Assembly (NCBI RefSeq): GCF_003096415.1
Contig: NZ_QEKH01000040.1
Coordinates: 1-37,968, forward strand
Origin: Victivallis vadensis
GTDB lineage: Bacteria > Verrucomicrobiota > Lentisphaeria > Victivallales > Victivallaceae
DNA: 37,968 bases
Reading direction: 5' to 3'
Positions 1 to 37,968 of the stretch are shown in pieces. The translations under genes were made by a program, and so were the position numbers. Below the pieces are notes generated by a model. That model was not told the DNA's origin. It was given only the letters and a program-made list of their open reading frames with translations, and did no database searches. Position 1 is the stretch's first letter. Each line of letters opens with the position of its first letter.

Positions 1-356
1 ATTCCCTTTATGTTGAGATTTTGAGTTACTCAAAATAAAAGGCAGATGCAACCTTGTCAAACAACACATCCCATCACAAAATTTGGGACATTATCAACTT
101 TTTTTCATTCCGGCACTGGAAAAAGCGCGAGACCGGTGTATTTATATAGATGAAAGGGTTTCCCTCGTCAGGGGAAAGAACGTCGGAATCCGAAAGATGA
201 ATGGTCGGACCGTTGCTGTATTGCGGTTCGTTATGTTTTTATGACATCTTTATAAGAGAAAAACTGAGAATTATCGGAAAAAAAATTTGCAATCACAAAT
301 TTTTTAGGTAATTTATCTATCAGGGGTGGGGAGACGGGGATTCCGCCGGACCGCTT
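1..356. other. Intergenic region upstream of the ABC operon
   Basis: No gene with coding character is visible. The region is AT-rich, unlike the genes that follow. It holds a weak hairpin at 280-305: a perfect 10-bp AT-rich stem (AAAAAATTTG against its complement) with loop CAATCA and a T run at the end, possibly a weak terminator for something upstream. TATAAG at 251-256 could be a -10 element, but no matching -35 lies at the right distance, so I do not call a promoter. Confidence 0.4.
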
Positions 357-401
357 ATGGAGATGGGGGAAGTGACAGAACAGGGGGCAGAGCAGGTGTC
401 T

Positions 402-1364
402 ATGGACATGGAAGATGCTGTAATCCGGACCGAAAATTTGTCGAAAACGTACAAACGCTGGTTCCGGCCGGGGACGTGTGCGCTCAATGATTTGACCATT
501 ACGGTTCCGAAGGGGTCTATTTTCGGTTTCCTTGGTCCGAATGGCGCCGGCAAGACCACCACCATCAAGATTCTGATGGATTTGATCAAATGCACTGCGG
601 GTAAGGCTTATGTGCTCGGCAAGCCCTCCTATGACGTCGATGTCAAGGCTAAGATCGGGTTTCTGCCGGATTCTCCGGCATTCAGCCCGCAACTGACCGC
701 TTATGAATTTTTGAACATCTGTGCGAAGCTGCTGCGCCTGCCGTCGGAAGTCCGTCCCGGGCGGATCGAAGAGGTGCTCTCGGATGTCAAGATGGCGGAT
801 CACGCCAGAGACAAGATCGGTTCGTTTTCGCGCGGCATGCTGCAGCGCGTCGGCGTCGCCCAGGCGCTGCTCAACAAACCGGAACTGCTGATCCTCGACG
901 AGCCTCTGCTGGGGCTGGACCCGTTCGGGCGTCAGGAGTTCAAGAATATCATCCTCAGCCAGCGTGAACGCGGAACCAGTGTGTTTTTCAGCAGCCACAT
1001 CCTTTCCGATGTCGAGGAAATTTGCGACCGGATCGCGATTCTGAACAAGGGCCGGCTGCTCTGCACCGGCCGTCTCGACGAACTCCTCAGCGCGAACGGC
1101 GCCACGGTGACGATTGCTCCGGGACACGACGATATTCTGAAGGATCTGATCACGACCGCTTCCGGCACCTCCAGGCAGCCGGATGGCGCGTGGGTGCTGA
1201 ACTTCGAGCACTTGGAGAGCGTCAAGCCCAGGCTTGACGAACTCGCCGGGAGTTTCCCCGAGGCGGTGAAAGTCTCGGCGGGTCATGAGAAGCTCGAAGA
1301 CTTTTTCTTCCGCTGCCTTGAAAATGACCGGAGCAAGGCGGCGATGGATGACGAGGCGAAGTAG
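402..1364 (+). CDS. ABC transporter ATP-binding protein (ABC-2 export type)
   Basis: This is the cytoplasmic ATPase that should power the two permeases encoded downstream. Counting from 402, Walker A (GPNGAGKTT) lies at residues 45-53, an ABC signature variant (SFSRGM) at about 141-146, Walker B (LLILDEP) at 162-168 and the H-loop (SSH) at 197-199. The order and length, about 320 residues, fit the CcmA/NatA/NosF group that works with ABC-2 permeases. The frame is open from 357, but no Shine-Dalgarno sequence precedes that ATG and the extra 15 residues are not family-like. ATG 402 follows GCAGG at 5 nt. The permease gene begins 70 bp downstream. The substrate cannot be read from the sequence. 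Confidence 0.93.
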   Translation: MDMEDAVIRTENLSKTYKRWFRPGTCALNDLTITVPKGSIFGFLGPNGAGKTTTIKILMDLIKCTAGKAYVLGKPSYDVDVKAKIGFLPDSPAFSPQLTAYEFLNICAKLLRLPSEVRPGRIEEVLSDVKMADHARDKIGSFSRGMLQRVGVAQALLNKPELLILDEPLLGLDPFGRQEFKNIILSQRERGTSVFFSSHILSDVEEICDRIAILNKGRLLCTGRLDELLSANGATVTIAPGHDDILKDLITTASGTSRQPDGAWVLNFEHLESVKPRLDELAGSFPEAVKVSAGHEKLEDFFFRCLENDRSKAAMDDEAK

Positions 1365-1434
1365 GCACACAACTCCGGTATGACAATATTAAAATATATT
1401 TTTGAATTCCTACAACTAAAGAAAGGAAGGTTAC

Positions 1435-2166
1435 ATGAACGAAATTTTTGCAATTGCCGGGAGCACATGGCGTAATGTCCTGCGGCTCAAAGTCGTGTAT
1501 TTTCTGGTGTTCTGCGTCTGGGTGCTGGTCGCGTGCGCGCTCAACTATGACGTGCTCTCGCTCGGGCTGGAAAAGGAACTCCTGATCGACGCATCTCTGA
1601 TGCTGAACACGATTACCGCGGTGCTGATCGTTCTGTCGTTGACGTTCGAGATTCCCAAGGAACTCAAGGACGGCGTCGCATCGAGCATGCTCTCCAAGCC
1701 GTTGGGCCGCACCCACTACCTGATCGGCAAGATGCTCGGCAACATGGTGATCGGATTCGTGCTCTGTGCGCTGGTCGCCGCCGGCTCTTTCCTGATTTTC
1801 CGGGTTTCGTTCAATGACACGGTCGGCCAGACGATGCTCCAGAGCCAGGTCCTGGTGATTCTGTCGGTGATTCCGATGTCGGCGCTCGCGGTGCTGTTCG
1901 CGGTGGCGCTGCCGGAAATCGTCGCTCCGATCGTGACGGTTCTGGTGATCTGGTTTTCGCATTCGATGGGGTTGCTGTCGAATCTGCCGGTGATCTACGG
2001 CGGAATCCTGCCGGACCTCGAACTCTTCAACTTCAAGGCGAGCGCGGTCTACCAGACGGTGATTCCGTGGTCCTATGTGGTTCTGGTGACGCTCTGGGGA
2101 ATCTGCTATGCGGTTTTCGCGGCGTCTCTCGCCAGCCTGATTTTCAGCCGCAAGGACATCCGCTAA
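1435..2166 (+). CDS. ABC-2 type permease, subunit 1
   Basis: This 243-residue inner-membrane protein has about six hydrophobic segments, for example residues 17-38, 56-74, 97-122 and 138-160, and a C-terminal one near 210-235. After the second segment it carries LSKPLGRTHYLIGK, the conserved cytoplasmic stretch of ABC-2 permeases that contacts the ATPase. The second permease at 4445 has the matching stretch LSKPISRARYLFGK, so the two are paralogues and may form a heterodimer. A strong ribosome site (GAAAGGAAGG) precedes ATG 1435. The ATPase lies upstream and the zinc-ribbon protein follows after 25 bp. Confidence 0.88.
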   Translation: MNEIFAIAGSTWRNVLRLKVVYFLVFCVWVLVACALNYDVLSLGLEKELLIDASLMLNTITAVLIVLSLTFEIPKELKDGVASSMLSKPLGRTHYLIGKMLGNMVIGFVLCALVAAGSFLIFRVSFNDTVGQTMLQSQVLVILSVIPMSALAVLFAVALPEIVAPIVTVLVIWFSHSMGLLSNLPVIYGGILPDLELFNFKASAVYQTVIPWSYVVLVTLWGICYAVFAASLASLIFSRKDIR

Positions 2167-2191
2167 CTATCAGCAAAGGGATCATAATTCA

Positions 2192-3142
2192 ATGAAAAAA
2201 GGTACGATTATTCATGTTGTGGTGATGGTTGTCGCGGTGATCGCGGGCACCATGTTGGCGATCAAGTTGAACAACGATCAGCGTGCTCTGATTCCGGAAA
2301 AGGCCGAACTGGCGGCGATTCCGGTCGGCGGCTTCCACAAGTTCGCCGCTGACGTCGAGTGGATGCTTTTTGTGAACTATATGGGTTCGCTGAGCACGGT
2401 CGACGAGAGCAATGTCGAAGATGTGATCGGCCGTCTGGAGCGTCTGATCGCTCTCGACCCGAATCTCGACAAGCTCTATAAGGATGGCGTTTCCTCGATC
2501 GCGATCCAGGACCCGGAGAAGTCTATCGAGCTGCTGAAGAAGGCCTGCAACAACTCCCAGCTGCAGAACAATTCCGAAATCCCGTTCTACACCGGTTTTG
2601 TGATGGTTCAGCATCTGAAGCCCGCCAACTACAAGGAAGCGGTCGATTACTTCAAGATGGCGGCGGAGCGTTCCGGCGGTCTGCAGGAGATGAAGCGCCA
2701 TTACTGGGGCTACTACTACCGCACCCGCGCCAAGCTCCTGGCGCAGGCCGAGAACATGGACGAACGCCTCGCTCTGGCGGAAATCCTTTACAATGAACTT
2801 CAGTCGGAGCGCTTCACCGGCAGCGCCGGCGCCGCCGGTATGGATGGTTCCTCCATCGATATCAAGGATCGGCTGTTCCGGGCCCTGAAGGACATCAAGA
2901 CTCCGTCGGAGGACTACACCCCGACCAAGCAGGTGCTGGACCGCGCTTCCGAAATCTCGCAGAAGGTTTTTGCGGACGCCCATCTCTGCTTGAACTGCAT
3001 CCAGCCCTACGGCCCCGGCGAATCGTTCTGCACTGCTTGCGGAACCGCCGTCCAGGTCTGGGGACAGTGCAACAAGTGCCACAAGACCATCGCCGGTGCG
3101 AAGTATTGCCCCTACTGCGGAACTGCTGCAGCGACGAAGTGA
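2192..3142 (+). CDS. Membrane-anchored helical protein with two C-terminal zinc ribbons
   Basis: I do not recognise a named family for the whole protein. It is 316 residues long. An N-terminal membrane segment spans residues 6-26 and is preceded by MKK. A mostly helical, TPR-like middle follows. The C-terminus holds two CxxC...CxxC ribbons, with cysteines at 266, 269, 280, 283 and at 293, 296, 306, 309. By the positive-inside rule the body would face the periplasm, which is odd for a zinc ribbon; the opposite topology is possible. It sits between the two permease genes of an ABC operon and is probably an accessory subunit. The role in transport is inferred from position only. Confidence 0.85.
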   Translation: MKKGTIIHVVVMVVAVIAGTMLAIKLNNDQRALIPEKAELAAIPVGGFHKFAADVEWMLFVNYMGSLSTVDESNVEDVIGRLERLIALDPNLDKLYKDGVSSIAIQDPEKSIELLKKACNNSQLQNNSEIPFYTGFVMVQHLKPANYKEAVDYFKMAAERSGGLQEMKRHYWGYYYRTRAKLLAQAENMDERLALAEILYNELQSERFTGSAGAAGMDGSSIDIKDRLFRALKDIKTPSEDYTPTKQVLDRASEISQKVFADAHLCLNCIQPYGPGESFCTACGTAVQVWGQCNKCHKTIAGAKYCPYCGTAAATK

Positions 3143-3151
3143 GGCAAGCCT

Positions 3152-4432
3152 GTGCAGAGGCGTTTGAAAATCAAGAAAACCGCCGTCCTGGGGACGGCGG
3201 TTTTTGTCGTTGCATTGGGCGGTTACGTGCTGTCGGATGCAATTCTGCAGCAGAATACGCTCCAGCTGGCGAAGTCGTCGGAGCGTGAAGGCGAATACGC
3301 CCATCTGGTCAGCTGGCTGCCGCAGGATGCGAAGCTGGCGATCGAATACCGGGCGAAGTACCTCTTCTACCAGACCCGGATGAACCGGGCCAGGAAGCTG
3401 GATGCGAAGGTTGAGGCCATCTTCACGTTTGCCGATTACATCAAGGTCAAGGACCCCAAAGGCAGCGATGAGATGATGGTCAGTCTCGTGACCAACCCGG
3501 AATACAAGGATTCCCGCCGCGCGTACCGCGCCTATGCGTTTTTGCTTCTGAACGACAAGAGCCGTCATCCGGTTCAGATCAGGGAGTTTCATGACTATAT
3601 GAAAACCCTGAAATGGGAGGAGGATATCTACTATGCCTGGGAAGAAGGCCAGAAGCGGCTGAATGCGATGCGTGCGAAGGATGCGGTCTATCTGGATTTC
3701 TATGCTCCGCTGCTGGAGAATCCGAAGCCGTACACCAACTATGATCGTTTCTATACGGACATCGAGCGCCGCGCTCCGAAGGTGGAGGGCAAGCAGGAGC
3801 TGGCCGAGCGGGCGGCCCGGATCAAGGCGGACAACAAGGCCGGCAAACGCTGGCTTTCGCAGGATTTGCTGCGCGCGCCGCTGGAATACCGGGAACGGTA
3901 TCAGGATGTCAAACAGAGCATCGCCGAAGCCGGGACTCCGGAGGAGCTGGTTTCCGCGCTGACTTCGCTGGCGGTGCTGACGCGCGGCAAGGATGACGCC
4001 GAGAGCAACGCCACATTCGACCGGCTGCTGGATACTCCGGAGTTGAAAAACGCTTCCAATGCCTATCTGCCATTGTCGAACCTGCTTTTGTACAAGAAAA
4101 GCAAACGGCAGCTGTCGGTGGAGCAGTATCACAAGGTTCTGGAGGGAATCAAGGACCCGAGGAACCTCTATCTGGCGTGGGAAGCCGGCTATCAGCAGCT
4201 GCTGAACGAGAAGGCCGCGCCGAAGGTGATGATGGAGTATCTTGCGCCGCTTCTGGACCAGGAGATCAAGTACCGGGATTACGCGTTGCTGTTCCGCGAG
4301 ATCGCGAAGCAGGCGGAGGCGCTCAAGGATGCCGACAAGGCGGCGCGCGCCAACCGGTTCCTGCAGCGGGTTCAGGACATCTATATGCCGTCAGTGGTGA
4401 TGGATGATGAAAATTTCAACAGATTGAATTGA
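3152..4432 (+). CDS. Membrane-anchored alpha-helical repeat protein
   Basis: This is a 426-residue protein of unrecognised family. A GTG start at 3152 follows GAGGCAAG just after the stop of the previous gene. A membrane segment spans residues about 10-30. The rest is an alpha-helical solenoid built from an internal duplication: residues about 62-224 match about 240-403 at a constant offset of 180. Paired landmarks are YYAWEEGQKRL with YLAWEAGYQQL, and FYAPLLENP with YLAPLLDQE. The previous gene also encodes an N-anchored helical protein, so the two may be functional partners at the transporter. A terminator-like hairpin is embedded in the first codons. The permease gene follows after 12 bp. 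Confidence 0.85.
   Translation: MQRRLKIKKTAVLGTAVFVVALGGYVLSDAILQQNTLQLAKSSEREGEYAHLVSWLPQDAKLAIEYRAKYLFYQTRMNRARKLDAKVEAIFTFADYIKVKDPKGSDEMMVSLVTNPEYKDSRRAYRAYAFLLLNDKSRHPVQIREFHDYMKTLKWEEDIYYAWEEGQKRLNAMRAKDAVYLDFYAPLLENPKPYTNYDRFYTDIERRAPKVEGKQELAERAARIKADNKAGKRWLSQDLLRAPLEYRERYQDVKQSIAEAGTPEELVSALTSLAVLTRGKDDAESNATFDRLLDTPELKNASNAYLPLSNLLLYKKSKRQLSVEQYHKVLEGIKDPRNLYLAWEAGYQQLLNEKAAPKVMMEYLAPLLDQEIKYRDYALLFREIAKQAEALKDADKAARANRFLQRVQDIYMPSVVMDDENFNRLN
3176..3205 (+). terminator. Terminator-like hairpin inside the start of the next gene
   Basis: A perfect 13-bp stem (AAAACCGCCGTCC, 3176-3188, against 3192-3204) with a 3-nt loop (TGG) ends in five T. It has the form of a bidirectional intrinsic terminator but lies in codons 9-18 of the 3152 gene and encodes part of its membrane anchor. 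If active it would reduce transcription of the last two genes of the ABC operon. Confidence 0.6.
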
Positions 4433-4444
4433 CGGAGAGAGACA

Positions 4445-5254
4445 ATGTGGGCTGTGACTGAATTGTCTTTGCGGCGGATGCGCGAAGGCACATTTTATCT
4501 GCTGATCCTGATCGGCATTGTGGTCTGCGTGCTGGCCGACTCCGCCGATCCGATTTCGGGGCAGGTCGCCAAGGAGTCGCTGTTCGCGTATGCGTTGAGC
4601 GGCGAATCGGTGAACGTTCCGCCGATCACCGCCGGGAGCTGCGTGGCGATGCTGATCTGCATTCTGCTGGGGGTATTTTTCGGTTCGTCCGAAATTCCCG
4701 GTGATATGAACAGCGGGCTGGTGATGGTGCTGCTGTCCAAGCCGATCAGCCGGGCGCGCTATCTGTTCGGGAAATATCTGGCGACGCTGATCATCTCCGT
4801 CGGAATTTTCGTGGTGATTGAAATTGCGTTGATCATTTCGCATTTCGTGCTGGGGACGGGCGGAGCTTCCGACTATTCGTTCCGGCAGATTCTGCGGCAG
4901 ATGATTCCGCCGCTGATGCTGGTGCCGCTGATTTCGATTACGATCGCGTTTTCAACGCTGGCCGGTTCGATGGGAGCGATGATCTGCACGACGGTCTATT
5001 TGCTGTTTTCGGCGGTGATGTCCTTCATGCCGCTGACGCTGGCGCTGTTTCCGAAGGATATGATTCCGGGGCTGGGGCCGGTGCTGACGGTCCTTCACTA
5101 TTTCTTCCCGAATCTGTTGTTCTATATCCAGGACAGTGTGAACGGAACCTTCCTGATCCTGTCGCTTCTGGTGTACACGGTATCGGTGTCGGCGCTGTTT
5201 CTGCTGCTGGCGCTGCTGCGGATTCGCCGCATGGATCTGTCGCCGCTGCACTGA
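4445..5254 (+). CDS. ABC-2 type permease, subunit 2
   Basis: This 269-residue polytopic protein has hydrophobic segments near residues 14-32, 62-80, 112-138, 155-180, 183-205 and 232-258. It carries LSKPISRARYLFGK around residue 98, the same cytoplasmic motif as the permease at 1435, so the two are paralogous transmembrane subunits served by the one ATPase in the operon. The region around residues 30-60 forms a longer loop after the first helix. ATG 4445 follows GGAGAGAG. This is the last gene of the operon, with a strong terminator 22 bp downstream. Confidence 0.87.
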   Translation: MWAVTELSLRRMREGTFYLLILIGIVVCVLADSADPISGQVAKESLFAYALSGESVNVPPITAGSCVAMLICILLGVFFGSSEIPGDMNSGLVMVLLSKPISRARYLFGKYLATLIISVGIFVVIEIALIISHFVLGTGGASDYSFRQILRQMIPPLMLVPLISITIAFSTLAGSMGAMICTTVYLLFSAVMSFMPLTLALFPKDMIPGLGPVLTVLHYFFPNLLFYIQDSVNGTFLILSLLVYTVSVSALFLLLALLRIRRMDLSPLH

Positions 5255-5275
5255 GGTGCGGATTCTGGATCTGTG

Positions 5276-5300
5276 AGGGAGGCTTCGGCCTCCCTTTTTT
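5276..5300 (+). terminator. Intrinsic terminator of the ABC operon
   Basis: An 8-bp stem (AGGGAGGC with GCCTCCCT) is capped by a TTCG tetraloop and followed by a T run to 5300. It begins 22 bp after the last ABC gene and separates the operon from the LacI promoter. Confidence 0.9.
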
Positions 5301-5376
5301 ATTCCTGGGGGATACGCATCCTCCGGTCCCTGTTTAAAAACAACAGTATTATTTTTCAAATTTCTTTATTTCCCTA

Positions 5377-5405
5377 TTGACATCGCGTTTCTTTTGTGTC
5401 ATAAT
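5377..5405 (+). promoter_or_regulatory. Promoter of the first LacI-type regulator
   Basis: TTGACA at 5377-5382 and CATAAT at 5400-5405 are 17 bp apart, a textbook sigma70-type layout. The expected start of transcription falls inside the palindrome at 5411-5428, which implies autorepression. Confidence 0.75.
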
Positions 5406-5410
5406 ATAAT

Positions 5411-5428
5411 TGCAATAACGTTATTGCA
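5411..5428. promoter_or_regulatory. Putative LacI-family operator
   Basis: TGCAATAACGTTATTGCA is a perfect 18-bp palindrome with the central CG step typical of LacI/GalR operators. It lies 6 bp downstream of the -10 element and 33 bp before the regulator's start codon, so binding would block the regulator's own transcription. I see no second complete copy in the window. Confidence 0.7.
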
Positions 5429-5460
5429 GTATTTGGCAATTCTTCGGCACGGGGGACGGT

Positions 5461-6453
5461 ATGGTCAGATTGAAAGATATTGCGCAGGCGGCGGGAGTTT
5501 CTCCCGGCACCGTTTCGGCGGCGCTCGGCGGCATCGGCCGGGTCAGCCCGGAGACGCGCGAAGCGATCCGCAAACTGGCCGTGGAAATGGATTACCGTCC
5601 CAGTTCGGCCGCGCGGGTGCTGCGCAATAAGCCCACGGTCGACGCGGGTATGCTGATCGCGGACGGGCAGGATATGCTGGTCAGGGATTTCATCAGGTGG
5701 TGCGAAAAGTTTCATCTCCGGCACCAGCTTGAATTGATCAGCAGCAGCGCCCGGCTGGCCCCGTCGCTGCTGGCGGACAACTTCGCGGCGGGCTGTCTGC
5801 ATGTCGGATATCTCGGCGAGGCGGTCCGGGAGTTTCTGGCGAAGAATCCGAACTATCCGTTCGTGGCGATCAATGAGCAGCATACCTTCTGCGTGCGCAG
5901 CAATTTTGTTTCCGGCGCCCGTCAGGCGATTCAATATCTGGCCGCGCTCGGCCACCGCAATTTCTGCCTTACCGTCGGGGACCGGGAATACGATCTTCAC
6001 CGCCAGCTCCGGCAGGGGCTTGACGAGGCGCTACGGGAATTCCATTTCGATCAGGAGCCGCTGCGGCAGGAGATGGAGGTCAAGGGGATTCCCCATGTCG
6101 AGGTGATGCAGCGGTGTGTGGAAATGGCCCGCGCCACTTTGCGCCGGACGCCGCGGCCGACCGCTTTTTTCTGTTGCGGCATGCTGGAGGCGCGTTCGCT
6201 GATCTACGCGGCGCTGGAAATGGGATTGGTCGTTCCCCGCGATCTGAGCATTATCGCAGTGGGATATCCCAAAGACGCCGAGGATACTTATCCGGCGGTT
6301 ACTTCTCTGGGGCATGATTTCGAGCAGCAGATTACGCAGGCGATGTTGCTGCTGCAGCGTCGCATTGCCGGCATGGAACTCGAATCGCAGGATATTCTGG
6401 TGGATACCAGATTGGAGATTCGGAGTTCCACCGCCAAACTTGGCGGCGCATAA
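5461..6453 (+). CDS. LacI-family transcriptional regulator
   Basis: This 330-residue one-component regulator has an N-terminal helix-turn-helix (LKDIAQAAGVSPGTVSAAL, residues 4-22) and hinge helix (SSAARVLRNK, about 48-57). A periplasmic-binding-like sensor follows, including FVSGARQAIQYLAALGHRNF at about 150-170 and DLSIIAVGYP near 261. Its ligand is probably a sugar, but this cannot be deduced. The first codon choice is supported by LacI-type N-termini. The gene has its own promoter and palindrome upstream, and the glycosidase cluster 3' of it is the likely target. Its TAA stop lies inside the left inverted repeat of the island at 6449. Confidence 0.92.
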   Translation: MVRLKDIAQAAGVSPGTVSAALGGIGRVSPETREAIRKLAVEMDYRPSSAARVLRNKPTVDAGMLIADGQDMLVRDFIRWCEKFHLRHQLELISSSARLAPSLLADNFAAGCLHVGYLGEAVREFLAKNPNYPFVAINEQHTFCVRSNFVSGARQAIQYLAALGHRNFCLTVGDREYDLHRQLRQGLDEALREFHFDQEPLRQEMEVKGIPHVEVMQRCVEMARATLRRTPRPTAFFCCGMLEARSLIYAALEMGLVVPRDLSIIAVGYPKDAEDTYPAVTSLGHDFEQQITQAMLLLQRRIAGMELESQDILVDTRLEIRSSTAKLGGA

Positions 6454-7082
6454 TAGAAAGTATGTTAAGCGGGCGGCAAGGTGCCGCTGCCGGGTGCGCA
6501 CGCCAATGCCCCTTGCGGGGGGCGTGCGGGCAACCAGTACAGGCAAGCATGGTTGGTTTCCATGGCCATTTACGCGGCGCACAACAAGCGCGGTCAGCGC
6601 CGCGAACGAATGTGAGGGAATTACTTGCGGCAGCAAGTAACGAGGAACGATAGTGACGAAGCCGAACGTAGTGAGCGAAGCCCCCCTGGCGTAGCCCGCA
6701 ACGCGGGCGGTGAAGGGGTTGGCCGCCGCAGGCGGACAAGTAAGCGGCAAAGCCGCGCCCGCGAATGGGAGTGCTTCGCAAGTCAACGGGAGTCCCGAGG
6801 CGAGCGAGGAGGTCCGGACGGGCGATCGTGCACGCCGTAGGCGGGCGGGCCTTGAAAAAGGCCCTCCGGAGCCATCCGCAGATGATGTGACGTTCAGTTT
6901 GTGGCCGGTAACGATACGGAAAGGTCAATCAACCTTATGAGTAAGTACATGATCACGCGAAACTTGAAAGCGGAGATAAATCTCCGCACTCCAAGGACGC
7001 TTCGCGTCGGGGAAAATCGGTGAGAAACAGATTATTGCGAGACGGGAATCACCACAATCATATTAACATACTTTCTATTATG
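6449..7082. mobile_element. 634-bp non-coding island with 20-bp perfect inverted ends
   Basis: The ends are exact inverted repeats: 6449-6468 (core TAATAGAAAGTATGTTAA) and 7063-7082. There is no convincing gene inside; short frames are open on both strands only because the DNA is GC-rich. It contains a chain of perfect hairpins: 6621-6640 (8-bp stem), 6694-6708 (6 bp, loop AAC), 6847-6864 (7 bp, GAAA tetraloop), 6970-6987 (7 bp) and 6996-7008 (5 bp). Two readings fit. It may be a non-autonomous MITE-like element, perhaps with TA target duplication. It may instead be a large structured RNA closed by a 20-bp stem. The LacI stop codon lies in the left end and a prepilin gene starts 30 bp past the right end. 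Confidence 0.7.
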
Positions 7083-7111
7083 TGACATGAGAAAAGAGAA
7101 AGGGCGTGAGA

Positions 7112-7789
7112 ATGAAAAGACAAAATTGCAGTTTTACCTTAATTGAATTGCTGGTCGTAATCGCGATCATTGCGATTCTTGCCTCCATGCTGCTGCCCGC
7201 CTTGAATCAGGCGCGCGACCGGGCTATGACCAGCGATTGCAGCAGCCGCTTGAAACAGGTCGGCACTTTGTTCACGCTTTACGCGGGGGATTTTAAAGAT
7301 TACCTGCCGCCCTGCGGGCAGGACAGCAGCGAATACAAGTTGTTCGAGGCGATTGAGCCTTATTTCGGGAAAAAGGCGGATGCACAGGGAAACTCCTCGA
7401 TCTTTTCATGTCCCAAAATCATGAAGTTGCTGCCGGGCAATAAGAAACGCAATTACGGCTTCAGCCAGAAGATTCGGGCGTCGGACGCGGGCAACAATTA
7501 CAATGCCAACAATTACGGACAGATCGTGATGCCGAGCCTGAAGCTGCTGGTGATCGACAGTTACCGGGATGGGGCGAACGATTACACTACTTTCGGAGTG
7601 AATGAAGGCCAGCAGCAGCTGGCGACCGATGAAGCGCACAGCGGGAGCCGCAATGTGCTGTATGCGGACGGACACGTCGGGCCGCGCCGCCAGCACTATG
7701 AGATTGTGTGCCCGGGAAAACTTTTTCCAATCCGGGACTGGGATACGACGAAAGAACTATGGAATCTCCGTTACCGGCGCGGGATGTGA
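7112..7789 (+). CDS. Prepilin-like protein with H-X9-DG motif
   Basis: The N-terminus is a type IV prepilin/pseudopilin leader: short and basic (MKRQNCS), then [20 protein letters not shown] with the conserved Glu at position +5 of the mature protein. It should be cut and methylated by a prepilin peptidase. The body ends with [13 protein letters not shown]176 and D186-G187, the H-X9-DG signature of processing-associated pseudopilins that are very numerous in Lentisphaerota and Planctomycetota. ATG 7112 is preceded by AGGG at 8 nt; a GTG at 7106 is less likely. It lies 25 bp upstream of the giant glycosidase gene, and such proteins commonly accompany secreted glycan enzymes. The exact function is unknown. 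Confidence 0.88.
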
Positions 7790-7814
7790 TGAACTTCAAC
7801 GGAAGGATACTGCC

Positions 7815-10800
7815 ATGATGAAAAAACTGTTGTTTACCGCTCTGGCGGCGCTGACCGCCGCCGGGCTCTCCGCTGCCGAACGGCTGGAGATTCCGCCGCG
7901 CTTTCAGGCACAGCCCGCCACCTCCGCGAATCAGCCGCCGAAGGCGGATGCGTGGAGCACAAACCGCGTCACGACGCTCGGGCATGCCCTCCCGCCCGCC
8001 GGAGCCGGCTGGAAGCGCGCGGATGCGAAAAAAATCCACAACCAATACCTGAAGCGGGAGTTCGAGGTCCCCGCCGGCTGGAACTCCGGGCGGCTGAGCC
8101 TCGACTTCGAGCGGATCAACGGCAACGCGGTGATTTTCATCAACGGCAAGAAAGTCGGCGAGCGGCTCGGCCCCTACGGTGAGATCGATATTACCGGTTT
8201 CGCGGTTCCGGGGGAGAAGAATGAACTGCTGATCTTCAACACGCGCAATTATACCGATGTGTCGCGCACCTTTGAAAACGACCCGCTGCGTTATACGGCG
8301 CGGGGACCGAAGGCGCTGTACGGCGCGGTGCCGATGGAACGGTGGGCGTTCGGGGTGGATGCTCCGGTCTGGCTGGTTCACCGGCCGGACCCGGCGGCGA
8401 TCGCGGCGGCGTGGAGCGATACCAGCTTCCGCAAAAAGACGGTCACGATGCACGCCGAGCTTGACGCCCGGCAGCCGGTCCGGGACGCGAAGCTGCAGGT
8501 CGAGATCTTCGACGCCGACGGCAAAAAGGTTCTGGAATTCGCCCGGGAAGGGCTGACGCTGAAGCCCGGCATTCAGAATGTGGAAACGAGTGCGCCGTGG
8601 GCGAATCCCCGGCTGTGGGAGCTGGACGGCGGCTATGTGTACACCGCGAAGCTGACGCTTGCCGACAGCTCCGGCAAGGTGATCGACCGGGAGTCGTTCC
8701 CGTTCGGTTTCCGCGAAGTCTGGACGGAAGGGCGGAACCTGATGCTCAACGGCCACAAGGCCCGGTTCCGGGTGGAGTGGTCGAGCTTCGGCCTGAATGA
8801 AAACTCGGTCAGCTACTTCAAGCTGCTCGGGCGCAATATGATCTATTTTCAGTCCAACCCCTCCGGGTGGTGGCGCGACTGGGGCGGCGAGGTTTTCAAC
8901 TTTCCGCAGGAGACCCTCGATCTCTGCGACCGCGAGGGCATCGCGGTGCTGCTGCCGGTGCCGACGGTGAACTTCGGCCGGGAGCGGCTGCTGAACGATC
9001 CGGTGATGAAAAAGCAGTACAAAGAGGAAACCGAGGCGTTCATGCGCCGCTACCGGAACCACCCGTCGATTCTGGCGTGGTGTCTGTCGATGAACTCCTT
9101 CAATCCCAAAGACGCGATTCATCCGCCGACGATGGGCAAACGCAGCGACTACCGGCATGTGCAGGCCGACGTGCTGGAAAACGCCGCGAAGCTGGTCAAA
9201 TCTTACGATCCGACCCGGCTGGCCTACTCCCATGCGGACGGCAACCTGACCGATCTGGCGACCGGCAACTGCTACCCGAACTTCGCTCCGATCCAGGAGG
9301 CGGAGGACTGGCCTGAAATCTGGTCGAAAGAGGGCGATATGCCGTGGTGGGCGTGCGAATTCGCGGCGGTTTACGACGGCAGCTATTTCAAGGGCAAGCA
9401 GTTCCTGCTGACCGAATACGCCGCGATCATGCTCGGGCCGGAAGCGTACAAGCTCGAAACTGACAAACAGCTTGAGGAGACCGTCAGGCTCGGCCTGAAC
9501 AACCGCGGCCACGGCCAGGATATGCGCCACGTCGCGCAGTACACGCCGCTCTATTATGAAGTCCAGAAGCGCTATGTCGAGGCGATGGACCGGGCGTGGC
9601 GCACCTACGGCGTACTCGGCTGGCACTACTTCAACTTTCACCTCGGCTACGGTGATCCGCCGGAGACGAAGGGATACAAGCCGTTCGCCCGTTACAGCGT
9701 GATGACCAGGCCGGTTACGGGGCGGCCCGACTGGGCGAATCCGCAGTTCGACTATTATGCGAAAAACATGCAGCCGCTGCTGGCTTATGTCGCGGGCTAT
9801 CCCGACCACACCGACAAAACCCACAGCTTCTACGCGGGCGAAACCGTCGAAAAGCAGTTGGCCGCGGTCTGGGACGGCCCCGGCGACCTGAAGCTCACCG
9901 GCAAATGGGAGCTGCTCGACGCGCAGGGCAACGCGGTGCTTTCCGGGAAGTTGGGAGGGCTTGACCTGAAGGCGGGCGACATCAAATTTGAACCGGTCCG
10001 GTTTACCGCCCCGGCGGTGGCGCGGCGTTCGGAATACCATCTGAAGCTGACCCTCGACGGCTGGAAAGACAAGCCGCTGGTCGATACCTTTGCTCTGGAA
10101 ATCTTCCCGAAGACGGAGCCGGTCGGGACGGCCCGCGCTTACCGGCTGTACGATCCGCAGAACCGCTCCGGCTGGGTGAAGGAGCTGGTGCCGGATGTGA
10201 AGCCGCTGGCCTCTGGCGAAAAGCCCGGCGTGAACGACGTGGTGATCTTCGGGCGCGAATCGCTGAAGGTAGGGGACAAACTGCCTTTCACCGCCGACGA
10301 TATCCGCAACGGCCTGAAAGTGGTCTTTCTCGAACAGATGCCGGAGGTGTGGGAGGCGATGGGCTTGCGCAACTACGAGGCCGCGCCGCGGCAGGTGTTC
10401 CCGACCATGAAACAGTTGAATCTGCGCGAAGCCGATCTGCGCGACTGGCGCGGCAAGGCGACGCTGCTGCCGGAATTCAAGGCGGCGCGCGCCTACGATG
10501 TGCCGGTGGCCCCCAAGACCAGCAACCGCGGCGTGGTCGCGTCGACGGTGATGGAGATCCCGCAGGCGGTCGGCTTCCTGCCGCTGCTGGCGTGCGAATT
10601 CGATATGAACTATTCGCCGCTGCTGGAATACCGCGACGGCAAGGGCGGCATCCTGTACAGTTCGCTGGACTTCACCGGCCGCGCCGGCAAGGACCCCGCC
10701 GCCACGGAACTGGCCGCGTGGATGTTGAAACGGATCGGCGCGGAAACGGCTCCGCGGAAGACGAAGGTGTTCCTGAACCTGCCGCAGGAGGAACTGGCGA

Positions 10801-11762
10801 AGCGCGGCATCCGGACCGAACCGGCGAAGCTGCGGCGGGCGTTCACGCCGGACGACAGGATCGGGGAGCTTCTGCCGCTGAACCTGCTGCGGTTCCGCGA
10901 CGAACTCGCCTCCAACCGGATCGTCTCGGGCAAGCCGGGCGACGAAATCATGGGTAACGGCATGTTCCTGTTCCGGCCGGAATCAGAGGAACTCTACTGC
11001 CAGCTCGCGCCGGAACTGCTGGAAGGCCGTTACGCGGACGATCCGGACCGCAGGGAAGGCGTGGCAATTTCAGTGGTCCGGCTCAAACAGCTCGCCGCCC
11101 GGCTCAAGACCCTCGGCGGCGAGGCTCCCGCGCCGGGAACGACCGAACGGCTGCTGAAAGTCCGGCGCGGCGCGGCCTACCAGAACCTCGACAGCTGGAC
11201 CGTATTCGGTCCCTTCTACGCCAAGACCAACGATGCGGCCAAGGCGCTGGAGAAGGAGTATCCGGGCCAGAAGGCGGCGCTGGCGGGCGACACCAATCCG
11301 AACATCACCTATCCGACCGGAGACGGCCGCACACTGGACTTCCGCACCACCGTTTCCGCCGGGCCGGACGGCTTCGTGGACCTCGGCCGCATTCTGAAAC
11401 CGGCCGGGCTGGACGCGGTCGCATTTGCGGTCAAGGAGATCGAATCGCCGGTCGAGCGGCGGGCGATGCTCCGCTTCGGCGCGGATTATTTCTTCCGCAT
11501 CTATGTGAACGGCAAGCCGGTTTACGAGCAGAGCACCAACCACTCTTCGCCGAAACCGAACCAGTTCAAGGTGCGCGTGAAACTGAAGAAGGGCGTCAAC
11601 GTGATTGTCGTCAAACTGATGTGCGGCAGCAAGGGCTTCGGCTTCTGGGCCAACCTCTCCGAACCGGAGGGCGAAGGGGAAGTCGCCGAACCTGCCGCCA
11701 AAGAGCTGTTGTATGATCCCAATATCAAAATAAGGAGTCCCTATGAGTATCATTACTGGTAA
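7815..11762 (+). CDS. Secreted GH2-like glycoside hydrolase, multidomain
   Basis: This 1315-residue protein begins with a signal peptide (MMKKLLFTALAALTAAGLSA). The frame is open from 7602, but ATG 7815 with GGAAGGA upstream is the sensible start. The order is a jelly-roll sugar-binding domain (about 60-190), an Ig-like domain (about 210-300) and a TIM-barrel (about 310-640) of glycoside hydrolase family 2 type. A C-terminal region follows, ending in a beta-sandwich (about 1130-1300, from SWTVFGPFYAK). E534 in LLTEYA is the likely nucleophile. The usual acid/base Glu of the WSLGNES motif is replaced: the sequence reads WCLSMNS, with Asn427 in that place. It may be inactive or use another residue. 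The last 20 bp overlap the next gene. Confidence 0.85.
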   Translation: MMKKLLFTALAALTAAGLSAAERLEIPPRFQAQPATSANQPPKADAWSTNRVTTLGHALPPAGAGWKRADAKKIHNQYLKREFEVPAGWNSGRLSLDFERINGNAVIFINGKKVGERLGPYGEIDITGFAVPGEKNELLIFNTRNYTDVSRTFENDPLRYTARGPKALYGAVPMERWAFGVDAPVWLVHRPDPAAIAAAWSDTSFRKKTVTMHAELDARQPVRDAKLQVEIFDADGKKVLEFAREGLTLKPGIQNVETSAPWANPRLWELDGGYVYTAKLTLADSSGKVIDRESFPFGFREVWTEGRNLMLNGHKARFRVEWSSFGLNENSVSYFKLLGRNMIYFQSNPSGWWRDWGGEVFNFPQETLDLCDREGIAVLLPVPTVNFGRERLLNDPVMKKQYKEETEAFMRRYRNHPSILAWCLSMNSFNPKDAIHPPTMGKRSDYRHVQADVLENAAKLVKSYDPTRLAYSHADGNLTDLATGNCYPNFAPIQEAEDWPEIWSKEGDMPWWACEFAAVYDGSYFKGKQFLLTEYAAIMLGPEAYKLETDKQLEETVRLGLNNRGHGQDMRHVAQYTPLYYEVQKRYVEAMDRAWRTYGVLGWHYFNFHLGYGDPPETKGYKPFARYSVMTRPVTGRPDWANPQFDYYAKNMQPLLAYVAGYPDHTDKTHSFYAGETVEKQLAAVWDGPGDLKLTGKWELLDAQGNAVLSGKLGGLDLKAGDIKFEPVRFTAPAVARRSEYHLKLTLDGWKDKPLVDTFALEIFPKTEPVGTARAYRLYDPQNRSGWVKELVPDVKPLASGEKPGVNDVVIFGRESLKVGDKLPFTADDIRNGLKVVFLEQMPEVWEAMGLRNYEAAPRQVFPTMKQLNLREADLRDWRGKATLLPEFKAARAYDVPVAPKTSNRGVVASTVMEIPQAVGFLPLLACEFDMNYSPLLEYRDGKGGILYSSLDFTGRAGKDPAATELAAWMLKRIGAETAPRKTKVFLNLPQEELAKRGIRTEPAKLRRAFTPDDRIGELLPLNLLRFRDELASNRIVSGKPGDEIMGNGMFLFRPESEELYCQLAPELLEGRYADDPDRREGVAISVVRLKQLAARLKTLGGEAPAPGTTERLLKVRRGAAYQNLDSWTVFGPFYAKTNDAAKALEKEYPGQKAALAGDTNPNITYPTGDGRTLDFRTTVSAGPDGFVDLGRILKPAGLDAVAFAVKEIESPVERRAMLRFGADYFFRIYVNGKPVYEQSTNHSSPKPNQFKVRVKLKKGVNVIVVKLMCGSKGFGFWANLSEPEGEGEVAEPAAKELLYDPNIKIRSPYEYHYW

Positions 11763-12414
11763 ATCACTGGCCGCGGCGCTGGCCGCCCTCGCTGTCGCCG
11801 CCGGAGTGCAGGCACAGGAGAAGGTGCTTTATTCGGAGAACTTCGAGGAAGCGATTCCCGGCCAGACCCCGAAGAAATGGACTAAAGTCTGGGGAAGTCC
11901 CGGCAGCGACATCTTCGCCGTGACCAATGAAAAGTCCGCCGGGGGCGACAATGCGCTGCTGCTGACGCGCGGCGACAATCAGGGCCAGTGGGGCTTCGGC
12001 GTCGCGTTTCCGCACGTGGACAGGGGAACCGTCGAAATCTCGTTCAACCTGCTGCTGGAAGGTCCCGGCAACCAGGCCTGTCTCGGTTTTGAAATCCGCA
12101 ACAACACGCCGGGACGGCTGATCTTCGGCAGCGCGACGGTACAGGATTTCAAAATCCGCAACTCGCGGCGCAAACAGGTTTTCAGCCTGACCGGCGATAC
12201 CTGGTACAAGCTGAAATTCACGATCCCCGCCTCCAAAGCGGACGGCGAACAGAGCAGATTTGAAATCACCGACATCAAAACCGGCCAGTCGGCGACGATG
12301 GAATCTCCGATCAAAGAGTATCCGAACAAGCTCGGTCTGCTCTGCATCAACACCCTGCCCGGCAAGAACAACTTCAAAGCTTTCATCGACGACGTGAAAG
12401 TGACGGTGAAGTAG
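11743..12414 (+). CDS. Secreted lectin-like jelly-roll protein
   Basis: This 223-residue protein has a signal peptide (residues 1-23, ending VQAQ). A single beta-sandwich follows that resembles concanavalin/laminin-G-like or family-16-type carbohydrate-binding modules: YSENFEEAIPGQTPKKW near the start, a central GTVEISFNLLL, and a C-terminal AFIDDVKVTVK strand typical of this fold. No catalytic residues are apparent. It starts inside the last codons of the giant glycosidase gene (20-bp overlap), so translation is probably coupled. It likely binds the same glycan. The structured repeat begins 33 bp after its stop. Confidence 0.82.
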   Translation: MSIITGKSLAAALAALAVAAGVQAQEKVLYSENFEEAIPGQTPKKWTKVWGSPGSDIFAVTNEKSAGGDNALLLTRGDNQGQWGFGVAFPHVDRGTVEISFNLLLEGPGNQACLGFEIRNNTPGRLIFGSATVQDFKIRNSRRKQVFSLTGDTWYKLKFTIPASKADGEQSRFEITDIKTGQSATMESPIKEYPNKLGLLCINTLPGKNNFKAFIDDVKVTVK

Positions 12415-12447
12415 GAATACCTCCGGCGGCCTCCCCTCGTTGTGGAG

Positions 12448-12774
12448 TGCCTCCGGCGGCCGGTGGCGCTTCGCCCCCCGGTCCCCCCGACCGGCAAGGT
12501 GCCGGTGCCGAGTGCGGTTTTGAGATTTTTGCTGTGCAAAAATCTCAAAACCGGGGGTACTATCTATCACTCTATTGGCTCTTTCGGCAATACCTGCCAC
12601 CGGGTGCTACCCGGTCTGGGTCAAGGGGCGAAGCGCCCTTGTCGTCGAAGACACTTGTGCGCGCAGCGCCCAGCTACCGGTGCCTGATTGAAAATCAGGC
12701 CGCGTAGCGCACAAGGTCTGCTTGCCCTATCGGGCAGCAGACCCGCCTGCCGCGAAGGCGGTATGGCTTCTCCC
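12448..12774 (+). repeat. Structured intergenic repeat, copy A
   Basis: About 327 bp, homologous along its whole length to 14061-14386 in the same orientation. It is a chain of hairpins. They include ACCGGC/GCCGGT (12490-12506), a perfect 18-bp stem with 3-nt loop (12515-12553), CTTGTGCGC/GCGCACAAG (12654-12662 with 12707-12715) enclosing GCCTGATT/AATCAGGC (12682-12700), and GGTCTGC/GCAGACC (12715-12743). Several stems differ from copy B but keep pairing. The first bases (CCTCCGGCGGCC) are also present 29 bp upstream at 12420. Short open frames in both copies are not gene-like. It lies between the jelly-roll and SGNH genes. Confidence 0.8.
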
Positions 12775-12816
12775 GGTGAAACGCTGTCGGCAATGCGATT
12801 ATTTTTGTTTTTTCGC

Positions 12817-12844
12817 TTGCAGTTTCCGGTCCGCCGCATATCTT
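12817..12844 (+). promoter_or_regulatory. Probable promoter of the SGNH gene
   Basis: TTGCAG (12817-12822) and TATCTT (12839-12844) are 16 bp apart, preceded by an AT-rich tract (about 12799-12813) that could act as an UP element. It lies just beyond repeat A and 32 bp before the start codon. Confidence 0.5.
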
Positions 12845-12876
12845 AAATACAGGGAAAATCAACAATCAGGTTCAAG

Positions 12877-14055
12877 ATGATCGGTAAAAACATTCTGCTG
12901 GCAGCGGCGCTTTGCGCGGGGGAGATGAGCATGGCAATTCAATTCGATGGAACGCTTACGGACAAGCTCCCCGGCTGGAGCTTCAAGGCTTCCAAGCCGA
13001 AAGACGGACTGGTTTACAATGAATTTGAAGGCTACTACCCAGACAAGGGCGGCAAGCTCAGTTCCGCGCCGATCAGGATCGGGGAACGCCCCTCCGGCAG
13101 TTTCTACCGGGTCAGGTTCGACGCGAAAGCCCCGGAACGCAGTTACTGGGGCGTCGACTTCTTCGATGCTTCGGGTAAACTGCTGCCGGATTATTACGGC
13201 GTGATCCATCCGGGCGACCGGGCCGGGTATGAATTCATCATCTACGCGATGGGAAAAGTCGATTCGATGCGGGTTTTCTTCCAGTCCAACCGCGGCATCG
13301 AGGCGTGGAACCTGTCGGTCGAACCCGCCACTCCCGAAGAGGCGGCCCGCTGGTGCGACGAATTGTACGCGACGCTCCCGCCGATCGACTTCAAAGCTGC
13401 CGCCGATTCGTTTCAAAAACTGCCGCGCACGGCGGAGGCGCTGCGCACCGGCAAGCCGTGGCGGGTGGTGTTTCTCGGCGACAGCATCATGCAGGACGCC
13501 TTCCACTCCCAGTTTGAATCGCTGGTGAAGCGGGAGTTCCCGAAGTCGAATCTGGACTATATCATCTCGATGCGCGGTTCCACCGGCTGCTGGTTCTACC
13601 GCAAGCCGGAAAACTTCCAGAGCTACGCCGCCGCGATGAAGCCGGATCTGCTGGTCATCGGCGGCATCTCCAACTATCAGGGCAAAGACAAAGCCGCGGA
13701 CACCGCCGCGATCCTCGAAGTCGCGGAGCGGGCGCGAAAGGAACTCGGCTGCGAAGTGCTGCTGCTGACCGGTGCGCTGAGCATCGACACGCGCGGCAAG
13801 GAGACCGCGCCGCGCAAGTGGGCGCTGGAGGCCGACAAGGAGGTGCAGAAAATGAATGACTTTGAGCGCCTGTACTCCGGTGCGGCGAAGCTGGACATCC
13901 CGGTCTGGGATATGACGACGCCATGCTACAACTGGCTGTACGCGAGCGGCAAACCGTATGAATTCCACAGTCGCGACTACGTCCACTCCGGCGAACGCGG
14001 CAAACAGATCATCGGCCGCGTGCTCTTCGAGTACTTCCGGACGGCGCAGCCGTAA
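12877..14055 (+). CDS. Secreted SGNH/GDSL hydrolase with N-terminal beta domain
   Basis: This 392-residue protein has an N-terminal signal-like segment (MIGKNILLAAALCAGEMSMA). A beta-rich domain (about 22-145) resembles a carbohydrate-binding module, followed by an SGNH hydrolase domain (about 190-390). Block I is FLGDSIMQD with the nucleophile Ser203. A Gly block (RGSTGCW) and an Asn block (VIGGISNYQ) follow. Block V is D367-Y-V-H370, the catalytic DxxH. This is the fold of carbohydrate acetyl-esterases (CE2/CE3-like), so removing acyl groups from glycans is likely but inferred. It is flanked on both sides by the structured repeats and belongs to the glycan cluster. Confidence 0.87.
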   Translation: MIGKNILLAAALCAGEMSMAIQFDGTLTDKLPGWSFKASKPKDGLVYNEFEGYYPDKGGKLSSAPIRIGERPSGSFYRVRFDAKAPERSYWGVDFFDASGKLLPDYYGVIHPGDRAGYEFIIYAMGKVDSMRVFFQSNRGIEAWNLSVEPATPEEAARWCDELYATLPPIDFKAAADSFQKLPRTAEALRTGKPWRVVFLGDSIMQDAFHSQFESLVKREFPKSNLDYIISMRGSTGCWFYRKPENFQSYAAAMKPDLLVIGGISNYQGKDKAADTAAILEVAERARKELGCEVLLLTGALSIDTRGKETAPRKWALEADKEVQKMNDFERLYSGAAKLDIPVWDMTTPCYNWLYASGKPYEFHSRDYVHSGERGKQIIGRVLFEYFRTAQP

Positions 14056-14060
14056 GGGGA

Positions 14061-14386
14061 TGCCTCCGGCGGCCCGGGGCGCTTCGCCCCCGGGCCCCCC
14101 GACCGGGTAGCACCCGGTGGCGGGTACGGTTTTGAATTTTTACTGCGTAAAAATTACAAAACCGGGGTTATTATCTATCAGTTTATCAGCTCTATCGGCG
14201 GTACTCCGCCCCGGCACGTTGCCGGTCGGAGTCAAGGGGCGAAGCGCCCTTGCCACCGGAGGTTATTTGTGCGCTACTGTGCCCAGCTACCGGAGCCTGA
14301 TTGTAAATCAGGCCGCGTAGCGCACAAGGTCTGCCGCCCGACAGGACGGGCAGACCCGCCTGCCTTTAAAATGGCAGGCTTTCCCC
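14061..14386 (+). repeat. Structured intergenic repeat, copy B
   Basis: Homologous to copy A at 12448-12774, same orientation, beginning 6 bp after the SGNH stop codon. Matching hairpins are ACCGGG/CCCGGT (14102-14118), CGGTTTTG...(14127-14143) with 14147-14164, TTGTGCGCTAC/GTAGCGCACAA (11 bp, 14267-14277 with 14317-14327), GCCTGATT/AATCAGGC (14295-14313), and a final GCCTGCC/TGGCAGGC-type stem near 14359-14380. CTCCGGCGGCC near its start (14064) recurs as TTCCGGCGGCC at about 14397, so the unit may be flanked by short direct repeats. The 65 bp after it lead to the ribosome site of the next gene. Confidence 0.8.
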
Positions 14387-14451
14387 TGCGACCAGCTTCC
14401 GGCGGCCGATGGGGGAGAGGATTTTGCAAACAGGTATATTCAGGAGTTTTT

Positions 14452-16875
14452 ATGCGTTATCTTTTTGACCGGTCGGAAGCGATTGAACTGGAATGCGATG
14501 CGGTGATCCGCCGCCATCCGTCGCTGTCGGACGGGGCGGAGGTCATCCGGGCCCGGGCGGGCGAAACGGTGCCGCCGCTGGCCCCGGGCCACTACCTGAT
14601 CTCCGAAACCACCGCTCCCGGCGAGGAACGGGTGCGCTACCTCGGAGTGGCGGGCAGGGGGTATACCGTGATGCAGTTGACGGTCGGGAGCTTCACATCG
14701 GATACGTTCGACGCGGTGGTTCACGCGAACCGGGTGCCGGTCAACTATTATGTGAACCTCGGGCAGGTGAACGACTCCACATTCCGCGGCTACGAGCAGG
14801 ATTACGGCGACGCGGTCTATCCGCATCTGATGCCCAACAGCCTGTCGCCGGTCGATCCGGCTTTCGCCTGCCACGACGCGAACTGGGATTCGCTGGATGC
14901 GGAGACGATCGAAACCCGGCTCCGGGCGCTGGACGGCTTCTGGCGGGAGCGCGGCTTTGCCCCGCTGCACGGCATTGCGACCTATACACCCTCCAACTCG
15001 CTGGTCGCCGCGATGAAGCGGCTCGGCTGGAGGGTGCTGCATTCGGTCGTGCCGGAGCAGAACTGGTCCGACGGGCGCTGGGCGATCAATCACTGGGGAA
15101 TGCCGAACCAGCCGTTCTACGTCAGCGGCGAAGATTTCCGCAAGCCGGCTGAACGCGGCGAAAACAATGTGATCGCGATGAGCATGAACTCCTACCATCT
15201 GTATATGCCGCATGTGACCCACTGGGGGGATAATGTGCTGTCGCCGTCGCACTTCCTGCGCTGGCACCGCACCGTGGAATCCGGCCCGGAACCGCTGCGG
15301 TTCGGCAATTTCCTGCGCGACTATCTGGCGGCGGCGGAGGGGCGGGAGGAGCCGTTCTTTCTGATCGCCGGTTTCGAGTTCGGCCGGACCTTCGGCGTGC
15401 GTTCCATGACGAAGCACAACCGGCGCGGGCTGGAACTGGTGCTGGAAGCCGCGAAACGGCATCCGGTGGTCTTTGCGACCGGGCGCGACGTCGCGCTGTA
15501 CTATGAAAGACACCAACTCGCCCAGCCGGAGGCTGTGTTCACCCAGCGGGACTATCTCGCCGGAACCCGGATCATGGACAAGCCGGTCAACTCCGGCCCG
15601 TCGATCGGGATGGAGATGCACGCCTACAAGGCGGTGTTCGCCCATCTGGAGCCGCTGCCCTTCTATCACTACGACTATCTGGAGCCGTGGCACTACCGCG
15701 CTGACGACACCGCCGTGCCGCGCGATTATGTGGAAAGCGACCGGGCGGCGGTGGAGGTGCGGCGTTCCGGGGATGTCCTGACGCTCCGGGCGGCAAAGCC
15801 GCTGGAACGGGCGGTACCGGTGGCGGTGTGGGACGGCGAAATCGCCGGGGATCGTCCGGGACGGGTGTTTCAGCCGCCGCAGTTGGATGACGGCCGGACG
15901 CATACGGTGCTGGAGCTGCCCGTCGGCTGGCACGGGGAGTGCGTGCTGGCGGTACGGAATGTTTCGGAGCCGCCGGCCGCCGAATTTGCCGGATCGGATC
16001 ATCCGGCATGGCGGGTGCAGCGGATCGGGGGACACTGTTATTTGTACCTCGATTTCCCGGCCACGCGCCCCTTTGAAATCGACTGGCAGGCTCCGGCGGC
16101 GTGCCGGATCGACGCGCCCGACCGGGTGCTCGGCGGTTTCGCGGCGGGCGAAAGCGTCCGGCTTGCCTTCAACGCGCGGCGGCTCTGGTATCGGTTTCAC
16201 GGCCTTGCGCCGGAGGCGATCCGCCCCGGCGGTGACGCGATGCGGAAGCTCTCCTCCGAACAACGGGAGTCGGAACGCTTTTTCGCGGAGGCGCGCCGCG
16301 ACCTGCCGCGGGACCGGCGCGAGCTTGACGAATGGTTCGCCGCGCAGCTTCCCGCCGGCGAACACGTGGAGCTGGAGCTGGACTGCTTCGGCGACAATGT
16401 ATTCGGGGAACGCAGCCGCGCCAGACCGTTCGATCGGATCGTGCGGCGCGGGAAGGCGGCGCTCCGGGCGGAGGAACTCTCCGACGGCGGGATTTCGCTG
16501 GGGCACGGGCGTTCGTTCTGGGTGCATCCGCGCTCGCTTCACTTTGAAATCGCCGGACTGGAGACGCTGGCGAGTGCCGACGGGCGGTTTACGCTGACTT
16601 TGTTCACCCGGACTCCGAAAGAGGAGGCGAAGCCCTTCCGCTACCGGCTGCGGATTCAGCACCTCGGCAAGCCGGTTGCGGAGTTCCCGGCGTGGGTCTG
16701 TCCATATGACTGTTCGGAAGGGGCGGTCCTGCAGGTGCGGCTGCCGCTTGATGCGTTCCCGGACGGTGTCGCCGACTGCCATCTGGCCGCCGACCAGCGC
16801 GGCGTGCTGGACGACTGGTACCGGGAGGACGGTTTCATTGCCGCACTGGAACGGCTTGCCGTCACCTGCCGCTGA
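14452..16875 (+). CDS. Large uncharacterised protein, possible carbohydrate-active barrel
   Basis: This is an 807-residue protein whose family I do not recognise. ATG 14452 follows AGGAG; the frame is open further upstream, but that part lies in repeat B. There is no signal peptide, so it should be cytoplasmic, unlike its neighbours. Residues about 90-430 contain pieces that look like a polysaccharide-deacetylase/GH57-like barrel: FACHDANWDSLD, PLHGIATYTPSNSLVAAMK, LGWRVLHSVVPEQNW, and later FLIAGFEFGRTFG and MEMHAYKAVF. The C-terminal half is beta-rich. It ends the glycan cluster and may process imported oligosaccharide. Both the fold and role are inference. Confidence 0.82.
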   Translation: MRYLFDRSEAIELECDAVIRRHPSLSDGAEVIRARAGETVPPLAPGHYLISETTAPGEERVRYLGVAGRGYTVMQLTVGSFTSDTFDAVVHANRVPVNYYVNLGQVNDSTFRGYEQDYGDAVYPHLMPNSLSPVDPAFACHDANWDSLDAETIETRLRALDGFWRERGFAPLHGIATYTPSNSLVAAMKRLGWRVLHSVVPEQNWSDGRWAINHWGMPNQPFYVSGEDFRKPAERGENNVIAMSMNSYHLYMPHVTHWGDNVLSPSHFLRWHRTVESGPEPLRFGNFLRDYLAAAEGREEPFFLIAGFEFGRTFGVRSMTKHNRRGLELVLEAAKRHPVVFATGRDVALYYERHQLAQPEAVFTQRDYLAGTRIMDKPVNSGPSIGMEMHAYKAVFAHLEPLPFYHYDYLEPWHYRADDTAVPRDYVESDRAAVEVRRSGDVLTLRAAKPLERAVPVAVWDGEIAGDRPGRVFQPPQLDDGRTHTVLELPVGWHGECVLAVRNVSEPPAAEFAGSDHPAWRVQRIGGHCYLYLDFPATRPFEIDWQAPAACRIDAPDRVLGGFAAGESVRLAFNARRLWYRFHGLAPEAIRPGGDAMRKLSSEQRESERFFAEARRDLPRDRRELDEWFAAQLPAGEHVELELDCFGDNVFGERSRARPFDRIVRRGKAALRAEELSDGGISLGHGRSFWVHPRSLHFEIAGLETLASADGRFTLTLFTRTPKEEAKPFRYRLRIQHLGKPVAEFPAWVCPYDCSEGAVLQVRLPLDAFPDGVADCHLAADQRGVLDDWYREDGFIAALERLAVTCR

Positions 16876-16882
16876 AGTGCGG

Positions 16883-17566
16883 TTACAGCATCCGCCGGGA
16901 GGCGAAGCTGAAATAGCAGCTCGGCGCGACGATGATGTGGTCGTGGAGCAAAATGCCGACCGGCTGCAGAACCTGACGGATTGTGTTGGTCAATTTGATG
17001 TCGGCGGGCGACGGCTCGCAGATGCCGGTCGGGTGGTTGTGGGCGAGGATCACCGCGGTGGCCTTGGTGTTGATCGCCTTTTCGAGCACTTCGCGGGCGT
17101 AGACCGTGGCCCGGTCGACGGTTCCGGGGATCACGTCGAAACAGAGCAGGTGGTTCTGCGCATTCAAAAACAGTACCATGAAGGTCTCCTTTTTGCCGCC
17201 GCCGAGCTTCATGCGCAGGAAGTTCACGATTTTCGTGGTGTTGTCGAGCACGTCGACATCGCGGGCCTTCTGTTCCAGGTATTTGGTGCATAACTGCTTG
17301 TGAAGCGCGAGCAAGGTTACGGCCGCTTCGCCCAGTCCGTGCTGGTCGAGCAGCTCGGCGGGAGTCGCGTCGAGCAGTTTTTCCAGCGAACCGTAGTGTT
17401 CGAGGAGCTGTTTGGCCAGCGGCTTCACATCGTGGCGCGGGATCGCGAAGGTCAGCACCAGCTCGATCGCTTCGTAATCCTGCAGGCCTTCGAGTCCGGC
17501 GCGCAGGAAACGTTCGCGCAACCGTTTCCGGTGGCCGCTGTTCGGATTTTTCGGGGCGGTTGCCAT
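16883..17566 (-). CDS. radC: RadC-family JAMM/MPN+ protein
   Basis: This 227-residue protein has an N-terminal helix-hairpin-helix region (LRAGLEGLQDYEAIELVL to about residue 100) and a C-terminal MPN+ domain. The metal-binding JAMM motif is HNHPTGICEPSPADI, preceded by the conserved segment TKATAVILA. The family is long called DNA repair protein RadC, but its biochemical role is unsettled. It lies 3 bp after the stop of the rlmD-like gene, so the two form a minus-strand pair. It converges with the 14452 gene, with only 7 bp between the two stops and no visible terminator. Confidence 0.93.
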   Translation of the reverse strand: MATAPKNPNSGHRKRLRERFLRAGLEGLQDYEAIELVLTFAIPRHDVKPLAKQLLEHYGSLEKLLDATPAELLDQHGLGEAAVTLLALHKQLCTKYLEQKARDVDVLDNTTKIVNFLRMKLGGGKKETFMVLFLNAQNHLLCFDVIPGTVDRATVYAREVLEKAINTKATAVILAHNHPTGICEPSPADIKLTNTIRQVLQPVGILLHDHIIVAPSCYFSFASRRML

Positions 17567-17569
17567 ACT

Positions 17570-18769
17570 CTATCGGGTCCAGAAGCTGAAAAGTTCAAAG
17601 TGTTCGGTCCGGGGGAACATATTGACCAGCCGGAGCTTGTTCAGGGTGAATCCGCCTTTGGCCAGCCGCCGGGCGTCGCGCGCCCAGGTCGCCGGATTGC
17701 AGGAGATGTAGATGAAAGAATCGAGCGTGCTGCCGGTCAGCGCCATCGCGGCCTTCAGCGTCAGGCCGCCGCGCGGCGGATCGACCGTCAGCAACGCATC
17801 CGAAGCCGGGGCGTCTTTCAGGGATTTCAGGGCTTCGGCGGCGTCTCCGGCGATCACCTCCGGATTCTCCGCCCCGAAGTTCTTCAGGTTGAACCGGGCG
17901 GCGGCCGCGGCGGCTTCGTCCGACTCCACTGCCAGCACTTCGCGCACTCCGGCGTGAAGCGCGACGGCGCTGAAGAAGCCGACTCCGGCGTAAAGGTCGA
18001 TGAAACGCGCGGGCTTCCGGGCCGCGATCAGCGCGGCGACCTCGTCGGCCAGCGCGGCAGCTCCGGCGGCATTCACCTGAAAGAAGCTGCCGCACGGCAC
18101 CGAAAGCCGCCCGAACGGCAATTCCTCCTTGAGCCAGGTCGCATTGCGGGCGGGCTGGTTGCGCCAATAAGTCGCGCCGCCGGCGGCGGTCCGACGGAAA
18201 GTGACGTCCATTCCCTCGTGCAGGGAGTGCAAAAAGGATTTGTCGCCGCGCAGCTCCGCGAGTTTCGCGTTGATTTCGGGATGGGCCAGCGGACATGCTT
18301 CGATATCGGTGACCGTGGTGTTGTCGCCCATCACATAACCGAGCATGGTGCGCCCCCCCACCTTGTGCACGTGCAGCACGATCTTGTTGCGGTAGCCGAG
18401 CGGCGGTTCGGGGGCGACGGGAGATTCGAGAACGCCCGGAGCCGGTTCCAACCCGGCCTGTGCCAGCTGGTCGGCCAGCTGCGCGGCTTTCAGCTCGGTT
18501 TCATACGCATAGCCGGCGTGCAGATAGCGGCAGCCGGGGCAGCGTCCGAAGTACGGACAGGCCGGTTCGATCCGGTGCGGACTGGTCGCGCCGAACCGCA
18601 CGGCTTCGGCGCGTGAGAAGCTGCTTTTGCATGCGGTGACCCGCGCGATCAGCCGTTCGCCCGGCAGGGTGCGGGGAATGAAGACCACCTCGCCGCCGAC
18701 CCGGGCCAGCCCGTCGCCGCCGAACACGGTTTTCTCGATTTCACACTGAAATTCCCTGCCGATTTCCAT
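17570..18769 (-). CDS. rlmD: TrmA-family 23S rRNA (uracil-5)-methyltransferase
   Basis: The 399-residue protein starts with a TRAM-like RNA-binding domain (about 1-55). An iron-sulphur cluster follows with Cys71, Cys77, Cys80 and Cys159, as in RumA/RlmD. The SAM-binding site is DLYAGVGFFS, with TVDPPRGG downstream. The catalytic Cys is C357 in YISCNPATW and the base is E389 in FPRTEHFE. It would methylate a uridine of 23S rRNA using SAM. ATG 18769 is 9 nt after AGGA; an ATG at 18778 overlaps that AGGA and is less likely. The open frame continuing upstream to 22108 is antisense to real genes and is not part of the protein. The assignment of RlmD over another TrmA member is moderate. Confidence 0.9.
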   Translation of the reverse strand: MEIGREFQCEIEKTVFGGDGLARVGGEVVFIPRTLPGERLIARVTACKSSFSRAEAVRFGATSPHRIEPACPYFGRCPGCRYLHAGYAYETELKAAQLADQLAQAGLEPAPGVLESPVAPEPPLGYRNKIVLHVHKVGGRTMLGYVMGDNTTVTDIEACPLAHPEINAKLAELRGDKSFLHSLHEGMDVTFRRTAAGGATYWRNQPARNATWLKEELPFGRLSVPCGSFFQVNAAGAAALADEVAALIAARKPARFIDLYAGVGFFSAVALHAGVREVLAVESDEAAAAAARFNLKNFGAENPEVIAGDAAEALKSLKDAPASDALLTVDPPRGGLTLKAAMALTGSTLDSFIYISCNPATWARDARRLAKGGFTLNKLRLVNMFPRTEHFELFSFWTR

Positions 18770-18814
18770 CCGATTCATTCCTGTTTGCCGGTTGCCTGAA
18801 TTCGTTTCGCGGAT

Positions 18815-18843
18815 AATATACGCTGAAATCCCGCAAATTGCTA
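18815..18843 (-). promoter_or_regulatory. Possible promoter for rlmD-radC
   Basis: On the minus strand TAGCAA (18838-18843) and TATATT (18815-18820) are 17 bp apart, 46 bp before the rlmD start. The -35 match is weak. Confidence 0.35.
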
Positions 18844-18862
18844 AAAAATAACCAAAAAAAAG

Positions 18863-18891
18863 GTGAAAGATCGTCCGAGTCGGGCTATAGT
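18863..18891 (+). promoter_or_regulatory. Possible promoter of the envelope operon
   Basis: GTGAAA (18863-18868) and TATAGT (18886-18891) are 17 bp apart, about 60 bp before the DegT start codon. It is divergent from the rlmD promoter. Confidence 0.4.
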
Positions 18892-18952
18892 ATAGAATTG
18901 TAATTGAAAATAAAACGTCTTTGATATTGTCTTTTTGCCAAGGAGGATTATC

Positions 18953-20074
18953 ATGCAGGTTCCGTTGCTCGATCTTCGCGCCCAGTACGCTTCGATGAAG
19001 GAGGGGATGCTCAGGGAAATTTCCGAAGTCTGCGATTCGCAGCATTTCATTCTCGGCCCCAAAGTCGAAAAGCTTGAAACCGAAGTCGCCGCCTATTGCC
19101 GCAGCAACCACGCGGTCGGCGTGACCAGCGGCTCGGACGCATTGATCATCGCGCTGATGGTCGAGGGGATCAAAGCGGGCGACGAGGTGATCACCACGCC
19201 GTTCACCTTCTTTGCGACGGTCGGCGCGATTGTCCGCGTCGGCGCGACCCCGGTTTTCGCCGACATCGACCCGGTGACCTACAACATCGATCCGGCGAAG
19301 ATCGAAGCAAAGATCACGCCCCGCACCAGGGCGATCATCCCGGTCCACCTCTTCGGACAGGCCGCCGACATGGATCCGATCATGGAAATCGCGAAAAAGC
19401 ACAACCTGATCGTGATCGAAGACGCCTGCCAGGCGATCGGCTCCGAATACAAGGGCCGGCGCGTCGGTTCGATCGGCGATTACGGCTGTTTCAGCTTCTT
19501 CCCGAGCAAGAACCTCGGCTGTTTCGGCGACGGCGGCATGGTCACCTGCAACGATCCGGAAAAGGCGAAACTGCTGAAGATTTTCCGCAACCACGGCCAG
19601 AGCGGCACCTATATTCACGAATACGTCGGCGGCAACTTCCGCCTCGACGCGCTGCAGGCCGCGGTGCTGTCGGTCAAGCTGCCCTACCTTGACGGCTGGA
19701 GCGAAGCCCGGCAGAAGAATGCGGCCGAATACCGTGAAATCTTCGCCGGTGCGGGGCTGGACGGCAAGGTTTCGCTGCCGGAAACGGCCTCCTATCCGGT
19801 CCGCCATATCTACAATCAGTTCTGCATCCGCGTGGCGGGCGGCAAGCGCGACGCGCTGCTCGCGCATCTGCGCGGCATCGGCATCGGCTGCGCGATCTAC
19901 TATCCGCTGTCGCTGCATCTGCAGAAGTGCTTTGAAAACCTCGGCGGCAAGCCGGGCGACTATCCGGTCTGCGAAGCGGCGACGCAGGAGATCATGGCGC
20001 TGCCGATCTATCCGGAGTCGACCACCGAACAGCGTCAGGCCGTGGTCGACGCAATCGCCGCGTTTCTCGCCTAA
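18953..20074 (+). CDS. DegT/DnrJ/EryC1/StrS-family sugar aminotransferase
   Basis: This 373-residue PLP-dependent enzyme of fold type I opens with the family hallmark VPLLDLRAQY. GVTSGSDALIIAL near 62-74 binds PLP phosphate, IVIEDACQAIGS near 155-166 carries the PLP-stacking Asp, and FFPSKNLGCFGDGG carries the Schiff-base Lys186. Members transaminate nucleotide-linked keto-sugars for lipopolysaccharide or glycan synthesis. A near-perfect ribosome site (AAGGAGG) fixes ATG 18953. It is the first gene of an operon with an MsbA-like exporter (9 bp downstream) and murC, so its sugar probably goes to the cell envelope. The specific sugar is unknown. Confidence 0.93.
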   Translation: MQVPLLDLRAQYASMKEGMLREISEVCDSQHFILGPKVEKLETEVAAYCRSNHAVGVTSGSDALIIALMVEGIKAGDEVITTPFTFFATVGAIVRVGATPVFADIDPVTYNIDPAKIEAKITPRTRAIIPVHLFGQAADMDPIMEIAKKHNLIVIEDACQAIGSEYKGRRVGSIGDYGCFSFFPSKNLGCFGDGGMVTCNDPEKAKLLKIFRNHGQSGTYIHEYVGGNFRLDALQAAVLSVKLPYLDGWSEARQKNAAEYREIFAGAGLDGKVSLPETASYPVRHIYNQFCIRVAGGKRDALLAHLRGIGIGCAIYYPLSLHLQKCFENLGGKPGDYPVCEAATQEIMALPIYPESTTEQRQAVVDAIAAFLA

Positions 20075-20083
20075 GGCTCCGGT

Positions 20084-22135
20084 ATGGGACAAAACAGCGA
20101 AAACGAACGCGAGTTCAAGGCGCAGAGCTATTTCCGGCTGCTGAAGTACGCGCGTCCCTACTGGTTCCGGCTGACGGTCGGCATCGTCGCCGGCATGCTG
20201 GTCGGCGGTTCGCTCTTCGTGAGCCTGATGCTGATTCCGCAGCTGGTCGGCGTGGTCGATCCGACCGGTACGCCCGGCCAGGTCGAGGTGACGGAAGAGA
20301 GCTACGACGCCACCACCACCGAACTGCTGAAAACGGTGGAGCAACCCGGGCTTACCCAGCAGGAACGTGCCAGGGCGATCGATGCGATCCTGCATCCGCC
20401 GGACAAGGACCCGCAGCTGACCAAGATGCTGAATCAGGCCCGTTCGGCGGCGGAACATTATCACCTGCCGCTGAAGGTCGAAGGGCGCAACATCGTGGTG
20501 ACCTGGCCGGTCTCCTTCACTTTCGAAGCGGTCAGCCCGGAAGGGACGGTCGCGTGGCAGATTTTCGCTCTCTACGGCGTGCTGTTCGTGCTGGCGTGGC
20601 TGGTCAAGAACGTCGCGACCTACATCAACCACTACTACACCCGCTGGGTCGGCGCGAAGGTGGTCGCCGATCTGCGCGAGGAGATTTTCAAAAAGCTGAT
20701 CAACCAGTCGATGCGCTTTTTCGGCAATATGGACGTCGGCCACCTGATCAGCCGCTGCACCAACGACACGTCGGCGATCGAAAGCTCGGTCTCCAACTCG
20801 ATCGCGGACTTCACCAGTGCGCCGATCCAGATTTTCGCGTGTCTTGCGGCGGTGATCATCGCGTGCCACAAGTACGACAGCTATGCGCTGATGGTGATCT
20901 TGCTGATCGGCGTGCCGCTGGTGGTGCTTCCGGTGCATATCCTCGGGCGGCGCATCCGCAAGGTGTATAAAAAGAGCTTTGCGCGGATCGCGGAGGTGTT
21001 TTCGCGCATGCACGAGGTGTTCACCGGCATCCGGGTGGTCAAGGCCTATAATACCGAAGTCGCGGAAGAGGTCCGGTTCAACCGGGTCAACCGCGACTAT
21101 CTGCGGCAGGTGGTGCGGGCGCTGCGGCTGCAGCTGCTGATTTCTCCGGCGATGGAGGTGGTCGCGGTCGCCGCGACGCTGGTGTTTCTGGTCTTTTCCT
21201 ACAGTCAGGGGATTTCGGTCACGCAGCTGGCGGCGCTGCTGGCACCGGCCTTCATGGCCTACCAGCCGATCAAGGACCTGTCGAAAGTGGTTGCATCCCT
21301 GCAGCGTTCGATGGCGGCGGCGGACCGCTACTTCCATCTGATCGACACCGACACGTCGCTGCCGGAGAAGCCGGATGCGGTCGCCCTGACCGAGTTCAAA
21401 GACAAGATCGAGCTTGACCGCGCCGAATTCTCCTATGACGAGCGCAAGATCATCGACGGCGTCTCCTTCGCGATCCCGAAAGGGCACATGGTCGCGGTGG
21501 TCGGCGAAACCGGCTCCGGCAAGACCACGATCGCGAACCTGATCGCCCGCTTCTACGACGTGACCGGCGGGGCCGTGCGGATCGACGGCGTGGATGTGCG
21601 CGACTATTCGCTCGAATCGCTGCGGAAGATGATCGGCGTGGTCAATCAGGATGCGATCCTCTTCAACGATACCATCGCGAACAACATCGCCTACGGCTGC
21701 CCGGAGGCGACCCGCGAACAGATCATCGAGGCCGCCAAGCTGGCCAACGCGCATGAATTCATCGTCGACGGCCGCCACCCCGAAGGGTACGATACCGAAG
21801 TCGGTGAAAAGGGCTTCAAGCTCTCCGGCGGCGAAAAGCAGCGCGTCGCGATTGCGCGGGCGATTCTGCGCAATCCGCCGATCCTGCTGCTGGACGAGGC
21901 GACCAGCGCGCTCGACACCGTGACCGAAAAGCTGGTGCAGGAGGCGCTGAACAAGGTGATGAGCAACCGCACCGTCTTTGCGATCGCCCACCGCCTGAGC
22001 ACGATCCGCAATGCGAACATGATCGTGGTGCTGCGCCACGGCAGGGTGGCCGAGTGCGGCACCCATCAGGAACTGCTGGCGCGCAACGGCGCTTACCGCA
22101 AGCTGCACGACACCCAGTTCGCGATGGACAACTGA
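20084..22135 (+). CDS. msbA: MsbA-like ABC exporter (fused permease and ATPase)
   Basis: This 683-residue half-transporter has six membrane segments and then an ATPase domain. Walker A is GETGSGKTT (474-482), the signature LSGGEKQRVAIARAIL, Walker B PILLLDEATSALD, and the H-loop IAHRLS. The length exceeds MsbA (about 580) because the loop between TM1 (about 27-51) and TM2 (about 157-176) is enlarged to about 105 residues, on the periplasmic side if topology is standard. The family flips lipid A-core or related lipids, or exports drugs. The envelope-operon context with DegT and MurC favours lipid or glycolipid flipping. The gene symbol is a best match, not proven. Confidence 0.88.
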   Translation: MGQNSENEREFKAQSYFRLLKYARPYWFRLTVGIVAGMLVGGSLFVSLMLIPQLVGVVDPTGTPGQVEVTEESYDATTTELLKTVEQPGLTQQERARAIDAILHPPDKDPQLTKMLNQARSAAEHYHLPLKVEGRNIVVTWPVSFTFEAVSPEGTVAWQIFALYGVLFVLAWLVKNVATYINHYYTRWVGAKVVADLREEIFKKLINQSMRFFGNMDVGHLISRCTNDTSAIESSVSNSIADFTSAPIQIFACLAAVIIACHKYDSYALMVILLIGVPLVVLPVHILGRRIRKVYKKSFARIAEVFSRMHEVFTGIRVVKAYNTEVAEEVRFNRVNRDYLRQVVRALRLQLLISPAMEVVAVAATLVFLVFSYSQGISVTQLAALLAPAFMAYQPIKDLSKVVASLQRSMAAADRYFHLIDTDTSLPEKPDAVALTEFKDKIELDRAEFSYDERKIIDGVSFAIPKGHMVAVVGETGSGKTTIANLIARFYDVTGGAVRIDGVDVRDYSLESLRKMIGVVNQDAILFNDTIANNIAYGCPEATREQIIEAAKLANAHEFIVDGRHPEGYDTEVGEKGFKLSGGEKQRVAIARAILRNPPILLLDEATSALDTVTEKLVQEALNKVMSNRTVFAIAHRLSTIRNANMIVVLRHGRVAECGTHQELLARNGAYRKLHDTQFAMDN

Positions 22136-22151
22136 CGAAAGGCGGCTTCCG

Positions 22152-23414
22152 GTGGAACGGGTTCACTTCATCGGCATCGGCGGTGCGGGCATGGCGCCGC
22201 TGGCCGCGATCCTGCTGGAACACGGCGCGGTCGTGACCGGTTCCGACCGCGAAGCCAACGCGAAAACCGCCGAGCTTGCCCGGCACGGCGCCGTTATGCA
22301 TATCGGGCACGACGCGGCGAACCTGCCGCCGGATGCGACGCTGGCGGTCTACTCCTCGGCGGTTCCCGAAAGCAATCCTGAACGGCGGCGCGCGGCGGAG
22401 TTGAAGATTCCCCAGCTCCGCCGCGGCGAATTTCTTGCAGAACTGACCCGGCAGTACCGGCGGCTTGCCGCGGTCTCCGGCTCCCACGGCAAGACCAGCG
22501 TGACCGCGATGCTGGCGCATATTCTGGTGAAGGCGGGACTGAAGCCCGGTTTTCTGATCGGCGCGGCGGTGAATGGCGGCGCTTCGGCGTCGGCGGGAGC
22601 CGGGAACGATATTTTCGTGTCGGAGGTCGATGAGTCCGACGCCACCCATACGCTGGTCCGTCCCTGGCTCGGCATCGTGCCGAATGTGGATGACGACCAC
22701 TGCTGGAGCGTCGGCGGCGAAGCGGCGTTGCGGGAGAATTTCCGCAGATTCGGCCGCCAGTCGCAACACCTGATTTACTATGCCGGGCCGGTGGCGGATC
22801 GGCTGTTCGCCGGGCACCCCGACGCGCTGCGGCTGGAACGCCCCCCGATGGATTTTGCACTGGGCCGCTGGCACGGGTTTCAGGCGTGGAACGCGCAGTT
22901 GGCAATCGCTGCCGCCGGGCGGTTCGGCGTGGCACCGGAGCGGGCGTTGGCGCTGCTGGACGACTTTCCCGGCGTGGCCCGCCGCATGAGCGGACATTAC
23001 GCTTCGGAGCGGTTGCTGGTCTATGAGGACTACGCCCACCATCCGGCGGAGGTCGCCAGTTCGATCGCGGCGTTCCGGGGACGTTTTCCCCGTTGCCATC
23101 TGCGGGTGGTGTTCCAGCCGCACCGTTACGCGCGGCTGGCGAAATACCTGCCGGAACTGGCTGCCGAACTCGGCAAGGCGGATTCGGTGATCGTGACGCC
23201 GGTTTTTGCGGCGTGGAGTGAAACCGGCCCGGTTTCCGGCGCCGACCTCGCCGCCGCAATCGGAGCAAAGGCGCGGTATCTGGAAGGCGGCTGGCCGGAA
23301 ATCGCGCAAAAAGCACTGGAATACGACGGCGCCGCGCCGCTGTTGCTGGCGGTGATCGGCGCGGGTGATATCGAGCAGATATTTCATTGGCTGCCGGGAG
23401 GTGAAAACGCATGA
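22152..23414 (+). CDS. murC: UDP-N-acetylmuramate--L-alanine ligase
   Basis: This is a Mur ligase of 420 residues, slightly shorter than typical MurC (about 450-490). The N-terminal Rossmann motif is VHFIGIGGAGMAPLA. The ATP-binding loop is SGSHGKTS with Lys114, followed by SEVDESDATH and the central NVDDDH. The C-terminal domain has VARRMSG, YEDYAHHPAE and FQPHRYARL, all typical of MurC rather than MurD-F. It adds L-Ala to UDP-MurNAc in the cytoplasm, the first step of the peptidoglycan stem peptide. The related recycling ligase Mpl is an alternative. Translation starts at GTG 22152, 16 bp after msbA, and the stop overlaps the next start (ATGA). Confidence 0.9.
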   Translation: MERVHFIGIGGAGMAPLAAILLEHGAVVTGSDREANAKTAELARHGAVMHIGHDAANLPPDATLAVYSSAVPESNPERRRAAELKIPQLRRGEFLAELTRQYRRLAAVSGSHGKTSVTAMLAHILVKAGLKPGFLIGAAVNGGASASAGAGNDIFVSEVDESDATHTLVRPWLGIVPNVDDDHCWSVGGEAALRENFRRFGRQSQHLIYYAGPVADRLFAGHPDALRLERPPMDFALGRWHGFQAWNAQLAIAAAGRFGVAPERALALLDDFPGVARRMSGHYASERLLVYEDYAHHPAEVASSIAAFRGRFPRCHLRVVFQPHRYARLAKYLPELAAELGKADSVIVTPVFAAWSETGPVSGADLAAAIGAKARYLEGGWPEIAQKALEYDGAAPLLLAVIGAGDIEQIFHWLPGGENA

Positions 23415-23887
23415 ACCGGATTTTTACAGGGAGTTTCATCGGGATTCCGGCGCTTTTTGCGGCGGTTTCGGTATGGGCCGCGGATGCGGTGCATCCCAAT
23501 TTTGTGGGAAACTGGAAATTCGATTTCGAGGAGACCTGCAAGCAGGGCAGGAAGATCTGCAAATTGTTCAGTGAAAAAGAGCTGGAGCGTTTCCGACTGT
23601 CGATGCGCGACCGGGCGGTGACGATTCGCCCGGACGGGACGATCATCCACACCTTCGTGAAATACCCGGAGCGTCCCGATGCCAAGCCGGTCTCCGAGCC
23701 TTCCAGGGGGCGGATTCTGACCTCGAACGATCAGGAGTTGATTTTCCGGGAGCGCGGCGGCGGCAAGGCGACTTTGCACTTCAACGTCATCTCCGAAGAG
23801 TATATCACCTTATTCACCATCCTGCCGTATCAGAAGACCGGCCGCCTGCTTCCCCTCTATTACAAAAAAGTCAAAGACGAATTGTAA
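23411..23887 (+). CDS. Small secreted protein of unknown function
   Basis: This 158-residue protein has a signal peptide (MNRIFTG to VWAADA, about 1-26). The mature part opens with VHPNFVGNWKFDFEETCKQG, a pattern seen in small lipocalin-like or beta-barrel proteins that begin with a G-x-W motif. It then alternates beta strands (DRAVTIRPDGTIIHTF, GKATLHFNVISEEYITLFTI). Two Cys (in ETCKQGRKIC) could form a disulphide. Its start overlaps the murC stop by 4 bp (ATGA), so it is translationally coupled to murC and likely acts in the envelope. I do not recognise the family. Confidence 0.8.
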   Translation: MNRIFTGSFIGIPALFAAVSVWAADAVHPNFVGNWKFDFEETCKQGRKICKLFSEKELERFRLSMRDRAVTIRPDGTIIHTFVKYPERPDAKPVSEPSRGRILTSNDQELIFRERGGGKATLHFNVISEEYITLFTILPYQKTGRLLPLYYKKVKDEL

Positions 23888-23947
23888 TACTATTTCGCTC
23901 TCCGGGGCGGAGCGCCTTGGACGCCGGGGGCAAAATCTCCCTGTATA

Positions 23948-23959
23948 TGAAACATTTCA
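23948..23959. promoter_or_regulatory. Copy 1 of the TGAAANNTTTCA motif
   Basis: TGAAACATTTCA, a dyad with arms TGAAA/TTTCA, lies 47 bp upstream of the -35 of the second LacI gene. Copies 2 and 3 are at 24038 and 25155. Together they are candidate operators of that regulator. Confidence 0.45.
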
Positions 23960-24005
23960 ATGTTGTATCGGGATTGTAAAATCATATCTTGTTGTATGTA
24001 TTCTA

Positions 24006-24033
24006 TTGACATTCAATATTTTTATGCTATACT
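24006..24033 (+). promoter_or_regulatory. Promoter of the second LacI-type regulator
   Basis: TTGACA (24006-24011) and TATACT (24028-24033) are 16 bp apart, with TGC directly before the -10 element giving an extended -10. The start codon is 47 bp further on. Confidence 0.75.
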
Positions 24034-24037
24034 ATTG

Positions 24038-24049
24038 TGAAATATTTCT
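24038..24049. promoter_or_regulatory. Copy 2 of the TGAAANNTTTCA motif
   Basis: TGAAATATTTCT, with a perfect 10-bp core GAAATATTTC, begins 5 bp after the -10 element, at the expected transcription start. It is well placed for autorepression. Confidence 0.45.
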
Positions 24050-24080
24050 GAAATTATATTAAATCTTTCAAGGAATTGCA

Positions 24081-25169
24081 ATGCAGCGAAAGCAACAGGT
24101 GACGCTTCAGGAGATCGGCCGTGCCGCCGGAGTTTCGGCTCCGACGGTGTCGCGCGTGCTGAACCGGCATCCGGGAGTCAGCGGGGAGGTGCGCAGCCGG
24201 GTGATGGAGGCGATTGAGGCGCTTGGTTATGATGCCGAGCCGATCCTCCGCAAGGCGGCGGTGATTTCCAATGCGCAGATGCACGAAAGGCGGATTGAAA
24301 TCGTGATGTTTCCGCTGCCGGAACAGAACGACATCTTCAAACTGAGCTACTTCAATGAAATCTACGAGGGATGCCTGAGCGTGCTGAACCAGTCCGGGAC
24401 GGCGCGGGCGTCGCTTCTGACGTGGGAGAGGTCGTGGCAGGGAACGGCGGATTTGCCGGAGACGGTGCTGAAACGGTTCCGGAAGGCGGACGGGCTGCTG
24501 CTGATCGGCAGCAGTTTTCCGCAGGCGGTCCGGGAATTGAAGCGGCTCAACAAGGCGATCGTGGCGATCGGCATGGGGACGGCGTCCGATTCGCTGGACT
24601 ATGTGTCGCACAACGATTTTCAGGCGGGGCAGGTGCTGGCGGATTATCTGATCGACCGGGGATGCGTCGAAATCGGTTTCTTTTCCGGTTCGCGGCACTC
24701 GGAATGTTTTACGGCGAGGTTGAACGGGGTGATGGTGCAGGCGCTGCATCGGCTGGGGGAGAAAAGTTTTTCCTGCCGCTACGCCGATTCGACCGACAAC
24801 AAGGATGTGATGGAGACGCTGGCGGCGTGGCTGGATTCGGGGAAGTGTCCCCGGACGCTGGTTTTTTCGCATTTCGTGGCCGCCTATGTGTTCTACAACC
24901 TTCTGGTGCACCGCGGTCTGAAGCCGGACCGGTACAATATTGCGACCTTCGACGCGGAGTCCGATTTCATCCCGGGCATGGAGTTCACCAGCATGGAGAC
25001 CTTCCCGCGTCAGCTCGGCTTCAAGGCGGCGGGGCGGGTGTTGCAGTTGATCGCCCGCCCGCCGGAGGCGGAAATGCCGCAGAGCATTCTGGTCCCCTGC
25101 CGCCTGAAACCGGGCAATACCGTGCGGGCGGTGCCGGAAAAGCGTGAAACGACTGGAAACATTTCATAA
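24081..25169 (+). CDS. LacI-family transcriptional regulator
   Basis: This 362-residue regulator has the helix-turn-helix VTLQEIGRAAGVSAPTVSRV (residues 7-26) followed by LNRHPGVSGEVRSRVMEAI. A periplasmic-binding-like sensor spans about 70-345, with DYVSHNDFQAGQVLADYLID near 176-195 as the familiar subdomain crossover and ITT-like contacts absent. The ligand is unknown. ATG 24081 follows AAGGA. Its stop is 23 bp before the GH42-like gene, so regulator and enzyme are co-transcribed or regulated together, probably by the repeated TGAAANNTTTCA sites. Confidence 0.92.
   Translation: MQRKQQVTLQEIGRAAGVSAPTVSRVLNRHPGVSGEVRSRVMEAIEALGYDAEPILRKAAVISNAQMHERRIEIVMFPLPEQNDIFKLSYFNEIYEGCLSVLNQSGTARASLLTWERSWQGTADLPETVLKRFRKADGLLLIGSSFPQAVRELKRLNKAIVAIGMGTASDSLDYVSHNDFQAGQVLADYLIDRGCVEIGFFSGSRHSECFTARLNGVMVQALHRLGEKSFSCRYADSTDNKDVMETLAAWLDSGKCPRTLVFSHFVAAYVFYNLLVHRGLKPDRYNIATFDAESDFIPGMEFTSMETFPRQLGFKAAGRVLQLIARPPEAEMPQSILVPCRLKPGNTVRAVPEKRETTGNIS
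25155..25166. promoter_or_regulatory. Copy 3 of the TGAAANNTTTCA motif
   Basis: GGAAACATTTCA shares 11 consecutive bases with copy 1 (GAAACATTTCA). It overlaps the last codons of the second LacI gene, 26 bp before the glycosidase start codon, where a bound repressor could block readthrough or an internal promoter. Confidence 0.4.
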
Positions 25170-25192
25170 TGATCATAACGGAAGGTGACGGA

Positions 25193-27742
25193 ATGAACAA
25201 ACTTTTCAAACTCTCTCTGGGATTGGCGCTCCTCGCCGCAATCGGCGCGGGGGCGGCGGATGATCCGCTGCAGAAATCGAACGCCTATACGCTGGAGCTG
25301 GACGGCGAAATGCAGCCGGGCCGGAACTTCTTCCCGCTGAGCATTCTGCGGAACGACGAAATGGACCTGCTGCCCCGGCTGGGCTACACGTTCACCGACG
25401 GCGGCGGCCACCAGTGTCTTGAATTCCGCACCGGCAAGGAGTGCACCTATCACAAGAAGGTGTCGGACCGGGCGCCGGTGTTCGTGAGCCTCTGGGCCGC
25501 CCATACCGTCGCAGGCAGCCGCTGGACCAGAAACTACGGCACGCTCAAAAATTCGCAGGGCCCGGACGGCAAACCGCACAAGATGCACAACCTGAATCTG
25601 CACGATCCGAATACCGGAAAATATATCCTCGACTGCGAGCGGTTCAGCGTGGAGAAGGTGCTCGAAGTCAACGGCGACCGCGTGTTCATGTGGCATCTTG
25701 ACAACGAATGGGAGCTGCCGATGGACTATTCGCCGGAGGCGAAGGCCGGTTTCGTCAAGTATGCGAAGAAACTCTACAACAACGACCTGGACGAATTCAA
25801 CCGGGTCTGGGGAAGCGATTACAGGCGGTTCGAGGATTTTGAAGCGCCGGTGGCGGAGGAGGCTTCCAGGCGGCCGGGGGCGTGGCTCGACTGGCGGCGG
25901 TTCCAGGAGGAGAGCTACACCGATTTTATGGCGGCCCGTTTCAAAAACGTTTCCGAAGCCGACAAGGGGCGCCGCCGGGTGGTGTTCAAGGGGACTCAGT
26001 GCACGCTGGAGATGCCGGCGGTCTACAAGCTGCGGCTGAACAACCATGAGATGCTGGCCGACAAGACCCGCGAGTATTCCAAGGGATGGTACGGTATCGA
26101 CATGTATGGCAATACCGACCGCAACTGCTATGAATACAACTACTTCTACAACTGCATCCTGAATCCGGCCGATCCGGAGGACCGGCGCTGGAACTGGGGC
26201 GTGTTCGCGGCGGAGACCAACAACCACACCGGCCCGGACTGGCAGTTCGCCGAATCCTTCTGGCGGGTGCTCGGCAACGGCGTGAAGGGTTTCGACTTCT
26301 TTACGCTCGGCAAAAAAGGAGCGAAAGGAGACTGGGCGACGTTCGGATTCACCCGTGCAAGCGACGGCGTGCGGCGGGGCAAGCTCTATTACGCGGCCCG
26401 GCTGGGAGCGATGATTCACCGCACCGAACAATTCTGGGCGCAGTCGCGGCCGTATACGCAGGGAGCGGTCGCGATGCTGATCCCGACTCGCGACGTACTG
26501 CTCTCGGAACCGGCCGGCGCGAGCCGCTGGGACTATTCGCAGAACAACCGGCTCAACGTCTACACCCATTTGCGCGAAGCCGGTTACCGGGTCGACGTGC
26601 TGCCTTACAACAAACTCAATGACGCCTATCTGAAAAAATATGCCGCGCTGGTGCTGGTCGGTGCGGACCACCTGACTGCGGCGGAGGCCGGGGCGATCGA
26701 GCGTTTCGTCGCTGCCGGCGGCGTGCTGCTGGCCGACGGGCAGTGCGGCTTTTTCGACGACCGCCACCGCGAAATCCGCAGTCTCGAAAAGCTGCTCGGC
26801 ATCCGCATGGGCAAGGTCTACAAGGGGATCGACGTCTCTCCCGACGATCTCTGGATCTGCGACGGCAAAGGCAATGTGCTGCGCTGCGACGGCAAGATCA
26901 CCGGCAGCGTCACGACTGCCGAACTGCTGAACGCCGACGATGTCGCGAACAGCCTCAAAGTCCCGATGTTGACCCGCAACCGCTTCGGCAGGGGAACGGC
27001 GTTCTGGATCAATACCCGTCTCGGCTGCATGCGCGCCGAAGGCCCCGCCCATCTGGTCGGCGACTGGCTGCGGGAACTGCTCGGCTCGGCGGGAGTGGAA
27101 CCGCAGGCGGTCACGGTTCCGGCGCTGCCGGAGCTGCGCATCGAAGCTCCGATGGTTGACGACGACGGCAACACCGCCGTGGTGTTCGCCAATACCGTCC
27201 GGGAGCCGCTGCCCGGATTCACTGCGAAACTCCGGATGCCGGGCGACGGTTACAAAGCGTTCTACTGGGCGGATGCGGAAGGGACGAATTTCCGCGTGTT
27301 CGACAAAGTGAAACAGTTGAAAGACGATTTCTATGAATTTGAGCTGCCGTCGCTGCGGACCGCCGGAGTGCTCTACGCCTGGAAGAAGCCGCTGCCGATG
27401 CTCGGACTTACGGTCGAAGCGGTCGGCGATGCCGGCCATGCTCCGTATGACCCGTGGACGCTGCTGGTGGAGAAAGGCTCGGAATTGACCGTGACGGTGC
27501 GCGTCGCGGATGCTCCGGCCGGAAGCAAGGTATGTTTGCGCGCATTCGGCGACTGGACTGTGACGCCGGCGGAACAGGAGGTTCCGGCTGGAAAAGCGGT
27601 CAGCGACCTGACCTTCCGCGTGCGGCTTCCGAAAGAGAGCCCGCTCTATTTGCCGGAATACCCGTGCCCGCTGCTGGCGGAACTCCGGAACGCCGACGGA
27701 AAAAGAATCGGCGTCTGCAACGCGGTCGTTACCGTAAAATAA
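25193..27742 (+). CDS. Secreted GH42-like beta-galactosidase family protein
   Basis: This 849-residue protein starts with a signal peptide (MNKLFKLSLGLALLAAIGAGAA). ATG 25193 has GGAAGG upstream; an ATG at 25169 overlapping the previous stop is less likely. The TIM-barrel (about 40-440) carries the acid/base Glu172 in MWHLDNEWELP and a probable nucleophile Glu341 in FAAETNNHTG. The spacing of about 170 residues is as in characterised GH42 enzymes. A glutamine-amidotransferase-like trimerisation domain follows (about 440-640, including RVDVLPYN and LVLVGADHLTAAEAGAIERF), then C-terminal beta domains. The family hydrolyses beta-galactosides. The second LacI regulator is directly upstream. Substrate not determined. 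Confidence 0.87.
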   Translation: MNKLFKLSLGLALLAAIGAGAADDPLQKSNAYTLELDGEMQPGRNFFPLSILRNDEMDLLPRLGYTFTDGGGHQCLEFRTGKECTYHKKVSDRAPVFVSLWAAHTVAGSRWTRNYGTLKNSQGPDGKPHKMHNLNLHDPNTGKYILDCERFSVEKVLEVNGDRVFMWHLDNEWELPMDYSPEAKAGFVKYAKKLYNNDLDEFNRVWGSDYRRFEDFEAPVAEEASRRPGAWLDWRRFQEESYTDFMAARFKNVSEADKGRRRVVFKGTQCTLEMPAVYKLRLNNHEMLADKTREYSKGWYGIDMYGNTDRNCYEYNYFYNCILNPADPEDRRWNWGVFAAETNNHTGPDWQFAESFWRVLGNGVKGFDFFTLGKKGAKGDWATFGFTRASDGVRRGKLYYAARLGAMIHRTEQFWAQSRPYTQGAVAMLIPTRDVLLSEPAGASRWDYSQNNRLNVYTHLREAGYRVDVLPYNKLNDAYLKKYAALVLVGADHLTAAEAGAIERFVAAGGVLLADGQCGFFDDRHREIRSLEKLLGIRMGKVYKGIDVSPDDLWICDGKGNVLRCDGKITGSVTTAELLNADDVANSLKVPMLTRNRFGRGTAFWINTRLGCMRAEGPAHLVGDWLRELLGSAGVEPQAVTVPALPELRIEAPMVDDDGNTAVVFANTVREPLPGFTAKLRMPGDGYKAFYWADAEGTNFRVFDKVKQLKDDFYEFELPSLRTAGVLYAWKKPLPMLGLTVEAVGDAGHAPYDPWTLLVEKGSELTVTVRVADAPAGSKVCLRAFGDWTVTPAEQEVPAGKAVSDLTFRVRLPKESPLYLPEYPCPLLAELRNADGKRIGVCNAVVTVK

Positions 27743-27799
27743 CATATCTGCGGCATGAGTTCCGGTGTTGCGGAGATTCATTTTTATTTTCTCCGGTTC

Positions 27800-27840
27800 T
27801 TGAAAATATCTGAAAACGATATCTATTATAATGATATAGA
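27800..27840 (+). promoter_or_regulatory. Peroxiredoxin promoter with a PerR-like half-site
   Basis: TTGAAA (27800-27805) and TATTAT (27824-27829) are 18 bp apart. The -10 overlaps TTATAAT (27826-27832), a perfect left half of the PerR/Fur-type box; the right half matches poorly (about 3 of 7). TCTAT...ATAGA flank the area as an inverted repeat (27822-27840). Peroxide regulation is plausible for this gene but weakly supported. Confidence 0.5.
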
Positions 27841-27845
27841 CACCA

Positions 27846-27874
27846 ATGCCGGAGGAGGGAGTAGCCTCCGGCAT
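27846..27874 (+). promoter_or_regulatory. 5' leader hairpin of the peroxiredoxin gene
   Basis: A perfect 10-bp stem (ATGCCGGAGG with CCTCCGGCAT) has a 9-nt loop. It ends 7 bp before the ribosome site AAGGAG, leaves that site free, and has no T run, so it looks like an mRNA-stabilising or regulatory leader structure rather than a terminator. Confidence 0.55.
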
Positions 27875-27897
27875 GCAACACGGAAGGAGAAGCAATC

Positions 27898-28488
27898 ATG
27901 TCACTGGTAGCACAAATGGCGCCGGATTTCACTGCAAACGCGGTCACGCCGGAAAACCTGATCGAACCGTTCACCCTGTCAAACCTGCGCGGCAAATATG
28001 TCGTGCTGTTCTTTTACCCGATGGACTTCACGTTCGTCTGTCCGACGGAGCTGGTCGCTTTCGACAATGCGATCGAGAAGTTCAAGGCGCTGAATGCGGA
28101 ACTGGTTTCGGTTTCGGTGGACTCCGAATACAGCCACTATGCGTGGAAACAGATCGAGCGCAGCAAAGGCGGGATCGGGAAATTGCGTTACCCGATGGTT
28201 TCCGACTTCACCAAAGAGATCAGCCGCAACTATGGAATCCTGCTGAACAACAGCGTGGCGCTGCGCGGTCTTTTCGTGATCGACCGGGAGGGAGTCGTCC
28301 GCCACGAGACGGTCAACGACCTGCCGCTGGGCCGCAACGTCGAGGAAGTGCTTCGGGTGCTGAAGTCGTTGCAGTTCACCGAAAAGTACGGTGAAGTCTG
28401 TCCGGCCAACTGGAAGGAAGGCGCGGAAGGACTCAAGCCGACCGCGGTCGGCGTCGCCGATTATCTGGGCAAGCACGGTCAGGAGTGA
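27898..28488 (+). CDS. ahpC: 2-Cys peroxiredoxin (AhpC/Prx1 type)
   Basis: This 196-residue cytoplasmic thiol peroxidase reduces H2O2 and organic peroxides. The peroxidatic Cys48 sits in FYPMDFTFVCPTE with the conserved Pro and Thr. The resolving Cys168 is in EVCPANW. The GGLG-type element appears as GGIG and the C-terminal YF motif is absent, so the enzyme should resist over-oxidation (known family rule, inferred here). ATG 27898 follows AAGGAG. It is monocistronic: own promoter upstream, terminator downstream. No AhpF reductase gene is nearby, so thioredoxin or a distant reductase must recycle it. Confidence 0.95.
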   Translation: MSLVAQMAPDFTANAVTPENLIEPFTLSNLRGKYVVLFFYPMDFTFVCPTELVAFDNAIEKFKALNAELVSVSVDSEYSHYAWKQIERSKGGIGKLRYPMVSDFTKEISRNYGILLNNSVALRGLFVIDREGVVRHETVNDLPLGRNVEEVLRVLKSLQFTEKYGEVCPANWKEGAEGLKPTAVGVADYLGKHGQE

Positions 28489-28539
28489 CCCGTGAAATCT
28501 TCCGCACGGCGGCAGTCGGGCGGGAGAGATGGCGATATA

Positions 28540-28576
28540 CAGGCTCCGCAGCAGGATCGTCCCGCTGCGGAGCCTG
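28540..28576. terminator. Intrinsic terminator between convergent genes
   Basis: A 13-bp stem (CAGGCTCCGCAGC with its complement at 28564-28576) has an 11-nt loop, followed by T-rich DNA (atatttta). It ends the peroxiredoxin transcript 51 bp after its stop and may also serve the minus-strand regulator whose gene ends at 28615. Confidence 0.75.
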
Positions 28577-28614
28577 ATATTTTATGTTCGGGCGAATACG
28601 GACGGACACGGAGG

Positions 28615-29922
28615 TCATTCGCCGATGCGGGTCAGGAAACGCAGCGTCGCGCCGAGTTCGCGCACGGTGCGGACGGCTTCTTCGCGGGATTGACGGTTGA
28701 ACAGATTGCAGGAGCGGTCGACGATGGTGTAGAATTCCGGGGTGAAAAGGTTGTAGCCGGCGGCGGGCTTCTCCATCTCCTGAAGAAAGAGGGCGTCGGT
28801 GGACTCGTAGGGATTCATGCTGAAGGCGGCGGAACTGCGCCGGACCGGGATTCCGTACCGGCTCTGGCCGATACGGTCCTGCATGGGTTCGGAGAGCAGG
28901 AATTCGATCAGTCGTTCAGCCTGCGCAAGGTCGGCGCATTCGTTGCGGACGCAGAGTAACTCCGCCGCCTGGACGTTCACGTCGCAGCCGTTGTCGGGCA
29001 TCGGCAGCTCCACGCCGCCGATGCGGGCGAAGTTTTCGCGGGTCAGTTCGTGGGCCAACTGCTCGCGGGTGGTGATCCGCAGCGCGACATCCGTGTAGTT
29101 GACCGGCCCTTCTTCGGGACCGAGCAGGTCCCGCAGCATCAGGTAGTGGTCAAGCCCGCGCAGCATCTCGGGTGCGTCGATCCGGACGGGGTCCGGCTGA
29201 TCCGGTTCGATGATGCGGCCGCCGAAGCGGGCCGCGATCGGATAAAATTCATACAGCGCGTGATTGAACGGGAAAACCCGTTCGGCGGGCAGTTTGGAAC
29301 GCAGTTGCCGGATGCAGGCGATGAACTCCTCCCAGCTCCAGCCGGGGCGCGGCAGCTCCACGCCGCACTGCTTGAAGAGTTCGCGGTTATAAGCGATGAT
29401 GCGCGGCGAGAACAGCAGCGGAATGCCGCAGAGTTTGCCGTTGACCAGAAATTGCCGGAACGGAGCCGGAAAAAAGGCGGAGGGGTCCGGGTAGAGTTTC
29501 CGGAAGATCGGCCCGAGGTCCAGATATTGCGAGTGGTGGCCGAGCAGATAGTGGGAGACCTGAATCTCATAGACGGCCCGGTCGAATTTCCAGGTCAGCC
29601 GCAGTTCGGGGTGTTCCTGGCTGATCGGGGCGCTGTAGACCTGTCGGGTACAGTCCTCCGGCGCGGCCCGGTGAAGCCGCAAGGTCCCCTGCAGGAGCCG
29701 TTTCTCCCAATTTTCCCGCACGTAGGTGCCGCTGCGCGGGACGCTGAGCAGAATTCCCTGCTGCACCAGGCTCTCCAACACGGATTGCAGGTGTGTGAAG
29801 CAGCAGCCGACTTCACCGGCCAGCTGGCGCGCTCCGGGAAGCTTGGCGCCGGGACGCCATTCGCCGCGTTCGATCTTGTCGAGCAGGAGGTTGCGGATCT
29901 CAAGATTCTTGTCCAGCTTCAT
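28615..29922 (-). CDS. GntR-type regulator fused to a solute-binding-protein-like sensor
   Basis: This 435-residue protein has a winged helix of GntR type at residues about 1-72: IERGEWRPGAKLPGARQLAG, then LQSVLESLVQQGILLSVPRSGTYV (shown here in two parts). Residues about 110-420 resemble extracellular sugar-binding proteins of ABC importers (family 1): GKLCGIPLLFSPRIIAYNRE, LFKQCGVELPRPGWSWEEF, and a C-terminal IGQSRYGIPVRRS. There is no signal peptide, so the binding domain should be cytoplasmic and act as ligand sensor. The frame is open to 30000, but the promoter lies inside that stretch, so ATG 29922 is the start. It is divergent from an MFS transporter and esterase, its probable targets. 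Confidence 0.9.
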   Translation of the reverse strand: MKLDKNLEIRNLLLDKIERGEWRPGAKLPGARQLAGEVGCCFTHLQSVLESLVQQGILLSVPRSGTYVRENWEKRLLQGTLRLHRAAPEDCTRQVYSAPISQEHPELRLTWKFDRAVYEIQVSHYLLGHHSQYLDLGPIFRKLYPDPSAFFPAPFRQFLVNGKLCGIPLLFSPRIIAYNRELFKQCGVELPRPGWSWEEFIACIRQLRSKLPAERVFPFNHALYEFYPIAARFGGRIIEPDQPDPVRIDAPEMLRGLDHYLMLRDLLGPEEGPVNYTDVALRITTREQLAHELTRENFARIGGVELPMPDNGCDVNVQAAELLCVRNECADLAQAERLIEFLLSEPMQDRIGQSRYGIPVRRSSAAFSMNPYESTDALFLQEMEKPAAGYNLFTPEFYTIVDRSCNLFNRQSREEAVRTVRELGATLRFLTRIGE

Positions 29923-29958
29923 AACGATGTCACCCGTGGTTGAAGGTTCGATGAAAAT

Positions 29959-29987
29959 ACCATAATCCGGGATACTGACTTTGTCAA
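29959..29987 (-). promoter_or_regulatory. Promoter of the GntR-type regulator
   Basis: On the minus strand TTGACA (29982-29987) and TATGGT (29959-29964) are exactly 17 bp apart, 37 bp before ATG 29922. It is the main argument against a start at 30000. Confidence 0.75.
29976..29986. promoter_or_regulatory. Putative operator TGACTTTGTCA, copy 1
   Basis: An inverted repeat TGAC-N3-GTCA overlaps the -35 element of the regulator gene. Copy 2 lies 117 bp away at the transporter promoter. The form fits GntR-family sites. Confidence 0.6.
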
Positions 29988-30056
29988 GCGGCGGTTTCAA
30001 GATTGTTCCGAATTCGTTCTGAAAAGAAAAAATCGGGAAAAATTTGGTTGCCGCTC

Positions 30057-30085
30057 TTGCTTTTCAATTGGAAATATTGTATAAT
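30057..30085 (+). promoter_or_regulatory. Promoter of the transporter-esterase operon
   Basis: TTGCTT (30057-30062) and TATAAT (30080-30085) are 17 bp apart, 47 bp before the transporter start codon. Confidence 0.7.
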
Positions 30086-30092
30086 TGCAATG

Positions 30093-30103
30093 TGACTGTG
30101 TCA
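30093..30103. promoter_or_regulatory. Putative operator TGACTGTGTCA, copy 2
   Basis: Identical to copy 1 except the central base of the spacer. It begins 8 bp after the -10 element, at or just past the expected transcription start, so binding should repress the transporter operon. Confidence 0.6.
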
Positions 30104-30131
30104 GAATGGATCGAACAGGGGGATCATCGAA

Positions 30132-32111
30132 ATGCCGGAAGCGAGTACCGTCGGAGAAGAAAAAAGGGAACTTTATCACTGCGGAACTTTGACCTATACG
30201 AAAATCGGGTTGGTTTCACTGTTCATCTGGCTGCTGTGGGGGGATTTCTGCTATACGCTGATGGAGACGGTGGTGCCGAGCATCATTCCGCTGACCCTGA
30301 AAGGGCTTTCCTGCCCGAACTGGATCATGGGAATGATCATTTCGACGATTCCGAACTTCATGAGCATGACCGTCGCGCCGTATGTCAGCGTGAAGAGCGA
30401 CCGCTGCCGCACCCGCTGGGGACGGCGTATCCCGTTCATCGCCGCGAGCATGCCGTTCCTGACCGTCAGTCTGTTCCTGCTGGGCTGGAGCCGGGAGATC
30501 GCGGAATGGCTGCGCATGACGGTTCCCGGGCTGGAGGCGTATGCCCCGGCCACGGTCGCGATCGGGATGATCGGTATTTTCATGCTGATCTTCCAATTCT
30601 TCAACCAGTTTCTGAACACGGGCTTCTGGGCGCTGTTCAACGATGTGGTGCCGCCGACCCACCTGGCCCGTTTCGCGGGGGCGTTCCGGATGGTCGGCAC
30701 GGCGGCGGGGGCGTTCTACAACTATTTCCTGTTCCGCTACGCCGAAAGCCATTCCCATGAGATTTTCGCGGGTTCGGCGATCCTGTACACGGTCGGTTTC
30801 CTGCTGCTGCTGTCGATGGTCAAGGAGGGAAAGTATCCGCCGCTGGACGAGAGCCAGACCAGAAAGGTCAGCCGCTGGCAGGCGACGCGGGAGTTTTTCC
30901 GGGAGTCGTTCCACGAACGGCTCTACCAGCTGATCTTCGCCAGCGGCGGCGTGCTGGCCTTCGCCGGGGTGGCGTGGGGCTTTCAGGTGTTCTTCCTGCT
31001 CGAAATGAAAATGGACCTCGAACAGATCGGCAAGTACAACGCGATTCTGGCGGTGGCGGCCTTCATCGCAACCTACTTCGCGGCGATCTTCGTGGACCGC
31101 TGGCATCCGCTGCGGGTGTACACCTATGTGGTGATCTTTTCGCTGACCGGGCCGATGATGAACTGGGTCTGGCTCTTCATCGACCTGCCGGGGCGGATTT
31201 TCTTCTGGCTCTCGCTGGCGGCGCAGCTGCTGTACGCATTCATGAACGCGCTGTCGGCGGCGTGCGCGATGCCGATGCAGATGCGGCTGTTTCCGCATTC
31301 GCGGTACGGCCAGTTCGGAGCGGCGCAGGGGATGATCCGCTCCGCCTGCACGATCGCGGCCGGCATGGTGGTCGGGGGCTTCTACGACCTGATTCAGGTG
31401 ATTTTCGCGAACTGCTGGCACGGTGGCGGCATCGCGGCCGGAGCCGGGTACTGTTACCGGTTCTATTTCGTGTGGTCGTCGCTGGCCAGCCTGATCAACT
31501 TCGTGTTGATTGCGTGGGCCTACCGGCGCTGGAACCAGCTCGGCGGCGACGCCCATTTTCATCCGCCCGCTTCGTGGAACAAGGAGGGCTACGAAAAGGT
31601 GGCCGTGGTCGCGACGACCGGCTACCAGAGCAAATGGTTGAATATCGCACTGCTGATGATGGACGGCGTGATGTTCGGCTCGCTGCTGCTGGTGGCGGTA
31701 ATGCTGGCGCCGCTGGCGTGGCACGGCATGTACGGGGCGGTCCGGTGGTTCCTGATCGCGGTGCTGCCGCTGTCGCTGGTGGTGGCGGTGATCTGGTTCA
31801 GGATGGTGCGGGGCATCCGGCGGGATGTCGGGCGGGCGAAGGCGGGGGAACTGCCGGTGAACGGGATCCCGCACCACGGGATGATGATGGTGTTCGGCTC
31901 GAAGTTCCTGTTGACGATCGGGCTGGTGATCGCGCAGTTCCTTGTGGCGGTCAGGCTGGAAAACGAGCTGTACGTGGTGCTGTTCGCACTCGGCAATATC
32001 GTCACGAACTTCCTGCTGCTCTTCTGCACCTGGTTCGTGCTGAAGATGGAGAAGGGGTATGCGACGAAGATCGACGCCGCCTCGCTGGTGGCCGCCGCGC
32101 CGGAACAGTAA
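30132..32111 (+). CDS. MFS sugar transporter (SLC45/GPH-like)
   Basis: This 659-residue inner-membrane protein has about 12-14 hydrophobic helices. MFS motif A appears after the second helix as SVKSDRCRTRWGRRIPFI, the variant found in sucrose/SLC45-like and GPH-type sugar carriers. Two long cytoplasmic loops and an extended C-terminal half make it longer than typical MFS carriers (400-500 residues). It probably brings an oligosaccharide or glycoside into the cell. The esterase gene follows after 37 bp in the same operon, and the divergent GntR-SBP regulator probably senses the imported compound. The substrate is not determined. Confidence 0.9.
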   Translation: MPEASTVGEEKRELYHCGTLTYTKIGLVSLFIWLLWGDFCYTLMETVVPSIIPLTLKGLSCPNWIMGMIISTIPNFMSMTVAPYVSVKSDRCRTRWGRRIPFIAASMPFLTVSLFLLGWSREIAEWLRMTVPGLEAYAPATVAIGMIGIFMLIFQFFNQFLNTGFWALFNDVVPPTHLARFAGAFRMVGTAAGAFYNYFLFRYAESHSHEIFAGSAILYTVGFLLLLSMVKEGKYPPLDESQTRKVSRWQATREFFRESFHERLYQLIFASGGVLAFAGVAWGFQVFFLLEMKMDLEQIGKYNAILAVAAFIATYFAAIFVDRWHPLRVYTYVVIFSLTGPMMNWVWLFIDLPGRIFFWLSLAAQLLYAFMNALSAACAMPMQMRLFPHSRYGQFGAAQGMIRSACTIAAGMVVGGFYDLIQVIFANCWHGGGIAAGAGYCYRFYFVWSSLASLINFVLIAWAYRRWNQLGGDAHFHPPASWNKEGYEKVAVVATTGYQSKWLNIALLMMDGVMFGSLLLVAVMLAPLAWHGMYGAVRWFLIAVLPLSLVVAVIWFRMVRGIRRDVGRAKAGELPVNGIPHHGMMMVFGSKFLLTIGLVIAQFLVAVRLENELYVVLFALGNIVTNFLLLFCTWFVLKMEKGYATKIDAASLVAAAPEQ

Positions 32112-32148
32112 TGGAAGATTCGGAATATCATAAAAGGAGTTGTGAACA

Positions 32149-33438
32149 ATGAAATTGACGGCTTTTCTTTCCGTTCTGCTGTTGGCGGGCGGAGCGGCGG
32201 CGGAGCGCCTGACCGTGGCACCCGACCGGCCGGAGGCGCTGTATCGCCCCGGCGAACAGGCGGTTTTCACCCTGAAGCTGACTTCGGAAGAAGGAAAACC
32301 GGTCGCGGACCGGGAGGTGCGCTACTACCTGTACGGCGACGATTCCATCAAGGGTAAAGGAACGTTGCGGACCGGGCCGGACGGCGCGGCGGAGGTGAAA
32401 ACCGGGCTGAACCGTCCCGGTTTCATCCGGCTTGCCGCGGCGACCGGCACGGGAAAGGAGAAGGTGGAAGGTTCGGGCGGAGCCGGTTTCGATCCACGGA
32501 AAATCATGCCCGCCCGGCCCGAACCGCCCGATTTCGACGCTTACTGGGCGAAGGCGAAGCAGGAGGTGGACCAGGAGCCGCTGCGGGTGAAACTGACGCC
32601 GGTTCCGCTCGCGGATGCCGGGCAGGCGGCGAAAATAAAGCTCTTCGATGTCGAATTGAACTGTTCCGGGAGCGGCGCTCCGGTGCGCGGCTATCTTGCG
32701 CTGCCCTACGCGGCCGAGGCGAAAACGCTTCCGGCGGTGGTTTCGTTTCAGGGGGCGGGAGTACACAGCGCGGGCAGGCCGGTCGGCCGTGCGCTGGCCG
32801 GCATGATCGGCTTTGAAATCAATGCGCACGGAGTGGTCAACGGCCGGCCGCGGGAATTCTACGACGCGCTGGACAAAGGGGAGTTGAACGGCTACCGCTA
32901 CCGGAATATGGACGATCCGGAAAAAATCTACTTCCGCGGCATGTTCCAGCGGGTCTGGCGGGCGCTGCAGTTCGTGAAGCGGCTGCCGGAGTGGGATGGA
33001 CGCACCCTGATCGCACTCGGGGGCAGTCAGGGCGGCGGGCAGGCGCTGGCGGCCGCCGGGCTGGACCCGGACGTGTCATGCTGTGTCGCGTATGTCCCGG
33101 CGCTGTGCGACCACGGCGGCCTGTCGGTCGGGCGCGAAAGCGGCTGGCCCCGGTTCCACTGGGGCAAAGGCTACGATGAGGCGAAAGTGTTGCCGGTGGC
33201 GGACTACGTGGATGCGGTGAATTTCGCGCGCCGGATCAAAGCGGACTGTTTCCTGTCGACCGGATTCGTGGATTTGTCGTGTCATCCTTCGAGCGTGTAC
33301 GCCGCATACAATGTGATTCCGGCAGAGATGAAACAGATCGTGAACAGCCCCGCCAGCGACCACTCCGTGCCGCGCAGCACGTTTCAGGCCGGAGAGGAGT
33401 TCATGCGCAGGCATATCGAAAAAATGCGCCGGAACTAG
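32149..33438 (+). CDS. Secreted acetyl xylan esterase-like alpha/beta hydrolase
   Basis: This 429-residue protein begins with a signal peptide (MKLTAFLSVLLLAGGAAA). A beta-sandwich (about 20-110) follows, with DREVRYYLYGDDS-type Ig-like strands. Then comes an AXE1/cephalosporin-C deacetylase-type hydrolase domain (about 115-425), opening with PPDFDAYWAKAK. The triad is visible: Ser293 in GGSQGGGQAL, Asp375 in GFVDLSCHPSS and His405 in SDHSVP. Family 7 esterases remove acetyl groups from xylo-oligosaccharides. ATG 32149 follows AAAGGAG. Together with the upstream transporter this suggests use of acetylated oligosaccharides. A terminator follows at 33467. Confidence 0.9.
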   Translation: MKLTAFLSVLLLAGGAAAERLTVAPDRPEALYRPGEQAVFTLKLTSEEGKPVADREVRYYLYGDDSIKGKGTLRTGPDGAAEVKTGLNRPGFIRLAAATGTGKEKVEGSGGAGFDPRKIMPARPEPPDFDAYWAKAKQEVDQEPLRVKLTPVPLADAGQAAKIKLFDVELNCSGSGAPVRGYLALPYAAEAKTLPAVVSFQGAGVHSAGRPVGRALAGMIGFEINAHGVVNGRPREFYDALDKGELNGYRYRNMDDPEKIYFRGMFQRVWRALQFVKRLPEWDGRTLIALGGSQGGGQALAAAGLDPDVSCCVAYVPALCDHGGLSVGRESGWPRFHWGKGYDEAKVLPVADYVDAVNFARRIKADCFLSTGFVDLSCHPSSVYAAYNVIPAEMKQIVNSPASDHSVPRSTFQAGEEFMRRHIEKMRRN

Positions 33439-33458
33439 GCATTTTCTGAAACTCCGGC

Positions 33459-33487
33459 TTGAAACCGCCCTCCTGAGCTTCTATAAT
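33459..33487 (+). promoter_or_regulatory. Promoter of the H-X10-DG array
   Basis: TTGAAA (33459-33464) and TATAAT (33482-33487) are 17 bp apart. The -10 lies in the loop of the terminator hairpin at 33467-33506. Transcription would start near 33494, so the mRNA begins with the ribosome site AGGAGGG itself. Confidence 0.75.
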
Positions 33488-33506
33488 GAATGCAGGAGGG
33501 CTTTTT
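33467..33506 (+). terminator. Terminator of the transporter-esterase operon
   Basis: A 9-bp stem GCCCTCCTG (33467-33475) with CAGGAGGGC (33493-33501), a 17-nt loop and TTTTT (33502-33506). The 3' arm is also the Shine-Dalgarno sequence of the next gene, so readthrough mRNA would hide that site while mRNA from the internal promoter would not. Confidence 0.7.
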
Positions 33507-33507
33507 C

Positions 33508-34188
33508 ATGTGGAAGCTGCGTCGATTCTGCCGTGTCGCCGCCGAATACCGCTGGTGGTATCTGCCGCTTTTTGCCGGGATCATCGCGCTGTTCATCCGG
33601 TGGCCGGAGCAGGGGCGGTATGGATATTTGTTTGAAGCATTCCGGTTTGTCCGGGGCGCTTGCCTGCTGGGCGCGCTGTCGGCGCTGGCCGGAATCTGCC
33701 TGGAATGGAGGAAGCGGGGCACCTATCTGGTTTATTTGCTCTGTTTTCTGGCGACGCTGATCGTGTCGAATCTGTCGGCTGAGTTGGCGCTGGAGGAACG
33801 TTTGCGCCGTCCGCTTCCTCCGGGAGCGGCATGTTGCGGCGGTTTGAAACAGCTCGGGCTTGCATTGCGGATGTATGCGCAGGATAACGATGGCTGGTTT
33901 CCGCCGGAGGATGGAGCCGCCGGATTGAATGAGCTGCTCCGGCAGGGCTGCCTGACGGATGCTTCGCTGTACGTCTGTCCCGGCGATTCCCGGCAGAAGC
34001 TCACTTCCGGGAAGCTGACCGAAGAGCATTGCAGCTATCTGTATTTCGGCGGCCTGCGCGCACTCGAATCAAGCCGGGAGGAGATTCTGGTTGCCGACAA
34101 ACCGGAAAACCACGGCGGGAAGTTTCGGCATCGGTTGCATGTCGGCGGGCATATTTCCACCCGGACGGAGGAGGACGATGGAAAATAA
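33508..34188 (+). CDS. Polytopic membrane protein with pseudopilin-like domain, copy 1
   Basis: This 226-residue protein has three membrane helices (about 14-33, 46-66, 69-88), then a domain like the C-terminal part of prepilin-like H-X9-DG proteins: CCGGLKQLGLALRMYAQDND, GWFPPEDGAAGLNELL, LYVCPGD. There is no prepilin leader. The final H-X-DG motif is degenerate (HGGKFRHRLHVGG). ATG 33508 is 7 nt after AGGAGGG; an ATG at 33490 is inside the hairpin. It is the first of five overlapping genes in a row and overlaps the next by 11 bp. The function is unknown. Confidence 0.82.
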   Translation: MWKLRRFCRVAAEYRWWYLPLFAGIIALFIRWPEQGRYGYLFEAFRFVRGACLLGALSALAGICLEWRKRGTYLVYLLCFLATLIVSNLSAELALEERLRRPLPPGAACCGGLKQLGLALRMYAQDNDGWFPPEDGAAGLNELLRQGCLTDASLYVCPGDSRQKLTSGKLTEEHCSYLYFGGLRALESSREEILVADKPENHGGKFRHRLHVGGHISTRTEEDDGK

Positions 34189-34861
34189 GGAACTGCGGTT
34201 GGAAGATAAATACTGGCTCGGTGTATTCCGCTGGAAGTTGGTTGTAGGGCTTTTTATTCTGTTGCTTATTGTAGCATTGGGTTCGGACGATGAGATAAGA
34301 CTTGTGATTCCGGCCCGGGCGATGAGTCCGTTGGTTTGGGGCTGTTTCTGCCTGATCGGGGCAATGGTTGCCGCTTTCCGCCGCCGGAGGTCCGGAGAAG
34401 AGGATTTCTGGGAACGGCATGGATGTGCTTTTTTGGTGAGTATGGTGGTTGGGACGGTTTTATTCGGTTTCTTCCTGTCCGGTCCCTGCGTTGCTTCTGA
34501 AAAAGCACGTTTGATCTCCTGCCGTGCCAATCTGCAACAAATTTGGAATGCATTGCAGGCGTATGCTTCCGATAATAAGAACTTTCTCCCGCCGGGAAAC
34601 GGAGCTACCGGATTGAATGAGTTGTTGAGGGGAGGATATTTGGCGGAACCGGTACTATTCCATTGTCCCGGCCGCTCAGGGTCTGCCGGGGAGTTTCAAG
34701 AGCTGACAGAAGAAAACTGTGATTATATCTACTATGGAGGTGGTGAGCAAAGCTACGACCGGAAAGGAATCCTGCTGATGGATAAACCCGGCAACCACCC
34801 GGAGCGGAAATATAACATACTTTACTATAACGGTGAGATTGAGAGTCGGGGTGGATGGTGA
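34178..34861 (+). CDS. Polytopic membrane protein with pseudopilin-like domain, copy 2
   Basis: This 227-residue paralogue of the previous gene has three helices (about 20-38, 48-66, 81-103) and the same C-terminal domain: SCRANLQQIWNALQAYASD, NFLPPGNGATGLNELLRGGY, CDYIYYGGG, LLMDKPGNHPERKYNILYYN-G. In H-X10-DG the Asp has become Asn here. A strong ribosome site (GGAGGAGG) precedes ATG 34178, which lies inside the end of copy 1. The overlaps in this array indicate coupled translation, hence similar amounts of each product. Function unknown. Confidence 0.82.
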   Translation: MENKELRLEDKYWLGVFRWKLVVGLFILLLIVALGSDDEIRLVIPARAMSPLVWGCFCLIGAMVAAFRRRRSGEEDFWERHGCAFLVSMVVGTVLFGFFLSGPCVASEKARLISCRANLQQIWNALQAYASDNKNFLPPGNGATGLNELLRGGYLAEPVLFHCPGRSGSAGEFQELTEENCDYIYYGGGEQSYDRKGILLMDKPGNHPERKYNILYYNGEIESRGGW

Positions 34862-35325
34862 AAAAACAAAAACGTCTGCTTCTCTGGTGCGTCATAATTC
34901 TGGCGTTGGTTGCAGGAGTAGCAATACTTTTGCCGCCGCTTTACACGGATTGCCGTTGTCGGCCCAAAAACGTAAGGTGCATGTCGAACTTGAAAATGAT
35001 TTACACGGCATTGCAGGTATATGCGTGGGATCATGATGGCTGGCTTCCGCCGGAGGATGGCGTCGGAGGGCTGAGTCGGCTGGTACAGGGCGGGTATCTG
35101 GATAATCTTTCCGTTTTCAACTGTCCGGTAACCGGAACGGTCTTCCCGGAGAGCCTGACGGATGAAACGTGTGATTATATCTATCGCGGAGGGGGCCGGC
35201 AGTCGGAGGGAAAAAGTATTGTGCTGATGGACAAGCCCGGCAATCATCCGGAAGGGAGGTGTAATATTTTTTACTCCGACGGTACGTCAGAATTTAACAT
35301 CAGGGATGTATCCGATGGCGAATAA
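34855..35325 (+). CDS. Single-helix protein with pseudopilin-like domain, copy 3
   Basis: A 156-residue paralogue with only one membrane helix (about 8-28), so the first two helices of copies 1 and 2 are missing. The domain is complete: RCMSNLKMIYTALQVYAWDH, GWLPPEDGVGGLSRLVQGGY, CDYIYRGGG, VLMDKPGNHPEG and then FYSDGT, giving H-X10-DG. ATG 34855 overlaps copy 2 by 7 bp; GTG 34858 is an alternative. Function unknown. Confidence 0.8.
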   Translation: MVKKQKRLLLWCVIILALVAGVAILLPPLYTDCRCRPKNVRCMSNLKMIYTALQVYAWDHDGWLPPEDGVGGLSRLVQGGYLDNLSVFNCPVTGTVFPESLTDETCDYIYRGGGRQSEGKSIVLMDKPGNHPEGRCNIFYSDGTSEFNIRDVSDGE

Positions 35326-35440
35326 TCCGGTTGTGATGGTAATGGATAAGCCGGGTAGCCATCCGGGGCGCACGTATTGTATCACCCGTTCCGATGGAAG
35401 TGTGCAGTGTGAGGAGCGGAAACGGAGGCAGGCGGAATGA
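35315..35440 (+). CDS. 41-residue remnant of the H-X10-DG domain, copy 4
   Basis: A short frame starting at ATG 35315, inside the end of copy 3 (11-bp overlap), and ending in an ATGA overlap with copy 5. The product keeps only the tail of the domain: VMVMDKPGSHPGRTYC and RSDG, again H-X10-DG spacing. It has no membrane helix. The tight overlaps on both sides suggest it is still translated and keeps the frames coupled. It could also be a decayed paralogue. Confidence 0.55.
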   Translation: MANNPVVMVMDKPGSHPGRTYCITRSDGSVQCEERKRRQAE

Positions 35441-36120
35441 GGCGGGAATTGTTCAGGCGGCTGGCGACTTGTCCATGGTGGTTCGCACTTGCGACTTTCC
35501 TGTTGACCGTCGGCGTCGGACTCCTGCCGCCTTTCGGCATCTGGGCGAGATGGCAGGAACGCGGATTGCTGTGCGCGCTGGGATGGTGCATCGCGGCGAT
35601 GATGGGAGCGTTGGTCTGGGCTGTTTTTCGCCGGAAGGAGTTCCGGTTCTGGCTGCGGCAGGCCGGATGGTTCTTCTCGATTCTCTGTTTATCCGTCCTG
35701 TTTCTGATCCTGATCCCGGAACCCGTCGGCAGGATTCGGCCCAAGGCCGCACTGATCGCCTGCCGTTCCAATCTCCGGCAGATTCACACGGCGCTGAAGC
35801 TCTACGCCGGAGATCATAACGGTTTTCTGCCGCCGGAAAATGGAGCCGCCGGGCTGAATTACCTGATACGCGGCGAATACCTGACGGATCGGGCGATTTA
35901 CGTCTGCCCGTGGCAGGGGAGCCGCCGCCATCCTCAAAAGGCGGAGTTGACCGAGGAGGAGTGCGGTTATATCTTTTACGGCGGCGGCAGATTGTCGGAA
36001 ATCTCCCGGTTGCCGCTGCTGATGGACAAGCCCGGCAACCATCCGAAGCAGATGTATAATGTTCTTTACACGGATGGCACGTATGAAAGCGTTACTCCAC
36101 GGGAGCGTTCTTTGTTCTGA
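35437..36120 (+). CDS. Polytopic membrane protein with pseudopilin-like domain, copy 5
   Basis: This 227-residue paralogue has three helices (about 14-34, 43-64, 72-92) and the full domain: ACRSNLRQIHTALKLYAGDH, GFLPPENGAAGLNYLIRGEY, CGYIFYGGG, LLMDKPGNHPKQMYNVLYTD-G, with intact H-X10-DG. It is the best-conserved copy and the last gene of the array. Its 3' end overlaps the convergent minus-strand gene at 36092 by 29 bp. Function unknown; I expect an inner-membrane location with the domain outside. Confidence 0.82.
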   Translation: MRRELFRRLATCPWWFALATFLLTVGVGLLPPFGIWARWQERGLLCALGWCIAAMMGALVWAVFRRKEFRFWLRQAGWFFSILCLSVLFLILIPEPVGRIRPKAALIACRSNLRQIHTALKLYAGDHNGFLPPENGAAGLNYLIRGEYLTDRAIYVCPWQGSRRHPQKAELTEEECGYIFYGGGRLSEISRLPLLMDKPGNHPKQMYNVLYTDGTYESVTPRERSLF

Positions 36121-36394
36121 GCTCAATCAGTTGCCGGATGGTGCGGTTGAGTTGACGGTTCATCCGGGTAAGGGCGGTTCCGCAGGAGAGCCCGATGAAA
36201 AGCAGGATGAGAAGTGCATAAATCCGGTGTTTGCGGTTGCCGATGAGTAACGGCGAGGCAAGCGGAATCGCGGAAAACAGCAACCAGAGCGCAGGCCCCG
36301 CCGGATCGGCGCACAGCAGGAAAGCCGAGAGCAGGATCATGCCGATCGAAGTGCCCAGGCCTATTCGTGCCGAAGCGGCAGCTGAAAGTTTCAT
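36092..36394 (-). CDS. Small membrane protein of unknown function
   Basis: A 100-residue protein with two to three hydrophobic helices (about 12-28, 33-50 and 60-76) and a basic C-terminal tail with a short amphipathic helix (RMNRQLNRTIRQLIELR). A clear ribosome site (GGGAGGA) lies 6-7 bases before ATG 36394, and a promoter is present at 36439-36467, so it is a real gene although no family is recognised. It converges with the last array gene, overlapping it by 29 bp. Confidence 0.72.
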   Translation of the reverse strand: MKLSAAASARIGLGTSIGMILLSAFLLCADPAGPALWLLFSAIPLASPLLIGNRKHRIYALLILLFIGLSCGTALTRMNRQLNRTIRQLIELRTKNAPVE

Positions 36395-36415
36395 CGCGAA
36401 TCCTCCCGGAACAGG

Positions 36416-36443
36416 TTGAAAAATACCGTTTTCTCATTATTTT
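36416..36443 (+). promoter_or_regulatory. Promoter of the protease gene
   Basis: TTGAAA (36416-36421) and TATTTT (36438-36443) are 16 bp apart. The -10 shares five bases with the -10 of the opposing promoter. Confidence 0.5.
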
Positions 36444-36467
36444 AGCTTGACGCATGATGCTTGTCAA
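36439..36467 (-). promoter_or_regulatory. Promoter of the small membrane protein gene
   Basis: On the minus strand TTGACA (36462-36467) and TAAAAT (36439-36444) are 17 bp apart. The -35 lies inside an imperfect palindrome, CTTGAC...GTCAAG (36446-36468), around the expected start of the plus-strand transcript. Confidence 0.6.
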
Positions 36468-36477
36468 GGAGAAAATG

Positions 36478-37476
36478 ATGCGAAAATGGTGGTCGGCGGT
36501 ATTGCTCGTCGGATTCGGTTGGATCGTTGGCGGAAGCGAGCCGTGGAGCTTTGAGATTACAGGTGACCGGATGCGTGGGGCCGGAAGCGCCGTGCGCTGG
36601 GAGGGGCAGCCGGTAGTGGTGACCGCCGCCCATGTGGTGATTGATAATCCCGATCTGCGCCTGACCGACGGGGAGGGAAAGGGTTACGCGATCCGTTCCG
36701 TCGAATTGGCCCCGGACCGCGATCTGGCGATTCTGGAAACCGTGGAACTGCCACCGTTCGGTCCGGCGGTGCGGCGCTCCGGATTGAGTTCCGGTTCTTC
36801 CCTATATAATAAAGGCATTTCGTATCAGCCGGTGAAGATTTCCTTGCAGGAGGTCAACCTTGCCGGGTTGCGAATCCGCCCCGGCGAATCCGGCGAAGCG
36901 GTTACCGGAGCCTCCGGTGAGGTGGTGGGAGTGTTGCGCGGTCGTCGCCGGGAAGGGGAGGAGGCGGTTGCGGTCCGGATCGACAACTATGTCCGCCGCC
37001 CCGAAGCGACGGTGACTCTGCAGCAATTGAAGGCATGGCAAAGTGCTTCCGAACGGGCGAAGGAACTTGATCGGCTGCTTCAGGAGGCGGCGCAGGAGAG
37101 TGCCGGGAAAAAGCTGCGGGAGCGCGCCGCAGCGGTATTGCAGGGATTTTTCCCGGCAACATCTGAAGTTCCGATCGCATTGCAGCGAGCTTACCGGGAG
37201 ACTTTGGAGCTGCTCTGCATGGAAGCCGCATGGCTGGGGCTGGGACTCGACGGTACGGTTCTGGCCGAAAGTGGAGAGTATCACCGCAAGGCATGGGAAG
37301 TGCTGCTTCGGCAGCACGGCTTCCCGGATTTTGAATTTGTGAAACCGGATACATGGGGGATTGCCTGCTGGAAACTGTCCGGGAAACGCCTTCTATGGGT
37401 CAGTTTTTGTGAAAAAGGTCCGTTTGCAGGGAAAATCATGCTCAAAATTCATGAAAAACGCACAAAACGGCCTTGA
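36478..37476 (+). CDS. Secreted trypsin-like serine protease
   Basis: This 332-residue protein has an N-terminal signal or anchor (RKWWSAVLLVGFGWIVGG). A chymotrypsin-fold domain (about 30-175) has a complete triad: His52 in VVTAAHVV, Asp82 in DRDLAIL and Ser138 in RPGESGEAV. The serine motif is GESGEA rather than GDSGGP, which changes the residues after the nucleophile. There is no PDZ domain; the remaining 160 residues are helical, then unassigned. ATG 36478 lies 6 nt after AAGGAG; an ATG at 36475 and one at 36454 are alternatives. The stop codon sits inside the -35 of the first promoter of the downstream cluster. Confidence 0.82.
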   Translation: MRKWWSAVLLVGFGWIVGGSEPWSFEITGDRMRGAGSAVRWEGQPVVVTAAHVVIDNPDLRLTDGEGKGYAIRSVELAPDRDLAILETVELPPFGPAVRRSGLSSGSSLYNKGISYQPVKISLQEVNLAGLRIRPGESGEAVTGASGEVVGVLRGRRREGEEAVAVRIDNYVRRPEATVTLQQLKAWQSASERAKELDRLLQEAAQESAGKKLRERAAAVLQGFFPATSEVPIALQRAYRETLELLCMEAAWLGLGLDGTVLAESGEYHRKAWEVLLRQHGFPDFEFVKPDTWGIACWKLSGKRLLWVSFCEKGPFAGKIMLKIHEKRTKRP

Positions 37477-37500
37477 CAACTTTCAAAAGTATGATATTTT
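37473..37500 (+). promoter_or_regulatory. Tandem promoter P1 of a putative rRNA operon
   Basis: TTGACA (37473-37478), 16 bp, TATTTT (37495-37500), 6 bp, then CTGTTGCGC (37507-37515) at the expected start. AT-rich DNA precedes it. Confidence 0.65.
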
Positions 37501-37590
37501 ATAATTCTGTTGCGCGTTAATCGTGACGGTTGTTTAAATATTCAGCGTTCAGGCTCTGCGAATAATTTTGAAAAAAGTTTTGCTTTTGAT

Positions 37591-37618
37591 TTGCAAAACC
37601 TGGAATTGATGATATTTT
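37591..37618 (+). promoter_or_regulatory. Tandem promoter P2
   Basis: TTGCAA (37591-37596), 16 bp, TATTTT (37613-37618), 6 bp, then CTGTTGCGC (37625-37633). It is 118 bp from P1 and has an AT-rich upstream tract. Confidence 0.65.
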
Positions 37619-37715
37619 AAAACCCTGTTGCGCCTCTTGCTAGAGGGAGCGCTGCTGATGAAAAAAATTGGATATTGCTTCGGCTGAGATTTTGGAATAT
37701 TTTTCAAAATCGGGC

Positions 37716-37743
37716 TTGCAAGTTTTGGAAACCGTGCTACATT
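37716..37743 (+). promoter_or_regulatory. Tandem promoter P3
   Basis: TTGCAA (37716-37721), 16 bp, TACATT (37738-37743), 6 bp, then CTGTTGCGC (37750-37758). It is 125 bp from P2. Confidence 0.65.
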
Positions 37744-37836
37744 AAGGATCTGTTGCGCAACGAGTTACGGAGTGCGACGGCTGATGGTGACGGAACGGTG
37801 GTTGAAATAAAGTTTTAAAAATCTTAAAACTTCGGC

Positions 37837-37865
37837 TTGACAAGTTGCTGAAAGCGTGATATATT
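37837..37865 (+). promoter_or_regulatory. Tandem promoter P4
   Basis: TTGACA (37837-37842), 17 bp, TATATT (37860-37865), 6 bp, then CTGGCGCTG from 37872. It is 121 bp from P3 and preceded by an A/T-rich UP-like tract (37806-37829). Confidence 0.65.
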
Positions 37866-37968
37866 ATGAAACTGGCGCTGCGTGCTGGTTGAGAGTTGAT
37901 TGAAAATTGAATAGTGCGATGTAAACCTGAAAATGACTTTGATAAGACGGAAGTCTTACAGTAGTCGA
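37866..37968 (+). other. Probable leader of an rRNA operon (truncated by the window)
   Basis: No protein frame is visible after 37476. Downstream of P4 the text attgaaaattgaatagtg (around 37897-37916) resembles the spacer that commonly precedes 16S rRNA genes. The 16S gene itself is not in the window, so the identity rests on the promoters and this leader-like stretch. Confidence 0.5.

Follow-up and report, generated by a model that had tools for sequence, protein, structure and literature searches.

Mosaic palindromic repeats of about 330 bp located just past stop codons in Victivallis vadensis

What kind of element occurs twice in one run of co-directional genes, each time just past a stop codon and each time with stems that differ between the copies and still pair? 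The question is raised by two intervals, copy A (12448-12774) and copy B (14061-14386), in a stretch of 37,968 nucleotides of V. vadensis contig NZ_QEKH01000040.1, which was analysed as a whole and is called the window below.

Copies A and B and the anatomy of the element

The initial annotation, which described two copies in one orientation that align over their full length, was borne out: in a repeat search of the window, four repeat families (D3, D6, D8 and D9) link A to B at a constant spacing of ~1612. The same search gave three repeated stretches (D1, D2 and D5) shared within a diverged paralogous gene array at 33490-36120. Copies A and B belong to a co-directional gene run whose first gene encodes a glycoside hydrolase family 2 protein (Pfam, ORF list). 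According to the ORF list, the + strand gene upstream of copy A (11743-12414, 223 aa) ends with TAG at 12412-12414 and the one between the copies (12877-14055, + strand, 392 aa) with TAA at 14053-14055; neither has a Pfam match.

The proximity to stop codons that had been pointed out is seen in both cases. Copy B begins 5 nt past its TAA, with a GGGGA at 14056 directly adjoining the stop codon. For copy A the distance from the TAG is 33 nt, the interval being taken up by an additional, truncated copy of the element's 5' part (CCTCCGGCGGCC...GTGGAG, 12418-12447, + strand) that starts ~5 nt past the stop; a duplicated start of this kind also occurs at L003, L175 and L203. A search of the + strand from 12200 to 14600 gave no terminator-like site, so the two copies are probably situated within one transcription unit. 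For neither copy did we find a sigma-70-like promoter, and ARAGORN predicted no tRNA.

Both copies fold far more stably than dinucleotide shuffles (z of -7.25 for A and -10.5 for B). Rfam returned no match to either at the gathering score and chance-level hits alone at E up to 10, in keeping with the earlier remark that no named family fits. Since the structure goes far beyond the controls and no named family matches, it is right to describe the element as hairpin-based and as belonging to no named family.

The unit is non-coding, ~330 bp long and made of about eight ordered hairpins: a 5' anchor, slot 1, slot 2, the long hairpin of slot 3, a mostly unpaired linker, and slots 4, 5, 6, 7 and 8, with slot 6 consisting of an outer stem and an inner hairpin. 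All features given here are on the + strand. In copy A, which is near full length (repeat search, BLAST and covariance model), the anchor GCCTCCGGCGGC (12449-12460, from the anchor pattern search) is followed by slot 1 (12462-12481), whose core is the reverse complement of slot 5, by slot 2 in the variant CCGGCAAGGTGCCGG (12489-12510), and by slot 3 (12515-12553), whose loop is inverted in other copies. The linker (12554-12599) exists in two alternative sequences among copies and is of the TATCTAT type here. Downstream lie slot 4 (12600-12614, CCGGGTGCTACCCGG, exactly reverse-complementary to slot 2 in copy B), slot 5 (12622-12641, CAAGGGGCGAAGCGCCCTTG), the slot 6 stem with its inner hairpin (12655-12714), slot 7 (12715-12743, GGTCTGC...GCAGACC) and slot 8 (12744-12767).

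Copy B, when its GGGGA/TCCCC ends are included, spans 14056-14390 (sequence, covariance model) and begins at the stop codon. The same anchor GCCTCCGGCGGC is found at 14062-14073, slot 1 at 14076-14090, slot 2 in the variant CCGGGTAGCACCCGG at 14101-14124, slot 3 at 14126-14164, slot 4 (CCGGCACGTTGCCGG) at 14211-14225, slot 5 at 14233-14252, the slot 6 stem with its inner hairpin at 14267-14327 (covariance model), slot 7 at 14328-14356 and slot 8 at 14358-14379.

The first ~205 bases of the element form a palindrome of palindromes, in which slots 1 and 2 are the reverse complements of slots 5 and 4, respectively. The only conserved GTAG lies inside slot 6 helix 2 and is paired in ~90% of cells. 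Short, imperfect inverted sequences, GGGGA.(T)GCC and GGC.TTCCCC, are present at many element ends and missing at others; the ends are ragged and often run on into the start of the next unit. The slot 6 inner hairpin (12685-12703 and 14298-14316 in the window, with loops TTGAAAA and TTGTAAA) resembles an anticodon arm. ARAGORN gave no tRNA, the corresponding stem and loop of L070_2229 are quite different, and the likeness is probably due to chance.

Family size and placement in the genome

The source genome (G000; 5.2 Mb, 99.5% complete) holds far more copies than the pair from which the initial annotation started. A BLAST search with copy A returned 96 matches, inverted internal pieces included, the direct pieces being mostly 72-93% identical. 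After alignment of 34 near-full copies, covariance models were made for the 3' half (R1, 115 positions) and the 5' half (R2, 107 positions). R1 had 71 matches in the genome; R2 matches one and the same element on either strand, as a consequence of the palindrome of palindromes in its 5' ~205 bases. The 13-base 5' anchor GCCTCCGGCGGCC gave 96 hits, against 7 with the reversed pattern, and merging left 92 distinct anchors. The family thus numbers roughly 70-90 elements in this one genome.

Units can be arranged in tandem, as on contig C32, where about four copies follow one another at a spacing of 332 bp. Each slot is occupied by one of two to four alternative hairpins, which are exchanged between copies as blocks. 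With nine slot markers, the 34 near-full copies show ~33 distinct combinations, an approximate number because marker s6 was crudely scored.

At L188, L189 and L200 we noticed a second, related family (GGGGCTTTGCCCC..., ...GTGTTTTTCGGCATTGCCGAAAAACAC...), located just after stop codons in two of the three cases. At L073 (1973-4312), a gene for a lipoprotein-like protein of 180 aa, with a weak carboxypeptidase regulatory-like match, is tandemly triplicated, with breakpoints inside the element. The idea that the element carries this gene as cargo was dropped; a tandem duplication of the lipoprotein gene, with breakpoints in the element, accounts better for the locus.

The position relative to genes is very strict. 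Among the 54 leading anchors with a coding ORF ending within 100 nt upstream, 51 start no more than 25 nt past the stop (median 8.5 nt), as compared with 70 of 4000 random positions (1.75%) at the same loci that fall within 25 nt of a scoring sense stop; these distances rest on sense ORFs scored by a home-made codon model trained on this window. The orientation is sense to the upstream gene in all such cases. Copies lacking the first slots by 5' truncation (L018, L159, L171 and L179) still begin at the stop, and many remnants with internal deletions, as short as ~20-40 nt, are kept at the same post-stop position. As exceptions, the elements at L029 and L176 start right behind an intrinsic-terminator-like hairpin, and about seven anchors (L068, L188, L195, L198, L199, L203- and L180-) have no such ORF, some of them seemingly placed upstream of a gene on the opposite strand. 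A convergent gene pair at L159 (1286-1643) has one sense element past each stop, the two elements facing each other. The strict sense orientation and the stop adjacency could also be signs of a positively selected RNA function.

Paired changes, mobility and distribution

The stem differences between A and B reported at the outset are present: slot 2 differs as given above, and slot 3 pairs perfectly in A but has a bulge in B. The slot 2 change that had been quoted as compensatory is, however, the replacement of a whole hairpin, since slot 2 of B reproduces slot 4 of A exactly in reverse complement. Across the family, double-change cells far exceed those in shuffles (37 vs 8.3 and 28 vs 8.1), and the signal is lost with slid structures. 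Three findings that could have weakened the structural view (a family of only two copies, stems devoid of covariation, a match to a transposon end) were looked for, and none of them turned up.

The substitution pattern is not that of an RNA. Across 70 copies, one-step cells comprise 54 G·U (22 types) and 62 A·C (21 types), with p = 0.52, whereas the tRNAs of the same genome, used as a control, show 22 G·U and 0 A·C; a tolerance of G·U with avoidance of A·C was not found across these copies. Moreover, six slot 3 loop sequences are found in both orientations, each as such and as its exact reverse complement (47 copies). Template switching at hairpins can generate multi-base compensatory changes in a single event (PMC8794818), and arm homogenisation and spacer inversion are likewise described in PMC8604942. 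Judged from the sequences, the loop inversions and the reverse-complement copying from slot to slot are signatures of template switching at hairpins. Because this process explains loop inversions, hairpin swaps and the equality of G·U and A·C, the covariation, although real, is not on its own evidence of RNA function; the stem changes look like DNA copying across hairpins rather than RNA selection. The view that selection acts on structure therefore stands in one part, in that pairing is kept above controls in a hairpin-based element, and is weakened in the other: the step to selection on an RNA does not follow, given the G·U to A·C equality, the swaps and the inversions.

No gene for a Y1/RAYT transposase (Y1_Tnp, PF01797) was matched in G000, while 23 of the 41 genomes searched have one, and a RAYT/IS200 mobiliser was rejected on this ground. 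Target-site duplications were not found either: 10 of 40 junction pairs have a common 5-mer, against 10.8 expected from shuffles. The element nonetheless appears to spread within the genome, as we infer from its copy number and its absence elsewhere.

In the rest of the genus, no element was found past hisD (eight other species), pgi (seven) or fba (three close orthologs). Several of these orthologous 3' ends carry an ordinary terminator-like hairpin instead, and in G006 only 4 nt separate pgi from the next gene, where G000 has an element. Loss in the other species is possible, given that the comparison spans species at ~66-85% protein identity. Among 137 genomes of the order, R1 found nothing but weak hits in G005, on the strand opposite to the R2 hits of that genome. 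The relatives picked up by R2 are weaker; they occur in G005, G002 and G003 and in a small number of genera within the family and the order, and a sample of 388 from the phylum yielded none further away. The block that G005 shares is inverted within a different, longer element that follows stop codons more loosely; similarly built but different hairpin families lie near stops in G005, G031 and G097. Pattern scans of GTDB and viral contigs gave no hits, a zero that says little for the pattern that was an N too long for the G005 version. In the literature on Lentisphaerota, we found nothing specific to this repeat family. By these sequence comparisons, the family seems restricted essentially to V. 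vadensis, with only pieces recurring in the genus and family.

At three G005 loci (L045, L074 and L155), the sequence between tandem units looks like the copied 3' end of a gene, stop codon included (...ATGATGAAGTGA). In G002, G003 and G035 (L081, L082, L083 and L087), sister repeats lie immediately ahead of the leader-coding part of prepilin-like genes (FTLIELLVV...) or inside it, and because of this location they may be translated. Rickettsia palindromic elements are palindromic repeats comparable to these sister families at pilin-like genes; the V. vadensis family differs from them in being intergenic, at gene 3' ends.

Nature of the element and its possible consequences

On balance, the element is probably a palindromic repeat of mosaic build, ~330 bp long, non-coding and dispersed through the genome, which is similar to BIMEs and REPs and lies in the 3' UTR of the upstream gene. 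It shares with REPs and BIMEs a high copy number of extragenic palindromes (71 R1 matches; 96 anchor hits vs 7 reversed), a mosaic build with hairpin modules facing either way relative to one another (slot 1 as the reverse complement of slot 5, slot 2b as that of slot 4a) and a location at the 3' ends of genes; in E. coli, many REPs are found no more than 15 nt from a stop codon (PMC12306157). REP palindromes, however, are 20-40 bp long, as opposed to units of ~330 bp with eight ordered hairpins, and have an unpaired GTAG/CGTC tag at the palindrome end that is not found here; the V. vadensis genome has no RAYT gene, and its element is far stricter in stop adjacency and sense orientation. Since RAYT and the tagged short palindrome are both missing, the element is set apart from REP proper, though BIME-like in its working. 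GTAG/CGTC REP super-families are reported for Planctomycetes and Verrucomicrobia (O. terrae) of the PVC superphylum in the excerpted text of PMC3733652, where Lentisphaerota are not among the hosts described. These too are extragenic palindromes, but there the tag is unpaired at the hairpin foot, whereas the V. vadensis GTAG is paired in the slot 6 stem.

A genuine structured RNA, either a 3'-UTR regulator or a processed small RNA with its fold selected in each copy, would account for the highly stable folds, the covariation in excess of shuffles, the invariable sense orientation just past stops and the scant room for a terminator ahead of the element. We consider it unlikely in view of the 54:62 ratio of G·U to A·C (22:0 in tRNAs), the inverted loops and whole-hairpin swaps, the many deleted remnants that persist at the same position, the sister species devoid of the element and the lack of an Rfam match. 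Nor does a MITE-like non-autonomous transposon seem likely, in which an unrecognised transposase would target gene 3' ends or terminator-like hairpins and GGGGA/TCCCC would be remnants of inverted ends. Like MITEs, the copies are non-coding, dispersed and missing from orthologous sites, and many of their ends, though not all, have the short imperfect inverted sequences; their sites are always at gene 3' ends, two of them right behind terminator-like hairpins. Yet they lack target-site duplications and a recognised partner transposase (none of the Y1 family searched for occurs in G000), their ends are ragged and often enter the start of the next unit, and 5'-truncated copies begin at the stop codon all the same.

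Some of the same observations could tentatively be read as a new repeat class, actively delivered in sense to gene 3' ends, to the first bases past the stop or the terminator end, by transcription- or translation-linked insertion without RAYT or target duplication, and then diversified by template switching between nested palindromes; we regard this as possible but doubtful. Very unlikely, in our opinion, is that old 3'-UTR hairpin modules were rebuilt in place in each lineage by recombination and template switching, without transposition. The swapping of modules between copies and the differing families of similar build near stops in G005, G031 and G097 would suit such a process, but the orthologous hisD, fba and pgi 3' ends lack the element, often having an ordinary terminator-like hairpin, and the G000 copies have one recognisable ancestral order in common. 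As for integron recombination sites behind gene ends, attC sites would also be imperfect palindromes directly past stops and in sense; this identity is scarcely credible, being contradicted by the absence of a GTTRRRY or RYYYAAC core box from both A and B, and the copies follow ordinary chromosomal genes (hisD, pgi, fba) rather than cassette arrays.

If the element is a BIME-like repeat, as we favour, it would have spread as a non-autonomous, largely selfish sequence whose presence is tolerated, or of mild use, only at the 3' ends of genes. Its stems would owe both their origin and their continued pairing mainly to template switching during replication and to conversion between copies, not to base-pair-wise RNA selection. 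The element would be transcribed with the upstream gene, as part of its 3' UTR, because the gap between stop and element leaves almost no room for a terminator. By analogy with E. coli REPs, hairpins in the transcript would delay 3'-to-5' decay of the mRNA and/or reduce expression of the upstream gene. REPs of E. coli that are no more than 15 nt from a stop cause ribosome stalling and lower expression, according to PMC12306157 and a study cited there, and a consequence at the mRNA level like that of REPs near stop codons would be the likely one in V. vadensis as well.

Apparent compensatory changes, which are usually taken as proof of RNA function, would here be traceable to template switching of DNA, and the ~70 paralogous copies in a single genome may be used for calibrating covariation tests. 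The near-absolute sense placement a few bases past stops, without RAYT, raises the question of how REP-like repeats choose gene ends.
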